The notes under the pieces are model-generated. The model was not told the DNA's origin and did no database searches. It saw only the letters and a list, made by a program, of their open reading frames with translations. The position numbers and the translations under genes are program-made. A DNA stretch of 64,000 bases. Source: Sphingobacterium composti. GTDB taxonomy: Bacteria; Bacteroidota; Bacteroidia; Sphingobacteriales; Sphingobacteriaceae. Positions 1 to 64,000 of this stretch are shown here, in pieces (position 1 is the first letter of the stretch; every line of letters starts with the position of its first letter). The stretch lies in assembly GCF_009829075.1 (NCBI RefSeq), contig NZ_WUQZ01000007.1, forward strand, positions 62,001-126,000, given 5' to 3'.

Positions 1-222
1 TTAACAATCAATGTTACAAAAGGTAAGCAATTGACAAATATGCGTGCATCTGGTTCAGATGATAACACTCGTATCGCTCCAGCTATTAAGTTCTCTTTGG
101 AAGAGTGTATGGAATACATTCAAGCTGACGAATATATCGAGGTTACTCCTCAATCTATGCGTTTGCGTAAGATATACTTAACAGAAAATGAGCGTAAAGT
201 AAATGCTAAAAAATTCCAATAA
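1..222 (+). CDS. typA: GTPase TypA/BipA, C-terminal fragment (cut by window edge)
   Basis: Only the last 73 codons are present, in frame from base 1 to the TAA at 220-222. The reading includes LTNMRASGSDDN, a FSLEECMEYI block and EVTPQSMRLRKIYL, which match the conserved C-terminal tail of the ribosome-associated translational GTPase TypA (BipA). The GTPase, EF-G-like and most of the C-terminal domains lie outside the window. TypA binds the 70S ribosome and supports ribosome assembly and growth under cold or other stress (family knowledge). The gene ends in a strong hairpin terminator 16 bases downstream. Confidence 0.9.
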   Translation, partial: LTINVTKGKQLTNMRASGSDDNTRIAPAIKFSLEECMEYIQADEYIEVTPQSMRLRKIYLTENERKVNAKKFQ

Positions 223-237
223 TATTGGAATGTATAT

Positions 238-280
238 AAAAGATAAAGCCTCGAATCAATGATTCGAGGCTTTATCTTTT
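238..280. terminator. Bidirectional hairpin terminator after typA
   Basis: A perfect 20-bp inverted repeat (238-257 and 261-280) with a 3-base loop. The GC-rich centre is GCCTCGAATC, flanked by A-rich and T-rich arms, so it has a U-tract on either strand. It closes typA and could also stop transcription from the minus-strand ecotin gene. Confidence 0.85.
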
Positions 281-398
281 ATATCCTTCCGTCATTGGGA
301 GGGACGAAGCAATCTAAACAATAGAGAAACATTAGCTTTCAACAAAATTTAGATATCTCCTCCCTACGGTCGATATGGTGTGTATAATTTAGTAGGCA

Positions 399-899
399 CT
401 ACTTACTAATTTCCTCAGCAGCCCAATATGTATCCTCTTCTGCTTTGTATATCTTGAATTGGACATCATATCCCTCAGGAACATAAATCACAATCGGTAA
501 TTTACCGTTATAACGCACAATTTCGGGTTGAGCCGTTACGAAAAGATTCCTCTTCTCCGCATCAGGACAACCCATCATCGTAGAAGTTACTTGACCATTT
601 GTTTTGAACACATAATAGTTGTATCCCCAACCTTGTAGATCTTTAGTCTCCAAAGTACCTTGCAAATTAAAGAAGTTACAGCCATCTACTTCCATCCATT
701 TGCCTACCGAAAATTCTATCTTCTTTTTATTATCCTTATCTGAGTGGGGGACTTCAATTACTACTTTTTTATATCCTGCCTCAGGCTTTGGAAATATAGA
801 TAGATCTTGTTTTGTAATCACTTGCTGCGCCATTACTTGAACTGTGAATGTGATAAATGCCACTAATAAGCCTAAAAATTTAATTCTATTCTGTTTCAT
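399..899 (-). CDS. eco: Ecotin, periplasmic serine protease inhibitor
   Basis: 166 residues starting with a signal peptide (cleavage probably after VMA, residues 22-24). The rest aligns with E. coli ecotin: the ETKDLQGWGYNYYVF block, the reactive-site loop STMMGCPD, and RYNGKLPIVIYVPEGYDV. The P1 residue would be Met108, and Cys74 and Cys111 fit the disulfide that braces the loop. Ecotins are dimeric inhibitors of trypsin-, chymotrypsin- and elastase-like proteases and protect periplasmic or outer-membrane components (family knowledge). The gene stands alone and is divergent from radA. Predicted location is periplasm. Confidence 0.92.
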   Translation of the reverse strand: MKQNRIKFLGLLVAFITFTVQVMAQQVITKQDLSIFPKPEAGYKKVVIEVPHSDKDNKKKIEFSVGKWMEVDGCNFFNLQGTLETKDLQGWGYNYYVFKTNGQVTSTMMGCPDAEKRNLFVTAQPEIVRYNGKLPIVIYVPEGYDVQFKIYKAEEDTYWAAEEISK

Positions 900-956
900 A
901 ATTTCTTTCTTTTATTATAAGACGATAACAAAAGACAAAAGATTACAGTGGGCGCC

Positions 957-964
957 CAAAATTA
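957..964 (-). promoter_or_regulatory. Bacteroidota -7 promoter box for ecotin
   Basis: Read on the minus strand this is TAATTTTG, an exact match to TAnnTTTG, about 58 bases upstream of the ecotin ATG. I see no convincing -33 TTTG at the expected spacing, so the promoter call is moderate. Confidence 0.5.
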
Positions 965-1063
965 GTTGTTTTTAACATTATTTAACAAGTGCACTTAATT
1001 TCTTGTTACTCACCGCAGGAAATCTATACTTTGTCTACCAGCAATTTTTATTAATTTCGCTTA

Positions 1064-2449
1064 ATGGCAAAATCAAAATCAGCATATTTCTGTCAATCCT
1101 GCGGCAATGAATCTCCGAAATGGTTGGGACAATGTCCTTCATGCAAACAGTGGAATACTTTTGTGGAAGAAATCGTCGCTCCAGCATCTTCACGCGTACC
1201 CGAATGGAGAAGTACCACGATCAGTTCATCTTCCAAAAGACAGAATAAGGCAGCCATTATTCATGAAATAGTCTATGCCGAAGAACAGCGCATCATTACG
1301 CCTGATAAAGAACTGAATCGTGTATTAGGAGGAGGAATTGTTCCTGGATCGCTCGTGTTAATTGGTGGCGAACCTGGAATAGGCAAGTCCACATTGATGT
1401 TGCAATTAGCGCTTTCTATACCGCAAATAAAGGTTTTGTACATTTCTGGAGAAGAAAGCGAACAGCAAATTAAAATGCGTGCTGAACGACTTTCACAACA
1501 GTCAAAAGCTAACTGTTACATCTTAACAGAAACTTCTACGCAAAATATATTCAAACAAGCAGAATCCGTTGAGCCGAACTTAGTCGTCATTGATTCTATC
1601 CAAACGTTACATTCGCAACAAATAGAATCTGCGCCAGGCTCTGTGTCACAAGTTCGTGAATGTACGGCTGAACTGTTACGTTATGCTAAAGAAAGTAATG
1701 TGCCTGTTTTTATTGTTGGACACATCACCAAAGATGGTTCGATAGCAGGACCAAAAGTCTTGGAACATATGGTGGATACGGTTCTTCAATTTGAAGGCGA
1801 TCGTCATCACGTGTACCGCATCTTACGTGCCGTGAAGAACAGATTTGGTTCTTCGTCTGAACTTGGCATTTACGAAATGCAAGGTTCGGGATTACGCGAA
1901 GTTTCGAATCCTTCGGAAATCATGATTTCCCAACGCGAAGAACCGACAAGTGGTGTAGCAATTGCCACGATGTTAGAAGGTATTCGTCCTTTGATGATTG
2001 AAGTACAGGCTTTGGTCGGAAATTCAGCATTTGGCACACCACAACGTAGTTCTACAGGTTTTGACACCAAAAGATTGAACATGCTTTTAGCCGTTTTGGA
2101 AAAACGTTTTGGCTTTCGTTTGAGTGCACAAGATGTGTTTTTAAATATTACAGGAGGTTTACGTGTAGAAGATCCAGCGATAGATTTGGCTGTCATCGCA
2201 GCTATTATCTCTTCACAACAAGATATCGCTTTGCCAACAAATATTACTTTTGCGGGTGAAGTAGGATTATCTGGTGAAATACGTGCAGTAAACCGCATTG
2301 AGCAACGTATCGCAGAAGCCGAGAAATTGGGTTTTGAAGGAATTTTTATTCCAAAACACAATACCAAAGGACTCGACGCGAAGAAATACAATATCGCAAT
2401 CCGACCAGTAGCAAAATTAGAAGATATCTTTAGGGCATTGTTTGGGTAA
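1064..2449 (+). CDS. radA: DNA repair protein RadA (Sms)
   Basis: 461 residues, usual length for the family. A four-cysteine zinc finger is at the N-terminus (C10, C13, C24, C27). A RecA-like ATPase core follows with Walker A GGEPGIGKST (Lys108) and the RadA-specific KNRFG motif, then a C-terminal Lon-protease-like domain. RadA is a hexameric branch-migration motor acting with RecA in recombinational repair (family knowledge). The ATG is preceded within a few bases by TAATTTCG, a near match to the -7 box, so the transcript may have almost no leader. It converges on the thioredoxin-like gene through a shared palindromic terminator. Confidence 0.97.
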   Translation: MAKSKSAYFCQSCGNESPKWLGQCPSCKQWNTFVEEIVAPASSRVPEWRSTTISSSSKRQNKAAIIHEIVYAEEQRIITPDKELNRVLGGGIVPGSLVLIGGEPGIGKSTLMLQLALSIPQIKVLYISGEESEQQIKMRAERLSQQSKANCYILTETSTQNIFKQAESVEPNLVVIDSIQTLHSQQIESAPGSVSQVRECTAELLRYAKESNVPVFIVGHITKDGSIAGPKVLEHMVDTVLQFEGDRHHVYRILRAVKNRFGSSSELGIYEMQGSGLREVSNPSEIMISQREEPTSGVAIATMLEGIRPLMIEVQALVGNSAFGTPQRSSTGFDTKRLNMLLAVLEKRFGFRLSAQDVFLNITGGLRVEDPAIDLAVIAAIISSQQDIALPTNITFAGEVGLSGEIRAVNRIEQRIAEAEKLGFEGIFIPKHNTKGLDAKKYNIAIRPVAKLEDIFRALFG

Positions 2450-2485
2450 AAGAAAAGTGCATTTAATTAAATGCACTTTTCTTTT
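2448..2485. terminator. Perfect palindromic bidirectional terminator
   Basis: A 38-base perfect palindrome with no unpaired loop, centre GCATTTAATTAAATGC, A-rich on the left and T-rich on the right. It begins inside the radA stop codon and lies between convergent radA and the TlpA-like gene, so it can serve both. Confidence 0.85.
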
Positions 2486-2500
2486 AATAACAGCTTGTCT

Positions 2501-3169
2501 TTACCTCAACACCTCTTCCAATTTCTTTTTCAAATCATCGCCGTGCAAATTGCGAGCAATAATAATTCCGTTAGGATCGACTAAGACATTTTGTGGAATA
2601 GCTTTGATACCGTAGACTCCTGCAGCGCCATTATTCCAATGTTGTAGATCAGATATATGCTTCCAAGTCAATTTATCATCTTCAATGGCTTTCTTCCACG
2701 CATTAATATCCTTGTCAAATGACACGCCTAGAATCTCAAAATTCTTGTGTTTAAAATCATTGTAAATCGCTACCAATTTTGGATTCTCTTCACGACATGG
2801 TGGACACCATGATGCCCAAAAATCCACCAATACATATTGACCTTTCAAATCTTGGAGCGAATAAACGTTTCCTGCAGGGTCAAATTGTGTAATACCAGGC
2901 GCTTTTTTTCCTACAGATGAATTTTCCAATGCTTTCAAGTACCTATCAAAAATCTTTCCTTGAGTGGATTTTCGAACTTTTTTATCCAGCTTTTTAAAAT
3001 ATGTACGCATTTCCTTATAATCCGGATTGTACGTATCTAGACGTTGAATAAGTTGAAGCACATTTGGATCTTTTGGATTTTCCAATATCTGCTTTATCTT
3101 TTCTTCCTTAGTCTGTGCAAATAATAATACAGGGAAAATAAATGCGAATATTAATAGTATTTTTTTCAT
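2501..3169 (-). CDS. TlpA/ResA-family thiol-disulfide oxidoreductase
   Basis: 222 residues. A hydrophobic signal sequence covers residues 1-18 (cleavage near FAQ), followed by a charged helical stretch to about residue 85 and an AhpC/TSA-thioredoxin domain. The active site is WASWCPPC with Cys122 and Cys125, and the cis-Pro region is near IPQNVLVDPNG. Such exported proteins reduce disulfides in the periplasm, for example during cytochrome c maturation or as general redox partners; the actual client is unknown. Monocistronic. On the minus strand TATATTTG (3189-3196 read backwards) lies about 20 bases upstream of the ATG and is a likely -7 box. Confidence 0.9.
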   Translation of the reverse strand: MKKILLIFAFIFPVLLFAQTKEEKIKQILENPKDPNVLQLIQRLDTYNPDYKEMRTYFKKLDKKVRKSTQGKIFDRYLKALENSSVGKKAPGITQFDPAGNVYSLQDLKGQYVLVDFWASWCPPCREENPKLVAIYNDFKHKNFEILGVSFDKDINAWKKAIEDDKLTWKHISDLQHWNNGAAGVYGIKAIPQNVLVDPNGIIIARNLHGDDLKKKLEEVLR

Positions 3170-3234
3170 TCCAGTGAGATTTATTGTTCAAATATAAAAT
3201 AATCTACTACTTTAGTATAGTAATAAAATCAAAA

Positions 3235-4395
3235 ATGACACAAAGTTTTCAAAGCAATTTCAAATCTAAGCTACCAAACTCTACAGTAAGTATTTTTTCA
3301 AAAATGTCGCTCCTCGCACAACAGCATCAAGCGATTAACTTATCTCAGGGATTTCCTGACTTTGATATAGATCCAAAACTAACTGCACTTGTGACTAAAT
3401 ATATGCAGCAAGGGTTTAATCAATATGCGCCCATGCCTGGCACTATTGAACTTCGAAAAGCGATTAGCGAGAAATATAAGCATTACTATAAAATAGCTGT
3501 GGATCCTAGCGAAGAAATTACCATCACAGCTGGAGGAACAGAAGGATTGTATTCGGTGATTGGCACTTTGATACATCCGGGCGATGAGGTCATAACTTTT
3601 GAACCCGCGTATGATTCTTACAGCCCCAGCATACAATCTTTTGGGGGCAAAGTTGTTCCAATTGAACTTTGTGCCCCGAACTTTGCTATTGATTGGAATG
3701 ATGTAAAAGCAAAGATTACGGAACGTACAAAACTGATTATTATTAATAATCCCAACAACCCTACTGGAAGGATCTTGTCCCAAGATGACATCAAAGCGTT
3801 GGAAAATATAATAGAAGGAACGGGCGTTTATATTCTAAGCGATGAAGTATACGAACATTTGGTCTTTGATGGTAAACAGCATATTTCTGTACTGCAATCA
3901 GATATACTTAGACAGCGCGCATTTGTGGTGGCATCATTTGGTAAAGTGCTACATGCTACGGGTTGGAAAATGGGCTATGTCATAACAAATCCATTGTTAA
4001 CCTCTGAATTTCGAAAAATCCACCAGTTCAATGTATTCTCCGTCAATACACCCATACAATATGCGGTAGCGGAATACCTGGATGATCCCCTTTATTATAG
4101 CACGTTAGCTCCATTATTTGAGCAGAAGAGAGACTTTGTAATAGAAGAGCTAAAGGCTACACCATTTAAGGTATTGCCGTGTGAAGGCACCTATTTTCTA
4201 TTGGTGGATTATAGTGCAATTACCCAAGAGCAAGAATTAAATTTTGCGGAGAAACTTACCATAGAAAATAAAGTAGCTACTATTCCCGTTTCTGCGTTTT
4301 ACACAAACAGTTTAAACCAGAATCTTTTACGTATTTGTTTTGCTAAAAAAGAAGGTACGCTTAAGCTCGCCTTACAAAATCTACGAAATATTTAA
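3235..4395 (+). CDS. Methionine aminotransferase (YbdL-like, class I/II PLP fold)
   Basis: 386 residues from the ATG at 3235. An in-frame TTG at 3184 would add 17 hydrophobic residues not found in the family, so I reject it. The protein follows E. coli YbdL closely: INLSQGFPDFD near the N-terminus, SDEVYEHLVFDG, the PLP-lysine segment SFGKVLHATGWKMGY (Lys237) and CEGTYFLLVDYS. YbdL-type enzymes transaminate methionine (also Phe, His, and kynurenine in relatives) to 2-oxo acids, and in many Bacteroidota serve the last step of methionine salvage. No other salvage gene is adjacent. Cytosolic. Confidence 0.9.
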   Translation: MTQSFQSNFKSKLPNSTVSIFSKMSLLAQQHQAINLSQGFPDFDIDPKLTALVTKYMQQGFNQYAPMPGTIELRKAISEKYKHYYKIAVDPSEEITITAGGTEGLYSVIGTLIHPGDEVITFEPAYDSYSPSIQSFGGKVVPIELCAPNFAIDWNDVKAKITERTKLIIINNPNNPTGRILSQDDIKALENIIEGTGVYILSDEVYEHLVFDGKQHISVLQSDILRQRAFVVASFGKVLHATGWKMGYVITNPLLTSEFRKIHQFNVFSVNTPIQYAVAEYLDDPLYYSTLAPLFEQKRDFVIEELKATPFKVLPCEGTYFLLVDYSAITQEQELNFAEKLTIENKVATIPVSAFYTNSLNQNLLRICFAKKEGTLKLALQNLRNI

Positions 4396-4478
4396 GTACG
4401 CAACGGATTGACTTAATATATTTTTTATCAAATATTAATTATTTGCCTTTTTATTTATTAACACGGGCTTTTTATTGT

Positions 4479-4486
4479 TAAATTTG
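4479..4486 (+). promoter_or_regulatory. Likely -7 promoter box of the nagB fusion gene
   Basis: TAAATTTG, an exact TAnnTTTG match, 35 bases before the ATG at 4522. No good -33 box is visible at about 20 bases spacing. Confidence 0.45.
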
Positions 4487-4521
4487 CAATTCACGATTTA
4501 TCATATATATACACCTCATAA

Positions 4522-6444
4522 ATGGCAAGATTAAATTTATTAGAGGAAACACGTTTTGAAAAAGTACCCGTAAAGGTATACCCAAATCAAGACGTTGCTT
4601 CGATTCAAGTTGCAAATCGTATTGCTTCTATCATCAAAGAGAAGCAAGCTAATGGCGAAACAGCTGTTTTAGGATTAGCGACAGGTGCTACTCCGATCAA
4701 AGTGTACAAGGAGTTAGTACGTCTTCACAAAGAAGAAGGATTGAGCTTCAAAAATGTAGTTACTTTCAACTTGGATGAATATTATCCAATGCAACCTACA
4801 GCTGCTCAAAGTTATGTTGTCTTCATGAACAAAAACTTATTTGATCATGTAGATATCCCTCGCGAGAATATCAATATCCCTGATGGAACATTGGCAGAAG
4901 ATCAAGTTCAAGCATTCTGCGAAGCTTACGAGCAAAAGATTTCTAATTTGGGTGGATTAGATATTCAGATTTTGGGTATTGGTCGTACTGGACACATCGG
5001 TTTCAACGAACCTGGTTCTGCACCAAACTCAGGAACGCGTATCGTAACTCTGGACGATTTGACACGTCGTGATGCCTCTCATGATTTTGGAGGTAAAGAA
5101 AATGTGCCTACCAAAGCAATCACAATGGGCGTAGGTACGATCTTCAAAGCTAGAGAGATTATCTTGATGGCTTGGAATGAGAAAAAAGCTGAAATCGTTA
5201 AGAAAGCTGTTGAAGGCGAAATCTCTTCTGATATCCCTGCTACATTCTTACAACTTTCGGACAATGTAGAATTCATCTTAGATGAAGGAGCGGCTTGTTT
5301 ATTGACACGCTTTGATACACCTTGGTTAGCGCATGATGTAGAATGGACTGATAGTTTAATCAAGAAAGCGGTAGTTTGGTTATCATTAAAATTGAACAAA
5401 GCAATTTTAAAATTAACGGACGACGATTATAACAACAACGGTATGGCTAGTCTTTCGACGACGAAAGGACCAGCTTACAACATCAATATCAGAATTTTCA
5501 ACGAATTACAACGTACAATCACAGGTTGGCCAGGTGGTAAACCAGGTGTTGATGATTCTAATCGTCCTGAACGTGCAGAACCAGCGCGCAAAAATGCGAT
5601 CTTGTTCTCTCCACACCCTGATGATGACGTAATCTCCATGGGTGGTACGTTCATTCGCTTAGCAGATCAAGGTCACAATGTACACGTTGCTTACCAAACT
5701 TCAGGTAACAATGCGGTATGGGATGATGATGCTAGAAGATTCTTAGAATTCGCAACTGATATTACAAAAGAATTAGGCGATGATACTTCTAAATTAGAAT
5801 CGTTATACAATGAATCTAATGCTTATTTCGCGAAAAAACAACCTAAAGAAATCGATCCAGAAATCATCCGCAAGGTGAAAGCTTATATCCGTAAAGGTGA
5901 AGCTATCGCTGGAGCTCGTTTCGTAGGTTTACCTGACGAGAATATTCACTTCCAAGATTTGCCGTTCTACGATCGTCAAAAATTCTCGAAAGACGTTTCT
6001 TTTGAAGACGATATCCAACAAACAATGGAGTTGATGCGACAAGTAAAACCGCATCAAGTATTTGCTGCTGGTGACTTCCACGATCCACACGGTACACACA
6101 AAGTATGTTTTGATATTATCTTAGAAGCGTTGACAAGATTGCGCGCGACTGAAGAATGGGCTAAAGATTGTTGGTTGTGGTTATACCGTGGTGCTTGGTA
6201 CGAATTCCCAATGCACGAAATCGAGATGGCTGTTCCTCTTTCTCCACAAGAAGTAAAACGTAAACGTTTGGCTATCTTCAAACACCAATCACAAAAAGAT
6301 CTTCCTGTATTCCCAGGTGACGATCCACGTGAATTCTGGGTGCGTGCTGAAGACAGAACTACGTACACTGCTGGACTTTACCGTCAATTAGGTTTAGCAG
6401 ATTACGAAGCTATCGAAGCTTTTGTAAGATGGAAATTTGACTAA
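4522..6444 (+). CDS. nagB: NagB-like glucosamine-6-phosphate deaminase fused to a PIG-L/LmbE deacetylase domain
   Basis: 640 residues against about 265 for a plain NagB. Residues 1 to about 265 are a NagB/6-phosphogluconolactonase fold, with NLDEYYPM (Asp85 = E. coli Asp72) and GIGRTGHIGFNEPGS (His158, Glu163 = His143, Glu148). The E. coli catalytic Asp141 position is Thr156 here. Residues from about 355 to the end are a PIG-L domain with the zinc motif HPDDD (365-369) and a second site DFHDPHGTH (His523, His526). PIG-L enzymes remove N-acetyl groups from GlcNAc-type sugars, so the fusion could couple deacetylation with deamination (inference). Long fusions of this type are known in Bacteroidota. 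It ends in a clear terminator. Confidence 0.88.
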   Translation: MARLNLLEETRFEKVPVKVYPNQDVASIQVANRIASIIKEKQANGETAVLGLATGATPIKVYKELVRLHKEEGLSFKNVVTFNLDEYYPMQPTAAQSYVVFMNKNLFDHVDIPRENINIPDGTLAEDQVQAFCEAYEQKISNLGGLDIQILGIGRTGHIGFNEPGSAPNSGTRIVTLDDLTRRDASHDFGGKENVPTKAITMGVGTIFKAREIILMAWNEKKAEIVKKAVEGEISSDIPATFLQLSDNVEFILDEGAACLLTRFDTPWLAHDVEWTDSLIKKAVVWLSLKLNKAILKLTDDDYNNNGMASLSTTKGPAYNINIRIFNELQRTITGWPGGKPGVDDSNRPERAEPARKNAILFSPHPDDDVISMGGTFIRLADQGHNVHVAYQTSGNNAVWDDDARRFLEFATDITKELGDDTSKLESLYNESNAYFAKKQPKEIDPEIIRKVKAYIRKGEAIAGARFVGLPDENIHFQDLPFYDRQKFSKDVSFEDDIQQTMELMRQVKPHQVFAAGDFHDPHGTHKVCFDIILEALTRLRATEEWAKDCWLWLYRGAWYEFPMHEIEMAVPLSPQEVKRKRLAIFKHQSQKDLPVFPGDDPREFWVRAEDRTTYTAGLYRQLGLADYEAIEAFVRWKFD

Positions 6445-6463
6445 TAAGTCAATTATATATAGG

Positions 6464-6495
6464 AAAGCCGTTCAAATAATTGAACGGCTTTTTTC
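6464..6495 (+). terminator. Rho-independent terminator of the nagB fusion gene
   Basis: Stem AAAGCCGTTCAA (6464-6475) pairs with TTGAACGGCTTT (6480-6491) around a 4-base ATAA loop, followed by a T-run. Confidence 0.9.
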
Positions 6496-6577
6496 TTGAC
6501 GCTATATTTTCTTTTGTTTTTTTCCGATTGTTAAACTTTTTATCCGATTATTTATTTTTTCATGCTTCATCCTCCTT

Positions 6578-6608
6578 TACATTTGCTCTAGTTTAGAATT
6601 AGTTTAAA
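6578..6608 (+). promoter_or_regulatory. -7 box and iron-box-like palindrome before the siderophore receptor
   Basis: TACATTTG (6578-6585) is a -7 box. Just downstream lies TTTAGAATTAGTTTAAA (6592-6608), an imperfect palindrome that ends 4 bases before the ATG. The same pattern occurs before the receptor genes at 10167 and 29335 (16 of 17 bases identical to the latter). Its place over the start of the transcript would suit a repressor. Assignment to Fur is inference. Confidence 0.5.
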
Positions 6609-6612
6609 TAAA

Positions 6613-9072
6613 ATGAAAAAGATATATTTTGCGCTCGCAGCTTCCATGACAATCGGCACCTTAGTACATGCCCAAACTACAATAAAAGGCAAACTTGTAG
6701 ACAATCAAGGGAAAGAATTACCCAATATCACGATTAAAAGCGGAAACAAACTGACCCAGTCGGATAGCAAAGGTTTGTTTCAACTGTACATTCCTCAAAA
6801 AGACGCTTTTGCTATTGACCTGTCAGGTATAGGTTATCGTCGACAAACATTACAAATAAATCCTGATGGAGAAATAACAGATTTAAAGACTATTACACTT
6901 ATCAAATCGGACAACGAAATCGACCAAGTAGAAGTCTTCGGATATAACACCATAAATAATAAGAAAGTTGGTGTTGCAAAATCGGGCATTGATAACAAAG
7001 ACCTGCCGCAATCTGTTCAAATTATTAACAAGCAAGTAATTTCTGACCAGCAGATTAATACATTGGGCGACGCCTTAAAAAACGCAAATGGTATAGCGCT
7101 AGGTGCAAACCGTGGTGGTGTAGGAGAGAATTTCTTCGCTAGAGGTTACAGTTTAGGCGGAAATAATATCTTCAAAAATGGTATTCGTACAAACAATGGA
7201 GGACGTATTGAAGCCAGCACATTGGAATCGGTAGAAATATTGAAAGGTTCTGCTGCTCTACTTTATGGTGGCGTGACAGGTGGTGCAGTGGTAAATTTGG
7301 TAACAAAGAAGCCTCAATTTCACACGGGTGGCGAAGTATCATTCCGATATGGCTCTTGGGATACGTACAAACCGACATTGGATATCTATGGTCCTTTGTC
7401 TAATAAAGTAGCTTTTCGATTTATTGGAACTGGCGAATCAGCCAACAGTTACCGCGATGTCGTCAAATCAGAAAGAGTATATATCAATCCTTCGGTATTG
7501 TACAAAATATCTGACCGCACGGAATTAAACTTTAATTTCGATTATCTAAAATCAGATTATACTCCAGATTTTGGAATTGGTTCTGTAGAGGGCAAAATCA
7601 ATGACGCCGTGGGGAGAGGAACTTTTTTAAATGTAAATGGAGCATTCAATAAGACAAATTCGACTAACGGAAACGTATCCTTCGACCATAACTTTAATGA
7701 TAATTGGAAAATTTCATTAGTGGCAGGTATTCAAAATTATCTTCGTAACTATTATGGTTCGGACAGAATCCAAGCAAATGCACAAGGTCTGGCACCGCGT
7801 GCATTAAGTAGAAGTGCTACGGAGGAATTTACTAAAAACCAACAAATAAATTTGACAGGTCATTTTAATACTGGCGGTCTTCAACATCAATTATTGTTTG
7901 GTGGAGATGCTGACCAATCTTCGACTAAAGCGTATGCTTACAATATTTTTGCAAATCTGTCAAATCCTAACACACCGAGTACAGCTTATGACCAAATTGA
8001 TGTTTTCAAACTCGTAGCTGGTCGTCAAGATATTCCTCTTGCAGAAAAAAACACGTGGACCAAAACTGATATTAACAGATATGGTGCGTTTGTTCAGGAT
8101 TTGATTTCCTTGACAGATAAATTCAAAGTATTAGCTGGAGTAAGGTATACTTATCAACGTACTCCTTATTCGGAGAAATACACTTATAAAACAGGATTGA
8201 AAGAGGAGGCTGTAAACAAAGATGCCAAAGGCAATGAATTAGGCGCCAAAATAGATAAAGCGTGGTCACCTAAGTTTGCCTTAATCTATCAGCCAACAGC
8301 CACATCATCCATTTATGCGAGTTATACCAATAATTTTATAACAAATAGCGGGTACGACATAAACTTCCAACCGTTAGCGCCATCGTTAGTAGACCATTAT
8401 GAAGCTGGTATCAAAAATGACTTTATGCATGGGAAATTATCAGCCAACCTAACTGCATATCGCATTGATAATAATAAATTTACACAAATGGCTATTGTCA
8501 CTGCTAATGGAAGTGCCAATGGTGACACTAATATGAAAGAATTCACAGGCAAGACATCGTCGGAAGGTGTTGAACTAGATGTTACCGGAAGATTGTTGCC
8601 AGGATTGGAAATATTGGGTGGTTATGCGTACAATTATATGCGCTACAAAGAAACTATGGGAATCTATTCATACACCGCTGTAGATGGCAAACAAGCTGAA
8701 GCATCGGGAAGTGAAGAAGGTGTTCGTTTGGTTGGAACGACTGCACATACTGGAAATATGACAACTTTCTATACGGTACAAGAAGGTGGTTTCAAAGGTT
8801 TCAAAATTGGTGCATCAGCCTTTTATACTGGTAAAAGAAATGCAGGATGGAACAATAGCAAAATTAACGTACGTGATGGTGTAAATAGATTAATTCCTGT
8901 TGACCCATTTACAACTATTGATTTATCCTTAGGATATGAAGCCAAGAGATTCAGCATTCTAGCTAAAGTAGCCAACATTACGGACGAGTTGAGTTATTAC
9001 ATTCACGAGAATTACTCGGTAAACCCAATTCCTCCACGAAATTTTATAACTACTATATCCTATAAGTTTTAG
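6613..9072 (+). CDS. TonB-dependent siderophore receptor (FhuA/FhuE type)
   Basis: 819 residues: signal peptide (to about residue 20, VHAQ), a carboxypeptidase-regulatory-like domain (about 22-95), a plug domain (about 115-240) and a 22-strand barrel ending in the terminal aromatic SYKF. The plug has the signatures of the siderophore subfamily: DLPQSVQIINKQVI, LGDALKNANGI, VEILKGSAALLYGG and GGAVVNLVTKKP. It would import an Fe(III)-siderophore across the outer membrane, energised by TonB-ExbB-ExbD (a candidate set is encoded at 57-60 kb). The adjacent AraC-type regulator and the iron-box-like site suggest iron or siderophore control. The ligand cannot be read from sequence. Confidence 0.92.
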   Translation: MKKIYFALAASMTIGTLVHAQTTIKGKLVDNQGKELPNITIKSGNKLTQSDSKGLFQLYIPQKDAFAIDLSGIGYRRQTLQINPDGEITDLKTITLIKSDNEIDQVEVFGYNTINNKKVGVAKSGIDNKDLPQSVQIINKQVISDQQINTLGDALKNANGIALGANRGGVGENFFARGYSLGGNNIFKNGIRTNNGGRIEASTLESVEILKGSAALLYGGVTGGAVVNLVTKKPQFHTGGEVSFRYGSWDTYKPTLDIYGPLSNKVAFRFIGTGESANSYRDVVKSERVYINPSVLYKISDRTELNFNFDYLKSDYTPDFGIGSVEGKINDAVGRGTFLNVNGAFNKTNSTNGNVSFDHNFNDNWKISLVAGIQNYLRNYYGSDRIQANAQGLAPRALSRSATEEFTKNQQINLTGHFNTGGLQHQLLFGGDADQSSTKAYAYNIFANLSNPNTPSTAYDQIDVFKLVAGRQDIPLAEKNTWTKTDINRYGAFVQDLISLTDKFKVLAGVRYTYQRTPYSEKYTYKTGLKEEAVNKDAKGNELGAKIDKAWSPKFALIYQPTATSSIYASYTNNFITNSGYDINFQPLAPSLVDHYEAGIKNDFMHGKLSANLTAYRIDNNKFTQMAIVTANGSANGDTNMKEFTGKTSSEGVELDVTGRLLPGLEILGGYAYNYMRYKETMGIYSYTAVDGKQAEASGSEEGVRLVGTTAHTGNMTTFYTVQEGGFKGFKIGASAFYTGKRNAGWNNSKINVRDGVNRLIPVDPFTTIDLSLGYEAKRFSILAKVANITDELSYYIHENYSVNPIPPRNFITTISYKF

Positions 9073-9084
9073 AGTAAGTCAGTA

Positions 9085-9125
9085 AAAACATAAAGCTTCA
9101 CAAAAAATGTGAAGCTTTATGTTTT
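9085..9125. terminator. Bidirectional terminator between the receptor and the AraC gene
   Basis: An 18-bp perfect stem (9085-9102 with 9108-9125), centre AAGCTTCACA / TGTGAAGCTT, loop of five A, with A- and T-rich flanks. It overlaps the last bases of the convergent araC-type gene. Confidence 0.85.
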
Positions 9126-10074
9126 ATAATATGGTGATAAAACCTTCTATATCAGCTAGAACTTGCGAGGCACTATGTGCAATTAAATAGGTGTAGCGTA
9201 GAGAGTTGGGGATAAATCCAAAATACTTCTTAAATGCTGTAGTGAAATGTGTTGAATGCTTGTAACCAGTCATGCGTGCAACATCCACAACACGATATTC
9301 TCCCGAAACAATCAACTCCTTCGCATAAGTCATCTTGCGCTCGGTAATGTAAGTAGATACTGTTTTTCCGAAATATTCTTTAAAATACTTCTTTAAATAC
9401 TGCTCATTCGTACCTACTTCTTTTGCCAATTCAGCAATTGTGAAATTCTTTGATACATCGGCATCAATCATTTTCTTTGCCAACATAATCTTATCGTAAT
9501 GACTTTTGACGGTGATTACCTGCTGGCTTTCATTTTCCACCATCAGACCATCAATTTGATGGGCAATGATTTCTATTAAGATTGACTGAATTTTAAGCTG
9601 AATGAGTAAAGATGGTTGATGATAAAGTTCGAGCAATTGACTCTGTAACAATTGCATCCTGTTATCACTAGAAGTCAATAATCCATCTTTAAATCGTGTG
9701 TTATTCTGTTTTAGTTTTAGGTGAAATTCTTCTATATACCCTTGAGGAATGAATATTATTAAGCCAACATTATGTTCGTAAATATTTTTCCATTCAAAAA
9801 TATCTCCTTCTGATACTGGATGTATGACATTCTCGCCTCCTCGAATTACAAAAGAACTGTGATTAATAAAATATGGGCATATACAATTATCATTATTTCT
9901 AAGCAAAAGAACATTTAGAAATCCATTGAGGGGCGATGAAATATGTACAGCACCTTCTTTCTTCAACAACAAATAATGCAAATCAAGATGAAATTGCTGT
10001 AGCATATTTTGCATATGCCCAACATCTTCTCTATTATTTTCCGATTGTATAATATTATCTCCCGATTGCGTCAT
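9124..10074 (-). CDS. AraC-family transcriptional regulator
   Basis: 316 residues. The C-terminal ~100 residues carry two helix-turn-helix units: FTIAELAKEVGTNEQYLKKYFKEY and VVDVARMTGYKHSTHFTTAFKKYFG-type segments, ending in the AraC pattern FGFIPNSLR. The N-terminal ~200 residues are a sensor domain I cannot assign firmly; the layout resembles PchR-like regulators. It lies between two TonB receptor genes, convergent to one and divergent from the other, so the likely targets are these receptors, perhaps with the siderophore as inducer (inference from context). Its start shares a short intergenic region with the 10167 receptor. Confidence 0.88.
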   Translation of the reverse strand: MTQSGDNIIQSENNREDVGHMQNMLQQFHLDLHYLLLKKEGAVHISSPLNGFLNVLLLRNNDNCICPYFINHSSFVIRGGENVIHPVSEGDIFEWKNIYEHNVGLIIFIPQGYIEEFHLKLKQNNTRFKDGLLTSSDNRMQLLQSQLLELYHQPSLLIQLKIQSILIEIIAHQIDGLMVENESQQVITVKSHYDKIMLAKKMIDADVSKNFTIAELAKEVGTNEQYLKKYFKEYFGKTVSTYITERKMTYAKELIVSGEYRVVDVARMTGYKHSTHFTTAFKKYFGFIPNSLRYTYLIAHSASQVLADIEGFITIL

Positions 10075-10081
10075 TTTGTTA

Positions 10082-10133
10082 TTTAGATTAAATCTACATT
10101 TGCATCGTAATATTTATTTAGACTTGTTCTAAA
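10082..10133. promoter_or_regulatory. Divergent control region with two TTTAGA palindromes
   Basis: Between the AraC gene and the receptor. TTTAGACTTGTTCTAAA (10117-10133) is a near-perfect inverted repeat (TTTAGA-N5-TCTAAA). A weaker copy, TTTAGATTAAATCTACA (10082-10098), overlaps a plus-strand -7 box TACATTTG (10095-10102). The pattern matches the sites before the receptors at 6613 and 29335. Candidate Fur (iron) or AraC operators. Confidence 0.5.
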
Positions 10134-10166
10134 GAGTGTTCGAAATTACAAGATTAATCTGATATA

Positions 10167-12644
10167 ATGAAAAATATTTTCTTGCTAATCATTTTCTTAG
10201 TTATACAAGTTGCTGCTGTAGCTCAGCAAAATCATTTTGTAAAAGGCAAAGTACATAAAGAAAATGGTCAACCTGTTTCGCATGTCACTATTAAACTAGA
10301 AGGAACTAATCTAATCGCTGTGACAGATGAAAACGGACTTTACGAATTTAAAAATGTCCCAGCTGGAAAGTATAAAGTTGTAATCTCATCTATAGAAATA
10401 GAAAGCAAAGTCTTGCAGTTGAACGTTAATAAAAACTATCCTGACCTACATATTCATATCGACGAAAAAGGAGGATTTTCTATAGATGAAGTTCGTATAG
10501 AGCGTAAAACTGCGAAGAAAGAACTAGAAACTTCAGGATTTGCGGTAGCTGTCATCGAGACTAAAGAGGCTTCTCTCCGTAATCTTACGACAAATGAATT
10601 ACTAGACAGAGCTGTAGGTGTACGAGTTCGTCAAAACGGCGGTGAAGGATCACCAATCGAATACAACTTAAACGGTATGTCGGGAAGTACTATTGGCATC
10701 TTTTTGGACGGATTAGAAATATCTACATATGGCTCTTCATTCAACCTGAATAATATTCCACCTGCCATGATTGAACGTATTGAGGTATATAAAGGTGTAC
10801 TTCCTTCACATTTATCAGGCAATTATATTGGTGGAGCTATCAATGTGGTGATGAAAAAAGATGCTTCTGCTAATAATATTACCGCTGCAGTTTCTTACGG
10901 CTCATTCAATACGTACCGCGCTGATATTTCGGGCATGTATCGCAATCAGAAATCAGGCTTTACAACACGCGTATCTGGATTTTATAGTCATTCGGACAAT
11001 AACTACGAAATGTGGGGTAAATTCTCTAAGTACACAACATCGGGAGGAAATACACTTAGATACAACAAAACCCGAAGACCAAATGACAAATTCGAAACTG
11101 TTGGCGGACGATTTGAGTTTGGTTTTACAGATGTGAACTGGGCTGACCAATTCTTTATTGGTTACAATGTTTCTGATTCGTACAAGGATATTCCACATGG
11201 ATTGACAATGACTCGTGCATATAAAGGGCGTTTCAATGAATATCAAGCACATGTTTTAAATTTAAATTATAACAAAAGGAATCTTTTTGTTGATGGTTTA
11301 TCTCTGAATGTTAATGCTGCAAGAAGTTATAGAAATACTTACCTACAGGACACTGTTAGTCAAAAATACAACTGGGCTAAAGAAGGCAGTAATTCATATG
11401 AATTAGAATTAATGCTTGCTCCACCCAATAGCCAAGGCGAGGTACTTCCCTATCCGCATGAAGTAGGACGTGGCCAACAGGGAGAGGCAGTGATTTCTGA
11501 TATTGACCGTACCATCACAAATATCCGTTCAAATCTATCTTACATGCTTTACTCGGGTCACAAACTTTCTTTGAACCACAAATACGAATCTACCACTAGA
11601 GATGACAAAGATTTACTAAGACCTGATAGAAGTAAGTGGATTACTCAAAATGATGTGAGTAACAATATTTTCGCTTTAAATTATGAAGCCGAAACATTTG
11701 GCGGAAAATTAAGAACTAATTTTTTTGGGAAATATGGTATATATAATACTGTTCAAAATATTCCGGTTAGCGAAGCTAATGGACAGATGATTTACAATAA
11801 CAAAAAGACCACACGTGATAATAGTGGTTTTGGAGGAACAGCGTCATATGAGGCAATTAAAAATGGTTTCTTAATTGTTTCCGCTGAAAAATCTTTTATA
11901 ATGCCTACTGAGCGACACATTTTTGGTTCGCCAGAAGAGAACTTATTGCCAAATGAGAATATTTTACCCGAGTTGGCAGTCAATTACAATTTAGGCGCTC
12001 GATATACTATATCAAATGTTGAGAAACATAAACTTTCCTTATATGGAAACTTCTTTTGGAGAAATGGATATGATAAAATCATACAACAGACAAGAACGGA
12101 AGAGGTATTACCAGGACGTGAAAATCAAATAGAAGATATCCAAGTCACACAGTTCGTGAATTTAGAAAAAACACAGGCTGTAGGTTTTGAAACAGAACTA
12201 AATTATATATACGATAATAAGTTAAATGCAGTTTTCAACTTATCGAAATTCAATTCCTTATTTAAAGTAAAAAATGATGATTGGGGAAATCCTCACTCGC
12301 TCTATAATTTGCAAGTACCTAATGAGCCATTTTTTACGATGAATGCAAACGTGCAATATCGTATAAATAACCTTGTACAAAAAAAATCTGTTGTAAATGT
12401 TTATTACAACATGGGCTATGTCGCGCCATTCAAAACTATTTGGTACGATTCGGATTGGTTTACAACACCAACGCAATTCACACATGATATAGGTGTGAAC
12501 TATAGATTCCCTAAATCTAATGTTATAGTCAGTCTGGATAGCAAAAACATTTTCAATTCTGAAGTATACGACAACTTCGGTGTACAAAAACCAGGAAGAG
12601 CATTTTACGTAAAATTAAACTATACAATAAATAATTTTAAATAA
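10167..12644 (+). CDS. TonB-dependent receptor, XusA-like
   Basis: 825 residues: signal peptide (about 1-19), carboxypeptidase-regulatory domain (about 24-95), plug (about 110-230, with ERIEVYKGVLPSHLSGNYIGGAI read in parts) and a barrel ending in NYTINNFK. The stop is only 6 bases from the next gene, a DUF4374 lipoprotein. In Bacteroides the xus locus pairs a TonB receptor (XusA) with a surface lipoprotein that binds foreign siderophores (XusB); I recall the latter as DUF4374, so this pair may scavenge xenosiderophores. Control is probably by the palindromes at 10082-10133 and the divergent AraC regulator. The ligand is inference. Confidence 0.88.
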   Translation: MKNIFLLIIFLVIQVAAVAQQNHFVKGKVHKENGQPVSHVTIKLEGTNLIAVTDENGLYEFKNVPAGKYKVVISSIEIESKVLQLNVNKNYPDLHIHIDEKGGFSIDEVRIERKTAKKELETSGFAVAVIETKEASLRNLTTNELLDRAVGVRVRQNGGEGSPIEYNLNGMSGSTIGIFLDGLEISTYGSSFNLNNIPPAMIERIEVYKGVLPSHLSGNYIGGAINVVMKKDASANNITAAVSYGSFNTYRADISGMYRNQKSGFTTRVSGFYSHSDNNYEMWGKFSKYTTSGGNTLRYNKTRRPNDKFETVGGRFEFGFTDVNWADQFFIGYNVSDSYKDIPHGLTMTRAYKGRFNEYQAHVLNLNYNKRNLFVDGLSLNVNAARSYRNTYLQDTVSQKYNWAKEGSNSYELELMLAPPNSQGEVLPYPHEVGRGQQGEAVISDIDRTITNIRSNLSYMLYSGHKLSLNHKYESTTRDDKDLLRPDRSKWITQNDVSNNIFALNYEAETFGGKLRTNFFGKYGIYNTVQNIPVSEANGQMIYNNKKTTRDNSGFGGTASYEAIKNGFLIVSAEKSFIMPTERHIFGSPEENLLPNENILPELAVNYNLGARYTISNVEKHKLSLYGNFFWRNGYDKIIQQTRTEEVLPGRENQIEDIQVTQFVNLEKTQAVGFETELNYIYDNKLNAVFNLSKFNSLFKVKNDDWGNPHSLYNLQVPNEPFFTMNANVQYRINNLVQKKSVVNVYYNMGYVAPFKTIWYDSDWFTTPTQFTHDIGVNYRFPKSNVIVSLDSKNIFNSEVYDNFGVQKPGRAFYVKLNYTINNFK

Positions 12645-12650
12645 TAAACG

Positions 12651-14063
12651 ATGAGAAATAATATATTTAGAACACTAATCTGCGGTACTGCTGTAGCTAT
12701 AGGAACTCTTACTAGCTGTGAAAAAACAAATGATGATGGGCCTAATTTTATTACAGGACCAGATTTGGGTGCAAGACAATTTATAACCTTAACAGGCGCA
12801 TTTCCAGATGCTAGTGGCGAAGCTGGGAATGGAGGTACGAGAGCTTTGGCTATTTCATTAGCTGATGCGGAGAACCCAAATTTTGAAGCAAATGTCTTTG
12901 CAAATGGCTATACTTTACGTTCGCAACGTACTGCACGTGTGCAAGGTTCTCCAAACGGAAACTTCTTATACAACATACAATACACAGGTGATGATGGTGG
13001 TATTTTCAACAAATATCATGTACAAGGTGGTAAAAACTTTATTGACACACGCGAAGAAGTGAATACAGAACCTATATTAGGAAGTGCTCCTCGCTGGGTA
13101 ATTGCAGCAAATGGAATTGGTGTTGGGGTATATGCTTCTGCACAAGTACAAGGAAGTTCTGAAGGTGCTGGTGCTGATTTCGTAGATGTAAAAAGTACAG
13201 CAAAAATCTTAGCATTAGATTTAGATAATCCTACAATATTACGCCAAACAGAATTTACCATTCCATTGACAGAAGCGCAAACTAAAGCTGGATATCAAAT
13301 TGGACGTATTGATGTTCCTGTTTTAAATGCAGCTAAAAACAAAGTACTTATAGGTTGCAACTTAACAAAGATTGATTTATCTAAGAAATCAACAGTTAAT
13401 GACAATGGAGTTCAGACTTGGGCAACAAATAATTCTGGTAGAGATTTAGGAACAGCTACTTTAGTTGTTGATTATCCAAGCCTAGCTAATCCTAAATTAA
13501 TTTATTCTGGTGTTAGCAAAACAAACAACCACTCCTACCGTACAATGACACAATGGATTGGTTCTAACGGTGACATTTACCAAGCCACTGCAACTGGAGG
13601 TTCTCAAATATTAAAAATTTCATCGAGCTCGAATACCTATGATGATTCGTACAACTTTGATTTAAAAATCGCATTAGGTTCATCAGCTAATATTGCAATT
13701 AGAGCTTGGAGATTAATCAAAGACGATATTGGATTGGTATTATATACAATAACAGGTACTGATGGTGGTTACTTGGCATTAGTTGATTTGAAAGCGAAGA
13801 CAGCAACAAAATTGTCTACAGAACAAGAAACTAATATCGGATTCAGCGGTCGCTCAGCAAACACAGCCACTGGTATTACTGCTTTAGTAGGTACATTTGG
13901 TCAATTCCAAAACATTGGTGTTTATGGCGACAATGTATATGTTCCGATGACTCCAAATGGATTAGACGGAAATCTTTACATCATCAACTACAAAACTAAA
14001 TCAATAACAAAAGGAGCAAAATTGAAAAACCAATCAGGTAGCTTCTATATTGGAGCATATTAA
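12651..14063 (+). CDS. DUF4374 surface lipoprotein, XusB-like
   Basis: 470 residues. A lipoprotein signal ends in the lipobox LTSC with Cys23, so the mature protein should be lipid-anchored and, in Bacteroidota, often surface exposed. The remainder is rich in short repeated beta segments with glycine and aromatic turns, consistent with a beta-propeller as expected for DUF4374; I cannot count blades by eye. It is cotranscribed with the receptor at 10167 (6-base gap). By analogy with XusB it may bind a siderophore and hand it to the receptor. The inner-membrane PepSY partner (XusC) found in Bacteroides is not present next door. Confidence 0.8.
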   Translation: MRNNIFRTLICGTAVAIGTLTSCEKTNDDGPNFITGPDLGARQFITLTGAFPDASGEAGNGGTRALAISLADAENPNFEANVFANGYTLRSQRTARVQGSPNGNFLYNIQYTGDDGGIFNKYHVQGGKNFIDTREEVNTEPILGSAPRWVIAANGIGVGVYASAQVQGSSEGAGADFVDVKSTAKILALDLDNPTILRQTEFTIPLTEAQTKAGYQIGRIDVPVLNAAKNKVLIGCNLTKIDLSKKSTVNDNGVQTWATNNSGRDLGTATLVVDYPSLANPKLIYSGVSKTNNHSYRTMTQWIGSNGDIYQATATGGSQILKISSSSNTYDDSYNFDLKIALGSSANIAIRAWRLIKDDIGLVLYTITGTDGGYLALVDLKAKTATKLSTEQETNIGFSGRSANTATGITALVGTFGQFQNIGVYGDNVYVPMTPNGLDGNLYIINYKTKSITKGAKLKNQSGSFYIGAY

Positions 14064-14079
14064 GAATTTCTTTTTCCTA

Positions 14080-14120
14080 AAGCAAACCCCTCGATGATAA
14101 GTCGAGGGGTTTGCTTATTT
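14080..14120 (+). terminator. Rho-independent terminator of the xus-like operon
   Basis: Stem AAGCAAACCCCTCGA (14080-14094) with TCGAGGGGTTTGCTT (14102-14116), 7-base loop, GC-rich centre and T-rich tail. Confidence 0.88.
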
Positions 14121-14163
14121 AGAGCACATTTATTATTCAATTAAAAAAAATTAAATGCCAGTT

Positions 14164-14188
14164 GTAACAATATCTCCCTATTTTCGAC
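14164..14188 (+). promoter_or_regulatory. Candidate ECF-type (autoregulated) promoter of the sigma gene
   Basis: GTAAC at 14164-14168 and CGAC at 14185-14188, separated by 16 bases, look like the -35 and -10 of an ECF-sigma promoter 12 bases before the ATG. TATTTTCG (14179-14186) overlaps the -10 and is a near match to the housekeeping -7 box, so either holoenzyme may act here. Confidence 0.4.
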
Positions 14189-14200
14189 ATATAAGCAATT

Positions 14201-14710
14201 ATGAACAAAAACAACGAAATAGAATTTGCAAGACTCTTGGAACAACACCAAAACATCCTGCATAAAATCTGCAAACTCTACACGTATGATATTGATTCAC
14301 ATAAAGATCTATTTCAAGAGATGGTTATCCAAATATGGAAAGCTTATCCAAACTTCAAGGGAGAAGCAAAGTTTACCACATGGGCTTACCGCATAGGGCT
14401 GAATACAGCAATATCACTCTATAGAAGTTCAAAGCATAGGATAACAACCGTGAATTGGGATATTTCTTTAGAAAACATCACATACGAAGATTATAATTCG
14501 GAAGAAGAGCAGCAACTTCAACAGATTTACAAAGCAGTGAAACAGTTGAGCGACATCGAAAAAGCACTGATTTACATGTATCTGGAAGATAAAGATTACG
14601 CAGAAATCGCGGAGACATTGGGGATATCAGAGGTCAATGCCCGCGTAAAAATGAACCGTATCAAAACAAAAATTAAAAACATAATTGCACAACAAGGAGG
14701 TAATAAATGA
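14201..14710 (+). CDS. ECF-type RNA polymerase sigma factor
   Basis: 169 residues with region 2 (DLFQEMVIQIWKAYPNFKG, then FTTWAYRIGLNTA) and region 4 (LEDKDYAEIAETLGISEVNARVKMNRIK). These are the RNA polymerase core/-10 and -35 recognition parts of an extracytoplasmic-function sigma factor. The ATG was chosen because region 2 starts about 25 residues in, as usual. Its last 4 bases overlap the ATG of the following membrane-protein gene (ATGA), which indicates translational coupling, so the partner may control it. No FecR-type anti-sigma gene or SusC-type receptor follows. The regulon is unknown. Confidence 0.93.
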   Translation: MNKNNEIEFARLLEQHQNILHKICKLYTYDIDSHKDLFQEMVIQIWKAYPNFKGEAKFTTWAYRIGLNTAISLYRSSKHRITTVNWDISLENITYEDYNSEEEQQLQQIYKAVKQLSDIEKALIYMYLEDKDYAEIAETLGISEVNARVKMNRIKTKIKNIIAQQGGNK

Positions 14711-15351
14711 ACGAATTAGATTTATTAAAAACACATTGGCAAAAAGACCAAGATTATATAAAATTTAAGAAAGAAGATATTCTCGGCATGTTGCATAAAA
14801 GCTCTTCTTCTATTGTAAAATGGATATTTATTATATGCTGTTTGGAGTTATTACTTGGAATATTATTAAATGTTGCTTTTCCAACAAAACATAATCCTAA
14901 CATATACTTTAAGATTAAACAGGTACTAATTGATATAATTGGATATAGTATTCCCATTTATTTCATTTATAAGTTTTTCACCTTATTTAGAAAGATAAAA
15001 AGCATAAATAACACAAAGCTTTTATTAGAAAACATTGCTGCAGTTAGAAATAATGCAGAACTATATATCAGCTATAATTTACTTTTCTATACATTTCTTA
15101 TGATTATTCAATCAATAGAAAAGCTAGTTGGAAGTAATGGAAAATATTTTGGGGATGATTTCCTTACTCATGGTTGGACTTATTTGGGTATTTTGATTTT
15201 TGGTCTATTAACTGCTATAATATTTACTAGCCTAACAATTTTATTGGCAAGATTTATATTTAAATTATACTACAAAATTATTTACGGTTTTCTATTAAAA
15301 AAACTCAATAAAAATTACGAAGAATTAGTTGCTATAGAAGCTGGAGAATAA
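14707..15351 (+). CDS. Four-helix membrane protein coupled to the ECF sigma factor, possible anti-sigma
   Basis: 214 residues, no family I can name. The N-terminus (MNELDLLKTHWQKDQDYIKFKKEDI) is soluble and charged. About four hydrophobic segments follow (roughly 37-59, 68-92, 118-136, 150-185), then a charged tail. Start overlaps the sigma-factor stop by 4 bases. In Bacteroidota many ECF genes are followed by a small membrane protein of this shape with a short cytoplasmic N-terminus ('LLKxxWQ' type). A role as membrane-bound anti-sigma or signal sensor is inference from coupling only. AT-rich codon use (many TTA, ATA). Confidence 0.75.
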   Translation: MNELDLLKTHWQKDQDYIKFKKEDILGMLHKSSSSIVKWIFIICCLELLLGILLNVAFPTKHNPNIYFKIKQVLIDIIGYSIPIYFIYKFFTLFRKIKSINNTKLLLENIAAVRNNAELYISYNLLFYTFLMIIQSIEKLVGSNGKYFGDDFLTHGWTYLGILIFGLLTAIIFTSLTILLARFIFKLYYKIIYGFLLKKLNKNYEELVAIEAGE

Positions 15352-15362
15352 CACAATAAATC

Positions 15363-15406
15363 AAAAGAGTAGAAATTTAACAACATGATTAAATTTCTAC
15401 TCTTTT
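15363..15406. terminator. Terminator between the sigma operon and the dipeptidase gene
   Basis: An 18-bp perfect stem (15363-15380 with 15389-15406) with an 8-base loop; ends in TCTTTT on the plus strand and equally on the minus strand. It serves the sigma operon and could also serve the convergent dipeptidase operon. Confidence 0.78.
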
Positions 15407-15511
15407 CAATTTATAAATAAGTGCCAAGACCTAATAAAAGATGCGAACTAGAATCTATTTGTAATGTACTTATATTCAGAACAAATTTATACTCAAATTA
15501 GAAAGCATCAA

Positions 15512-16672
15512 TTATTCTTCATTTTCTTTCATTATACGAAGAAAATTAAGACCCATTATCTTAGCTGTATCGTCCTTTTGATAACCTCTTTCTAACAATG
15601 ACTTTGTCAATATCGGAAGTTTAGAAACATCTTCTAAATACTGCGGTGTAGACTCAATCCCGTCGTAATCGGATCCAATGGCAACGTGATCTATACCGAC
15701 TTTGCTAACCAAATAATCAATATGATCTAATAATAAATCCAATTTTGCATCAGCCTGAAACTTCAATTCTTTAGGTAGTTTGTGATACTTTCTAGAAGCA
15801 GACATTTTTTCTGTTGGCTTACCAAAATGGTTATCATAAAGTTGATGAATTCTAGATTCAAAAGCTGTATCCAAAAATCCTGAATAAAAGTTTACACCTA
15901 CCACCCCTTTATTCTCTTTAAGAGCTGCCAATTGTGCATCATCTAAATTTCGTGAGTGGGGAGTTAAAGCTGCTGCATTACTATGAGAAACTAGGATAGG
16001 CTTTGTAGAAACCTCCAATACATCATAAAATGTTTTCTTACTAACATGAGATAGATCAACCATCATTCCTAGTTCATTCATTTTACGGATGATCTCTCGC
16101 CCTTTTTCAGAAAGGCCTCGTTGCTCATTAGTAGGTTTACCATCTTCTAGTGAAGCTGCTGTAGCCCAAGACAAATTATAGTTCCAGGTCAATGTTAAAT
16201 ATTTCGCTCCACGTTTGTGAAGCTTCACCAGATAAGGTATACTCTCCTCGATCATATTACCTCCTTCGATACCTATAACCGCAGCGATTTTACCCTTCTT
16301 TTGGAGTTTGTATATCTCATCGACAGATTTAGCAATAGCAATTTTGCCCTTATTCTTCTTAATAACTTTTTCTAAAGCATCAATCTGATCATTGGCATGC
16401 TTGAAAGCATTGGTTTTCCATTTTTTGTCATCAGACCAAACTGCAAAAACTTGAACATCAACCCCACCCTCTATCAAACGAGGAATATCAGTATGTCCAG
16501 TTGTGAGTCTATTTGAAATATCATGTCCATCAAGAATGCTAGAAATAATCACATCATTGTGTCCATCAACCACGATAATATCCTTGTGAATCATTTTATA
16601 ATCTTCCTGAGCTTTGACCATGTGTACAAAAGAACACATTGCTAAGAAATTAATGACTAAATACTTTTTCAT
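15512..16672 (-). CDS. Membrane dipeptidase (renal dipeptidase family, peptidase M19)
   Basis: 386 residues: signal peptide (about 1-21, VKAQ), then an amidohydrolase-type TIM barrel. Metal-binding landmarks are VVDGHNDV (HxD), the bridging Glu in IGIEGGNMIEES, MVDLSHVS and LVSHSNAAAL (two His), and IGSDYDGIE near the C-terminus. M19 enzymes use two zincs to cleave dipeptides, including those with a D-residue at the C-terminus. Its ATG overlaps the stop of the upstream serine hydrolase (TAATG), so the two are translationally coupled and probably work together in periplasmic peptide or peptidoglycan-fragment turnover (inference). Confidence 0.93.
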   Translation of the reverse strand: MKKYLVINFLAMCSFVHMVKAQEDYKMIHKDIIVVDGHNDVIISSILDGHDISNRLTTGHTDIPRLIEGGVDVQVFAVWSDDKKWKTNAFKHANDQIDALEKVIKKNKGKIAIAKSVDEIYKLQKKGKIAAVIGIEGGNMIEESIPYLVKLHKRGAKYLTLTWNYNLSWATAASLEDGKPTNEQRGLSEKGREIIRKMNELGMMVDLSHVSKKTFYDVLEVSTKPILVSHSNAAALTPHSRNLDDAQLAALKENKGVVGVNFYSGFLDTAFESRIHQLYDNHFGKPTEKMSASRKYHKLPKELKFQADAKLDLLLDHIDYLVSKVGIDHVAIGSDYDGIESTPQYLEDVSKLPILTKSLLERGYQKDDTAKIMGLNFLRIMKENEE

Positions 16673-18408
16673 TATTTCGCTTCGTTGATGGTTTCGTATA
16701 TAGCATCTTGAATACGACTACGAATATTCAGATTCAGCAATTTCGTAGATACTTGTGGATGCACACGATTAGACAAAAAGATATAAATCAACTGATGCTT
16801 TGGATCAATCCAAATACATGTACCGGTATAGCCAGTATGTCCATATACAGATGCATTAGCCAGTTTAGATGGATATTCTTTTTTAGGATCTGGATCGAAA
16901 CGGTCGAATCCTAACCCTCGTCTACTTGTTTTGGATTGATTCGATGTAAACAGATCTACTGTATTTCCTTTGAAGTATTGCGCACCACCGTATTCTCCTC
17001 GATTTAGTAACAATTGCCCATATATTGCCAGATCATTTGCGGAGGCAAATAAACCTGCATGTCCAGCCACACCACCTGCCATTGCAGCTCCCTGATCGTG
17101 TACAAAACCTTCTAATAATACTTTTCTGAATGCCGTATCATGTTCCGTAGGAACAATACGAGATTTATCAAAACGCGTACGCGGATTATAACCCGCAGTT
17201 TTCATCCCAATAGGTCTATACAAGATCTGCTGTACATACTCATCCATAGGAATGCTCGTGATATGCTCCGCCACTTCTTTCATTACGTACATACTGATGT
17301 CCGAATACACATAATTGCCTGTTGGTTTGACAGCCGAATTCATCATTTGCGGCCACATTACTTCCTCATAATAGTTGTTTTTCAAGTAGGAACTATCTGC
17401 CAACTGCACTTGATGTGTAGCTGATGGAAAACGCTGTACATCACCAGCTTTTAGATTTCTATAGAAAGGTATATAAGGTGTAAATCCAGCCTCATGGAGG
17501 AGCACCGTTCTTAATGTAATATCCTTTTTATTCGTAGAACGCACATCCCACAAATAACGTCCCATTGTGCTATCCAAATGGATGGCCTTAGTCTCTTGCA
17601 ATTTCATTATGACAGGAGTTGTACCTGCAATTTTGCTTATCGATGCCAAATCAAAAATATCATTGACCGTTGTTTTTTGTTTTGCTTCATAGGTGTGGTT
17701 ACCATAGGCCTTTTCAAAAATAACCTGTCCATTTTTAACAGCCATGACCACCAATCCAGGAGTTGCTTGTTCGCGAATAGCTTCAGCTGCAATTGCATCA
17801 ATTTTTTGTGTCATCTTTGACAAATTCAATCCAGAGCCAGCTCCTTGAGAATATTGAAGACGTGTTTGAACGGTTTTCAATTTCGTGTTACCTTCTGTAA
17901 TCGCTAATCCACCAAATAAACTCATCGCCAAATTACGTTGAGCCTCATCATTGAATACTGGATAAATTAACTCCGTCAACTTCCCTCCAAATAGCGATGT
18001 AGTTTGAAGTCTACTCGATTCAGAATCTAAAAATCGACACAATACCAGATTTTTATTATTCGAAACAGCTTGATTCAACAAAGCAACATTGGTGTATGCC
18101 AGCTCAGATGCTGTACCTACTACGATAATCGTATTTGCTAACTTGCCCTGCTCATTCAATTGATTAAAGTCAATTACAGAAATGTCCGCATAACGCTCTG
18201 CCTGCTCTATAAAAGTATGATATTTTGTTTTGTCTGATACAGCAATAGCAATTTTCAACTCATCCAATTTACCAAAAGGTATGGTTTGATTTTTATTGAA
18301 TAAAAGTTGAGTTTTATTAGGAATAGTTTGTTTATACTGCGCTTGTACTCCAGTTGAAAGAACAAGAAAACATAATAAGAGGCTAGGTAGTTTGAATTTT
18401 ATTTTCAT
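16672..18408 (-). CDS. Beta-lactamase-family serine hydrolase with a degenerate GH3 C-terminal domain
   Basis: 578 residues from the ATG at 18408, which gives a clean signal peptide (MKIKFKLPSLLLCFLVL, cleavage near VQAQ); a longer frame upstream adds an odd Tyr-rich lead and is rejected. The C-terminal ~400 residues are a class C beta-lactamase/DD-peptidase fold: SISK (Ser256, Lys259), YSD in NYVYSDIS and HTGYTG as the KTG-like box. The N-terminal ~180 residues resemble the C-terminal domain of NagZ-type GH3 hydrolases (MSLFGGLAITEG, then TRLQYSQGAGSGLN). Bacteroidota commonly have GH3-beta-lactamase fusions of about 1000 residues; here the GH3 catalytic barrel is missing. Probable target: peptidoglycan-derived muropeptides. 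Confidence 0.85.
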   Translation of the reverse strand: MKIKFKLPSLLLCFLVLSTGVQAQYKQTIPNKTQLLFNKNQTIPFGKLDELKIAIAVSDKTKYHTFIEQAERYADISVIDFNQLNEQGKLANTIIVVGTASELAYTNVALLNQAVSNNKNLVLCRFLDSESSRLQTTSLFGGKLTELIYPVFNDEAQRNLAMSLFGGLAITEGNTKLKTVQTRLQYSQGAGSGLNLSKMTQKIDAIAAEAIREQATPGLVVMAVKNGQVIFEKAYGNHTYEAKQKTTVNDIFDLASISKIAGTTPVIMKLQETKAIHLDSTMGRYLWDVRSTNKKDITLRTVLLHEAGFTPYIPFYRNLKAGDVQRFPSATHQVQLADSSYLKNNYYEEVMWPQMMNSAVKPTGNYVYSDISMYVMKEVAEHITSIPMDEYVQQILYRPIGMKTAGYNPRTRFDKSRIVPTEHDTAFRKVLLEGFVHDQGAAMAGGVAGHAGLFASANDLAIYGQLLLNRGEYGGAQYFKGNTVDLFTSNQSKTSRRGLGFDRFDPDPKKEYPSKLANASVYGHTGYTGTCIWIDPKHQLIYIFLSNRVHPQVSTKLLNLNIRSRIQDAIYETINEAK

Positions 18409-18512
18409 TATAGTATCAAGGTTTCTAACGTAAATGTAATAATAAAACGCATAAAACCGCAATAAGATTTAGTAACATATTCATTTCTTTTTTTCGAAAA
18501 TTTTAATTAACT

Positions 18513-18520
18513 TATATTTG
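18513..18520 (+). promoter_or_regulatory. -7 promoter box just before xseA
   Basis: TATATTTG, exact TAnnTTTG, ending only 4 bases before the xseA ATG. If used, transcription would start at or next to the start codon (leaderless mRNA). Confidence 0.5.
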
Positions 18521-18524
18521 ATTT

Positions 18525-19784
18525 ATGCCAGAAAAAGCCAACGATAAGACCATTTTTTCGCTATTGGAAGTGACCAAGAGCATACAAAAAACATTAGCAG
18601 ATCGCTATAAAAGTTTGTATTGGATCAAAGCCGAGATGAATAAACTGAATCATTATAAGCATTCAGGACATTGTTATCCAGAATTGGTCGAAAAAAAAGA
18701 GGGCAAAATTGTGGCGGAGATTCGTTCCATCCTCTGGAAATCCGACTTCGAAAGAGTCAATAATTCATTTATTAAATTGTTGAATGAACCTCTTCGTGAT
18801 GGCATCACGATTTTATTTCAAGCGGGTATATCCTACGATCCGTTGCATGGATTGAGTTTGCGCATAGTCGATATTGATCCAACCTTTGTCTTGGGCGAAT
18901 TAGAACGGGAGAAAAAAGAAAGTATTGAAAGACTTCAACTAGAAGGACTCTTTTATGCGAATAAATCATTACCTTTCCCCGTAATCCCAAAACGATTAGC
19001 CATCATTTCTGTAGAAACAAGTAAAGGTCTTTCTGATTTTTATAAAATAATAAACAACAATCCGTGGGGATATAAAATTGAGACAACTTTATATCCAGCA
19101 CTATTGCAGGGAGATAAATCTATACCTTCTATCATCAAACAACTAGCTGTTATCGCCGAAAGAACAAAAGCGTATGATGCCGTAGCCATTATCCGTGGTG
19201 GCGGCGGCGAAGTTGGTCTTTCCTCGTATAACAATTACAATTTAGCTAAAGCAATCACAATATTTCCGATTCCAGTTTTGACAGGAATTGGACACTCGAC
19301 TAATGAAACTGTCAGTGAAATGGTAGCGTACAAAAATGCTATTACTCCAAGTGAATTAGCAGATTTTTTAATTCAAAAGTTTCACAATTTCGCCATCCCT
19401 CTTGACCAATTACAAAATCAATTGATTTCCTTGTCAAAAGGAAAATTTGAAACAGAAAAGTTGAAACTTCAAGACCTTGCTCTATCGCTTTCTTGGAATA
19501 GTAAGAATAAGCTGCAGTCAGAAAAACATAATATTCAAATTCAAACACAGCGACTTCAACTATTCAGCAGACAATACCTCAAGGAGCAGTATGGTGAATT
19601 GGCAAACATATTACGCTTAATAAAAATGGCAGATCCTTCTCAACTTTTGAAAAGAGGATTCTCAATAACCCGATTAAATGGTAAAGCAGTAAATTCAATA
19701 CAAGATGTGAAAGTAGGCGATATCGTCGAAACAATTTTAGTAGATGGCACAATCACGAGTCAGGTAACTTCAAAAAATAAATAA
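18525..19784 (+). CDS. xseA: Exodeoxyribonuclease VII large subunit
   Basis: 419 residues. The N-terminal OB-fold (about 8-110; LYWIKAEMNKLNHYKHSGHCYPELVE in parts) is followed by the catalytic core with PVIPKRLAIISVETSKG, AIIRGGGGEVGLSSYNN and IPVLTGIGHSTNET, a coiled-coil stretch (about 285-365) and the C-terminal LLKRGFSITRLNGKAV block. It forms a complex with several XseB copies and degrades single-stranded DNA from either end in repair (family knowledge). xseB follows after 2 bases. Slightly shorter than E. coli XseA (about 456), within family range. Confidence 0.96.
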   Translation: MPEKANDKTIFSLLEVTKSIQKTLADRYKSLYWIKAEMNKLNHYKHSGHCYPELVEKKEGKIVAEIRSILWKSDFERVNNSFIKLLNEPLRDGITILFQAGISYDPLHGLSLRIVDIDPTFVLGELEREKKESIERLQLEGLFYANKSLPFPVIPKRLAIISVETSKGLSDFYKIINNNPWGYKIETTLYPALLQGDKSIPSIIKQLAVIAERTKAYDAVAIIRGGGGEVGLSSYNNYNLAKAITIFPIPVLTGIGHSTNETVSEMVAYKNAITPSELADFLIQKFHNFAIPLDQLQNQLISLSKGKFETEKLKLQDLALSLSWNSKNKLQSEKHNIQIQTQRLQLFSRQYLKEQYGELANILRLIKMADPSQLLKRGFSITRLNGKAVNSIQDVKVGDIVETILVDGTITSQVTSKNK

Positions 19785-19786
19785 TC

Positions 19787-20020
19787 ATGGAATCAAACTA
19801 CACCTATATAGACGCATTCAACGAATTGCAACAAATCGTAACGGATATCGAAACTGGCGAAATCAATGTAGATGACCTTGCTTCAAAAATCAAAAGAGCT
19901 TCAGAACTCATTGCGGTATGTAAAGCTAAACTTGTGGCATCAGAAGAAGAAGTAGACAGATTATTAATGCAACTTAACGTTGAGACAGAGGATACTCTTT
20001 CAACCGACGAAGAAGAGTAA
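19787..20020 (+). CDS. xseB: Exodeoxyribonuclease VII small subunit
   Basis: 77 residues, normal size. Contains the XseB pattern: FNELQQIVTDIETGEINVDD, then LASKIKRASELIAVCKAKL, a two-helix hairpin, with an acidic tail DEEE. It starts 2 bases after the xseA stop, so both subunits are made from one message. XseB binds the XseA coiled coil and is needed for activity. Confidence 0.95.
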   Translation: MESNYTYIDAFNELQQIVTDIETGEINVDDLASKIKRASELIAVCKAKLVASEEEVDRLLMQLNVETEDTLSTDEEE

Positions 20021-20080
20021 TTTTACATTCAACAAGGAATTCCGATCGAATTTGCTTCACATATTGTAAAATATTCAAAT

Positions 20081-20088
20081 TATATTTG
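20081..20088 (+). promoter_or_regulatory. -7 promoter box of the secreted orphan gene
   Basis: TATATTTG, exact TAnnTTTG, 34 bases before the ATG at 20123. A TTTG at 20051-20054 is upstream but at 26 bases, longer than the usual spacing. Confidence 0.45.
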
Positions 20089-20122
20089 CTTTGCTTTATT
20101 AAATTAGAAAATTACACTAGAC

Positions 20123-20746
20123 ATGAAAAACATATTCAGTTTACTTGTATTGGCGCTTGTCATATTGCAATCCAATGCACAGAAAGAACCTGTAGAAGCG
20201 AAGAGAAGAACTGTTCCTACTGCAGAATTGCAAATTAAGATGGCTGTACAAGCAGCACCAGTAGAATTTAGAGATAGTGCTAAAGTTTACGGCTATAATA
20301 GTGAAGGTGAGTTTGTAACACTAAGAGAAGGTACAAATGGCTATATCTGTTTGGCACCTAATTATAAAATGTCGGTTTATTATGCTTATTGCTATCCAGA
20401 AAGTTTGGAGCCTTTGATGGCTCGTGGTAGAGAATTAATCGCTGAAGGTAAACGCAAAGAAAGAGATAAAATTCGTGAACAAGAATTCAAAGAAGGTAAA
20501 CTTTTTATTCCGCAACAACCAACTACACTTTACGGCTACTGGGGAGAAGCTAAAGATGTAAACCCAGAGACAGGCGAAATCAAAGATGCTAAACGCAGAT
20601 ATGTGATTTATGTTCCTTTTGCTAAAGCGGCTGATTTAGGTCTTTCGAACAAACACAATAACCTTGGCATGCCATGGCTAATGGACGAAGGAACTTACAA
20701 AGCGCATATCATGATTACTCCCCCTTTAGAAGCACACAAACATTAA
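20123..20746 (+). CDS. Secreted protein of unknown function
   Basis: 207 residues. Signal peptide at residues 1-19 (cleavage near NAQ). I do not recognise the family. Visible features: an early basic segment EAKRRTVPTAELQIKMA, the phrase VYGYNSEGEFVTLREGTNGYICLAP, a strongly charged helix (about residues 108-135: AEGKRKERDKIREQE), LYGYWG, and a C-terminal segment PWLMDEGTYKAHIMITPP ending in His-rich AHKH. Two cysteines remain in the mature part. It has its own -7 box. Its end lies against the 3' end of the group II intron remnant, but the frame looks intact. Confidence 0.75.
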   Translation: MKNIFSLLVLALVILQSNAQKEPVEAKRRTVPTAELQIKMAVQAAPVEFRDSAKVYGYNSEGEFVTLREGTNGYICLAPNYKMSVYYAYCYPESLEPLMARGRELIAEGKRKERDKIREQEFKEGKLFIPQQPTTLYGYWGEAKDVNPETGEIKDAKRRYVIYVPFAKAADLGLSNKHNNLGMPWLMDEGTYKAHIMITPPLEAHKH

Positions 20747-20764
20747 AATATCATTAGATACATA

Positions 20765-21508
20765 GAGTAGGAAGGTAATCATTATTTGATTACCTGACCC
20801 CTCACACCACCGTACGTGCCGTTCGGCATACGGCGGTTCATTAAACATTAACAGTTTTTTTTGGGGGACTATTATATCGGTAAGATATAGTAGTCCTTCT
20901 TTCTTTAAGAATGCATTGGTAAGCGTTCGTTTCAAGATTGGGCTATTTACCGTTCGCCACGGACCTTTACGGGTATTACCCCATTGATAAGCTTTGTTAG
21001 AAGTCACCCCTAGTTTCTTAAGCTCCTTCACACGGGTCTTGATCCGTTTCCATTGGCTCCAGTAGCAGAGTCTAACACGGCTACGTGTCCACTCGTCTAG
21101 GATTTCAAATATGCTTCGCGATTCACTTAACTTGAAGTAACTACCCCATCCTTGGTTCAATCGTCGGATTTGTATCATCCGTTTCCCCATAGACACAGGG
21201 CTTCTGCGACTAGTAATCTTACGGATTGTATCCTTGTAGATACTAATACTTTTACCGTGTACACTAATGCCTTTGCTGCCCTTCTTATGGTAAAACGTAA
21301 ACCCAAGTAACCGCGTGCGCCAAGGACGAGTAACAACACTCTTTTCTAAATTTACTTTCAGTTTTAGTTCCTTTTCAATGTACTTACTAATGCTTTCCAT
21401 TACACGATCCCCAGCACGTTTACTTCTAACATAAATACTACAGTCGTCTGCATAGCGAACAAAACGGTGACCACGGCTTTCCAGTTCCTTATCTAGTTTA
21501 TCTATAAA
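20765..21508 (-). mobile_element. Group II intron remnant (class C-like), 3' part only
   Basis: Spans the partial maturase and the catalytic RNA domains V and VI. Domains I-III and the first half of the protein are missing, so it cannot splice or move on its own. The left (5', minus-strand) junction coincides with the arm of a Rho-independent hairpin (21504-21548) in the same orientation, the usual target of class C introns. The exact 3' end is uncertain by about 10 bases. Confidence 0.82.
20774..20839 (-). ncRNA. Group II intron domains V and VI
   Basis: On the minus strand ACCGCCGTATGCCG pairs with CGGCACGTACGGTGGT (core 20806-20837), giving the typical long stem, two-base bulge and short capping loop of domain V. 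Aligned to CCGTAT, the triad reads CGC rather than AGC. Domain VI follows as GGTAATCA (20781-20774 on plus coordinates reversed) pairing with TGATTACC around a 5-base loop. Confidence 0.8.
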
Positions 21509-21548
21509 CAAATAAACCCGTCATATTCTGACGGGTTTATTTGTTTAT
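21504..21548. terminator. Terminator of the receptor/peptidase operon, adjoining the intron
   Basis: A perfect 20-bp stem (21504-21523 with 21529-21548), centre ACCCGTCA / TGACGGGT, loop TATTC, T-rich on both strands. It closes the minus-strand operon ending at 21559. The intron remnant begins directly at its 3' arm. Confidence 0.88.
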
Positions 21549-21558
21549 GGTATATGTC

Positions 21559-23778
21559 TTAAATCTTATGTGAATTTCCTTTGATTCTATTTTTTGTTTT
21601 CAAAGCTTCTTTCTTAATAGCCTCCGATGATTGTGATTTCAGAATATCATCACAGGCTTTCACTATTTCATCTCTTTGATACGATAAGGTAAACCATCCC
21701 ATCGCTTCCAATCCTGCAACACGAAGAGCCTCTGATTCTGAATTATCTTTTGCCAACTTAATAACATTTGGAATTACATTGTGATTTCTATACAAACGTA
21801 AGGAGTTGATAGCAGACAGACGTTCCTTTTCGACTACAGACTTATCTGTTAAGTTCTGGTTCAATTCCTCTGTTTTCTTTTGATAATATTCAACATCTTT
21901 ATCCAATTTATCTGCCAAATCTTTACCCCCAAACAAAGAGTTATTTTGTCTGATCACTTCATTAATTTGCCTTTTGGCTTCCGTTGGATCCATAAATTGT
22001 AAAGCCCAACGTATACGGTAAGCTACGCGTTCAGAATGCGGATCCGACACATAAAATTGAATTAAATCCTTCACAAATTCATTAGACCCAAAATCTGTCA
22101 AATCATAAATAGCACGACGACGAATATATTCATATGAATCATTTTTAGCAGCGTGCAATACATCAATATAATCTTGATTTTCGAATTGACTCAACAGTTG
22201 AAACGCTTGCATACGCGTAGATTCAAAAGCAGAATTGAAATAATATGACTTCAATATTGGTGAAACTTCTTTTTCAGACAATAATTGTGTCAATTTATCC
22301 AGAGCCAATGCTTGTAAACTCGCGTCATTCTCTTTTAATAAAGACTTCCAGTAAGAAGATTTTTTATTCAATACAGTGGCTTCATTTAATTCTTTCGCTC
22401 TATTTGATGCAAAATAAAATGTCGGATCACCTAAAATATGAGTTTCTAAATATGCAATATGCTTTAACCAATTACCTACACGGTATCCTTGTCCCAATAA
22501 TCCCATCAATTCACTCGGATATAGGTCTTGTAATACCCCAATCGAATTAGCTACCGCAGCAATATTCTGATTATCAGAAAAAGGATAATATCCCGCGATA
22601 TAATTGTCCAAGTGAAATGAACCAGTTAAACAAGAATTTAGGTAAACTAATTTAGCTTGTATATTTGCATTCTTGATATCACTCATCTGTACATCCATAT
22701 TGATATTATAGATTGAATCCGCCTCAATAGATGCTTGATCAAATGAATCTTCAAACCATTTGTCCGACAATCCCAAAGACTTTTGAAACCCTTCCTTTAC
22801 GACTTCCAGATCACGACCATCTTCTTTTGCCGCACGCATTTTACTTCGTATATAACGAGCTACATTTTGCATAGAAGGCTGTGGACTTGACACATTAGGG
22901 TACCCACTCAATAATTGCATTCTAGCGGTACCATGTCCAGTCATATAGGCAAAATCAATTCCATCACGCTTTAATTCAGAAAGCAAATTAAACTTGATAA
23001 ATTCAGCTGAACGGAAATTAAGAAACTTAATAGATCCACCAGGCTGAAACAAGTTGGGAAATTGTGTTTTCAAAGCAATTGCTTCTCCCATTACGGAGTT
23101 AACAGAATTTGAATTATATCCATGACCTACTGAAACAATCATATCATCTAGAGGGAATGATTGTGATCTCAATTTGACAATTTTAGATAGATATGTCTTA
23201 ATTTTCAGCGTCATATCCTCACCATCAACAACGGGCGGTTTGATACGTGCGGAATAAATGTCCATATCAATAAATTGAGGAGATTCAGCTTTTAAGCTAT
23301 AATAATGATAGGATTCACGACCTTTGGCAGTATCTTGTTTCAAATAATCGAATTGTAAATCAAAATCATCGTAATAACGGTCAGAAGGAACTGAAGAGCT
23401 ATCCCATCGAAAACGTTGATTCATTTTAAATGCTGATGTCAAATACTGCGCATCACGAATCATAGGCACGGGAATATTACCCACTAGAACAACACCTTCT
23501 AAAGGTGAAGATTTGTCCAGATACAATTTATGTAGTGTTTCCCTAATTTTCTCTGGCGACGTCCAATTATCTGTGATTATATATGTTCCTAAGCCATCTT
23601 TCTCGACAACTTGTCTATAAGCTTTTAGCTCAGTTTCAGCTGCTTTATACGTTTTATCATCGACAACAATAGCAAATGTAGTTTTTGATTTTATAGTAGG
23701 TTTTTCTACCTGTTGGGCAAATGACTGCAAACTTCCAACTAGGAATAATGCTCCTAGTATCAATCTCATGTTTTTCAT
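21559..23778 (-). CDS. Gingipain/caspase-like (clan CD) putative cysteine peptidase with C-terminal HEAT-like repeats
   Basis: 739 residues from the ATG at 23778 (a TTG four codons upstream is less likely). Signal peptide ends near SFAQQ. The middle has the clan CD pattern: a hydrophobic strand then His-Gly (IDFAYMTGHGTARM, His282), and a second strand then Cys (AKLVYLNSCLTGSF, Cys383), as in gingipains (C25) and caspases. The His-Cys distance of 101 residues is longer than usual. From about 455 to 690 helical segments resemble HEAT repeats (ALALDKLTQLLSEKE, EYIRRRAIYDLTDFGS, ALRVAGLEAMGWF). No sortase or type IX sorting tail is evident. Last gene of a four-gene operon; 42-base gap to the one before. 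Substrate unknown. Confidence 0.72.
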   Translation of the reverse strand: MKNMRLILGALFLVGSLQSFAQQVEKPTIKSKTTFAIVVDDKTYKAAETELKAYRQVVEKDGLGTYIITDNWTSPEKIRETLHKLYLDKSSPLEGVVLVGNIPVPMIRDAQYLTSAFKMNQRFRWDSSSVPSDRYYDDFDLQFDYLKQDTAKGRESYHYYSLKAESPQFIDMDIYSARIKPPVVDGEDMTLKIKTYLSKIVKLRSQSFPLDDMIVSVGHGYNSNSVNSVMGEAIALKTQFPNLFQPGGSIKFLNFRSAEFIKFNLLSELKRDGIDFAYMTGHGTARMQLLSGYPNVSSPQPSMQNVARYIRSKMRAAKEDGRDLEVVKEGFQKSLGLSDKWFEDSFDQASIEADSIYNINMDVQMSDIKNANIQAKLVYLNSCLTGSFHLDNYIAGYYPFSDNQNIAAVANSIGVLQDLYPSELMGLLGQGYRVGNWLKHIAYLETHILGDPTFYFASNRAKELNEATVLNKKSSYWKSLLKENDASLQALALDKLTQLLSEKEVSPILKSYYFNSAFESTRMQAFQLLSQFENQDYIDVLHAAKNDSYEYIRRRAIYDLTDFGSNEFVKDLIQFYVSDPHSERVAYRIRWALQFMDPTEAKRQINEVIRQNNSLFGGKDLADKLDKDVEYYQKKTEELNQNLTDKSVVEKERLSAINSLRLYRNHNVIPNVIKLAKDNSESEALRVAGLEAMGWFTLSYQRDEIVKACDDILKSQSSEAIKKEALKTKNRIKGNSHKI

Positions 23779-23820
23779 ATGTAATGCCAAAATTATATAA
23801 TTAATGTGATTATAATCTAC

Positions 23821-25386
23821 TTAAAATGTCAATAAACCCAAGGAAAATTGCCACTCTACTCGGTCTGAGCCCGAATTAAAATACAAGGAAGTATTGTCAC
23901 TTGTTAGTTTAGAATAGTTTTCAGCCAATTTTATATATAACTGCGTATTGTTTTTAGAAGACTTTTTAAAGTTATACTGTATATTGGCCCCTAATCCAAA
24001 GTAATCCGCACCTAGGTAAGCATTTGTTGGATATAATATGTTATTTGCGACAAAATTGCTAGAATAACTCTTCTCATCATATAGGAATGCGGAGTTGAAT
24101 GCTTTACTAAAAAATGGCGTAAGCTCTAGTTTCAAAGCACTCATATTCTTAAAATTGAAGTATTTCTTAAAATCAATTTTATAGCTTAGCCTATCTACAG
24201 TTTGCTGACTTTCGTTTAGAGCATATTTATTGTCCCAGCCCATATATGATACACCAGCACCGAGTACCCAGCTTAATTCATCATTTTTGCTATTAATAAA
24301 TGAATAATTCAATGATGAATTGGTAACTAAATTGGTGTTAAATTTCTCAGAAAACAAGGTAATATATGCTTTGGAAGTTGCGTCTTGATATTGATGAAAC
24401 TCCGTGTTTTCAATATCATATTGATTCCACGAAGCCTTAACAGCATGTAGATGACCTTGGCTACCAAATTTCGATTCGGCATTCAAACCATAATGTAAGT
24501 ATGCATGTTGACCAGCCTGTTGAGGATATATTGTGCCATCTATAGCATTTTCTTTATTACCTTGGATAAAACCCTCTAGAAAAAGACGATTCCCTTCTCC
24601 CTTATACACATACTGTAGCGCACCTCCATACTGATTTCCTGTGTATCTTCTTGTTAATGAACCAGAAGATATAAAAAGAGGAGAACTGCCGATGTACTCG
24701 CCAACACCTATAAGTTTATATAAATTATGAACAGTCGTTGTGTTTTTATTTTCTAAAGAAAAATCTTCTACAAAATGACTATATAAAACGTTTAGCCCAA
24801 TAGCATTAATTTCATTAATCAAATAAGTCATTGATGGCGTTAATACAACAGTATTACTTGTATTTAATGGTCGTGGATCACGTTGTCTTGCTCCTGTGGC
24901 TACATTATATTTAAGTCCAATACCAAACACAAATTGTTCACGTACAATCGGAGAAGAAATTTTTCCTTCAACATTATAGTGTTGTTTGTTCCAATCACCA
25001 GCTAGAGAATCAGCTATAATATATGGATTTAATCGTAATGGATTCAACTGTGTTGTATGTTTTACATCTTTGTCCTTACCGAATGATAAATCAAACTTAC
25101 CATACAATTTCCAATTATTAATGCGTTGATATCGTGCTGTAGCAAATCCTCCAAAATCACTTTTTTCTGCTATTAATGGATGCTTAAATGTCCCTTTTAC
25201 GCTATTATAATAAAGATTTGATTCACCAACATTTTGTACATCATTCGTTACCAATAATGCAGCATTCGAACTTGACAGACCTACATCAGTTAATTTTATT
25301 TTATCGAAATCAAATGAGTATTGCGCTTGTGCTAAACCGACACTCGACACTGCCAAAAGACTCCAAATTATATTTTTATGTATCAT
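23821..25386 (-). CDS. DUF6850 outer-membrane beta-barrel protein
   Basis: 521 residues from the ATG at 25386, two bases after the previous stop; an ATG four codons earlier overlaps that gene and is possible. Signal peptide MIHKNIIWSLLAVSSVGLAQA. The rest shows alternating amphipathic beta strands with aromatic girdles and ends in WQFSLGLLTF, an outer-membrane barrel-like end. I match it to DUF6850 from its place after a receptor and DUF4876 gene; that assignment is from memory. Probably an outer-membrane component of the same uptake or secretion function as its neighbours. Confidence 0.7.
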   Translation of the reverse strand: MIHKNIIWSLLAVSSVGLAQAQYSFDFDKIKLTDVGLSSSNAALLVTNDVQNVGESNLYYNSVKGTFKHPLIAEKSDFGGFATARYQRINNWKLYGKFDLSFGKDKDVKHTTQLNPLRLNPYIIADSLAGDWNKQHYNVEGKISSPIVREQFVFGIGLKYNVATGARQRDPRPLNTSNTVVLTPSMTYLINEINAIGLNVLYSHFVEDFSLENKNTTTVHNLYKLIGVGEYIGSSPLFISSGSLTRRYTGNQYGGALQYVYKGEGNRLFLEGFIQGNKENAIDGTIYPQQAGQHAYLHYGLNAESKFGSQGHLHAVKASWNQYDIENTEFHQYQDATSKAYITLFSEKFNTNLVTNSSLNYSFINSKNDELSWVLGAGVSYMGWDNKYALNESQQTVDRLSYKIDFKKYFNFKNMSALKLELTPFFSKAFNSAFLYDEKSYSSNFVANNILYPTNAYLGADYFGLGANIQYNFKKSSKNNTQLYIKLAENYSKLTSDNTSLYFNSGSDRVEWQFSLGLLTF

Positions 25387-25388
25387 TC

Positions 25389-26573
25389 TTAATTCCATTT
25401 ACGAGGTGAAGGTGAATTGTTCACTTCAAAATCATTGGATGAATTATTCGTGTCTACGAATATTGTTCTACCATTTATCACAGATTTGACTTTTCTACGG
25501 ACCGATTTTCCGCTGTAATTTGCTCCTACAGTAATCATTCCAGCGTCTATCATGATTGGCAATCTCTTGCTTGCTGCAGTAATAGCTGCTGATCCCACAG
25601 TCTCTACCCCATCTATTATATCCGTAACTGGGACAGCCTTGTATAATGTTGCAGAAGTCACACCAGGCTCACGTCGCACAGGAAGTTCTTCAAAATTAGC
25701 TGAATTGAAGATTACTAAACCGCAACCAGCTACTCCAGGCAACCAGTCAAATCCTGCTGTTCCACTTGCATACGCATGAATTAAATTTGGTACATCTGGT
25801 TCATCTGTATCTCTATTTGTATAAGGCCAATACGTTTCATAATCTGCGACACCCGGACCAAGATTCACAGGAGAATTAGGGTTGCCATTAGGATCGGACT
25901 TGTGATTGATTCCATCCATAGCCAATACCAGAGATTCGCCTGGTTCTAAATATCGAGCTTGCCCTTCATAAGGCACCATCCATACATGAGATAAATAAAC
26001 AGAATCTTGGTTGTCACCTATGAAGCCATAGGCAGCAGCAGAAGCTGTTTTTGTATTGCCCATATATAGACTATCCACACGTATAGACTGATTGGAGTTA
26101 TTGTATATTTCGATGAATAAATCATAAAAATACGCAGATGGCACACCTGAGTAATAATATTCACGAATCACCAAATCTCCAGTTTTACTACCGCTCAATT
26201 TTACATTGACCGATTTATTTTCAGTAATAACGACGGGTGTAACATTTGCATTGACAAAAGATTCTTGCTCATATCCAGTCAGAAGAAGAGCTTCCTCAGC
26301 GGAGTATGATTTAGATGCAATCAATGAATAAGTACCTGGTAAAACCGAAGCTGCTACACGACCATCAGCATCTGATGTCATAGTCTTTACATCTCCCGTG
26401 ATATTATTTTTAAGTTGTATTGTAATATCTTGAGGTACAGAGCCAGGAATATAATTATCGGGAAACTCTAATTGAAATACGACATCCACTGTTGTTATTT
26501 CCTTAAAGTCTTTGCGACAACTACTAACTATGTATGTAATGACTATAAGACAAAGTATATGTAAAATTCTCAT
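25389..26573 (-). CDS. DUF4876 lipoprotein
   Basis: 394 residues. Lipobox VSSC with Cys19. An N-terminal Ig-like/carboxypeptidase-regulatory-type domain (about 28-115: VVFQLEFPDNYIPGSVPQDITI in parts, then DGRVAASVLPGTYSLIASKSYSAE) precedes a larger domain with LVIREYYYSG, FIEIYNNSNQSIRVDSLYMG and YLEPGESLVLAMDGINH. This resembles lamin-tail-like beta sandwiches and is the region I recall as DUF4876. It lies 11 bases after the receptor gene and overlaps the possible early start of the DUF6850 gene. Likely the surface lipoprotein partner of the receptor; ligand unknown. Confidence 0.78.
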   Translation of the reverse strand: MRILHILCLIVITYIVSSCRKDFKEITTVDVVFQLEFPDNYIPGSVPQDITIQLKNNITGDVKTMTSDADGRVAASVLPGTYSLIASKSYSAEEALLLTGYEQESFVNANVTPVVITENKSVNVKLSGSKTGDLVIREYYYSGVPSAYFYDLFIEIYNNSNQSIRVDSLYMGNTKTASAAAYGFIGDNQDSVYLSHVWMVPYEGQARYLEPGESLVLAMDGINHKSDPNGNPNSPVNLGPGVADYETYWPYTNRDTDEPDVPNLIHAYASGTAGFDWLPGVAGCGLVIFNSANFEELPVRREPGVTSATLYKAVPVTDIIDGVETVGSAAITAASKRLPIMIDAGMITVGANYSGKSVRRKVKSVINGRTIFVDTNNSSNDFEVNNSPSPRKWN

Positions 26574-26584
26574 CTGAATAAGTA

Positions 26585-29335
26585 TTAAAATTTAATAGTT
26601 AATTCACTACCGAAAAAAATCGGAATGTTACGTTTCTCATATTGCGTAGGGTTACGCTTACTTTGCACATATGGTCGACTATTCGTAATATTATTTACAT
26701 AAAAAGAGAAACCATAGTTCATACCAAACTCCTTCGTCACCTTCGTATTGAATAACCAAAGAGGTTTCCAAGATTCTTCCTTATAATAATCATCGCTTAC
26801 ACTAAGATACAAGCCTGATGTTTCTGGAATTGCCGCTATTTCAGATGCAGACAGCATTCTAACACTTCCATCATTACCCTTTAGTACATCAATGACACCG
26901 TACGGACGGTTCGTGTAATTCAAATATTTATTTTTATCAGACCAAATCGTTTGTGCGGTAAGTGTGACTAATAACCGTATTTCTGGAATTTGGTGAACTG
27001 TTCTTAATGTAGTCAAGAATCGAGAATATTCTCTTCCGCGTCCTTCAAATACACCCAATTGATTATAAGGCTGATTAGCTACGCGACGCGCATATACATA
27101 AGGATTATTGTCCAAACGCTTCGTATAAGAATACGCTCCATTCAAAATAAATGAAGTACGTATAGCTTTCCATCTACCAAAGTCAAAGTCGAATTCTATG
27201 CCTTTATTTTCAATATTAACCCCATTCGTTGCACGGTTGTAGTCTACAATATATAATGAATCCTTTATATCGGCACTTAATTCCGGCTTCTGTCCAGGCA
27301 ATTGATTCGCTACCGAATACATCGGCACATTAGCAAAATTATAATATGGATATAAATCAAAACCGTTATCCACTTTCTCTTTGTACAAGGTAACGGAGAA
27401 CTTTTTGTAGTCTACCCCTATTTCTGCTTTCTTGGAAACAGCCATTTCCAAATCTTTATTTTCCGCAGAAAAAACTCGTGTGGTCATCAATGCCAAACGT
27501 TCGTTTGGATCTTGTTTGTAATAATTTAAACTGAAAATATCCACGAACACAGGATCAGGATATAAATAGATTAATGATGGCGCTTTTGCACTCAATCCAT
27601 AACCTCCTCTAAGCGTTACATTATCGAAAATATCATAAGACGCATTTATTCGTGGAGATAGAGCTGATTTCTTGTCATCACGTCCAAGCTGAATCACATC
27701 ATAACGCAAGCCGGCTAAAATATTTAGTGGCTTACCAAATAAATCCACATTCACTTTATCTTCTGCATAAAAAGCTAATTGATTTAATGCCGGTATATCA
27801 CTGAACTTTCGTGGTCTATAGCCAAGACCATCATTTGTTCTCGGTTGTAAGCCTTCGCCGAATGACCTTCCTTCGCCCAAGTTTTTGTCCATGGTGTAAG
27901 AAGCACCAATCATAAATGCATGTCGCGCCTCTCCTGTGAATAGATAAAAATTATCTGAAATTTTGGCCTGAATATTTAGAGGCTTGCCCTTTAAATAAAT
28001 CTGTTGCAAATAGCTAGAAGGTAAATATTCTACTTCTTTTGTCGCATCTACGATCGAATTCGATACCGCAGATATTTCTCCTCTATTAATTTGCTGCTGA
28101 AAACCATTTTGGAACCCAAGTTGACTTGACAAAACATAATTTATGCTCCTAGCAAATTTTTTATCTAAAGTCCATCTTCCATTCGTTGAAAAACGTAAGT
28201 CATAATTTTCAGCCTTATTAATTACCTGATTTATTTCTAAATCTGGATCAATTTTAGCATCATCGTAATAACCACCTAGCGCAAGCGTTGTATTCGTATA
28301 TAGGTTTTTATTCGATCCAAATCTATTGGTATATTGAAATGATGTGTTAAATCGTTGATAAGACTCACTTGCAGTTCTTTGGGAACTCGCCGCATGGGTA
28401 TAATCAACGTCGACAAACAAAGCTCCTTGATCTTTACCGATAGCAAAACCCTGACCTACCCACACTTGTTTCGCTGTTGGATTAAGACGAAATTTTGCTT
28501 GCAAAGGCTCAACACTTGCCTTAGTCTTCACATCAATCACTCCCGAAGTAAGCTCTCCGTATTCGACAGAAGGAATACCACGAATCACCTCAATAGATTC
28601 CACATTATCGGCTGAAATCTGTCGTAAATCTGTGCCTAAACCTGTTGAATTATTAAAACTCGACAGGGTTCCTCCCACAGATGTATTAACCGCTTGCATA
28701 TCCGCATTATTAGAAAGTTGTGCTCCATTTATAATTATAGAAGTGCCAATAGATGACACCTTTCTAGCGTTAGCATCAGCAGTACCCGAAGAGGGATCAC
28801 TACTTATTTGACGAATATTAGGGGAGTTCATTCTTGAGAAATCCGGATTAGTTATCGTTTGTCCTGGGAGCAATTGCAGAACTTCCGCAATACTCGTTGC
28901 TTGAAGATGTTCAATTGCCTGACGTGAGATATGTGTTGATGTAGCTCCTTTGACAGTCGATCGCTCTCCTACAACTTGCACACCATCAATATCAATAGTA
29001 TTGCCTTGTAGATCTATTCGAATTGGTTGACTTAGATTGACTTTTGCTGTTTGCGACTTCATCCCAGTATATTGAACTAGAATAGAGTAATTTCCTTTTG
29101 GCAAATTATTAAAGGTAAACTCGCCTTTCGCATTTGTGGCTGTTACGATCTGTAATTCGACCAAAGTTACAGTAGCACCACTTAACGCTTTACCATCAGC
29201 ATGTACCGATCCGTTTATTACAACATCTTGCTTTATAAATAAAGAATCAAAGTTGTATTTGGTTGCATTAGCCAACAACTGATTTGTATTTAAAACACCA
29301 CTAAGGATAGCAACGGTTAAGAACTTATTTTTCAT
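26585..29335 (-). CDS. TonB-dependent receptor of the DUF4876/DUF6850 operon
   Basis: 916 residues from the ATG at 29335; an in-frame extension to 29437 runs through the promoter and is rejected. Signal peptide (MKNKFLTVAILSGVLNTNQLLA), a carboxypeptidase-regulatory domain (about 38-112), a plug (about 125-270, ESIEVIRGIPSVEYGELTSG) and a large barrel ending SELTIKF. The plug has an unusual Asn/Ser-rich stretch with SSDPSSGTADANARKVSSIG. First gene of an operon with a DUF4876 lipoprotein, a DUF6850 barrel and a clan CD peptidase. The promoter carries a palindrome shared with two siderophore receptors, so iron repression is plausible. Confidence 0.9.
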   Translation of the reverse strand: MKNKFLTVAILSGVLNTNQLLANATKYNFDSLFIKQDVVINGSVHADGKALSGATVTLVELQIVTATNAKGEFTFNNLPKGNYSILVQYTGMKSQTAKVNLSQPIRIDLQGNTIDIDGVQVVGERSTVKGATSTHISRQAIEHLQATSIAEVLQLLPGQTITNPDFSRMNSPNIRQISSDPSSGTADANARKVSSIGTSIIINGAQLSNNADMQAVNTSVGGTLSSFNNSTGLGTDLRQISADNVESIEVIRGIPSVEYGELTSGVIDVKTKASVEPLQAKFRLNPTAKQVWVGQGFAIGKDQGALFVDVDYTHAASSQRTASESYQRFNTSFQYTNRFGSNKNLYTNTTLALGGYYDDAKIDPDLEINQVINKAENYDLRFSTNGRWTLDKKFARSINYVLSSQLGFQNGFQQQINRGEISAVSNSIVDATKEVEYLPSSYLQQIYLKGKPLNIQAKISDNFYLFTGEARHAFMIGASYTMDKNLGEGRSFGEGLQPRTNDGLGYRPRKFSDIPALNQLAFYAEDKVNVDLFGKPLNILAGLRYDVIQLGRDDKKSALSPRINASYDIFDNVTLRGGYGLSAKAPSLIYLYPDPVFVDIFSLNYYKQDPNERLALMTTRVFSAENKDLEMAVSKKAEIGVDYKKFSVTLYKEKVDNGFDLYPYYNFANVPMYSVANQLPGQKPELSADIKDSLYIVDYNRATNGVNIENKGIEFDFDFGRWKAIRTSFILNGAYSYTKRLDNNPYVYARRVANQPYNQLGVFEGRGREYSRFLTTLRTVHQIPEIRLLVTLTAQTIWSDKNKYLNYTNRPYGVIDVLKGNDGSVRMLSASEIAAIPETSGLYLSVSDDYYKEESWKPLWLFNTKVTKEFGMNYGFSFYVNNITNSRPYVQSKRNPTQYEKRNIPIFFGSELTIKF

Positions 29336-29353
29336 AGTAACAGAAAGTTGCGG

Positions 29354-29383
29354 CAAATATACATTATTTAGAATTATTTTAAA
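29354..29383 (-). promoter_or_regulatory. Promoter of the receptor/DUF4876 operon with iron-box-like palindrome
   Basis: On the minus strand TATATTTG (29361 to 29354) is a -7 box 18 bases before the ATG. Immediately upstream, in the spacer where sigma must bind, lies TTTAGAATTATTTTAAA as read on the plus strand (29367-29383). It differs at one base from the site at 6592-6608. A repressor bound here would block the promoter. Confidence 0.55.
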
Positions 29384-29574
29384 TAATAATTTACTCCTTA
29401 GTAGATGTCGGACAAAAATTAAACCTTGACTCACCAAATATTGCTAGGCAACTACTAAATACGGTATTATTTCTCAACAACAATTATTTATAAACCTGCT
29501 ACACAGATCACAAGCATATTAAGCAATCAATAAGTCATTAAACCAAATGATAGGGAGAGTAACAACATTTATAG

Positions 29575-30045
29575 CTAATAATCCACCAACTCCTGAATTT
29601 GAATAAGTTGGGCAGGTATAGATTTTTTGAATTTTACCTTTTGATGATTTTCTTCAACCAAAAATCCAGAAATAATTACGGATATATTAGCAAAATCCGA
29701 CAAATTTGAGTCTTCTGTTCGCTTAACACCTACAGATAATACAACACCCTCATGTTTGAGCGGTGAACTGACATGTAGGCTATTGAAATTTCTCAAACTA
29801 AGCTTTGATGTGTTGAACCTAATCTTCTCTATAAAAAATGATTTACAACCCTCATTAATATTATGGATTTTGAAAAGAAGAGAACCGTATTTGTTATCTA
29901 ATTTTAGCTGTGTTTGGCTAAAATCTAAATTGACCGATAGATTAATTTTTTTATCAAACACTTTGGCGGAATTACAATTTTTTGAATAAATAAGGAATAT
30001 AAGAAGGGAGACTCCTATTGAGATAGCTAAAATAATGATTGTCAT
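29575..30045 (-). CDS. Single-pass membrane-anchored protein of unknown function
   Basis: 156 residues. One transmembrane helix at residues 3-20 (IIILAISIGVSLLIFLIY), then a soluble region that looks all-beta (INLSVNLDFSQTQLKL, YGSLLFKIHNINEG, FANISVIISGFLVEE), perhaps an Ig-like fold. No family recognised. It stands alone between the receptor operon and uvrA, with about 240 bases to the former and 200 bases to the latter. I see no clear promoter or terminator next to it. Base composition is more AT-rich than the flanking genes, so recent acquisition or weak constraint is possible. Confidence 0.6.
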   Translation of the reverse strand: MTIIILAISIGVSLLIFLIYSKNCNSAKVFDKKINLSVNLDFSQTQLKLDNKYGSLLFKIHNINEGCKSFFIEKIRFNTSKLSLRNFNSLHVSSPLKHEGVVLSVGVKRTEDSNLSDFANISVIISGFLVEENHQKVKFKKSIPAQLIQIQELVDY

Positions 30046-30244
30046 GTTTCGGTAGTTGTATTACACAAACATACCATAACAAACAACTAATTTACTAAGA
30101 AAAAATAAAAATACCTACTTATAAGAGCATGGTTAGTTAAATATATTAAGCCACGCAACAATACACAAATATTCTATTACTCTCCATAGATAAAAAAACT
30201 AGAATCATTTACGTTCATTTAACCATCAACTTATTAGAAATGAT

Positions 30245-30252
30245 TAACTTTG
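30245..30252 (+). promoter_or_regulatory. -7 promoter box just before uvrA
   Basis: TAACTTTG, exact TAnnTTTG, ending 6 bases before the uvrA ATG at 30259, so the message would start at or near the start codon. No clear -33 TTTG. Confidence 0.45.
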
Positions 30253-30258
30253 TTGGTT

Positions 30259-33054
30259 ATGCAAAAAAATAAGGATTTTAATCCCAAATCATATATCCAA
30301 ATCAAAGGTGCTCGTGTCAATAATCTAAAAAATATTGATGTCGAAATCCCGAAAAATAAGTTAGTCGTTATTACAGGTATGTCGGGTTCTGGAAAATCTT
30401 CCTTGGCTTTTGACACTTTATATGCAGAAGGGCAACGACGTTATGTAGAAAGCCTTTCCTCCTATGCGCGACAATTTATGGGGCGTATGAATAAGCCAGA
30501 GGTGGATTATATCAAAGGTATTGCTCCTGCAATTGCAATCGAGCAAAAGGTCATCACGTCCAACCCGCGTTCTACGGTGGGAACTTCTACTGAGATTTAT
30601 GATTATTTAAAATTACTCTTTGCACGTGTTGGAACAACTTATTCTCCGATTTCAGGAGACATAGTAACTAAAGATTCAGTTTCGAGTATAGTTAGCCATA
30701 TTCTTAAAAATGAGGTTGGCTCAACCGTAACGGTATACAGTCCGCTCCTTCCTTCTAATCGCAAATTGAAAGAAGAACTAAGTCTATTACTTCAAAAAGG
30801 ATTTGTTCGTGTACTTTTCGAAGATGCTATACAAAAGATTGAAAGTATTATCGATGATAAATCCATTTCTAATAAAAGCTTCAAAACGGGAGACATTCGC
30901 ATTGTGATTGACAGGATTCGACTAGATGATGAAGAGGAAACCATGTCACGTCTTGCTGACTCCATTCAAACAGCTTATTTCGAAGGCAAAGGCGAATGTT
31001 ACATTGATATAAATGGAGATGTCCAACATTTTTCTGAAAAATTTGAACTGGATGGGATTGCTTTCGAAGAGCCGTCACCTAATTTTTTTAGTTTTAACAA
31101 TCCGTATGGAGCCTGCAAACGTTGTGAAGGATATGGTAAAATCATTGGTATAGACCCTGATTTAGTCGTTCCGGATAAAAGTAAATCGGTATATGATGGC
31201 GCTATTGCGCCTTGGCGAGGAGAAAAAATGGGGCAATGGCTGGATGTCTTGATTAGTAAGGCAATTAAATTCGATTTTCCAATTCATCGCGCCTATTCGG
31301 ACCTCACGTCTGAGCAGCAAGAATTGTTGTGGACTGGAAATAAATATTTTCGTGGATTAAATGATTTCTTTACTGAACTCGAAGAACAGACATACAAAAT
31401 ACAATACCGTGTAATGCTATCAAGATATCGAGGTAAAACGGATTGTCCAGAATGTAAAGGTACGCGCCTACGAAAAGATGCTGCTTATGTAAAAATTGGT
31501 GACAAATCAATATTGGATCTCGTGCTACTTCCAATAGATGAGCTCCTTGTTTTTTTCAAAAATATCGAGTTAAGTAAAAATGAGCAGATCATTGCAAAAC
31601 GTCTACTTGCCGAAATTACAAATCGTATTCAATTTCTATGTGATGTGGGATTACGCTATTTAACGCTGAATCGCCTGAGCAACACCTTATCTGGAGGGGA
31701 GTCTCAACGTATTAATCTAGCAACCTCTTTGGGAAGTTCTCTAGTCGGTTCGATCTATGTACTTGATGAACCAAGCATTGGTCTTCATCCAAAAGATACA
31801 AATAGACTGATTGGCGTTTTGAAATCTCTACGTGATATAGGCAATACTGTAATTGTGGTAGAACACGAACAAGAAATGATGGAAGCTGCTGATTACCTTA
31901 TAGATATTGGTCCTGAAGCAGGCATCAATGGAGGACAGTTAATATTCGCGGGAGATTACACGCAAATTATCCAAGATAACAACTCCCTTACTGGGAAGTA
32001 CTTAAGTGGCGAAATGGAAATTGCTGTTCCCAAATCACGACGCAAATGGACGGACAAAATAACTATCAAAGGCGCCAGAGAGAATAATCTAAGAAATATT
32101 ACTGTTGATTTTCCATTAAATGTGTTTACTGTTGTCACGGGCGTATCAGGATCTGGTAAAACATCATTGGTAAAACGTGTGCTCTATCCCGCTTTACAGA
32201 AGTCCTTGGGTAACTATTCTGGTGAGCAAACTGGGCAATTTGATGGTATTGATGGTGATATTACACAAATAGAGCAAGTTGAATTAGTAGACCAAAATCC
32301 TATCGGACGATCTTCTCGTTCCAATCCTGTAACATATGTGAAAGCTTGGGATGAAATCCGCACCTTGTATTCAGGATTGCCAGCAGCCAAGGCAAATGGC
32401 TTAAAACCAGCCGCGTTTTCATTCAATATTGAGGGAGGGCGATGTGACGTTTGTCAAGGAGATGGTGAGGTTAAGATCGAAATGCAATTTATGGCGGATA
32501 TTGTGCTGCCTTGTGAAGCTTGTGGTGGAAAACGCTTTAAACCACATGTCTTGGATGTTAATTATAAAGAGAAATCTGTTTCTGATATCTTAGATTTAAG
32601 TGTTGACGAAGCCTTAACTTTTTTTATAGATCAACCAAAGATCCTTGCAAAATTAAAACCACTACAAGATGTTGGCTTGGGATACGTCAAATTAGGTCAG
32701 TCGTCTAGTACTTTATCTGGGGGAGAAGCGCAGCGAATAAAACTCGCTTCTTTCTTAATAAAAGGAAACAACAGCAAAAAAACATTGTTCATATTTGATG
32801 AGCCAACGACAGGGTTACATTTTCATGATATCAAAAAGCTTTTGCGTTCATTCAATGATTTAATAGCTCTCGGCAACAGTATCCTGGTGATTGAACATAA
32901 TATGGATATGATTAAATCTGCTGATTGGGTTATTGATATTGGTCCCGAAGGTGGCCAGCGTGGCGGAAATGTTGTCTTTACAGGTATTCCTGAAGATTTA
33001 TTGAAATGTAAGGAAAGTTTTACGGGACATTATTTAACCAACCACCTTAAATAA
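30259..33054 (+). CDS. uvrA: Excinuclease ABC subunit A
   Basis: 931 residues from the ATG at 30259; a TTG at 30250 would lie inside the -7 box. Two ABC ATPase modules are visible: Walker [11 protein letters not shown] and signature [14 protein letters not shown] in the first, [10 protein letters not shown] and [14 protein letters not shown] in the second. Zinc modules show as CKRCEGYG with CPECKGTRL, and [10 protein letters not shown] with CEACGGKRF. UvrA dimers find bulky DNA lesions and load UvrB for nucleotide excision repair. Length and all motifs are normal. Bacteroidota often carry more than one UvrA, so this may be one of two. No uvrB or uvrC nearby. Confidence 0.96.
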
Positions 33055-33093
33055 GCTTTAATTTTATTATTTTTAGTTTCTAATTGTTTTAAA

Positions 33094-34731
33094 ATGAAAA
33101 GATTATTAATAGCAGTAGTTTCGCTTTTTGCAACTTCAAGCGCGCTTATAGCACAAGTAGAAAGGCCAAAGTTAGTTGTTGGTTTGATGGTGGATCAAAT
33201 GCGATGGGATTATTTATATCAATTTGCAGACAGGTATGGTAATGATGGTTTCAAAAGAATATTAAACGAAGGTTTTTCTTGCGAAAATACACTGATTCCC
33301 TACATCCCAACTTATACCGCTATAGGACACAGCACAGTATATACAGGATCTGTTCCATCCATACATGGTATTGCGGGTAATGATTGGGTAATACAGTCAA
33401 GTGGGCAAGAAATGTATTGCACGCAAGATGATAATGTGAAAGGTGTTGGAACTCAAGAAAGGGAAGGCAAACAATCACCACGCAACTTATTAGCCTCAAC
33501 TATAACCGATCAACTCAAATTAGCTACCAATTTCAGATCAAAAGTTATTGGAATAGCGATTAAAGATAGAGGAGGAATATTGCCTGCTGGGCATTTTGCT
33601 GATGCCGCCTATTGGTTTGAATCAAAATCTGGAGATTGGATAAGTAGTACTTTCTACATGGAAAATTTGCCTAACTGGGTAGGAAAATTCAATAAGCAGC
33701 ATTTAGCTGAAAAATATTTAAAGCAAGATTGGAATACGTTATATCCTATTGAAACTTACGTTAACAGCATCACTGACGATAACATATACGAAGGAAAGTG
33801 GGCTGGCGAAAAATCACCTACTTTTCCACGCAAAACATCTGCACTAATGAAAGATGCAGGTTTGGAATTGATCAAAACTACACCCCAAGGCAATACGTTT
33901 ACATTGGATTTTGCAAAAGCAGCTATTGAAAATGAAAATCTAGGAAATAACCCCACGAAAAGTACTGATTTTCTATGTGTCAGCTTGTCTGCAACAGATT
34001 ATGTAGGTCACCGTTATTCGTTATCTTCTATTGAAATCGAAGATACCTATTTGCGTTTGGATAGAGATATCGCAGAATTCTTAAAATATTTAGATAATAA
34101 AGTTGGAAAAGGAAACTATACATTTTTCTTAACCTCTGATCACGCAGCCTCTTATAATCCTTTATTCTATACTGATCAAAAAGGCAGTGGTGGCTATTTA
34201 TTTTTGAGACAGATCCAAAAAGAAATTGATGCTGAATTGACTTCCAAATTTGGTCATAAAGGACTTGTAATAAGCATGATGAATTATCAAGTTCATCTCA
34301 ATAATAAATTGATTGACTCTTTAAATCTTGATGATCAAGAAATTAAAAAGACTATAATTAAAAATCTAAAAAAACAAGACGGCATAGCTTACGTAGTGGA
34401 TATGGAGAATGCGGAAAATATGTTTATTCCTGCCCCGATTCGTGAAAAAATAATCAATGGCTACAACCGAAAAAATAGTGGAGTGATCCAAATAGTTGCT
34501 GAACCTCAGTGGTATTCAGGTACGCCACGCAGTACTGGGACTACTCATGGTGTTTGGTCCTCATACGATTCACATATCCCATTGGTATTCATGGGTTGGG
34601 GAATCAAACCGGGCAAGAGCAATAAAGAAGTGTATAGCACAGATATTGCTCCTACATTGGCTTCGCTATTGCATGTAATGGAACCTAATGGCTCTATTGG
34701 AAAGCCAATTGTGGAAGTCTTAGGGCAATAA
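33094..34731 (+). CDS. pafA: Alkaline phosphatase family protein, PafA-like
   Basis: 545 residues: signal peptide (about 1-20, LIAQ), then an alkaline-phosphatase-superfamily fold. Landmarks: RPKLVVGLMVDQMRWDYLY with a metal Asp, PTYTAIGHSTVYTGSVPSIHGI with the Thr nucleophile (Thr75 by analogy with PafA and NPP enzymes), LTSDHAAS and the late metal His in TTHGVWSSYDSHIPLVFMGW. PafA of Elizabethkingia is a periplasmic, phosphate-insensitive phosphomonoesterase, important for phosphate release in Bacteroidota. No Pho-regulated site could be identified. It lies 39 bases after uvrA and may be cotranscribed; no terminator separates them. Confidence 0.88.
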   Translation: MKRLLIAVVSLFATSSALIAQVERPKLVVGLMVDQMRWDYLYQFADRYGNDGFKRILNEGFSCENTLIPYIPTYTAIGHSTVYTGSVPSIHGIAGNDWVIQSSGQEMYCTQDDNVKGVGTQEREGKQSPRNLLASTITDQLKLATNFRSKVIGIAIKDRGGILPAGHFADAAYWFESKSGDWISSTFYMENLPNWVGKFNKQHLAEKYLKQDWNTLYPIETYVNSITDDNIYEGKWAGEKSPTFPRKTSALMKDAGLELIKTTPQGNTFTLDFAKAAIENENLGNNPTKSTDFLCVSLSATDYVGHRYSLSSIEIEDTYLRLDRDIAEFLKYLDNKVGKGNYTFFLTSDHAASYNPLFYTDQKGSGGYLFLRQIQKEIDAELTSKFGHKGLVISMMNYQVHLNNKLIDSLNLDDQEIKKTIIKNLKKQDGIAYVVDMENAENMFIPAPIREKIINGYNRKNSGVIQIVAEPQWYSGTPRSTGTTHGVWSSYDSHIPLVFMGWGIKPGKSNKEVYSTDIAPTLASLLHVMEPNGSIGKPIVEVLGQ

Positions 34732-34745
34732 ACAATAAAATTTTG

Positions 34746-34753
34746 TATTTTTG
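34746..34753 (+). promoter_or_regulatory. -7 promoter box of the Rrf2 regulator gene
   Basis: TATTTTTG, exact TAnnTTTG, 20 bases before the ATG at 34774. Confidence 0.45.
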
Positions 34754-34773
34754 AGGTTAAAATCACAAAACTT

Positions 34774-35217
34774 ATGATTTCTAAAAAGACAAAATACGCC
34801 ATTAAAGCTTTAATGGTATTGGGAAGAAACTATGGAAAGGAGCCTATGCAAATCATTAAAATTGCAGAAGAAGAACGTATTCCAAAAAAGTTTCTTGAAC
34901 AAATCTTATTAGAAATGCGTAATGCAGGTATATTATATTCTAAAAAAGGTGCCGGTGGCGGATACAGTTTAAATAAAGCTCCTGAAGATATTTTTCTATC
35001 TCAAGTAATGCGTTTAATTGACGGCCCTATTGCATTATTACCTTGCGTAAGCTTAAATTTCTATCGTTCTTGTGATGAATGTACAGAAGAGCACGCTTGC
35101 GGTATCCGTGATACTTTTGTCGATGTGCGCAATGCGATGTTGCAAATCTTGAATGACACAAGTATTGCATCTTTGATAAACAAAGAAAAAGAATTAGGCT
35201 TTAGCTTAGACTCTTAA
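34774..35217 (+). CDS. Rrf2-family transcriptional regulator
   Basis: 147 residues. An N-terminal winged helix (TKYAIKALMVLGRNYGKEP, then IPKKFLEQILLEMRNAGIL and KKGAGGGYSLNKAPEDI) is typical of Rrf2/IscR/CymR. The C-terminal half has four cysteines, Cys91, Cys100, Cys103 and Cys109 (RSCDECTEEHACGIRD). IscR-type members bind an iron-sulfur cluster with three such cysteines, so this one may sense Fe-S, redox or sulfur status; CymR-like cysteine control is the alternative. No isc, suf or cys genes are adjacent, so the target is unknown. Ends in a bidirectional terminator shared with dcd. Confidence 0.9.
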   Translation: MISKKTKYAIKALMVLGRNYGKEPMQIIKIAEEERIPKKFLEQILLEMRNAGILYSKKGAGGGYSLNKAPEDIFLSQVMRLIDGPIALLPCVSLNFYRSCDECTEEHACGIRDTFVDVRNAMLQILNDTSIASLINKEKELGFSLDS

Positions 35218-35233
35218 ATGTCTGAAATACGTT

Positions 35234-35282
35234 ATAAAAGGAAATGCACTTGTAATAATATCACAAGCGCATTTCCTTTTAT
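35234..35282. terminator. Bidirectional terminator between the Rrf2 gene and dcd
   Basis: A 20-bp stem with one A/C mismatch: ATAAAAGGAAATGCACTTGT (35234-35253) against ACAAGCGCATTTCCTTTTAT (35263-35282), loop of 9 bases, U-tract on both strands. Confidence 0.82.
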
Positions 35283-35302
35283 ACTCTCTGCTCTTCAAAT
35301 TA

Positions 35303-35839
35303 TTAAAAAGCATTCTTCCACATCATACTTTCTACTGGACGGATAGTTTTATTGTTGTATTTAGCATTACCTTTACTGTTGTACAACGTTTCAATATCTC
35401 CTTCCACTACAAAATAAATCAATTGTCCGATCGGCATTCCCGCATATACACGAACAGGTTGAGCTACAGAAATTTCAAGCGTCCATGTATTACAAAAGCC
35501 TACATCACCTTTACCAGCTGTCGCATGAATATCAATACCCAGACGACCAGTACTTGACTTTCCTTCCAAAAATGGTACGTGACCATGTGTTTCCGTATAT
35601 TCTAAAGTAACACCCAAGTATAATTTACCAGGCTCCAAGACGAATCCTTCTGCTGGAATCTCAAAATGTACAATCTCATTATGCTTTTTCGCATCCAAGA
35701 CAGCGTCCTTATAAGTAGCTAAGTACTTTCCCAAATGAACATCATATGAGTTCGTCCCTAGACATTTTCTGTCAAATGGCTCGATTACGATGCTACCATT
35801 TTCTATTTCTTCAAGAATTCTTTTATCGGATAAAATCAT
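35303..35839 (-). CDS. dcd: dCTP deaminase
   Basis: 178 residues from the ATG at 35839, matching the family start MILSDKRILEEI; a 25-residue hydrophobic extension upstream is rejected. Motifs: NSYDVHLGKYLA, FVLEPGKLYLGVT, FLEGKSSTGRLGIDIHATAG with the catalytic Glu and Ser/Arg, GFCNTWTLEIS and GMPIGQLIYF. It converts dCTP to dUTP and ammonia for dTMP synthesis. Divergent from the phosphopantetheinyl transferase gene. The enzyme type is mono-functional (deaminase only), since the residues of the bifunctional dUTPase form are not evident to me. Confidence 0.94.
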   Translation of the reverse strand: MILSDKRILEEIENGSIVIEPFDRKCLGTNSYDVHLGKYLATYKDAVLDAKKHNEIVHFEIPAEGFVLEPGKLYLGVTLEYTETHGHVPFLEGKSSTGRLGIDIHATAGKGDVGFCNTWTLEISVAQPVRVYAGMPIGQLIYFVVEGDIETLYNSKGNAKYNNKTIRPVESMMWKNAF

Positions 35840-35951
35840 ACGGATTAATATTACATTGGCAATAAACCAAATAGGTTTCAAAAATACAGTATTAACCGTA
35901 GCCAAGCAAATCAAAAGCCGACGATATGTACTTTTTTATTTACTTAATTTG

Positions 35952-35959
35952 TACATTTG
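35952..35959 (+). promoter_or_regulatory. -7 promoter box next to the PPTase start
   Basis: TACATTTG, exact TAnnTTTG, ending 3 bases before the ATG at 35963. This implies a leaderless or nearly leaderless message if used. Confidence 0.45.
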
Positions 35960-35962
35960 AGT

Positions 35963-36601
35963 ATGGCGCTAGTTTATCTCAGAGAATTAAATACCCAAAC
36001 AAAATTTGCGATTTGGAAAATTGAAGAATCAGCAGACGAATTGTTAAGCAAATTGCAATTGGATGAAATAGAACAAGAAAAACTTCGCCAATTGAGTAAA
36101 GGGAAGCGCACCTTACACTGGTTAGCCACTCGTGTTTTACTACGTTACTTGCTACAAACTCATCAGTACATCAACTGCCCATCTGATAGTAATGGAAAAC
36201 CTTATTTACCCGATTATCCTTATAAAATTTCCCTAACACATTCTTTCGAGTATGCCGGCGTAATGTTGAGTACGCAAGGCGAATGTGGAATGGATTTGGA
36301 ATTGGTCATGGACAAAGTCGTACGTATAAAAGAAAAATTCCTCAAAGCCGAAGAATTAAAATTTATAAATCCCGAACACGATATTCTTCAACTGTACGCA
36401 TGCTGGTGTGCTAAAGAAGCCGTATATAAACTTCAGGGGAATAAGGGAGTCTCCTTTTTAGAAGACATGACCATAAAGCCATTTAATTACAAACCACAAG
36501 GTGTGATGTTATTAGAGTTGACAAAAGAAGGAAAGACAGTTACATACGAAGTTTATTACGAACAATTTCAGAATTATATGCTTGGCTATGCTGTAGAATA
36601 G
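35963..36601 (+). CDS. 4'-phosphopantetheinyl transferase (Sfp/AcpS superfamily)
   Basis: 212 residues from the ATG at 35963 (a TTG two codons earlier is inside the -7 box). Core motifs: GKPYLPDYPYKISLTHS, then GECGMDLELV (metal Asp and Glu) and CWCAKEAVYKLQG (WxxKEA type). These enzymes move the phosphopantetheine arm from CoA to acyl carrier proteins; the target could be fatty-acid ACP or a peptide/polyketide carrier. No synthase genes are near. Its stop abuts the stop of the convergent AI-2E-type permease with no bases between, and I see no terminator there. Confidence 0.92.
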   Translation: MALVYLRELNTQTKFAIWKIEESADELLSKLQLDEIEQEKLRQLSKGKRTLHWLATRVLLRYLLQTHQYINCPSDSNGKPYLPDYPYKISLTHSFEYAGVMLSTQGECGMDLELVMDKVVRIKEKFLKAEELKFINPEHDILQLYACWCAKEAVYKLQGNKGVSFLEDMTIKPFNYKPQGVMLLELTKEGKTVTYEVYYEQFQNYMLGYAVE

Positions 36602-37648
36602 CTACTTCAGACTATCTTCCAACATTTGTTTCTTGAGTGCCAATCGTTTATTTGCTTTATAAATTTTTACTGCAATAATGAAATAAGACAAGAGTAAAGG
36701 CCCGTATACTAGTCCCATAAGTCCAAATAAAGGAATCCCGATCACCACACCCACAACTGTAATAATGGGATGTATATCGCCGACCTTTTTAGCAATTACC
36801 AACCGTAATACGTTATCGATATTGATCACCAGACCAAATCCCCAAAGTAGCAACCCTATACCCTGCCAGGTCATACCTTGAGAGATCAAAATAACTGATG
36901 CGGGAACAAAAATTAATGGAGGACCAAGCAATGGTATAAAAGAAAGAATTGCACAAATGACCCCCCAAAAGAACCCATCTTTTGCGCCAAAAATCCAGAA
37001 ACCTATAGCTAGACATGTCCCCTGTACAATAGCAATAAATGTCTGACCAATAATATTGGAATAAGTAATGTTCTTTAATTCTTCTCCAAAAGCAGCTGCA
37101 TTTTCCTCATCAAAAGGCATATAATGCACAAAGCTATTTTCAAAACCTTTGTAGTTAATGAACAAAAAGTACAAAATGAAATACATGACCGAAACTTCCA
37201 AAAAAACATTTGCAGCTCCCCCTAGCACAATGGTCATAAGCCCTCCTAAATATGCCGCACTTGATTCTAATTGTTCTTTGAGCAGGTCAGGCTTGCCTAC
37301 TATGTCCCCAACAAAATTATTGATAGCATCAATAAGCTTAGTGAGCCATTCTGGATTGTTTTTTAGCTCCACAGCCTTATTCACCAGCATAGCTCCTATT
37401 CCTGCAAAAGGAAGGACAATGATTACTAAAGAAAGAAGTATAATAAAAACAGAGGATAATGATCGAGGCCAACGCCATTTCTCAATCAAGAAAATATTTA
37501 GATTTCTAAAGAGCGCGTACATCACAAACGTACCCAAAAAAGCACCATAGATACCTTTCATGGCATACAATAGGATACCACCAAGCACAAGAACAATAAG
37601 CAAAATGATGATATTACGTTCTTTTTGCGAAAAAACAGGGTTATTCAT
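36602..37648 (-). CDS. AI-2E family transporter (PerM/UPF0118)
   Basis: 348 residues with about eight hydrophobic segments (IIILLIVLVLGGILLYAM, SVFIILLSLVIIVLPFAGIGAML, later VVGVVIGIPLFGLMGLVYGPLLLSYFIIA). The final part, IPLFGLMGLVYGPLL, is the family C-terminal signature. The name comes from TqsA of E. coli; other members carry sodium, metal or unknown substrates, so transport of AI-2 should not be assumed. Inner membrane. Cytosolic tail is basic (KANKRLALKKQ). Upstream by 32 bases is the enoyl-CoA hydratase gene, same strand, likely cotranscribed. Confidence 0.88.
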   Translation of the reverse strand: MNNPVFSQKERNIIILLIVLVLGGILLYAMKGIYGAFLGTFVMYALFRNLNIFLIEKWRWPRSLSSVFIILLSLVIIVLPFAGIGAMLVNKAVELKNNPEWLTKLIDAINNFVGDIVGKPDLLKEQLESSAAYLGGLMTIVLGGAANVFLEVSVMYFILYFLFINYKGFENSFVHYMPFDEENAAAFGEELKNITYSNIIGQTFIAIVQGTCLAIGFWIFGAKDGFFWGVICAILSFIPLLGPPLIFVPASVILISQGMTWQGIGLLLWGFGLVINIDNVLRLVIAKKVGDIHPIITVVGVVIGIPLFGLMGLVYGPLLLSYFIIAVKIYKANKRLALKKQMLEDSLK

Positions 37649-37680
37649 AGAAGCTAGTCTTTATGAATAACAACAAACGA

Positions 37681-38460
37681 TTAAAAGTTTGGTTTGCGCT
37701 TCTCTAAAAATGCTGCAACGCCTTCTTTCATATCAGCTGATCCAAAGCATTTCCCAAACAATTCTATTTCCCTTTCAAATCCTTTGTCCACATCAACAAT
37801 ACCTACATTTACCGCATCAATTGCTGCCGTAATAGCGGTAAAAGAGCGTGTATAGGTTCGCTCCAATAATGCAATACATTTTGCCAAAAGCTCACTTTGA
37901 GTTGCGACGACATGATTCACCAACCCCCATTGATATGCATCTTGTGCGTCAACCATATCTCCTGTCAATATCATTTCCAAAGCCTTACTTTTACCCACTA
38001 ATTGTGGTAAGCGCTGCGTGCCCCCATATCCAGGAATAATACCCAAAGACACTTCTGGGAGTCCCATTTTGGCGGACTCAACCGCAACACGTATATGACA
38101 AGCTAGCGCAAGTTCTAAACCTCCTCCTAAAGCAAATCCATTAATAGCGGCAATAATAGGCTTCGGAAAATGTTGAATTTTATTCATCACATTTTGCTGC
38201 CCTGAACGCGATAACTCACTTGCTTCAGCAGAATTCAAACTCAAAAACTCCTTAATATCTGCTCCTGCAACAAAAGCTTTTTCGCCCTTACCCGTCAAAA
38301 CAATCCCTCGCACAGTCGCATCTTCCGACAACTTGTCAAACACTTCAGACAACTCTTTAAGAGTCTGAGAGTTCAATGCATTTAATTTGTCTTCTCTATT
38401 GATTGTGATAATAGCCGTTTTGTCTTGTTGATTTACAAGGATATTTTCATATGTAGCCAT
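37681..38460 (-). CDS. Enoyl-CoA hydratase/isomerase family protein
   Basis: 259 residues, crotonase fold. CoA-binding oxyanion loops: AFVAGADIKEFL and NGFALGGGLELALACH; the two catalytic Glu are in GGGLELA and LPEVSLGIIPGYGGTQRL, so it should be an active hydratase and not merely an isomerase. It hydrates 2-enoyl-CoA during beta-oxidation or a related route (family knowledge). Two bases separate it from the DUF5686 gene upstream, so they share a message. No other beta-oxidation gene is adjacent, so the pathway is not fixed. Confidence 0.92.
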   Translation of the reverse strand: MATYENILVNQQDKTAIITINREDKLNALNSQTLKELSEVFDKLSEDATVRGIVLTGKGEKAFVAGADIKEFLSLNSAEASELSRSGQQNVMNKIQHFPKPIIAAINGFALGGGLELALACHIRVAVESAKMGLPEVSLGIIPGYGGTQRLPQLVGKSKALEMILTGDMVDAQDAYQWGLVNHVVATQSELLAKCIALLERTYTRSFTAITAAIDAVNVGIVDVDKGFEREIELFGKCFGSADMKEGVAAFLEKRKPNF

Positions 38461-38462
38461 AC

Positions 38463-40985
38463 TTAAAAACTAAAATGTAATGATAATCTAAATCGATCTT
38501 TGATAGGTTCTTTCACCTCATTATATGTCATTCGTAAATAATATTGAACGCGCAAAATTCGGAATATATTATCCAATCCTACATATCCCTCCCAATAAGG
38601 TTCTTTGCCCATTACCTTTGTCATGATTTTACCCTCTTTATCTTTATCAAAATAAACTACTTCATTGCTCATGTATGGATTATTTGTACTAGATAAATCT
38701 CCCCAAAACATTCTTGTCCCGAAGATTTCTCTTAATTTAAGTCGCTTGACCAAAGGAATTTTATTGAGCAAAAATCCGTTCAATCTATGATCGTAGGCTA
38801 ATTTCAAATACTGATCTGCAACGAACTCCATAGAATTTACTCGCTGATAAGAAATTGTATGTCGATCATTTTGTTCTTGAATATTTGGCATTTCTAATAG
38901 CGGATAAGGCAAGGTTCCCCAAATTTTTCCTGCGGATGCTGTAACGTCTCCAAATCCCAATTGATTCAAAAAGAAACGCTTTGATACAGAAAATCGCAAC
39001 GCATCATAGTTGTATTGTCCGCCCAAAAATCCATTCAACCCTCTATTATATTGCAGATTGAATACCGGATAATTCTCAATTATTGTATTACGCGTCAAAT
39101 TGCGATAATAGAATTTTTCATTAGGCGCCCATCGCAATATAAACTGTAAATCCGAAGTATTGATATTATCAAGAAATTTTGAGGAATCTGCAGATAATGC
39201 AAATCGCAAATCACCGATCGGATTGCGACGTTGTAAGGTCATCTGAGATGATAAACTGAAATGATTACCAAACTCTATTAAATGCCCCAATCGATATGCA
39301 TCCGTATTCAAAAATTTTGTTGGCCTATTTGATCGAAAACTCCTGAAGAAACTATCTCCTTTCAGAAATCCAATTCCTTTGCCAGGTTCGAAAATATCAT
39401 GCTGCACAGAGCCTTCAAGATAGTGCGCCGGAAAGGTCGTAATTGATTTTCCGTTTAAAGACACAGCCGTTCTGAGATTATACTTAAAGTCCTGATCTCG
39501 AAGCCCATAAGCCATATAGCCTTCTAGGTATACTTTTTCTGAAAAAGCTGCAGTAGAACGACCTCCTATTCGAATTCTGTTTCCTTCTACACTATTTCTG
39601 TGATATAAATATTCTAAAGGCCCCAACTCAAATTTTCCCAAAGAATAATAGCCTTGTGATAACAAATACCCCATAGCCATCATAGTTCGGAAAGAAGAGA
39701 GGTTGTTAAGGCTATCAATGTTTTTATAAGTATTTTGTTCTGTCAGTGATAATTGTACCGGTCTATATCCTTGTAGGGAAAAACTTGACGACAACCGTTT
39801 TTCAATAGGAGCTCCAGCAAATACATTATCAACAGGATTATTACTTACATCATAATTACTATTAATACTCAGCCTACGACCAAATAAGGCATCTTTAGAG
39901 CCTCTTCCAAAAAGCACCGTTATATCCGAGGTATCCTGTAACATCACGCCTGAGTCATCCTTGAAATAGGAAAGTTTCAACTTTAAATCATTTACCCAAC
40001 TTACATTAGCCTTTTCGTCTAACTGCATCTGAGCTGCCTTCACCGCATATCGCCCATCCATAGAAATAGTCAGCTGACCTTTGAACAACAAATCTGTAGG
40101 ATTGCGTGGCTCAAATTCTAAGCGCACAAAAAAGTCCTTTTCCGTCCGAATAGTATCTTTCACATAATACTTATAATACATCTTTGCATTACTCGCTATC
40201 GGACTTAGGAATTGCTTATTAATGAAATAAATACTCTCCTCATATACATCAATGGGCTGAAACATATATCCCATAAAAGATTCAATATTGGGATTATTTA
40301 CATATCTAGAATCAAATTCAGTTTTTTCTTCGGCTTTAATTATCTTCTTAGTCCGAGTTGGATTCTGTTGCACATAATTGTCGGATAAGGTTTCTTGCAT
40401 ATAAATGCTTAATGCCTCCTTATTATCAGCAACAGAGCTATCTACATTGGTATAGAAAAACTTAAGATCCTTTCCTCCCTTTGCAAAAACAGTTTTGGGA
40501 TCCATTAAACCAAACTTAAGTTTAGAGTATTCCTCAAAATAAAGGCTATCCTTTTTTTCCAATTTGTTGAGGTTTTTATTTTTGATAACCAAATCGATGA
40601 GTTCCGTTGCAGGATTTCGATTGACATATTTACGTCTTCTATTTACCTCAACAGCGTCTATTATAAAATTTTTATGATCTAATGCAATTTCCAAATAGGA
40701 CACAGTAGAGTCAATAGAGACAACTTTCGCCTCATAACCGAGAGCAGTTACCATAATTTCCTTTGATGGCTTGGGGAGAATTAATAAAAAATTACCTGAT
40801 TTATCTGTTGCCGTCCCAACATTTTCTGCATTCGCCTTTATACTAGCCGTCACAATCGCCTCTTTCGTGGCAGCATCGATAACTTTACCGCGAATACGCA
40901 CTTGTCCCTGTACAGTTATTACTGAAAGTAGCAAAACGAGAATAGCATATATAAATCGTATCTGACTGTAATCCGCTCTTTTCAT
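38463..40985 (-). CDS. DUF5686 outer-membrane protein with carboxypeptidase-regulatory domain
   Basis: 840 residues. Signal sequence (about 10-28), then a carboxypeptidase-regulatory-like domain (about 29-105: VRIRGKVIDAATKEAIVTAS, then LLILPKPSKEIMVTALGYEA). After this comes the DUF5686 region starting ELIDLVIKNKNLN, and a long predicted barrel ending in FRLSLHFSF, an outer-membrane barrel end. Function of DUF5686 is unknown; it is common and single or multi-copy in Bacteroidota. First gene of a three-gene unit with the hydratase and the AI-2E-type permease. Promoter box at 41031-41038. Confidence 0.82.
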   Translation of the reverse strand: MKRADYSQIRFIYAILVLLLSVITVQGQVRIRGKVIDAATKEAIVTASIKANAENVGTATDKSGNFLLILPKPSKEIMVTALGYEAKVVSIDSTVSYLEIALDHKNFIIDAVEVNRRRKYVNRNPATELIDLVIKNKNLNKLEKKDSLYFEEYSKLKFGLMDPKTVFAKGGKDLKFFYTNVDSSVADNKEALSIYMQETLSDNYVQQNPTRTKKIIKAEEKTEFDSRYVNNPNIESFMGYMFQPIDVYEESIYFINKQFLSPIASNAKMYYKYYVKDTIRTEKDFFVRLEFEPRNPTDLLFKGQLTISMDGRYAVKAAQMQLDEKANVSWVNDLKLKLSYFKDDSGVMLQDTSDITVLFGRGSKDALFGRRLSINSNYDVSNNPVDNVFAGAPIEKRLSSSFSLQGYRPVQLSLTEQNTYKNIDSLNNLSSFRTMMAMGYLLSQGYYSLGKFELGPLEYLYHRNSVEGNRIRIGGRSTAAFSEKVYLEGYMAYGLRDQDFKYNLRTAVSLNGKSITTFPAHYLEGSVQHDIFEPGKGIGFLKGDSFFRSFRSNRPTKFLNTDAYRLGHLIEFGNHFSLSSQMTLQRRNPIGDLRFALSADSSKFLDNINTSDLQFILRWAPNEKFYYRNLTRNTIIENYPVFNLQYNRGLNGFLGGQYNYDALRFSVSKRFFLNQLGFGDVTASAGKIWGTLPYPLLEMPNIQEQNDRHTISYQRVNSMEFVADQYLKLAYDHRLNGFLLNKIPLVKRLKLREIFGTRMFWGDLSSTNNPYMSNEVVYFDKDKEGKIMTKVMGKEPYWEGYVGLDNIFRILRVQYYLRMTYNEVKEPIKDRFRLSLHFSF

Positions 40986-41030
40986 ATACCTTAAGGCTCA
41001 ATTATAAAGATACAATTTGTGCTTAAAGTT

Positions 41031-41038
41031 CAAAATTA
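41031..41038 (-). promoter_or_regulatory. -7 box of the DUF5686 operon
   Basis: Minus-strand TAATTTTG, exact TAnnTTTG, about 45 bases before the ATG at 40985. The overlapping stretch TTCAAAATTATTCTAAA (41030-41046) weakly resembles the iron-box-like palindrome (15 of 17 to the 29367 site read on the minus strand). Confidence 0.42.
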
Positions 41039-41045
41039 TTCTAAA

Positions 41046-41073
41046 CAAAAAAGCTCTTCAAAATGAAGAGCTT
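41046..41073 (-). terminator. Terminator of the nuo operon
   Basis: On the minus strand AAGCTCTTCA pairs with TGAAGAGCTT (41064-41073 with 41051-41060) around a 3-base loop, then a run of T (41050 down to 41046). It lies 21 bases after the nuoN stop. Confidence 0.85.
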
Positions 41074-41094
41074 GTCGCTTAAAATTTATATATC

Positions 41095-42480
41095 TTATAA
41101 TAATGATATGACGCAATTTGGATATATACCTATCAAAACTGTTAGCAAAAGCGTAAGAATTAAAACCACATTAAAACTTGTCGGAACAGCAACAGTATCT
41201 TCTCCAGTAATACTCGGATAGAAGTACATATGTACAACAACGCGTAAATAGTAATATACACCAATTGCTGCATTTACCACAGCCAATGCTAGCAAGATAA
41301 TATGGTAATCTGCCATTGCACTTCTAAATAACATAAACTTACCGATAAATCCTGCTGTCAATGGAATACCTGCCAAAGACAACATCGATACAGTAATAAC
41401 TAGAGCTAATAATGGATTCGTCTTTCCTAAACCATCAAACGCTACAAACTGATCAGAACCATGACTTCTTTTCACTAAAATCAACCCTGCAAATGCGGCT
41501 ACAGATGCTAACGAATACGCAAAACCGTAAGTCAAAATACTTGAGTTTGCATTCGCTCCCAACGAAATAATAGCAAAAAGCATATAACCTGCATGTGAAA
41601 TACTTGAATATGCCAACATTCGCTTGAAGCTGGATTGCATTAATGCCGTTATATTTCCTACAAATAATGTAATGACTATTATCAACAATAATATAGGTGT
41701 CCAGAAATCTTGTAATGGAGAAAAGACATAACTAAATAGCTTGATAAAACCCGCGAATGAAGCCACTTTTACTACTGTACTCATGTAAGAAGTAATCAAG
41801 ATTGGCGCCCCATCATACACATCTGGTGTCCAAAAATGGAATGGCGCTGCACCGACTTTGAATAACAATCCTACTAACAACAATAGTATTCCACCATAGA
41901 ATAATGGAGATAGAGCTGTTGGATTATCTATCAAATAATTTTTTATACCCGTAATATCAAATGTGCCTGTTGCTCCGTATAATAACGTAATACCGAATAG
42001 TAAAAATCCTGTCGAGAACGCTCCCATTAAGAAGTACTTCAATGCTGCTTCATTCGATGCAAAATCTGTCTTACGAATACCTACCAAAATATATAACGCT
42101 ACTGACATTACTTCTATACCAATAAAAAGCATAGCAAGATTGTGGTATGAACATACCATCAATGCACCAGTTAGCGAGAACAGTATCAAGCAATAATATT
42201 CAGCGACATTATTACTTATCGCACGAAAATATTCTTTGCTCAGAAATAAAATAAGCCCAGTAATAACGATACAAAGAATGGAAAAGGCTAAGGCAAAATT
42301 ATCAAATAAGACCATGCCATTATAAATAGGACTTACGCCCTTATTCCAAGCCGAGATTTCGAATCCCAATGCGACTACCAATCCCAACATGGTAACAGGC
42401 AACAGCAAAGATTTCGCTTTATATAAGCCTAAATATAAAACCAGAATTCCCAAAAGTGACAGTGTAATAATCGCACCCAT
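41095..42480 (-). CDS. nuoN: NADH-quinone oxidoreductase subunit N
   Basis: 461 residues with about 13-14 membrane helices of the Mrp-antiporter type. Recognisable blocks: HNLAMLFIGIEVMSVALYIL with the key Glu in the fifth helix, LLFKVGAAPFHFWTPDVYDG with the Lys of TM7, and RMLAYSSISHAGYM. It forms one of the three antiporter-like proton channels in complex I. Last gene of the nuo operon, 25 bases after nuoM; terminator follows. Confidence 0.95.
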   Translation of the reverse strand: MGAIITLSLLGILVLYLGLYKAKSLLLPVTMLGLVVALGFEISAWNKGVSPIYNGMVLFDNFALAFSILCIVITGLILFLSKEYFRAISNNVAEYYCLILFSLTGALMVCSYHNLAMLFIGIEVMSVALYILVGIRKTDFASNEAALKYFLMGAFSTGFLLFGITLLYGATGTFDITGIKNYLIDNPTALSPLFYGGILLLLVGLLFKVGAAPFHFWTPDVYDGAPILITSYMSTVVKVASFAGFIKLFSYVFSPLQDFWTPILLLIIVITLFVGNITALMQSSFKRMLAYSSISHAGYMLFAIISLGANANSSILTYGFAYSLASVAAFAGLILVKRSHGSDQFVAFDGLGKTNPLLALVITVSMLSLAGIPLTAGFIGKFMLFRSAMADYHIILLALAVVNAAIGVYYYLRVVVHMYFYPSITGEDTVAVPTSFNVVLILTLLLTVLIGIYPNCVISLL

Positions 42481-42505
42481 AAATGATTGTGTATTTTGAC
42501 TTATT

Positions 42506-43951
42506 TTAAAACTTAACTGATTGAACTAATTGTGTGACCGATGCCTCTGATAATTTCAAGATACTATTTGGAAATATTCCTAAAGCTATTATCAAAGCAC
42601 AAATGATTACTAATACAAGTACTTCTACACCTTTTACGTCTGTTACTTTTACATAACTACTATCCACCGTACCTAACATTGACTTTTGGAATAATCGTAG
42701 CATATATACAGCCCCAAAAATTAATGTAAGACCTGCAAATGCAGCATACCAAATATTGATGCTGTACAATGATTTCAACAACAAGAATTCCCCAATAAAA
42801 CCATTAGTCAGAGGCAATCCTACAGCCCCCATCATAATGATAACAAACAAAGTTGCCAACACTGGCATATTGTACGCAAGGCCACCTAACTCATTTAATG
42901 TATTGGTTCCAGTTCGTGATTTGATAATATCTAATACCAAGAATAATCCAATTACACTTATACCATGATTCACCATTTGTAAAATAGCCCCTTGCAGTCC
43001 CTCTTGATTCCAAGCGAAAATACCTGCCGTAATCAAACCTACGTGAGCAATAGAAGAATATGCGATAAGACGTTTTGCATTTTGTTGCTTAAAAGCAATT
43101 ATGGAGGCATACACAATACCGATAATACACAATATTAAAGCTACAGTTCCATACGTGCTAGCTCCAAAAGGAACAACCGGAATTAACCAACGAATAACAC
43201 CATAAGTACCCATTTTCAACATAATACCCGCCAACAGCATCGTTCCTGCTGTAGGTGCATTTGTATATGTATCGGGTTGCCAAGTGTGAAATGGGAAAAT
43301 CGGAATTTTTATCGCAAAAGCAATAAAGAAAGCCCAGAACAACCAGCGTTGTGCATATTCACTTAAGTCTAATGCCACGAATGATGTCCATTCGTAGTCT
43401 TTATTTGGTGTTTGCTGACCTAGATATAGAATCGCAATCAACATAAATAAACTTCCGAAGAATGTATAAATAAAGAATTTTAGGTTTACTTTGATTCTAT
43501 CTCCATCTCCCCACAGCGCACAGATAAAATAGATTGGAATTAATGCCGCTTCCCAGCCTACATAGAATGTAAACGCATCCAAAGCCATAAACACCAACAG
43601 CAATCCTGCTTGCATAAAACTAGCCAATGCGTAGAAACTATGTTTTATCTCCTTGCTAAATGTGGACAAGATAATCAAAGGAAATAATCCATTGGTTAAT
43701 AATACCAAAGGAAAACTAATGCCATCTAATCCAATATGGAAATGAATATTTAAACTTGAAATCCATGCAAAAGATTGTTCAAATTGAACTGAAGCATCAG
43801 GTACAAAAGCACATACAAAAGGTATGGTTAATGCAACTTGAACGAGAGACAATACAAGAGCTATCCACTTCGCCGTAGAAGAGGATTTTGCGAATGCCAA
43901 TAAAACAGCACTTGCAACAGGTAGTAATAGCAGTATAAAAAGGTTATTCAT
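42506..43951 (-). CDS. nuoM: NADH-quinone oxidoreductase subunit M
   Basis: 481 residues, 14 or so membrane helices. Landmarks: FYVGWEAALIPIYFICALWG (conserved Glu of TM5), FAIKIPIFPFHTWQPDTYTNAP (TM7 Lys), RLIAYSSIAHVGLI and GLPLTNGFIGEFLLL. An antiporter-like proton-pumping subunit of complex I in the inner membrane. 25 bases separate it from nuoL upstream and from nuoN downstream, within the minus-strand nuo operon. Confidence 0.96.
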   Translation of the reverse strand: MNNLFILLLLPVASAVLLAFAKSSSTAKWIALVLSLVQVALTIPFVCAFVPDASVQFEQSFAWISSLNIHFHIGLDGISFPLVLLTNGLFPLIILSTFSKEIKHSFYALASFMQAGLLLVFMALDAFTFYVGWEAALIPIYFICALWGDGDRIKVNLKFFIYTFFGSLFMLIAILYLGQQTPNKDYEWTSFVALDLSEYAQRWLFWAFFIAFAIKIPIFPFHTWQPDTYTNAPTAGTMLLAGIMLKMGTYGVIRWLIPVVPFGASTYGTVALILCIIGIVYASIIAFKQQNAKRLIAYSSIAHVGLITAGIFAWNQEGLQGAILQMVNHGISVIGLFLVLDIIKSRTGTNTLNELGGLAYNMPVLATLFVIIMMGAVGLPLTNGFIGEFLLLKSLYSINIWYAAFAGLTLIFGAVYMLRLFQKSMLGTVDSSYVKVTDVKGVEVLVLVIICALIIALGIFPNSILKLSEASVTQLVQSVKF

Positions 43952-43976
43952 TGATTATCTTCTATTTCAAATCTAT

Positions 43977-45896
43977 TTAAATATTCAAAAGACCATACAA
44001 TAATATGGCAGCCGCTCCGATGACCATCATGATGATATAAAATCCAACATAGCCACTTTGTAATTGGCGGATACCTCGTCCTGACGCATTGATCAAATCG
44101 GCTACACCATGTACCAAACCATCGATACCTGCCTTATCCACTACTTTGTAGAAAAATTTAGATAATCCATTGAGTGGTTTTACAAATAAAGTCGCATACA
44201 ACTCGTCAACATATAATTTCTTGTAAGAAAGGTTATACAAAGTACCTTGCTCCACACCATCCTCTTGAGGCACTTCTGACTTTTTCACATATTTTTGATA
44301 AGCTACTACAGCCATAATTATTGCTGCTAAAGCAGAAACAGCCATCAATATATATTCGGTTGTGTGGTTTAAATGTACTTCAGCTACTCTCGCATTGCTA
44401 TAGCTAAATATTGGGCTAAGGAAGTTTGCCAACCAATTTCCTCCTCCAAGCGCCGAAGGCAAATTGATTATTCCTCCAAGGACAGATAAAACTGCCAATA
44501 CAATCAACGGTAAAGTCATTTGAATTGGTGACTCATGTAAGTGATGTGCCTGTTCCTCTGTTCCTCTGAACTTCCCGAAGAAAGTCAAAAACAACATTCT
44601 GAACATATAAAATGCCGTAAACAACGCCCCCACAAACCCTAATCCCCAGAGCAATGTGCTCGATTCAAATGTAAACGCTAAAATTTCGTCTTTGGAGAAA
44701 AATCCAGATAATGGCGGAATACCAGCAATAGCAATGGTTCCTAGTAACATAGTCGCATAGGTAATAGGCATATATTTTTTCAACCCACCCATTTTGCGCA
44801 TATCTTGCTCGTGGTGCATACCATGAATCACTGATCCTGCTCCCAAGAACAACAATGCCTTGAAGAATGCATGTGTCAACACATGAAAGAACGCAGCTGT
44901 ATAAGCACCTACGCCCAAGCCTAAGAACATATATCCCAATTGTGATACTGTCGAATAAGCCAATACTTTCTTAATATCATTTTGAGTCACTGCAATAAAT
45001 GCAGCCACCAAAGCAGTAACTACGCCAATTACCGCAATTATTTGCAATGTCAATGGAGATAACGTAAATAAGATATTCGAACGAATAATCATGTATATAC
45101 CAGCCGTCACCATCGTCGCTGCGTGGATTAATGCAGACACTGGAGTTGGTCCAGCCATTGCATCAGGTAACCAAGTGAACAAAGGAATTTGCGCTGATTT
45201 ACCCGTTGCTGCCACAAATAATAGTAACGTGATTAACAGTAATGTAGCATCTCCTATTGGAAATTGTGAAGCCAAACCAAATACTTCAGCATATTCAACA
45301 GTTCCGAAAGTAGCAATGATTGCAAATACGGCTATTAAAAAACCTAAATCTCCTATCCTATTCATTACAAATGCCTTTTTTGCAGCACTTGCGTATGATG
45401 AATTTTTATACCAAAAGCCTATTAACAAGTAAGAACATAGTCCTACTCCTTCCCAACCAATAAACATGATTAGATAATTTGACCCCAATACCAACAATAA
45501 CATGAAGAAGATAAATAGGTTCAAATAAGCAAAGAAGCGACCAAAAGATTCGTCTGTATGCATATACGAATACGAATACAAATGAATTAAGAAGCCAATT
45601 CCAGTTACAATAAGTAACATCAATGAGCTTAGAGGGTCTAGTAGAAAAGAGAATTTCAGATTGAAATCCCCTACCGTCAACCAATCAAATAAGTGGTAAA
45701 TAGTAGTCGCATCCTCGCCTGCATTTCTAGCTTGCAATACCTGTCCAAACAAGATACAGCTTATCAAGAAAGCTCCTAAAACGGTACCACAACCAATAAG
45801 TCCAATAACAAACTTCGAAAAATTATACTGCCCTAGTCCATTAATTATAAAACCTAATAAAGGTATCAACGGTATCAGCCAGATTAGTTCCATCAT
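43977..45896 (-). CDS. nuoL: NADH-quinone oxidoreductase subunit L
   Basis: 639 residues, the largest membrane subunit. Motifs: MFIGWEGVGLCSYLLIGFWY, GKSAQIPLFTWLPDAMAGPTPVSALIHAATMVTAGIY (read in parts), KVLAYSTVSQLGYMFLGLG and GIPPLSGFFSKDEI. The C-terminus holds the long lateral amphipathic helix region typical of NuoL, ending in a last membrane segment (VGFYIIMMVIGAAAILLYG). It terminates the proton-pumping arm of complex I. Normal length. Confidence 0.97.
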   Translation of the reverse strand: MMELIWLIPLIPLLGFIINGLGQYNFSKFVIGLIGCGTVLGAFLISCILFGQVLQARNAGEDATTIYHLFDWLTVGDFNLKFSFLLDPLSSLMLLIVTGIGFLIHLYSYSYMHTDESFGRFFAYLNLFIFFMLLLVLGSNYLIMFIGWEGVGLCSYLLIGFWYKNSSYASAAKKAFVMNRIGDLGFLIAVFAIIATFGTVEYAEVFGLASQFPIGDATLLLITLLLFVAATGKSAQIPLFTWLPDAMAGPTPVSALIHAATMVTAGIYMIIRSNILFTLSPLTLQIIAVIGVVTALVAAFIAVTQNDIKKVLAYSTVSQLGYMFLGLGVGAYTAAFFHVLTHAFFKALLFLGAGSVIHGMHHEQDMRKMGGLKKYMPITYATMLLGTIAIAGIPPLSGFFSKDEILAFTFESSTLLWGLGFVGALFTAFYMFRMLFLTFFGKFRGTEEQAHHLHESPIQMTLPLIVLAVLSVLGGIINLPSALGGGNWLANFLSPIFSYSNARVAEVHLNHTTEYILMAVSALAAIIMAVVAYQKYVKKSEVPQEDGVEQGTLYNLSYKKLYVDELYATLFVKPLNGLSKFFYKVVDKAGIDGLVHGVADLINASGRGIRQLQSGYVGFYIIMMVIGAAAILLYGLLNI

Positions 45897-45917
45897 ATAA
45901 TTTAGGTTTTACTTATT

Positions 45918-46247
45918 TTACCAACGTAATTTACTCAACGACTCAATATCCACAGACTTCGTATTTCTGTACACCATAATCACAATCGCCAAACCCACAG
46001 CGACTTCTGCCGCCGCTAATGCCATGACGAAGAATACAAATACTTGTCCACTCGCATCACCATAATATGCCGAAAATGCAGCTAACAATAAATTCACTGA
46101 ATTCAACATCAACTCTATCGACATCATAATGATAATAACATTACGACGTATCAATACACCAATAACTCCGATAGCGAATATCACACTACAGAATATCAAG
46201 TAGTGATTTAAAGGAATACCTTGTATATTTTGAATAATATCTACCAT
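45918..46247 (-). CDS. nuoK: NADH-quinone oxidoreductase subunit K
   Basis: 109 residues with three helices. Two conserved membrane Glu needed for proton transfer are visible, in MMSIELMLNSVNLLLAAF and FFVMALAAAEVAVGLAI. The start codon overlaps nuoJ's stop by one base (coordinate 46247), which couples translation of the pair. Confidence 0.96.
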   Translation of the reverse strand: MVDIIQNIQGIPLNHYLIFCSVIFAIGVIGVLIRRNVIIIMMSIELMLNSVNLLLAAFSAYYGDASGQVFVFFVMALAAAEVAVGLAIVIMVYRNTKSVDIESLSKLRW

Positions 46248-46744
46248 TATCCTTCTTTCGTTTCTTTTTTAGCTAATAATATGGCACCTACCATTGCCGT
46301 CAACAACAAAATTGAAGACAATTCAAAAGGCAACAAAAACTCATCGAACAATACCTTTCCTAAATTCTTCACCAATCCAACATCCGTATTGCCTGTTACA
46401 AATTCATTTTGTCCTTCCAATACACGAAATGCTCCTAAGAAAGTCGCCAACAAACACATCCCTGCGATTGCCCCCATAACTTTTACAACGGTAGACTTCA
46501 TTGGTTCTGTATCTTTATTGAGATTGAGCAACATCAATACAAATAAGAACAACACCATAATTGCCCCCATATAAACAATAAAGTTTACGACAGCCAAAAA
46601 TTGGGCATTCAATAAAATATAGTGAATTGTAAACGTGAAAAACGTAATGACTAAATAAAGTACGCTATGTACTGGGTTCTTTGTGAAGATGGTCATCAAC
46701 GCAAAGAAAATGGACAAAAATGCTACAAAATAAAATATACCCAT
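46247..46744 (-). CDS. nuoJ: NADH-quinone oxidoreductase subunit J
   Basis: 165 residues, five helices (YFVAFLSIFFALMTIFT; NPVHSVLYLVITFFTF; ILLNAQFLAVVNFIVYMGA with IMVLFLFVLMLLNL, the conserved pi-bulge helix; and two more). Forms part of the E-channel region between the quinone site and the pumps. 5 bases after nuoI. Confidence 0.95.
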   Translation of the reverse strand: MGIFYFVAFLSIFFALMTIFTKNPVHSVLYLVITFFTFTIHYILLNAQFLAVVNFIVYMGAIMVLFLFVLMLLNLNKDTEPMKSTVVKVMGAIAGMCLLATFLGAFRVLEGQNEFVTGNTDVGLVKNLGKVLFDEFLLPFELSSILLLTAMVGAILLAKKETKEG

Positions 46745-46749
46745 TATGC

Positions 46750-47268
46750 TTATCCGTTTACATTTAGTTTAGTGATATCAAACTTTGGTTCGACCAATTT
46801 ATCCTTACCGTAGATAAAATCCTTACGCACATACTCCGCCGTCACGTGTGGACCGTCCAAATAAATCGCTTCTTTCGGACACGCCTCTTCACACAAACCA
46901 CAGAAGATACAACGCAACATATTGATTTCATATACAGCTGCATATTTCTCTTCACGATACAAGTGCTCCTCGCCTTTCTGACGTTCGGCAGCCGTCATCG
47001 TAATCGCTTCGGCAGGACATGACAACGCACACAATCCACATGCTGTGCAGCGCTCTCTACCTTGTTCGTCACGTTTCAAAGAATGTTGACCTCTAAAGTT
47101 TTTGGAATAAGGTCTAATTTCTTCAGGATATTTTATCGTAGGAATCTTCTTGAAAAAATGTCGTATTGTAATAGAAAGTCCCTTCACGATAGCTGGAAGA
47201 TACATACGTTCCCATATGTTCATTGGCTTTTGCTCGATGACTTTTTTTCGATTAGTTAATGATTGCAT
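46750..47268 (-). CDS. nuoI: NADH-quinone oxidoreductase subunit I (two 4Fe-4S clusters)
   Basis: 172 residues. Two ferredoxin motifs are complete, CTACGLCALSCP and CIFCGLCEEACP, for clusters N6a and N6b that pass electrons to N2 in NuoB. The N-terminal part has an amphipathic segment (LPAIVKGLSITIRHFFKK) that sits on the membrane. Matches known NuoI size. 8 bases after nuoH. Confidence 0.96.
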   Translation of the reverse strand: MQSLTNRKKVIEQKPMNIWERMYLPAIVKGLSITIRHFFKKIPTIKYPEEIRPYSKNFRGQHSLKRDEQGRERCTACGLCALSCPAEAITMTAAERQKGEEHLYREEKYAAVYEINMLRCIFCGLCEEACPKEAIYLDGPHVTAEYVRKDFIYGKDKLVEPKFDITKLNVNG

Positions 47269-47276
47269 ATCCCGAC

Positions 47277-48317
47277 TTATTGAAAGTAAGTATCCTTAAT
47301 TAATGTTATTATACCTGTCAATACAATATTGGCAATTGCCAATGGAATCAAAATTTTCCAGCCCAAATTCATCAATTGGTCATAACGGAAGCGTGGTAAT
47401 GTCCAGCGAATCCACATGAAGAAGAAGATGAAACCAAATATTTTTAAGAAGAAGACAAGTACGCCTATAATGGTTATCCAGTTTTCGGATAAACCCAAAT
47501 CATACATGAATGGGAAATTGTATCCACCGAAATACAATGCAGCCATCAAAGCTGATGATACAAACATATTGATGTATTCCGAGAACATATATAGTCCCAA
47601 TTTCATGGAAGAATATTCGGTATGGTATCCACCGACTAATTCCGTCTCACATTCAGGCAGGTCAAAAGGAACACGATTACACTCTGCAAAAGCACAAGTT
47701 ATGAAAATCAAAAATCCTAAAGGTTGCACAAAAATGTTCCAGTTCACGAAACCAGACTGTTGGGCTACGATTTCACCCAATTGTAATGAACCAGTAACCA
47801 TCAATAATGCGATTAAAGATAGCCCCATTCCAATTTCGTACGAAATACTTTGTGATGCCGCACGAATAGCTCCCATCAGAGAGAACTTATTATTCGACGC
47901 CCATCCACCAAGCATAATACCGTAAACACCCAACGCTATTACACCGAATACGTACAAAACACCGATATTAACATCAGCCACTTGTAGTGGAATACTTTTG
48001 CCATCAATAACTAGATTTTGTCCCCATGGAATCACAGCAGAACTAATACATGCCGTAATAATAGCAATGACCGGACCTAAAATAAACAAAGTCTTGTGCG
48101 CTCCTGCCGGAATAATTTCTTCTTTGAAAAAGAATTTACCACCATCACATAGCGGTTGCAAAATCCCAAAAATACCAGCTCTATCTGGACCATGACGGTC
48201 TTGCATAAAGCCAGCAATCTTCCGCTCAGCAAGTGTAGAATACATCGCTATCACCAACGTAACAGTGAATACGATTACTACAAGTATAAGTTTCTCTAAT
48301 ATAAAAGCGACTTCCAT
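47277..48317 (-). CDS. nuoH: NADH-quinone oxidoreductase subunit H
   Basis: 346 residues, about eight helices. Signature regions: STLAERKIAGFMQDRHGPDRAGIFGILQPLCDGGKFFFKEE (first loop, read in parts), GLYGIMLGGW-like segment, SQSISYEIGMGLSLI, and FAECNRVPFDLPECETELVGGYHTEYSSMK with its conserved Glu. It forms the quinone chamber and couples redox chemistry to the membrane arm. 6 bases separate it from the nuoG-like gene. Confidence 0.96.
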   Translation of the reverse strand: MEVAFILEKLILVVIVFTVTLVIAMYSTLAERKIAGFMQDRHGPDRAGIFGILQPLCDGGKFFFKEEIIPAGAHKTLFILGPVIAIITACISSAVIPWGQNLVIDGKSIPLQVADVNIGVLYVFGVIALGVYGIMLGGWASNNKFSLMGAIRAASQSISYEIGMGLSLIALLMVTGSLQLGEIVAQQSGFVNWNIFVQPLGFLIFITCAFAECNRVPFDLPECETELVGGYHTEYSSMKLGLYMFSEYINMFVSSALMAALYFGGYNFPFMYDLGLSENWITIIGVLVFFLKIFGFIFFFMWIRWTLPRFRYDQLMNLGWKILIPLAIANIVLTGIITLIKDTYFQ

Positions 48318-48323
48318 CGAATA

Positions 48324-49340
48324 TTATTTTAAACGTTCTGTTCTTTGCAATTGCTCTTCATTTGCAAGTTTCAATTTTTCATCCTCTCTAATTACTGGTG
48401 GCAGGTGGAATTGCTCATAGTGATTTGCACCAATCACAGATTCTTTCTCTACATCAGTCGGATGTTCTAGCACCCAATCAGAAGTACTTTTTGTATCAAA
48501 ACGACACGTATTACAGATAAAATCTTCTACTTCACCAAATTCATCTTTACGCCCAGTTACACGCAAAACATCATCCCCTTTGTACCATAATGTTACTTTT
48601 CCCGAACATTTAGGACAATCACGATGCGCATCAATAGGCTTGGTAAACCATACTCTATTTTTGAAACGGAAAGTTTTGTCCGTCAACGCCCCTACAGGAC
48701 ATACGTCAATCACATTCCCAATAAAATCATGGTCTAATGCTTTTTCGATATGTGTTGATATTTCAGAATGATCTCCACGATATAATACACCATGCTCACG
48801 TTCCTCGGTCAGTTGATTCGCCACATAGACACATCTGTAGCATAAGATACAGCGGTTCATATGTAGTTGAATCTTATCACCTAAGTCAACGCGCTCAAAC
48901 GTACGTCGCTCGAATTCATATCGCGTGCCTTCAGAACCGTGCTCATAACCCAAATCTTGAAGTTTACACTCACCAGCTTGGTCACAAATTGGACAATCCA
49001 AAGGATGATTTATCAAAAGAATCTCTACAACACCTTTACGCGCTTCTTCTACTTCAGGAGAAGTGATATTTTGCACTTCCATGCCATCCATCACTGTCGT
49101 ACGACACGAAGCGACTAGCTTTGGCATCGGACGAGGGTCTTTTTCCGAACCTTTAGAAACCTTCACTAGACAGGTACGGCATTTACCTCCAGAACCTTCT
49201 AATTTGGAATAATAACACATCGCAGGGGGAACAATATCACCTCCAATCTGACGTGCAGCATTCAATATTGTTGATCCCGGAGCTACTTCTACCGGAATAC
49301 CATCTATTGTGACTTTAAAATTTACAACTTCGTCTGCCAT
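48324..49340 (-). CDS. nuoG: NuoG-like iron-sulfur subunit, short form without the molybdopterin-type domain
   Basis: 338 residues, against 700-900 in most bacteria. Present: N1b 2Fe-2S region (PPAMCYYSKLEG, then GGKCRTC and SCRTT), the N3 motif HPLDCPICDQAGECKLQ, and N4 (CILCYRCV and CPVGAL). Near residue 240-285 the pairs CPKC and CNTC remain, the start of the domain that carries cluster N7 or its remnant. The large C-terminal molybdopterin-oxidoreductase-like domain is absent, and the protein ends in a hydrophilic tail. The gene shows no sign of a frameshift and is followed by intact nuoH, so this is a stable short form. Confidence 0.9.
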   Translation of the reverse strand: MADEVVNFKVTIDGIPVEVAPGSTILNAARQIGGDIVPPAMCYYSKLEGSGGKCRTCLVKVSKGSEKDPRPMPKLVASCRTTVMDGMEVQNITSPEVEEARKGVVEILLINHPLDCPICDQAGECKLQDLGYEHGSEGTRYEFERRTFERVDLGDKIQLHMNRCILCYRCVYVANQLTEEREHGVLYRGDHSEISTHIEKALDHDFIGNVIDVCPVGALTDKTFRFKNRVWFTKPIDAHRDCPKCSGKVTLWYKGDDVLRVTGRKDEFGEVEDFICNTCRFDTKSTSDWVLEHPTDVEKESVIGANHYEQFHLPPVIREDEKLKLANEEQLQRTERLK

Positions 49341-49359
49341 CGTATCTGCTTCTAAATAT

Positions 49360-50715
49360 CTATTGAACTACAGGTGCTAAAGGGTCAGCATAATGTGCCA
49401 AACCGTAATTACGTGTCTGCGATTCTTGTGGATTAAGAACATGCCATTCAAATTCATCACGAAAATGTCTGATTGCTGCCGCAACAGGCCATGCCGCCGC
49501 ATCTCCTAATGGACAAATGGTATTTCCCTCTATCTTGCGTTGAATATCCCATAAAAGGTCTATATCTTCCATAGTACCATGACCTAGTTCTATTTTGTGC
49601 AATACCTTTTCCATCCATCCTGTTCCTTCACGACAAGGCGAACACTGTCCGCAACTTTCATGATGGTAGAATCTCGCGAAATTCCAAGTATTACGCACAA
49701 TGCATTGGTCTTCATCATAAACGATAAAGCCACCTGAACCCAACATCGTACCTGTTTGGAAACCACCATCGGCTAATGATTCATACGTCATCAAACGCGC
49801 ATTTCCAGCAGCTGTCTTTGTTATTAAATTTGCTGGCAAAATTGGAACAGAAGAACCTCCGGCCACTAAAGCCTTTAGTCTTTTCCCATTCGCAATACCA
49901 CCACAGTATTCATCTGAATAAATAAATTCTTCAACAGAAACCCCTAGCTCAATTTCATAAACACCTGGCTTATTAATGTTACCTGACGCAGAAATTAACT
50001 TAGTTCCTGTACTACGCTCAATACCAATTTTTGCATATTCTTCACCACCATCATTCACAATAGGAACGACAGAAGCTATTGACTCTACATTATTGACTAC
50101 AGTAGGGCAACCATACAAACCTGCTATAGCAGGAAATGGTGGTTTGATACGTGGATTACCACGTTTTCCCTCAAGAGATTCCAATAATGCCGTTTCTTCT
50201 CCGCAGATGTAAGCACCGCCACCCGGTTGAACGTATATTTCTAAATTATAACCTGATCCTAAAATATTATTGCCAAGAAATCCCGCTGCTTTAGCTTCTG
50301 CAATTGCTTTTTCCAAAATTCTAATTTGTGGCATCATCTCGCCACGCACGTAGATATAGGAAGTATTCGCGCCTAATGCGTAACTAGACACAATCATTCC
50401 TTCCACCAAAGCGTGAGGAATATGCGTCATCAAAAAACGGTCTTTGAATGTACCTGGCTCCGACTCATCACCATTACATACCAAATAACGTGGCACACCT
50501 TCTGGCTTAGCCAAAAATCCCCACTTCATGCCCGTTGGAAAACCAGCCCCACCACGGCCACGCAATCCTGATTTTTTAACTTCTTCGACAACATCATCGG
50601 GCGACATTGTTTTCAAAGCTTTTTCTACAGCACGATAACCACCCTTTTGACGATACACGTCAAAAGTGTTAATTCCCGGCTCATTGATATGCTCTAATAA
50701 TAATTTACGTCCCAT
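49360..50715 (-). CDS. nuoF: NADH-quinone oxidoreductase subunit F (NADH/FMN)
   Basis: 451 residues. FMN- and NADH-binding blocks: SGLRGRGGAGFPTGMKWGF, YLVCNGDESEPGTFKDR, GGGAYICGEETALLESLEG. The N3 cluster motif ESCGQCSPCREGTGW precedes a fourth Cys in GNTICPLGDAAAWPV. It oxidises NADH and starts the electron chain. The start is 5 bases after nuoE. Confidence 0.97.
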   Translation of the reverse strand: MGRKLLLEHINEPGINTFDVYRQKGGYRAVEKALKTMSPDDVVEEVKKSGLRGRGGAGFPTGMKWGFLAKPEGVPRYLVCNGDESEPGTFKDRFLMTHIPHALVEGMIVSSYALGANTSYIYVRGEMMPQIRILEKAIAEAKAAGFLGNNILGSGYNLEIYVQPGGGAYICGEETALLESLEGKRGNPRIKPPFPAIAGLYGCPTVVNNVESIASVVPIVNDGGEEYAKIGIERSTGTKLISASGNINKPGVYEIELGVSVEEFIYSDEYCGGIANGKRLKALVAGGSSVPILPANLITKTAAGNARLMTYESLADGGFQTGTMLGSGGFIVYDEDQCIVRNTWNFARFYHHESCGQCSPCREGTGWMEKVLHKIELGHGTMEDIDLLWDIQRKIEGNTICPLGDAAAWPVAAAIRHFRDEFEWHVLNPQESQTRNYGLAHYADPLAPVVQ

Positions 50716-50720
50716 CTTGA

Positions 50721-51245
50721 TTATGCCTCTTTAGCTTTATTACGTAAAGTCTCAATCAAATTATCGACACTTTCTTCTGTTAGATTTTCATAAAAAGTAT
50801 ATTCTGGACCAATCTGCAAAACTGGACCATAACCGCAAGCTGCCAAACATTCTACACCTCTCCATGAGAATAAACCATCAGCAGTCACTTCACCTTCCTT
50901 TACACCCAAGCGTTGCTCTATATGATTCATAATTTTCTCCGCGCCCACCAAACAACACGGTCCTGTTCTGCATATTTCTAACGCAAACTTACCCTGTGGT
51001 TTTAAGAAGTACATGGTATAAAAAGTAGCTACTTCATAGACTTCAATAGGCTTTATTTGCAAGAAAGCAGCAACTTTATCCATCGCATCCGTACTCAACC
51101 ATCCGAATTCAGCCTGTACTTCATGCAAAATAGGTAACAATGCAGATTTTTGCTTACCTGCAGGATAGCGAGTCACAATCTCAGCACATTTTGCCAAGAG
51201 TGAAGCAGAAAATTCTACTGGAAGGTTCTCTTGTACACTAAGCAT
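50721..51245 (-). CDS. nuoE: NADH-quinone oxidoreductase subunit E (2Fe-2S)
   Basis: 174 residues, thioredoxin-like ferredoxin. N1a ligands: CRTGPCC (the middle cysteine pair), then CLAACGYGP. It starts 8 bases inside nuoD (translational overlap 51238-51245). Paired with NuoF in the NADH module of complex I. Confidence 0.95.
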   Translation of the reverse strand: MLSVQENLPVEFSASLLAKCAEIVTRYPAGKQKSALLPILHEVQAEFGWLSTDAMDKVAAFLQIKPIEVYEVATFYTMYFLKPQGKFALEICRTGPCCLVGAEKIMNHIEQRLGVKEGEVTADGLFSWRGVECLAACGYGPVLQIGPEYTFYENLTEESVDNLIETLRNKAKEA

Positions 51246-52473
51246 CTAATTCTCCTGCTATTACGTTTAAACTACTCATATTAATAATCGCATCCGATAT
51301 CAACATGCCAGCACTCATCGGCGCAAACATCTGATAATTAATAAATGAAGGCCTTCTGAAGTGAAGTCTATATGGAGTACGACCTCCATCATGAATCAGG
51401 TAAAAACCCAATTCTCCATTTGCTCCTTCTACGGAATGATAAACTTCCGATTTTGGCGTTTCCCATTCACCCATTACAATTTTGAAATGGTAAATAAGAG
51501 CTTCCATATTATTGTACACTTGCTCCTTCGGAGGAAGATAAAATTCTGGAACATCAGCATGAAAAACTCCTGCCGGCTCGTTCTTAATTTTGTCTAATGC
51601 TTGACGAATAATACTCAACGATTGCCACATCTCCGCATTTCGCACCATGAACCTATCGTATACATCACCATTTGTCCCTACCGGAACTTCAAAATCAAAT
51701 TCTTCATAAGAACAATAAGGTGATACAACGCGTACATCATAATCTACGCCTGTCGCTCTCAATATTGGTCCCGACCAACTATACTCTAGAGCTTCCTCTG
51801 GTGTTACAGCTGCCACTCCCGATGTTCTTTCTATAAATATTCTGTTGCGAACGAATAACTCCTCAAATTCTCTTAAAACTGGAGGGTATCGCTCTAAAAA
51901 CTCTTCTATTTTCTTAAATGCTATATCGTTGAAATCTCTTTCGAAACCGCCAATACGACCAATATTAGTCGTCAGACGAGCTCCACAGATTTCTTCATAA
52001 ATTTCGTATATAAATTCACGCTCTTGCATCACATACAAGAATCCCGAAAATGCTCCTGTATCCACCCCCAAAATACCATTACAGATAATATGGTCCGCTA
52101 TTCGTGCCAGCTCCATAACGATAATACGCATATATTGCACACGCTTCGGTATCTCAATATTCAGCAGTTTTTCAACCGTCATATGCCAGCCCATATTATT
52201 AATAGGCGACGAACAGTAGTTCAAACGGTCTGTCAATGGCGTGATTTGATAGAAAGGACGTCGCTCTGCTATTTTTTCAAAAGCACGATGTATATAGCCA
52301 ATAGTAGAAACACCACTGACAATACGTTCTCCATCAATCTGAATGACATTCTGAAAAACACCATGCGTAGCTGGGTGAGTAGGACCAAGATTTAAGGTTA
52401 TTAAATCATCTTGCGGGTCATTGTCCTCAAAAATGGGTTTATTAGGTGTTATTTTGGTAATCGGATTGCTCAT
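51238..52473 (-). CDS. nuoD: NADH-quinone oxidoreductase subunit D (49 kDa type)
   Basis: 411 residues. Markers: LNLGPTHPATHGVFQ, GYIHRAFEKIAERR, DRLNYCSSPINNMGWHMTVEK, and GANGELGFYLIHDGG with the C-terminal RRPSFINYQMFAPMSAGML. His and Tyr for quinone binding are in PTHPATHG and near DRLNYCS. Standard separate NuoD (not fused to NuoC). Fifteen bases separate it from nuoC. Confidence 0.97.
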   Translation of the reverse strand: MSNPITKITPNKPIFEDNDPQDDLITLNLGPTHPATHGVFQNVIQIDGERIVSGVSTIGYIHRAFEKIAERRPFYQITPLTDRLNYCSSPINNMGWHMTVEKLLNIEIPKRVQYMRIIVMELARIADHIICNGILGVDTGAFSGFLYVMQEREFIYEIYEEICGARLTTNIGRIGGFERDFNDIAFKKIEEFLERYPPVLREFEELFVRNRIFIERTSGVAAVTPEEALEYSWSGPILRATGVDYDVRVVSPYCSYEEFDFEVPVGTNGDVYDRFMVRNAEMWQSLSIIRQALDKIKNEPAGVFHADVPEFYLPPKEQVYNNMEALIYHFKIVMGEWETPKSEVYHSVEGANGELGFYLIHDGGRTPYRLHFRRPSFINYQMFAPMSAGMLISDAIINMSSLNVIAGELDA

Positions 52474-52488
52474 CTACGTAAATTCAAG

Positions 52489-52992
52489 TTATCGGCCAAA
52501 ATAAAAATCTTTCTTATCTACCTTGTTAGGGTCTTCCAATGGGTATTCTTTACGCATTGGAAACACTTCCATTTCATCCATATTCAGAATGCGTCGCAAG
52601 TCTGGATGTCCTTCGAATATAATACCATAGAAATCGTATGTTTCTCTCTCCATCCAATTTGCTCCTTTCCACAAAGTCGTCGCCGTTGGAATAGTTGGAT
52701 TTTCACCTTCTAAAAATACCTTAATACGAACCCTAAAATTTTGAAAAAGATTATGAAGATGATAAACTACAGCAAAAGGTTTAGCTTGATTCGGATAATG
52801 TACTGCCGTAATATCGGTTAGATAATTGAATCGAAAGGATTCCTCATTTTTCAAATAAGACAGCAATTCGATAATTGATTCTGCTGATGTAGAAATGGTC
52901 AACAGCCCATGAGGCTCGCCAATAATTTCCACTATCTCACCAAACTTTTCCTTTAAATTTTCTACTATATATTGGTTGGTTAATTTATCCAT
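52489..52992 (-). CDS. nuoC: NADH-quinone oxidoreductase subunit C (30 kDa type)
   Basis: 167 residues; [22 protein letters not shown] is the family signature, followed by [14 protein letters not shown]. Its start overlaps nuoB by 8 bases (52985-52992). Peripheral arm, docks NuoD to NuoB. Confidence 0.95.
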
Positions 52993-53539
52993 TGTCTGTC
53001 GCTATTCCATATTTCTCCAACAATGCCTTATATTCAGGTGTATTTCTTCTATTCAGTGATTCATTCTTCACAATATCTTGCAATTTCAACACACCATCCA
53101 AAATCGCTTCAGGTCTAGGAGGACACCCTGGTACATACACATCCACTGGTATAATCTCATCTATTCCCTGCAACACCGAATATGTATCAAAAATTCCACC
53201 GCTAGAAGCACAAGCCCCAACTGCTATTACCCAACGTGGCTCTGCCATTTGCAGATAAACTTGCTTCAATACTGGAGCCATTTTCTTCGCTATAGTCCCC
53301 ATTACCAAAAGCATATCCGCTTGACGAGGAGAAAAACTTGGTCGCTCGGCACCAAATCGCGCTAAATCATATGTCGAACCCATTGTCGCCATAAATTCAA
53401 TCCCACAACAAGAAGTGGCAAAAGGTAATGGCCATAAGGAATTCGCACGAGCTAATCCAATTGCTTTATCTAAAGTAGTGGCAAAAAATCCGGCTCCTTC
53501 CACTCCTGGAGGCGCCTCCGCTAAGGTGACCTTGCTCAT
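52985..53539 (-). CDS. nuoB: NADH-quinone oxidoreductase subunit B (cluster N2)
   Basis: 184 residues. Cluster N2 ligands: the tandem Cys in [11 protein letters not shown], then VGACASSGG and [30 protein letters not shown] is the conserved segment before them. It transfers electrons to quinone. A 92-base gap separates it from nuoA; the gap holds a weak hairpin (ATTCCTT/AAGGAAT on the minus strand) and no gene. Confidence 0.97.
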
Positions 53540-53631
53540 AATACAGTTTATTCTTTCCTCGGTTTATATAGTTCTCAATTTAATATTTTTATTCCTTAAA
53601 TTGATTAAAGGAATGCTATTTAGAATGTTTC

Positions 53632-54012
53632 TTAATCCCAATTAAGTGCTTTTTTCTTAATCACATAGATAAAACCTAAAAGCAACAAACCCATGAAAAT
53701 GAACATCTCTATAAGACCTTCAAATCCAAATTCTCTAAAATTAACTGCCCAAGGATACATGAAAATAACCTCCACGTCAAAAATGACAAATAAGATGGCA
53801 ACAAGAAAATATTTAATAGAAAAGGGTTGTCTTGCATTACCTACGACTTCTACTCCAGATTCAAAAGCAGTTAGTTTACTTTCCGTACGGACTTTTGGAC
53901 CTATAAGGTGAGTGCCAATAATCGTTGTTATCCCAAAACCTGCAGCAACAATTAATTGAATTAGTATCGGCAAATAATCAACAGGCATATTTTGCCCTTG
54001 TAGATTTTCCAT
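53632..54012 (-). CDS. nuoA: NADH-quinone oxidoreductase subunit A
   Basis: 126 residues from the ATG at 54012; a longer frame to 54078 crosses the promoter and is rejected. Three helices, with the family loop LIGPKVRTESKLTAFESGVE and the conserved SIKYFLVAILFVIFDVEVIFMYPWA. First gene of the 14-gene nuo operon. It has its own -7 box at 54043-54050. Confidence 0.94.
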   Translation of the reverse strand: MENLQGQNMPVDYLPILIQLIVAAGFGITTIIGTHLIGPKVRTESKLTAFESGVEVVGNARQPFSIKYFLVAILFVIFDVEVIFMYPWAVNFREFGFEGLIEMFIFMGLLLLGFIYVIKKKALNWD

Positions 54013-54042
54013 AATTAACAGTTTAGTTCTTAGTTGTACTGA

Positions 54043-54050
54043 CAAATATA
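54043..54050 (-). promoter_or_regulatory. -7 promoter box of the nuo operon
   Basis: Minus-strand TATATTTG, exact TAnnTTTG, 31 bases before the nuoA ATG. A TTTG on the minus strand at 54079-54076 is possible as the -33 box, but the 25-base spacing is longer than usual and it falls inside the upstream terminator. Confidence 0.5.
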
Positions 54051-54067
54051 AAACTTTTATTAAAAAA

Positions 54068-54101
54068 TAAAAGGGCAAACTGAATTCAGTTTGCCCTTTT
54101 A
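54068..54101. terminator. Terminator of the exbB-tonB operon
   Basis: A perfect 34-base palindrome, centre GGGCAAACTGAATTCAGTTTGCCC, with A-rich left and T-rich right arms. Ends the TPR-gene operon just before the nuo promoter. Because it has no loop, it reads the same on both strands. Confidence 0.85.
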
Positions 54102-54120
54102 AAAGAAAATCTTAAATTTT

Positions 54121-55857
54121 TTAGATAACGTCTTTCAACGCCTCTAAATATTGAGATGCAACTTCATCATTTGGTGATAATGCGATCGCCTTCTTAAATA
54201 AATCACCTGCTTGTTTGTAATCTTCTTTCAAGATATAGTAATATCCAATTACATTATAAACGTCAGTTAATTTAACAATATCATCTTCTGTTAATTGCTC
54301 TCCTGCAGCTTGTTTATCCGTAAGAACTTTCGCTAATTGATTGAAAGACTCTAAATATAAACCTTTGTGCAATTCTGGTTGCTCTGGATCGATAACATCT
54401 AAGTTATAGTTACTATATCCTTTGATATACAACGCAGGAACTTTGAAATCAGCTGCCGCAGAATCCGTAGAGTTAATAACAACATCTAAAGCTTTGATTG
54501 CATCATTGAATTCTTTTGTTGCATCTTCACCAGCTTCTTTTTTCTTATTACCTGCACGGAAGTTTGCGTCACCTACTAAGTAGTTCGCTTCGTAGTACCA
54601 AGGCTCGCCTTTTTGAGATGCTGGAACGTTGAAAATTGCTGCTGCTGCTTCAAAGTTTGAAGCATTGAACGCATTTCTACCGTAACCATCAACTTCATTA
54701 ATTAATTCTTTATCCAATTCTAAAGCTTTACCTAAATATTGTAAACCCTTAGCTTTATCACCAGCTTCGATATTTGCAAAACCACCGAATAAATAGTCAA
54801 TGGCGATCAAACGATTTTCGTCCGCATTGGCAAATAATTTATCGAAATAACCAACAGCTTTAGCAGCATCCTTATCTTGGTTGATAGAAATCAAACCTAA
54901 ATAACGATATACTTTAGCATCAACACCTGGTACATTCTCTAATTGAAGAGCAACATTTTTCAACTCATCATATTTTTGACCAAATACCAAGAAATCCGCG
55001 TAACGTACTAATGCATCAGATGATTTATCTCCAGTTACTTCTAAGTACTTTTTGTAGCTATCCACTGCTTTCGCCACTTGTGCTTCGTATGCTGCTTTTT
55101 CCTCATCTGTATTATCAGGCATACGTTTTGCAATTTGCAACTCAGTTTCTGCTATCTCACGATATACTGGACCGTAAGTCGGATATTCTGCTGCAATTGA
55201 ATTGTATGATTCCAAAGCTGCATCAAATGCAAATGCACGACGTGTAATTAATGCCTGTTGAACTTTAGCTTTAACTAAGTTTGGATCAATATTCAATGCA
55301 TCACGGTAGCTAATATAAGATTGACTATTTTCGCCTAAGCCTAAGTAAGCATCACCTAAAGAAACAGGAACTAATGCGTCTTTCGCATTTTTAGCTTTCG
55401 CCTGAGATAAATAATCTACTGCTTTTGCATAATCAGGCTTAGGTGCTTCCACGTAAGCTTTACCAATATAATATAGCGGTAAATAATCCTTTTTACCTAA
55501 TGCAGAAGTTGCTTGTGTAAATTTTTGTTCTGCAGCAGATACATTATTCTTTTGCAAATCAACTATTCCTAATCCAACAGTATTTAATGCTTCTTTAGGC
55601 GCATTTGTAAGACCATTATTAAATGCTAACGCTGCGGAATCCAATTTATCGTTAATTAAATACACTTGCCCTAAGTAGAAGTGATTAAGACCATCCTTAG
55701 GTTTTTTAGTTACTAAATTTTGCAAGATACCTTTAGCTTTGTCGTATTGCTCTGCATCAATAGCTGCTTGCGCATCTTTCAAACTTTGAGCACTAGCAGT
55801 GCTCGCTAAAGCTCCTGCTGCTAATAAACTCAAAAACAATTTACTTTTTGTCATCAT
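54121..55857 (-). CDS. Tetratricopeptide-repeat protein, periplasmic
   Basis: 578 residues. Signal peptide (about 1-23, ASTASAQ), then many TPR units, for example AQAAIDAEQYDKAKGILQNL, HFYLGQVYLINDKLDSAALAF, YYIGKAYVEAPKPDYAKAVD, VSLGDAYLGLGENSQSYISY and YYILKEDYKQAGDLFKKAI near the end. Repeats run almost the whole length. It is the last gene of the exbB-exbD-exbD-tonB operon (25-base gap to the PstS-like gene) and probably a periplasmic scaffold of the TonB system. No enzymatic residues seen. Confidence 0.85.
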   Translation of the reverse strand: MMTKSKLFLSLLAAGALASTASAQSLKDAQAAIDAEQYDKAKGILQNLVTKKPKDGLNHFYLGQVYLINDKLDSAALAFNNGLTNAPKEALNTVGLGIVDLQKNNVSAAEQKFTQATSALGKKDYLPLYYIGKAYVEAPKPDYAKAVDYLSQAKAKNAKDALVPVSLGDAYLGLGENSQSYISYRDALNIDPNLVKAKVQQALITRRAFAFDAALESYNSIAAEYPTYGPVYREIAETELQIAKRMPDNTDEEKAAYEAQVAKAVDSYKKYLEVTGDKSSDALVRYADFLVFGQKYDELKNVALQLENVPGVDAKVYRYLGLISINQDKDAAKAVGYFDKLFANADENRLIAIDYLFGGFANIEAGDKAKGLQYLGKALELDKELINEVDGYGRNAFNASNFEAAAAIFNVPASQKGEPWYYEANYLVGDANFRAGNKKKEAGEDATKEFNDAIKALDVVINSTDSAAADFKVPALYIKGYSNYNLDVIDPEQPELHKGLYLESFNQLAKVLTDKQAAGEQLTEDDIVKLTDVYNVIGYYYILKEDYKQAGDLFKKAIALSPNDEVASQYLEALKDVI

Positions 55858-55882
55858 TCTATTTATGTTTTTTAGTTATTTA

Positions 55883-56788
55883 CTAATTAATTTTATCTCT
55901 TATAATAATTTCTCGTCCTGGCATCTTAGCAGGTAATAAACCTGATTTTAATACAATTCGTTGACCCCTATCTCCAGTTATGAAAGCGGAGAAGCCCAAA
56001 CCTAAGCCCATATTAGGCTGATAATTCAAGACTTTAACCTCTCTACGCAAAGGATATTCTCCTGTAGCTAATGAGGCTTGTGTAGCTTTCACATACTTTG
56101 GAGTAGCCAGCGTGTCATTTAGCACGCTCAAGATACGAATTTTATCCTTTTTTGTAAAGGATCTTTGTAAAGATAAATATTGGTTCAAACTCATAACACC
56201 AATACGCTTCTCATCAGACGATACATCTTCAAGTATATACTTAACGCTATCTTTTACTTCTATATATGTATTGGCAATTTTATCCAATTTCCCTAATTCT
56301 CTAAAATATCTTATAGAACTAGAATTAGGATTATCTATTAGCAATTTCTCCCCAGAAGATTTTTTACCAGAGAGCAAGTCAATAACTTCTTGTGATTTAA
56401 TTGTCGAATCACGGTTTGTATTACCAACTAAAACTACTGCATCGTAGGCAAATGAATAAATACGAGGATTGATAGATCGTTGCTCAAATGTTTTTTTCTC
56501 TTCATCTGTTAATTCTCTTGAGAGAATAATCATCCCAGCTTCACCCTTTATTAAATCATTCACAGCTTGAATCTCTGGCTTTCCAACCAAGTTTACTTTT
56601 GCATTATAATATGAACTTTCAAAGACCTCTTTTTGTTCTACAGCGATTGGTAATAAAGACTCATCGACCAACACTGTAATTTCCCCAGTCAATATATCAT
56701 CTTTCGAGTTTTTCTTTTCGCCGTCCCTACAAGACACAAGAAAAAGAAAAGCTGAAAATACGTACATAATTTTATAGAACAAATTCAT
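55883..56788 (-). CDS. PstS-like substrate-binding lipoprotein
   Basis: 301 residues from the ATG at 56788 (a TTG two codons earlier is weaker). Lipobox LVSC with Cys20. The fold reads as a periplasmic binding protein of the phosphate type: GEITVLVDESLLPIAVEQKEVF, AGMIILSRELTDEE, FAYDAVVLVGN, and SSSIRYFRELG. No ABC permease or ATPase genes are next to it, so it is not a normal uptake cassette; the place within a tonB operon suggests a different ligand-sensing or scaffold role (inference). Typical Bacteroidota arrangement as far as I recall. Confidence 0.8.
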   Translation of the reverse strand: MNLFYKIMYVFSAFLFLVSCRDGEKKNSKDDILTGEITVLVDESLLPIAVEQKEVFESSYYNAKVNLVGKPEIQAVNDLIKGEAGMIILSRELTDEEKKTFEQRSINPRIYSFAYDAVVLVGNTNRDSTIKSQEVIDLLSGKKSSGEKLLIDNPNSSSIRYFRELGKLDKIANTYIEVKDSVKYILEDVSSDEKRIGVMSLNQYLSLQRSFTKKDKIRILSVLNDTLATPKYVKATQASLATGEYPLRREVKVLNYQPNMGLGLGFSAFITGDRGQRIVLKSGLLPAKMPGREIIIRDKIN

Positions 56789-56836
56789 TACCAATATGAT
56801 TAATTATAGAATAAAAGGATTAAGCCTTAACATTAT

Positions 56837-57079
56837 TTAACGTATAAAATTATTTTGCCATAACCGCGCAAAACGCATGAAGGAATAAACTATTAATAGT
56901 ATTCCAAACATATTTTTATATGTTTTATCGATTTCAATTGGAAAATCCTTCCAAAAGATTATCAATATGCCTATTATGAAATAAAACAAAAACATGCATA
57001 GGCCTAAAATAGACAGAAATCGCTTTGTTGGCGATTTCTGTCTAAATTTGTTTGTATTCATTTCTGAATTTCCACTCAT
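56837..57079 (-). CDS. Small two-helix membrane protein in the tonB operon
   Basis: 80 residues from the ATG at 57079, which overlaps the tonB stop codon (TAATG), so translation is probably coupled; a longer frame reaching 57160 lies inside tonB and is rejected. Two membrane helices (FLSILGLCMFLFYFIIGILIIFW and MFGILLIVYSFMRFARLW) with a basic N-terminus. No named family. Position between tonB and the binding-protein gene suggests a role in the TonB complex. Confidence 0.75.
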   Translation of the reverse strand: MSGNSEMNTNKFRQKSPTKRFLSILGLCMFLFYFIIGILIIFWKDFPIEIDKTYKNMFGILLIVYSFMRFARLWQNNFIR

Positions 57080-57960
57080 TACATATTTGTTAAGTCCAAA
57101 CGAATAGGTAGTGAATAAGCTACACGTACTGGACGACCATTTTGAATACCTGGACTCCATTTTTTAGCTTTCTTCAATACGTTAATCGCAGCCTGACCTG
57201 TACCGTATGATAAATCACGAGCTACTTTGATATCTGTCAAAGAACCATCTTTCTCTACTACGAAAGTAACTTGAACAGTTCCTTTTACACCAGCATCAAT
57301 AGCTGATTGTGGATATTGGTAATTGTCTCCGATCCATTTACGGAAAGCGTTCAATCCACCTGGTGGTTCTGGTTGAATTTCTACGGATTGGAAGATCTCT
57401 TCTCCAGTACCCGTACCACCTTCAACTCCTTTAGTACTACCAGTTGCAGCACCAGCTACATCTTTTGTACCCCATTTACCTTCAGTAGTGATACTACCAC
57501 CTTTCATACCTTTCATAGCTACAGGACCGATAAGTTTTTTCTTATCTGTAGCTTCTTCTACAGTTGCCACTTCTTCCTCTACAGCCTTTTCTTTAGGAAC
57601 AGGCTTAATTTCTGGAAGAGCTACAACATCTAGAGCGGGCTTTGATTCTGCGATCTTTGGTGCCTCTTCTTGTACAGGTGGCTTCTCTTCTTCTGGTGGA
57701 AGTTGTTCTGCCAAATCCTCAAGCGTCACCTCTTCAGTAAATGCAATCTCTTCTGTAGGTTTATCAGAACCTTTGAAAAGATCTAAATTTAATGCTTTCG
57801 GCAAACTTAACACTGTCACTATTGAAACTACAATAGCTACTGCAGTATTGGTTGCTTTTGGACCTAACTTACGTAGCTCATATGCACCGTAAGCTTTGTT
57901 CCTATTTTCGAAGACAACATCAAGCCACTCACTTCTAAATATATTTAATTTTCCAAACAT
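57079..57960 (-). CDS. tonB: TonB-family energy transducer
   Basis: 293 residues. Cytoplasmic N-terminus of about 40 residues (SEWLDVVFENRNKAYGAYELRK, a family mark), one membrane helix (about 38-58), then a Pro/Glu-rich periplasmic stretch (LPPEEEKPPVQEEAPKIAESKP). The C-terminal TonB domain has YPQSAIDAGVKGTVQVTFVVE and ARDLSYGTGQAAINVLKKAKKWSPG. It links the ExbB/ExbD motor to outer-membrane receptors; the three TonB receptors in this window are natural clients, though others will exist. A Gly-rich spacer (GSTKGVEGGTGTGEE) precedes the domain. Confidence 0.95.
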   Translation of the reverse strand: MFGKLNIFRSEWLDVVFENRNKAYGAYELRKLGPKATNTAVAIVVSIVTVLSLPKALNLDLFKGSDKPTEEIAFTEEVTLEDLAEQLPPEEEKPPVQEEAPKIAESKPALDVVALPEIKPVPKEKAVEEEVATVEEATDKKKLIGPVAMKGMKGGSITTEGKWGTKDVAGAATGSTKGVEGGTGTGEEIFQSVEIQPEPPGGLNAFRKWIGDNYQYPQSAIDAGVKGTVQVTFVVEKDGSLTDIKVARDLSYGTGQAAINVLKKAKKWSPGIQNGRPVRVAYSLPIRLDLTNM

Positions 57961-57993
57961 ATTGTTATTAGTTTATGAGAACCTATTAAACAA

Positions 57994-58554
57994 TTAATCG
58001 TTATATAAGTTTTCTTTTTTCAATAGCTCAATTTCTTCGCTCATGATACGGTTAGATATCATGTAACGTTTGATGTCTACAATCTTCATTTCGTCCAACG
58101 CATCGATAATGTTGCGTGTAACAGATTTTTCACTTGGTCGGATCACAACTATAATGTCTTTACCTCCAGCCTGTTGCGGAACAAGCTTTTGCATCCTCAT
58201 TAATACGCTGCGTAACCCGTCTTCCGAGCTATAGTCAATCACTGTAGGACCCTGAAGAGGTTTTTTAACATCCCCTTGATACCACACTAGCTTGTCGTCA
58301 GACCCTAGTACTAGAGTCACACTTCGATGCTCATCTACGTCTACATCTGTTTGTTTATCAGTTTCAACGTTTTTGTCTGGCATCGCTACGTCCATAGCTT
58401 GTGGCTTATTCAAGGATGTAGTCAACATAAAGAATGTAATCAATAAGAACGCCAAATCTACCATGGCTGTCAGATCGACTTTACCGCCATCCTTTTTTGA
58501 TCTTACTTTTCCACCTTTACCCTTATTACCGGAGTCTTGATTTAATTCTGCCAT
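57994..58554 (-). CDS. exbD: ExbD/TolR-family proton channel subunit (second copy)
   Basis: 186 residues. Cytoplasmic basic N-terminus (GNKGKGGKVRSKKDGGKVDL), one helix with the essential membrane Asp in TAMVDLAFLLITFFMLTTSL, then a periplasmic domain. It lies 13 bases after the other exbD and 33 bases before tonB. Two ExbD in one operon is usual in Bacteroidota. Confidence 0.93.
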   Translation of the reverse strand: MAELNQDSGNKGKGGKVRSKKDGGKVDLTAMVDLAFLLITFFMLTTSLNKPQAMDVAMPDKNVETDKQTDVDVDEHRSVTLVLGSDDKLVWYQGDVKKPLQGPTVIDYSSEDGLRSVLMRMQKLVPQQAGGKDIIVVIRPSEKSVTRNIIDALDEMKIVDIKRYMISNRIMSEEIELLKKENLYND

Positions 58555-58567
58555 TTAAGTAATATTA

Positions 58568-59224
58568 TTAATCAGTTTTAAGACCAGTCACGAAACTGAA
58601 CTTATTTTGTTTCTGATTACGTAATGTCTCAATTATTAAATTCAAACTTGGGAACTTTTCATCAGCATCTGCTTTGATCGCAACAGTCATTAATTCAATG
58701 TCATCTGGATCTTTACCCTCTTCAATTGCTTTATCTTTCAAAATTTTAGCTGACGCTAAGCGCGCTTGTTTTACCCAAGAGAATAACTCATTCGATAGAT
58801 TTTGTGTTGAATCTACCGGAATACCTCTTTGCTTTTCTGCTGTTCTTTCAGAATCGTTGGCAGCCAACAAAGTTTTCATTGTCTTTATAGAGACCCCAAA
58901 ATCTTCTAGACCTTTAAATTTACCGTACTCTTCTGGAGTAAACTCTATGCCGTAAATTGCTGCCATTTGTTGCAATGTCTGCACACGTACGTTAGGGTCA
59001 CTCATATTGAAGAAAACTTTACCTTCATCACCTACTGTAATCATAACCACGTTACCATCAGGTAATTTAGCTTGAGAGTATGAAGGCGCTGTATCTACGG
59101 TTAGAGTCTCAGGCTGTCTAGCAGTTGCTGTAAGAACGAAGAATGTAAGAAGCAAGAAAGACACGTCACACATCGCCGTCATGTCGATCGATGTACTGGC
59201 TCTTTTTACTTTTGCTTTACCCAT
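58568..59224 (-). CDS. exbD: ExbD/TolR-family proton channel subunit (first copy)
   Basis: 218 residues. Helix with the essential Asp in TAMCDVSFLLLTFFVLTATA, then a longer periplasmic domain than the second copy (extra segment around residues 80-160, for example PEEYGKFKGLEDFGVSIK). The two ExbD differ well beyond the helix, so they are probably not interchangeable (inference). 99 bases downstream of exbB, enough for an internal signal, though I see none. Confidence 0.93.
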   Translation of the reverse strand: MGKAKVKRASTSIDMTAMCDVSFLLLTFFVLTATARQPETLTVDTAPSYSQAKLPDGNVVMITVGDEGKVFFNMSDPNVRVQTLQQMAAIYGIEFTPEEYGKFKGLEDFGVSIKTMKTLLAANDSERTAEKQRGIPVDSTQNLSNELFSWVKQARLASAKILKDKAIEEGKDPDDIELMTVAIKADADEKFPSLNLIIETLRNQKQNKFSFVTGLKTD

Positions 59225-59323
59225 TTCTTTACCTTTTTTATATTAACAACTCTATTCTTTAAACTAATGATGCTTTATTATTTCACTTTCCATAAAAAAA
59301 GTTGAAATAATTTTGCAATCATC

Positions 59324-60154
59324 TTATTTGTGGTTTGCAGCGTACGTTTGTACGATTGAGAAACCAGCCTCGTCGATAGAATAAGTTAATTTATCAATTT
59401 TAGCAGTTAAGATATTGTAGAATACAATCGCAAAAGTAGATGTACCAATACCTGTAGCTGTACACATAAGTGCCTCAGAAATACCGTTTGCTAATTTAGC
59501 TGAATCTGGTGCACCACCTGTTGCTAACGCAGAGAAAGCTCTAATCATACCTGTTACTGTACCTAATAGACCTGTTAATGTACCAATAGATACTAATGTT
59601 GCGATAACATTTAAGTTTTTCTCCAACATTGGCATTTCTAATGCTGTAGTTTCTTCGATTTCTTTTTGAATTGCTAAAGCTGATTTTTCAGCATCTAATC
59701 CTGGGTTAGCCTCAACATCTTTGTATTTTAACAAACCTGCTTTGATAACGTTTGCAACAGAACCTTTTTGTTTGTCACACTCAGAGATAGCTGTATCAAT
59801 ACTACCTGTTTTTAATAAAGTTTGTACTTTTCTTACAAAGTTACCTACATTACCTGTACCTGAAGCTTTACCAATCACGATGAAGCGCTCAAGAGCAAAA
59901 ACAAATACCATTAAAAATAATGCAAGTAGTACAGGGATTACAGGACCACCATGGTACATCATACCCATATAGTTTCCTGGCAATGGTTGATTCGCAGGGT
60001 CATTGTCGATAAAATTTGAAGGATTTCCTAATACAAATTTATAAACCGCAATACCTACGATAAAACAAATTACGATTGCTAAACTCGCAAATAAATTACC
60101 TGAATTGCCGCTCTCTTGTTTCGCTGGGCTAGTAGTTTTTGGTGCGTTTGCCAT
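59324..60154 (-). CDS. exbB: MotA/TolQ/ExbB-family proton channel protein
   Basis: 276 residues. Three or four helices: SLAIVICFIVGIAVYKFVLG, VIPVLLALFLMVFVFALERFIV, NLNVIATLVSIGTLTGLLGTVTGMI and IGTSTFAIVFYNILT. The ExbB signature GTLTGLLGTVTGMIRAF and the following helix form the channel with ExbD. First gene of the TonB operon; promoter -7 box at 60218-60225. N-terminal residues 1-20 are hydrophilic and unusual (MANAPKTTSPAKQESG). Longer than E. coli ExbB (244). Confidence 0.94.
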   Translation of the reverse strand: MANAPKTTSPAKQESGNSGNLFASLAIVICFIVGIAVYKFVLGNPSNFIDNDPANQPLPGNYMGMMYHGGPVIPVLLALFLMVFVFALERFIVIGKASGTGNVGNFVRKVQTLLKTGSIDTAISECDKQKGSVANVIKAGLLKYKDVEANPGLDAEKSALAIQKEIEETTALEMPMLEKNLNVIATLVSIGTLTGLLGTVTGMIRAFSALATGGAPDSAKLANGISEALMCTATGIGTSTFAIVFYNILTAKIDKLTYSIDEAGFSIVQTYAANHK

Positions 60155-60556
60155 TTTTACTAAGTTTTAGATTTTTACTGTTGTTTAATTATTATGTTTA
60201 ATTCTATTGAAATAATGCAAAATTATTGACATCATTTTGACGTTAGTCAAAACAAATATACTATTTTGATATAAAATTCAAATTTTTCAATCTTTTTTTA
60301 TCATTCTTTTTTATGGATTACGATAAGAACGATCATCGCGGCAATCCTATTCTTATGCGTGATTATAAATCAATATCCATCTACAGAATATTATGCAATA
60401 AAAACCATTTTTTTTTGCATATCCAAATTAATAAATAGTTAATTGCAAAAAATAAGTAACCAAACACTCACTTTAAAAATAGAATCAATATTCAAATTTC
60501 GAATGGTTGCTCTACTAAACAATCTTTATATAAACGTGTTAAACTATATTTTAGTA
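60155..60556 (-). promoter_or_regulatory. Intergenic region upstream of exbB with its promoter
   Basis: 402 bases without a gene. On the minus strand TTTTG near 60252-60248 and TAATTTTG (60225-60218) form a -33/-7 pair with a 22-base spacer, about 64 bases before the exbB ATG. The rest is strongly AT-rich with T- and A-runs (60288-60320, 60404-60420); I see no hairpin terminator for the yciH gene that reads into it, nor any other feature. Confidence 0.5.
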
Positions 60557-60904
60557 TTATCCACCTACAAGTTTTACTTGATAATCAAGATTTTTCAACA
60601 GCTCGAATATCTTTTGTTTAAAATCTCCTTGTATCAGAATCTCTCCATCTTTAGCACTCCCACCAACACCACACTTCTGCTTTAATGCTTTGGCCAGGTT
60701 TTGTAAGTCTTCATCTGCACCTACAAATCCTTCCACTAATGTAACGATTTTCCCCTTCCTAGACTTTTTATCTAATAAAACTCTTAATTTTTGTTGCTTT
60801 GGCGGTAACGTCTCGATTATCTCATCTAATTCATAATCATATTCAAAATTAGAATCTGTTGAAAACACGATACCTTCAAATTTTTGTTTTTTTTGTTTAG
60901 CCAT
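60557..60904 (-). CDS. yciH: SUI1/YciH-family translation initiation factor-like protein
   Basis: 115 residues. The conserved C-terminal half shows GKIVTLVEGFVGADEDLQ, LKQKCGVGGSAKDGEILIQG and LDYQVKLVGG, a near copy of the SUI1/eIF1 domain of E. coli YciH. The N-terminus is basic (MAKQKKQKFEG). eIF1 helps start-site choice in eukaryotes; the bacterial role is less clear. It follows the lipid kinase gene after 10 bases, so they share a message. Confidence 0.92.
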   Translation of the reverse strand: MAKQKKQKFEGIVFSTDSNFEYDYELDEIIETLPPKQQKLRVLLDKKSRKGKIVTLVEGFVGADEDLQNLAKALKQKCGVGGSAKDGEILIQGDFKQKIFELLKNLDYQVKLVGG

Positions 60905-60914
60905 AAGTAATCTA

Positions 60915-61793
60915 TTAGCAAATTATTTTTAATGCACTTGATTTAACATTTATTTGCAAATCACCATTCATATTTATTGGCTCCCCATCCACGTGAATAG
61001 GTCCATCATCCTTACGTTTGATCAGGATATCTCTACCTGGAATTATTTCAACATATTCTGATTGATCAGCTGAACGATTGAACAAATGAAAGACCATCAT
61101 AGGCAAAATATAAAGCGGAAACTTATGTACAATACAAACATCCAATATACCATCATTTACCGAAGCATTTGGGGCTATATAGGCATTATTTCCATATTGC
61201 GGAGAGTTTGCGACAGAAATCATAAAAGCCTCACGCTCATATTCCACGCCATCTATTGTCAACTGATATTTACTGGGCTTATAATTACTAATTACATTTA
61301 TAGCAGATCGCAAATAACCAATTGGTCCACGTATAGAATCACTTGCAAATCTATCCGAAACCGAAGCGTCAAATCCCAAGCCTGCAATGTTGAAAAATGG
61401 TTTATCATTAATCACACCACAATCTACTCCAACGGTCTCAAATCTATTCAAACGATTGATAGCTGAAGTTTCATTCATTGGAATACCTAAATAAAGCGCT
61501 AATCCATTTCCCGAACCTTCAGGAATAATTCCCATTGGTATATCCGAACCAATTAATGCTGAACCTAATTCATTTATTGTACCATCACCACCGACTGCGA
61601 CGACCGCATCATATCCTTCTTCAATTGCCATTTTACCCAATTCATATGCATGATTGGGCTTAGTCGTCTGTTGGAAAGTTGGTTTAAACTTTTGCATATC
61701 CAACGCCTCTAAAACTTTTTTGTTAAAAGCAGTTTTTTTCTTGCCTCCTGATATTGGATTAATAACGAAAAGTATCTTTTTCTGTTCTTGCAT
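60915..61793 (-). CDS. Diacylglycerol-kinase family lipid kinase (YegS/DgkB-like)
   Basis: 292 residues from the ATG at 61793, giving the usual MxxQKKILFVINPISGGKKK start; a four-codon longer frame is rejected. Core motifs: the nucleotide-binding VVAVGGDGTINELGSAL, GIIPEGSGNGLALYLGIP and DGILDVCIVHKFPLY, ending VDGEPI. Enzymes of this family phosphorylate diacylglycerol, sphingoid bases or related lipids; Sphingobacteria make sphingolipids, so a sphingoid substrate is possible but not shown. Cotranscribed with yciH. No clear -7 box upstream. Confidence 0.9.
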   Translation of the reverse strand: MQEQKKILFVINPISGGKKKTAFNKKVLEALDMQKFKPTFQQTTKPNHAYELGKMAIEEGYDAVVAVGGDGTINELGSALIGSDIPMGIIPEGSGNGLALYLGIPMNETSAINRLNRFETVGVDCGVINDKPFFNIAGLGFDASVSDRFASDSIRGPIGYLRSAINVISNYKPSKYQLTIDGVEYEREAFMISVANSPQYGNNAYIAPNASVNDGILDVCIVHKFPLYILPMMVFHLFNRSADQSEYVEIIPGRDILIKRKDDGPIHVDGEPINMNGDLQINVKSSALKIIC

Positions 61794-61865
61794 AACTAAA
61801 ATCAACTGAGTAAATATAGGCTAAATTTTCAATAGGCGTAAAAATTAATATAATACCTACCAATT

Positions 61866-61897
61866 TTTGGGATAATAATAAAAGTGTTGTAACTTTG
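61866..61897 (+). promoter_or_regulatory. Promoter of metK (-33 and -7 boxes)
   Basis: TTTG at 61866-61869 and TAACTTTG at 61890-61897, separated by 20 bases: the best full match to the Bacteroidota promoter (TTTG-N19..21-TAnnTTTG) in this window. Predicted start near 61904, just before the riboswitch-like element, giving a leader of about 160 bases. Confidence 0.72.
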
Positions 61898-61910
61898 CGC
61901 CAAATATAAA

Positions 61911-61983
61911 TGTGGACTGATTTGCATTTTACAAATCTTAAGTAAAAAGGGAGATTGCAACCACGGAAAAAAAGTGCTAAAAA
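61911..61983 (+). promoter_or_regulatory. SAM-II riboswitch-like leader of metK
   Basis: The conserved blocks of the SAM-II aptamer occur in order: stem arm GTGG (61912-61915), CTGATTT (61917-61923), ATTGCAA (61954-61960), closing arm CCAC (61961-61964), and GTGCTAAAAACC (61974-61985). Loop bases GCATTTT (61924-61930) can pair with AAAAGTGC (61970-61977) with one bulged G, forming the expected H-type pseudoknot. The gene downstream makes SAM, a fitting target. A 30-base insert relative to the short classical form separates the two loop blocks. About 80 bases separate the element from the ATG, so how it controls expression is not clear. Confidence 0.68.
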
Positions 61984-62062
61984 CCATTCATTCATTCGTT
62001 TTTCCACTTCTATCTATTGATAGCACCTCCATTTTATTAGTGTTAAAAACAAAAAAATAAAT

Positions 62063-63316
62063 ATGGCATACTTATTTACATCCGAATCCGTATCGGAAGG
62101 CCATCCTGACAAAATTGCCGATCAAATTTCAGATGCATTAATTGACAATTTCTTAGCTTGGGACGAAGATTCACGCGTAGCAATAGAAACTTTAGTTACG
62201 ACAGGACAAGTTGTATTAGCTGGAGAGGTTAAGTCTAAAATTTATCTTGATGTTCAAAAGATTACACGTTCTGTAATTGAAAAAATAGGCTATACCAAAT
62301 CAGAATATATGTTTGAGGCGAACTCTTGTGGTGTCCTTTCGGCCATACATGAGCAATCCGCTGATATCAATCAAGGTGTGGATCGTAAAAGCAAACAAGA
62401 GCAAGGTGCTGGTGACCAGGGAATCATGTTCGGCTACGCGAGCAACGAGACTGAAAATTATATGCCTTTGGCTTTAGACCTTTCTCATCGTTTGCTATAC
62501 GAATTGGCAGAATTGCGTCGTGAAAATAACCAAATCACCTACCTGCGCCCTGATGCAAAGTCGCAAGTAACTTTAGAATATAGCGACGACCATAAACCAC
62601 AACGTATTGATACTATTGTAATTTCGACCCAGCACGATGAGTTCGACACGGAGCCAAATATGTTGGTCAAGATTACAGAAGATATCAAAAATATATTGAT
62701 CCCCCGTGTAAAGGCGCAATTAAAGCCTGAATTACAAACTTTATTCAACGATGATATAAAATTCCATATCAATCCTACTGGAAAATTTGTAATCGGCGGT
62801 CCGCACGGTGATACGGGATTGACAGGGCGTAAAATCATTGTAGATACATATGGTGGCAAAGGTGCTCACGGTGGCGGTGCTTTCTCAGGAAAAGATCCAT
62901 CAAAAGTTGACCGTTCAGCAGCTTATGCTACTCGTCATATTGCGAAGAATTTAGTTGCTGCTGGTGTAGCTGACGAAATATTAGTACAAATTTCTTACGC
63001 TATCGGAGTAAAAGATCCAATGGGGATTTATGTAAATACGTATGGCACAAGTAAGGTGAATTTTACTGATGGTGAAATTGCGCAAAAGATTTCAGACTTA
63101 TTTGATATGACACCTTATGGTATCGAAACAAGACTAGGTTTACGTAATCCTATTTATGCCGAAACTGCAGCTTACGGTCATATGGGAAGAACAAATAAGA
63201 AAGTAACGAAGACTTTTGACAATACAAATGGCGAAACTAAAACCCTTGAAGTGGAATTATTCACATGGGAAAAATTAGATTACGTCGATAAAATAAAAGA
63301 AGCATTTGGCATCTAA
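62063..63316 (+). CDS. metK: S-adenosylmethionine synthetase
   Basis: 417 residues, usual length for Bacteroidota (E. coli 384). Motifs: [35 protein letters not shown], and [19 protein letters not shown] with the ATP/phosphate loop. It makes SAM from methionine and ATP. The upstream leader resembles a SAM-II riboswitch and would provide feedback control by product. A strong terminator begins at the stop codon. The methionine aminotransferase at 3.2 kb uses the same precursor but is far away. Confidence 0.97.
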
Positions 63317-63354
63317 TACTAAACGCGGAATCTAAAGATTCCGCGTTTAGTATT
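63315..63354. terminator. Terminator between metK and the DUF58 gene
   Basis: An 18-bp perfect stem, 63315-63332 with 63337-63354, centre AAACGCGGAATC, loop TAAA. It overlaps the stop codons of both convergent genes. Confidence 0.85.
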
Positions 63355-64000
63355 TAAATCAATCCTCGAGCTTTAATTTCTAAGTATTTATTAATTGATT
63401 TAATACTCAAATCCTCAGGAGCCGTATAGATCGTTTGAAGACCGTGTCTATTTAATTCTTGAATGATTAGATTCTTTTCATACACAAATTTCTCCGCAAT
63501 AATCTTATTATAAATCTCCACTGAAGTCTTTGCATTTTCCTTTGACAATTGGATTAATTCCGTATTCTTAAAAACCACAGCTACGATTATGTGACTCTTA
63601 GCCATCATTTTAAGATACGGTAGTTGACGATTCAGCGAATCTAACGTTTCAAAATTACTATACAAAAAGATTAAGCTACGCTTATTAATATGGCGGCGCA
63701 TAAATGCATACAAATTTCCAAATTCGGATTCTTCAAAATTTGTCTTAATGCCATATAACTTATCTGAAATAAGCTTCATCTGCTTATTATTCCTTTCTGG
63801 AGAAATATGATTTTCACTTTTTTTACCAAATGTCAACATCCCGGCTCTATCTTGTTTTAAAATCGCAGCATTCGACAAAACTAAGGTAGAATTGATTGCA
63901 TAATCCAACAACGTCATATCATTAAAAGGCATACGCATCACTCGCCCAATATCAATAAAAGAATAAATTGGCTGCGATTTCTCTTCTTGGTATTGATTCA
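63354..64000 (-). CDS. DUF58 domain-containing protein, C-terminal part (cut by window edge)
   Basis: About 215 codons present; the frame stays open to base 64000, so the start is outside. Family marks: YSFIDIGRVMRMPFNDMTLLDYAINSTLVLSNAA (read in parts) and later RSLIFLYSNFETLDSL, LKMMAKSHIIVAVVF. DUF58 proteins have a von Willebrand A-like fold and usually sit in a cluster with a MoxR ATPase and membrane proteins; those would lie beyond the right edge. An internal ATG at 63941 is not a likely start. Confidence 0.88.
   Translation of the reverse strand, partial: NQYQEEKSQPIYSFIDIGRVMRMPFNDMTLLDYAINSTLVLSNAAILKQDRAGMLTFGKKSENHISPERNNKQMKLISDKLYGIKTNFEESEFGNLYAFMRRHINKRSLIFLYSNFETLDSLNRQLPYLKMMAKSHIIVAVVFKNTELIQLSKENAKTSVEIYNKIIAEKFVYEKNLIIQELNRHGLQTIYTAPEDLSIKSINKYLEIKARGLI

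Follow-up and report, generated by a model that had tools for sequence, protein, structure and literature searches.

Long-loop SAM-II riboswitches were listed for Bacteroidetes by Weinberg et al. 2010 (PMC2864571, Table 1), and a few cases of the RF00521 type were already mentioned for the Bacteroides group by Corbino et al. 2005 (PMC1273637). Bacteroidota lack Shine-Dalgarno sequences, and their promoters follow the -33/-7 consensus TTTG/TANNTTTG (PMC6847099). In a Flavobacterium psychrophilum transcriptome, five Rfam predictions were confirmed as expressed, and SAM-II is not named there (PMC9723704); a Sinorhizobium SAM-II paper (PMC9373788) and a Bacteroides transcriptome paper (PMC7366714) belong to the same literature. 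In the literature searched, control by SAM-II in Bacteroidota was not treated by any title or abstract opening.

Here we describe a leader of this kind before metK at the end of a 64,000-nucleotide stretch of the Sphingobacterium composti genome (the window). When the whole window was analyzed with cmscan, the SAM-II long-loop model RF01726 matched at 61906-61990 on the + strand with 51.7 bits and an E value of 5.3e-7, above the gathering score of 44, and the match ended 72 nt before the metK ATG. It is the one RF01726 match of the whole source genome at E <= 0.001. A SAM-II-type element before metK in a Bacteroidota genome had been proposed in an initial annotation, and both the RF01726 score and the TIGR01034 assignment of metK support it. 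The model named there was RF00521 (SAM_alpha), which was absent among the window matches listed up to E 10, RF01726 matching instead; the SAM-V model was likewise absent among these matches. The aptamer, its parts and the gene are as follows.

61906..61990, + strand: SAM-II long-loop aptamer (RF01726 match)
61911..61915, + strand: P1 5' strand UGUGG, pairing with 61961-61965, outermost pair U-G
61925..61949, + strand: variable loop hairpin, UUUUAC (61927-61932) with GUAAAA (61942-61947)
61953..61964, + strand: core GATTGCAACCAC, holding GCA of P2b and the P1 3' strand
61972..61984, + strand: aptamer 3' strand AAGTGCTAAAAAC, holding P2b and the conserved GCTAA, and doubling as the partner of the putative anti-aptamer strand
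62063..63316, + strand: metK, methionine adenosyltransferase (TIGR01034, 504.4 bits, cut-off 309.4), at the window's end

The sequence elements pointed out earlier were all found, and in the order described: GTGG (61912-61915), CTGATTT (61917-61923), ATTGCAA (61954-61960), CCAC (61961-61964) and GCTAAA (61976-61981), with the metK ATG at 62063. Neither the long loop nor metK as the target is unusual: in Bacteroidetes the form described has long loops (Weinberg 2010, PMC2864571), and the element lies before metK across the family. Because Weinberg et al. already listed this form, the aptamer is a new member and not a new class; as a member of its sequence family the riboswitch can be called secure, and it is ordinary for its group. 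It would be expected to bind SAM.

Elsewhere in the window, the group II intron model RF00029 matched at 20762-20838 on the minus strand (50.8 bits), and a YADD motif, typical of reverse transcriptases, was read by eye in the stretch beside ORF 20726-21400.

RF01726 was detected in 139 of 151 family genomes, 76 of 80 genus genomes and 45 of 296 genomes of a phylum sample, with one copy per genome listed with it. Since searches of more than 40 genomes ran stricter filters, misses there may be weak matches. All 210 loci fetched via RF01726 (200 genomes, some twice) had a metK start, and in 209 the aptamer pattern lay at most 400 nt before it; the exception, L136, looks like an aptamer variant, as does L236. 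A chance resemblance with no riboswitch behind it is practically negligible against the E value of the match, its spread through the family and its position before metK at 209 of 210 loci. Of the 139 family and 76 genus matches to RF01726, only some contributed leaders to the comparison. Representatives were taken from these leaders, 92 from 263 leaders and 34 from 67 Sphingobacterium leaders; L073 (a duplicate of L029 from the same genome), L080 (P1 not parsed) and L101 (partial metK) were left out, and L247 was misparsed within the 92. The aptamer pattern was missing from 35 of 299 metK leaders, one of which, L267, does carry RF01726.

For P1, whose 5' strand was located independently of its partner, the second pair was intact in all 239 unique leaders, 175 having U-A and 64 having A-U. 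These are compensating changes of the sort that the initial annotation had proposed to look for across relatives; being two-sided they support the helix, though they may represent few events. The loop holds 28 bases against 3 in the RF01726 model, that is about 25 extra, close to the earlier figure of about 30. Arms of the same loop paired better than arms exchanged between leaders (mean percentile 0.183 in 34 Sphingobacterium leaders and 0.157 in 46 overall), and for 21 of 47 loops at most 5% of shuffles folded as well. Judged by these pairings, the extra bases are a hairpin that varies with compensation. In Flavobacterium-type and Kordia leaders (L120, L125, L283 and L284), hairpin-like inserts were seen between P1 and the 3' strand, outside the P1 loop; with inserts there as well as in the loop, the class seems to tolerate them at two places.

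The sequence evidence for the pseudoknot P2 is only moderate. Among the 92 own pairs, 89 had the two-base complement of P2a, versus 79.8 after shuffling (sd 2.9, maximum 87 of 500), and the three-base test gave 36 versus 31.3 (sd 4.1, maximum 43), which is not significant. A pseudoknot of GCATTTT (61924-61930) with AAAAGTGC had also been suggested. It can be written in the window, but its seven pairs are kept in only 22 of 67 unique Sphingobacterium leaders, and as a conserved helix it was rejected, with six pairs in 12, five in 29 and four in 4 of these leaders and the 3' side identical in the pairs listed. The GCATTTT bases instead belong to the variable loop hairpin, in which TTTTAC (61927-61932) faces GTAAAA (61942-61947). 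The fold of the window's leader alone hardly beat its shuffles (z -0.43). A leader peptide starting from the ATG inside AATGTGG was also considered and dropped, as a T precedes the first G of P1 in only 29 of 92 leaders.

Upstream of P1 lie two elements of a putative promoter.

61866..61869, + strand: -33 element TTTG, 20 nt upstream of the -7 element
61890..61897, + strand: -7 element TAACTTTG, beginning 21 nt before P1

This arrangement of TTTG, 20 nt and TAACTTTG fits the Bacteroidota promoter consensus. This would place the transcription start near 61902, some nine bases ahead of P1; in the published consensus the T stands at -12 and the G at -5 (PMC6847099). Of 240 unique leaders, 225 have the -7 motif 14-27 nt upstream of P1; in eight control windows the count was 1-19 of 240. 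No RF01726 match was obtained in 12 of the 151 family genomes; metK was matched in ten of these, and its start could be read in nine. All nine aptamer-less leaders retain the -7 element, whose end lies 21-23 nt from the ATG in six, 42-44 nt in two and 66 nt in one, and no Rfam match at gathering score was obtained at these nine loci. At two loci where metK lacks SAM-II (L282:451-546 and L290:435-532, one a Chitinophaga MAG), SAM-I/IV (RF01725), another class of SAM sensor, was observed.

Between the aptamer and the ATG, three further features were recognized.

61998..62009, + strand: putative anti-aptamer strand D1 GTTTTTCCACTT, GTTTTT complementary to 61979-61984 and CACTT to 61972-61976
62010..62026, + strand: small hairpin CTATC-TATT-GATAG (inverted repeat), including TAGCAC (62021-62026)
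61987..62046, + strand: C-rich, G-poor leader stretch (13 C and 5 G of 60)

In a column profile of the 34 Sphingobacterium leaders, D1 is the standout conserved block of this region, and its complements in the aptamer 3' strand are AAGTG and AAAAAC. TAGCAC is complementary to GTGCTA (61974-61979), and in the window's leader it scores highest among the partners of that strand. The best partner was D1 in 25 of the 34 leaders, TAGCAC or a near form in five (the window's included) and another segment in four. Against dinucleotide shuffles, the downstream stretch fitted the 3' strand with a mean percentile of 0.207, 16 of the 34 leaders being under 0.1, while its fit to the core (0.497) and to the P1 5' strand (0.428) was not clearly better than that of shuffles. 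L092 was compared with the intact L197: the flanks are near-identical, the gap spans the aptamer core and D1, and the promoter, the first P1 bases and the last part of the leader are retained. On this alignment, L092 has cleanly lost D1 and most of the aptamer. L092 and L093 come from two genomes of the window's genus that are without the aptamer.

The downstream stretch (D) was then compared over the 92 leaders, with D under 70% identical and dinucleotide shuffles as the reference. The mean percentiles were 0.307 for GATTGCAACCAC, 0.300 for the 3' strand, 0.369 for the P1 5' strand and 0.473 for the promoter control. The four most enriched hexamers of D were GCAATC (20, expected 1.2), CTTTAG (12, expected 2.2), TGCAAT (11, expected 1.8) and TTTTAC (30, expected 10.9), and their reverse complements occurred in the leader's own aptamer in 20/20, 12/12, 10/11 and 27/30 cases, respectively. 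Several hexamers not complementary to the aptamer were also enriched in this open scan, so shared ancestry plays a part. Fourteen pair-specific contingency tests were run on the leaders. Strong associations were obtained for CTAAAG/CTTTAG (12,13 / 0,67; p 1.4e-8) and GTAAAA/TTTTAC (27,24 / 3,38; p 1.9e-6), which by our reading follow clades; AAAAC/GTTTT gave p 0.064, AAGTG with CACTT and GTGCTAA with CACTT each gave p 0.05, and the remaining nine tests were null or undefined.

Changes on both sides of a helix were seen in Flavobacteriaceae-type leaders. In 34 hairpin leaders with the pattern GCTAAAG-C-AGX...YCT-Y-CTTTAG or a near form, the next outward pair X-Y is kept in 30, as T-A, A-T or G-C, and broken in four; shuffling gave a mean of 15.7 and a maximum of 26 in 10,000. 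By our reading of the metK tree, this compensation requires at least three double changes; a formal test on the tree found at most 2 independent pairs, too few for a sign test. A further 32 GCTAAAG leaders showed no fit to this hairpin pattern. Within Sphingobacterium there is little variation on the aptamer side of the A2:D1 helix, GTGCTAA of the 3' strand being near-invariant in the genus, so conservation and complementarity are documented there and not covariation. RNAalifold on the 34 Sphingobacterium leaders returned helices around the aptamer core only and not the A2:D1 hairpin, and no good partner strand was found in the Parapedobacter-group leaders L048, L050 and L051. A second leader type, in which GCTAAAGGCAGTG is followed by a GACG-loop-CGTCAAATC hairpin, was observed in eight leaders (L251, L253, L254, L262, L264, L268, L286 and L287).

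Alternatively, shared ancestry and the richness of D in U and C could have produced its complementarity as a by-product, the aptamer acting in some other way. The post-aptamer stretch has more C than G in 92 of 92 leaders and still in 91 of 92 with the aptamer-pairing bases masked (upstream control, 52 of 92), so D is C-rich even outside the bases that would pair. Own and foreign D differ little, the own D being weakly better than the D of other genera (mean percentile 0.385, KS p 0.024); the duplex of the window itself is unexceptional, with 75% of the D of other genera and 19% of single-letter shuffles equal or better; and the enrichment of non-complementary hexamers points the same way. However, dinucleotide shuffles preserve the make-up and yet fall short, the promoter control is no different from its shuffles, the Flavobacteriaceae-type leaders carry compensating changes and D1 is a conserved block in Sphingobacterium. 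We hold the by-product explanation possible, if on the unlikely side, and an anti-aptamer strand downstream of the aptamer is likely from the sequence comparisons.

Taken as a whole, we consider it fairly probable that metK is controlled by an RF01726 riboswitch with its own promoter, in which a SAM pseudoknot competes with anti-aptamer pairing. The aptamer, the putative promoter, the conserved complementarity and the joint loss are documented at the level of sequence, and we infer that the aptamer binds SAM, that SAM turns metK off and that the two pairings are mutually exclusive in the cell. The long-loop SAM-II riboswitch on metK would be transcribed from its own Bacteroidota promoter. When SAM is scarce, D1 (in the window's leader also TAGCAC) would pair with the aptamer 3' strand GTGCTAAAAAC; with the 3' strand sequestered, the pseudoknot would be blocked and metK expressed. 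When SAM is plentiful, it would lock the 3' strand into the pseudoknot; D1, together with the C-rich, G-poor stretch after it, would then stay unpaired, and metK expression would drop. Anti-aptamer pairing and the SAM pseudoknot share bases 61972-61984 and so should exclude each other.

The initial annotation was right that so long a gap before the ATG does not fix the mode of control. In the window's leader, 82 nt part the end of GCTAA from the metK ATG, and the stretch after GCTAA measures 55-170 nt (median 76.5) in 120 leaders. Blocking of a ribosome site within P2 itself, as described for metX SAM-II (PMC10907184), does not fit because of these 82 nt; the spacing in the 120 leaders and the place of the element in a phylum without Shine-Dalgarno sequences (PMC6847099) also argue against it, and we rate it as very improbable. 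SAM-controlled intrinsic termination has been proposed for many alphaproteobacterial SAM-II elements, for many of which putative terminators were reported (PMC1273637); it is quite improbable here, with no terminator-like site found in 61780-62140 of the window's leader where 0.3 were expected.

A further alternative is a translational switch, in which the D strand freed by SAM pairs with the A-rich start region. In its favour, 61986-62003 is 78% complementary to 62045-62062, and the predicted D:start pairs rise on average from 3.66 to 6.41 when the aptamer is held folded. Against it, the mean unpaired probability of the start region over the 92 leaders is 0.560 in the free and 0.550 in the bound state (Wilcoxon p 0.70), and by more than 0.05 it falls in 17 leaders and rises in 13; in this free-energy model the start region of the 92 leaders neither opens nor closes. 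We consider this switch rather unlikely. For the anti-aptamer model we favour, weakly and as a guess, that the freed C-rich stretch might let Rho stop transcription. The metK leader has the highest C minus G of the 21 window leaders (metK included), and a C-rich, G-poor stretch of this kind would suit Rho, far as that is from proof.

The source genome also carries three matches to RF00162 (SAM-I), and the first ORFs downstream of them are an O-acetylhomoserine sulfhydrylase gene, metE and metF.

C12:40144-40257: SAM-I riboswitch L301 (source genome, G000)
C1:33236-33337: SAM-I riboswitch L302 (same genome)
C10:27281-27379: SAM-I riboswitch L303 (same genome)

In the family, SAM-I was found in 148 of 151 genomes and both classes in 136, SAM-II alone in 3 and SAM-I alone in 12. 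Outside the family, SAM-I was present in 35 of 38 SAM-II genomes, and in 22 of the 38 the two classes lie at most 20 kb apart (distances in 28 genomes were taken by script, those in ten were read from match listings). In one genome (G178 C1:1273624-1274021), the SAM-II and SAM-I starts are 273 nt apart on opposite strands. None of 15 SAM-I loci examined gave a metK match downstream. A 2007 survey reported no species with both SAM-I and SAM-II (PMC2258182), and no later statement on their co-occurrence was found in the literature searched, which mostly excludes subscription journals; Rfam being public, the overlap may well be known already. With both classes together, these genomes form a natural system of two RNA sensors of one molecule on different genes. 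SAM-II has been described as having lower affinity (PMC1273637). A wider reading, which we offer tentatively and regard as unlikely in its entirety, would be a Bacteroidota-wide metK platform of SAM-II that works with neither Shine-Dalgarno sequence nor intrinsic terminator, SAM freeing the anti-aptamer strand and exposing a C-rich Rho entry; SAM-I would act on methionine synthesis and the weaker-binding SAM-II on the SAM-making enzyme. If true, two unrelated sensors of one metabolite would be divided by gene, with two set points.

Compared with known systems, the leader shares P1, core, long loop, occurrence in Bacteroidetes and a cis-regulatory role with the SAM-II long loops of RF01726 (Weinberg 2010, PMC2864571), and no difference in the aptamer is visible; an anti-aptamer strand and a promoter are not mentioned in the part of that description available. 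With the SAM-II/metA element RF00521 (Corbino et al. 2005, PMC1273637), it shares P1, a putative pseudoknot and a promoter few nt before P1, whereas the window's leader has a long loop, a metK target, no terminator found and no RF00521 match up to E 10. SAM-V, too, is an H-type pseudoknot sensor of SAM reported from Bacteroidetes (PMC6061858). Its model, however, is not among the window matches up to E 10. Riboswitches acting through Rho (reportedly Hollands 2012) include those of mgtA and ribB. Like these, the present leader is C-rich and G-poor, with no intrinsic terminator found. Of its two parts, the sensor is ordinary for its group and the putative switch is less expected. For riboswitch action in Bacteroidota, which do without Shine-Dalgarno sequences, the putative conserved anti-aptamer strand makes the question concrete and testable in one widespread case.
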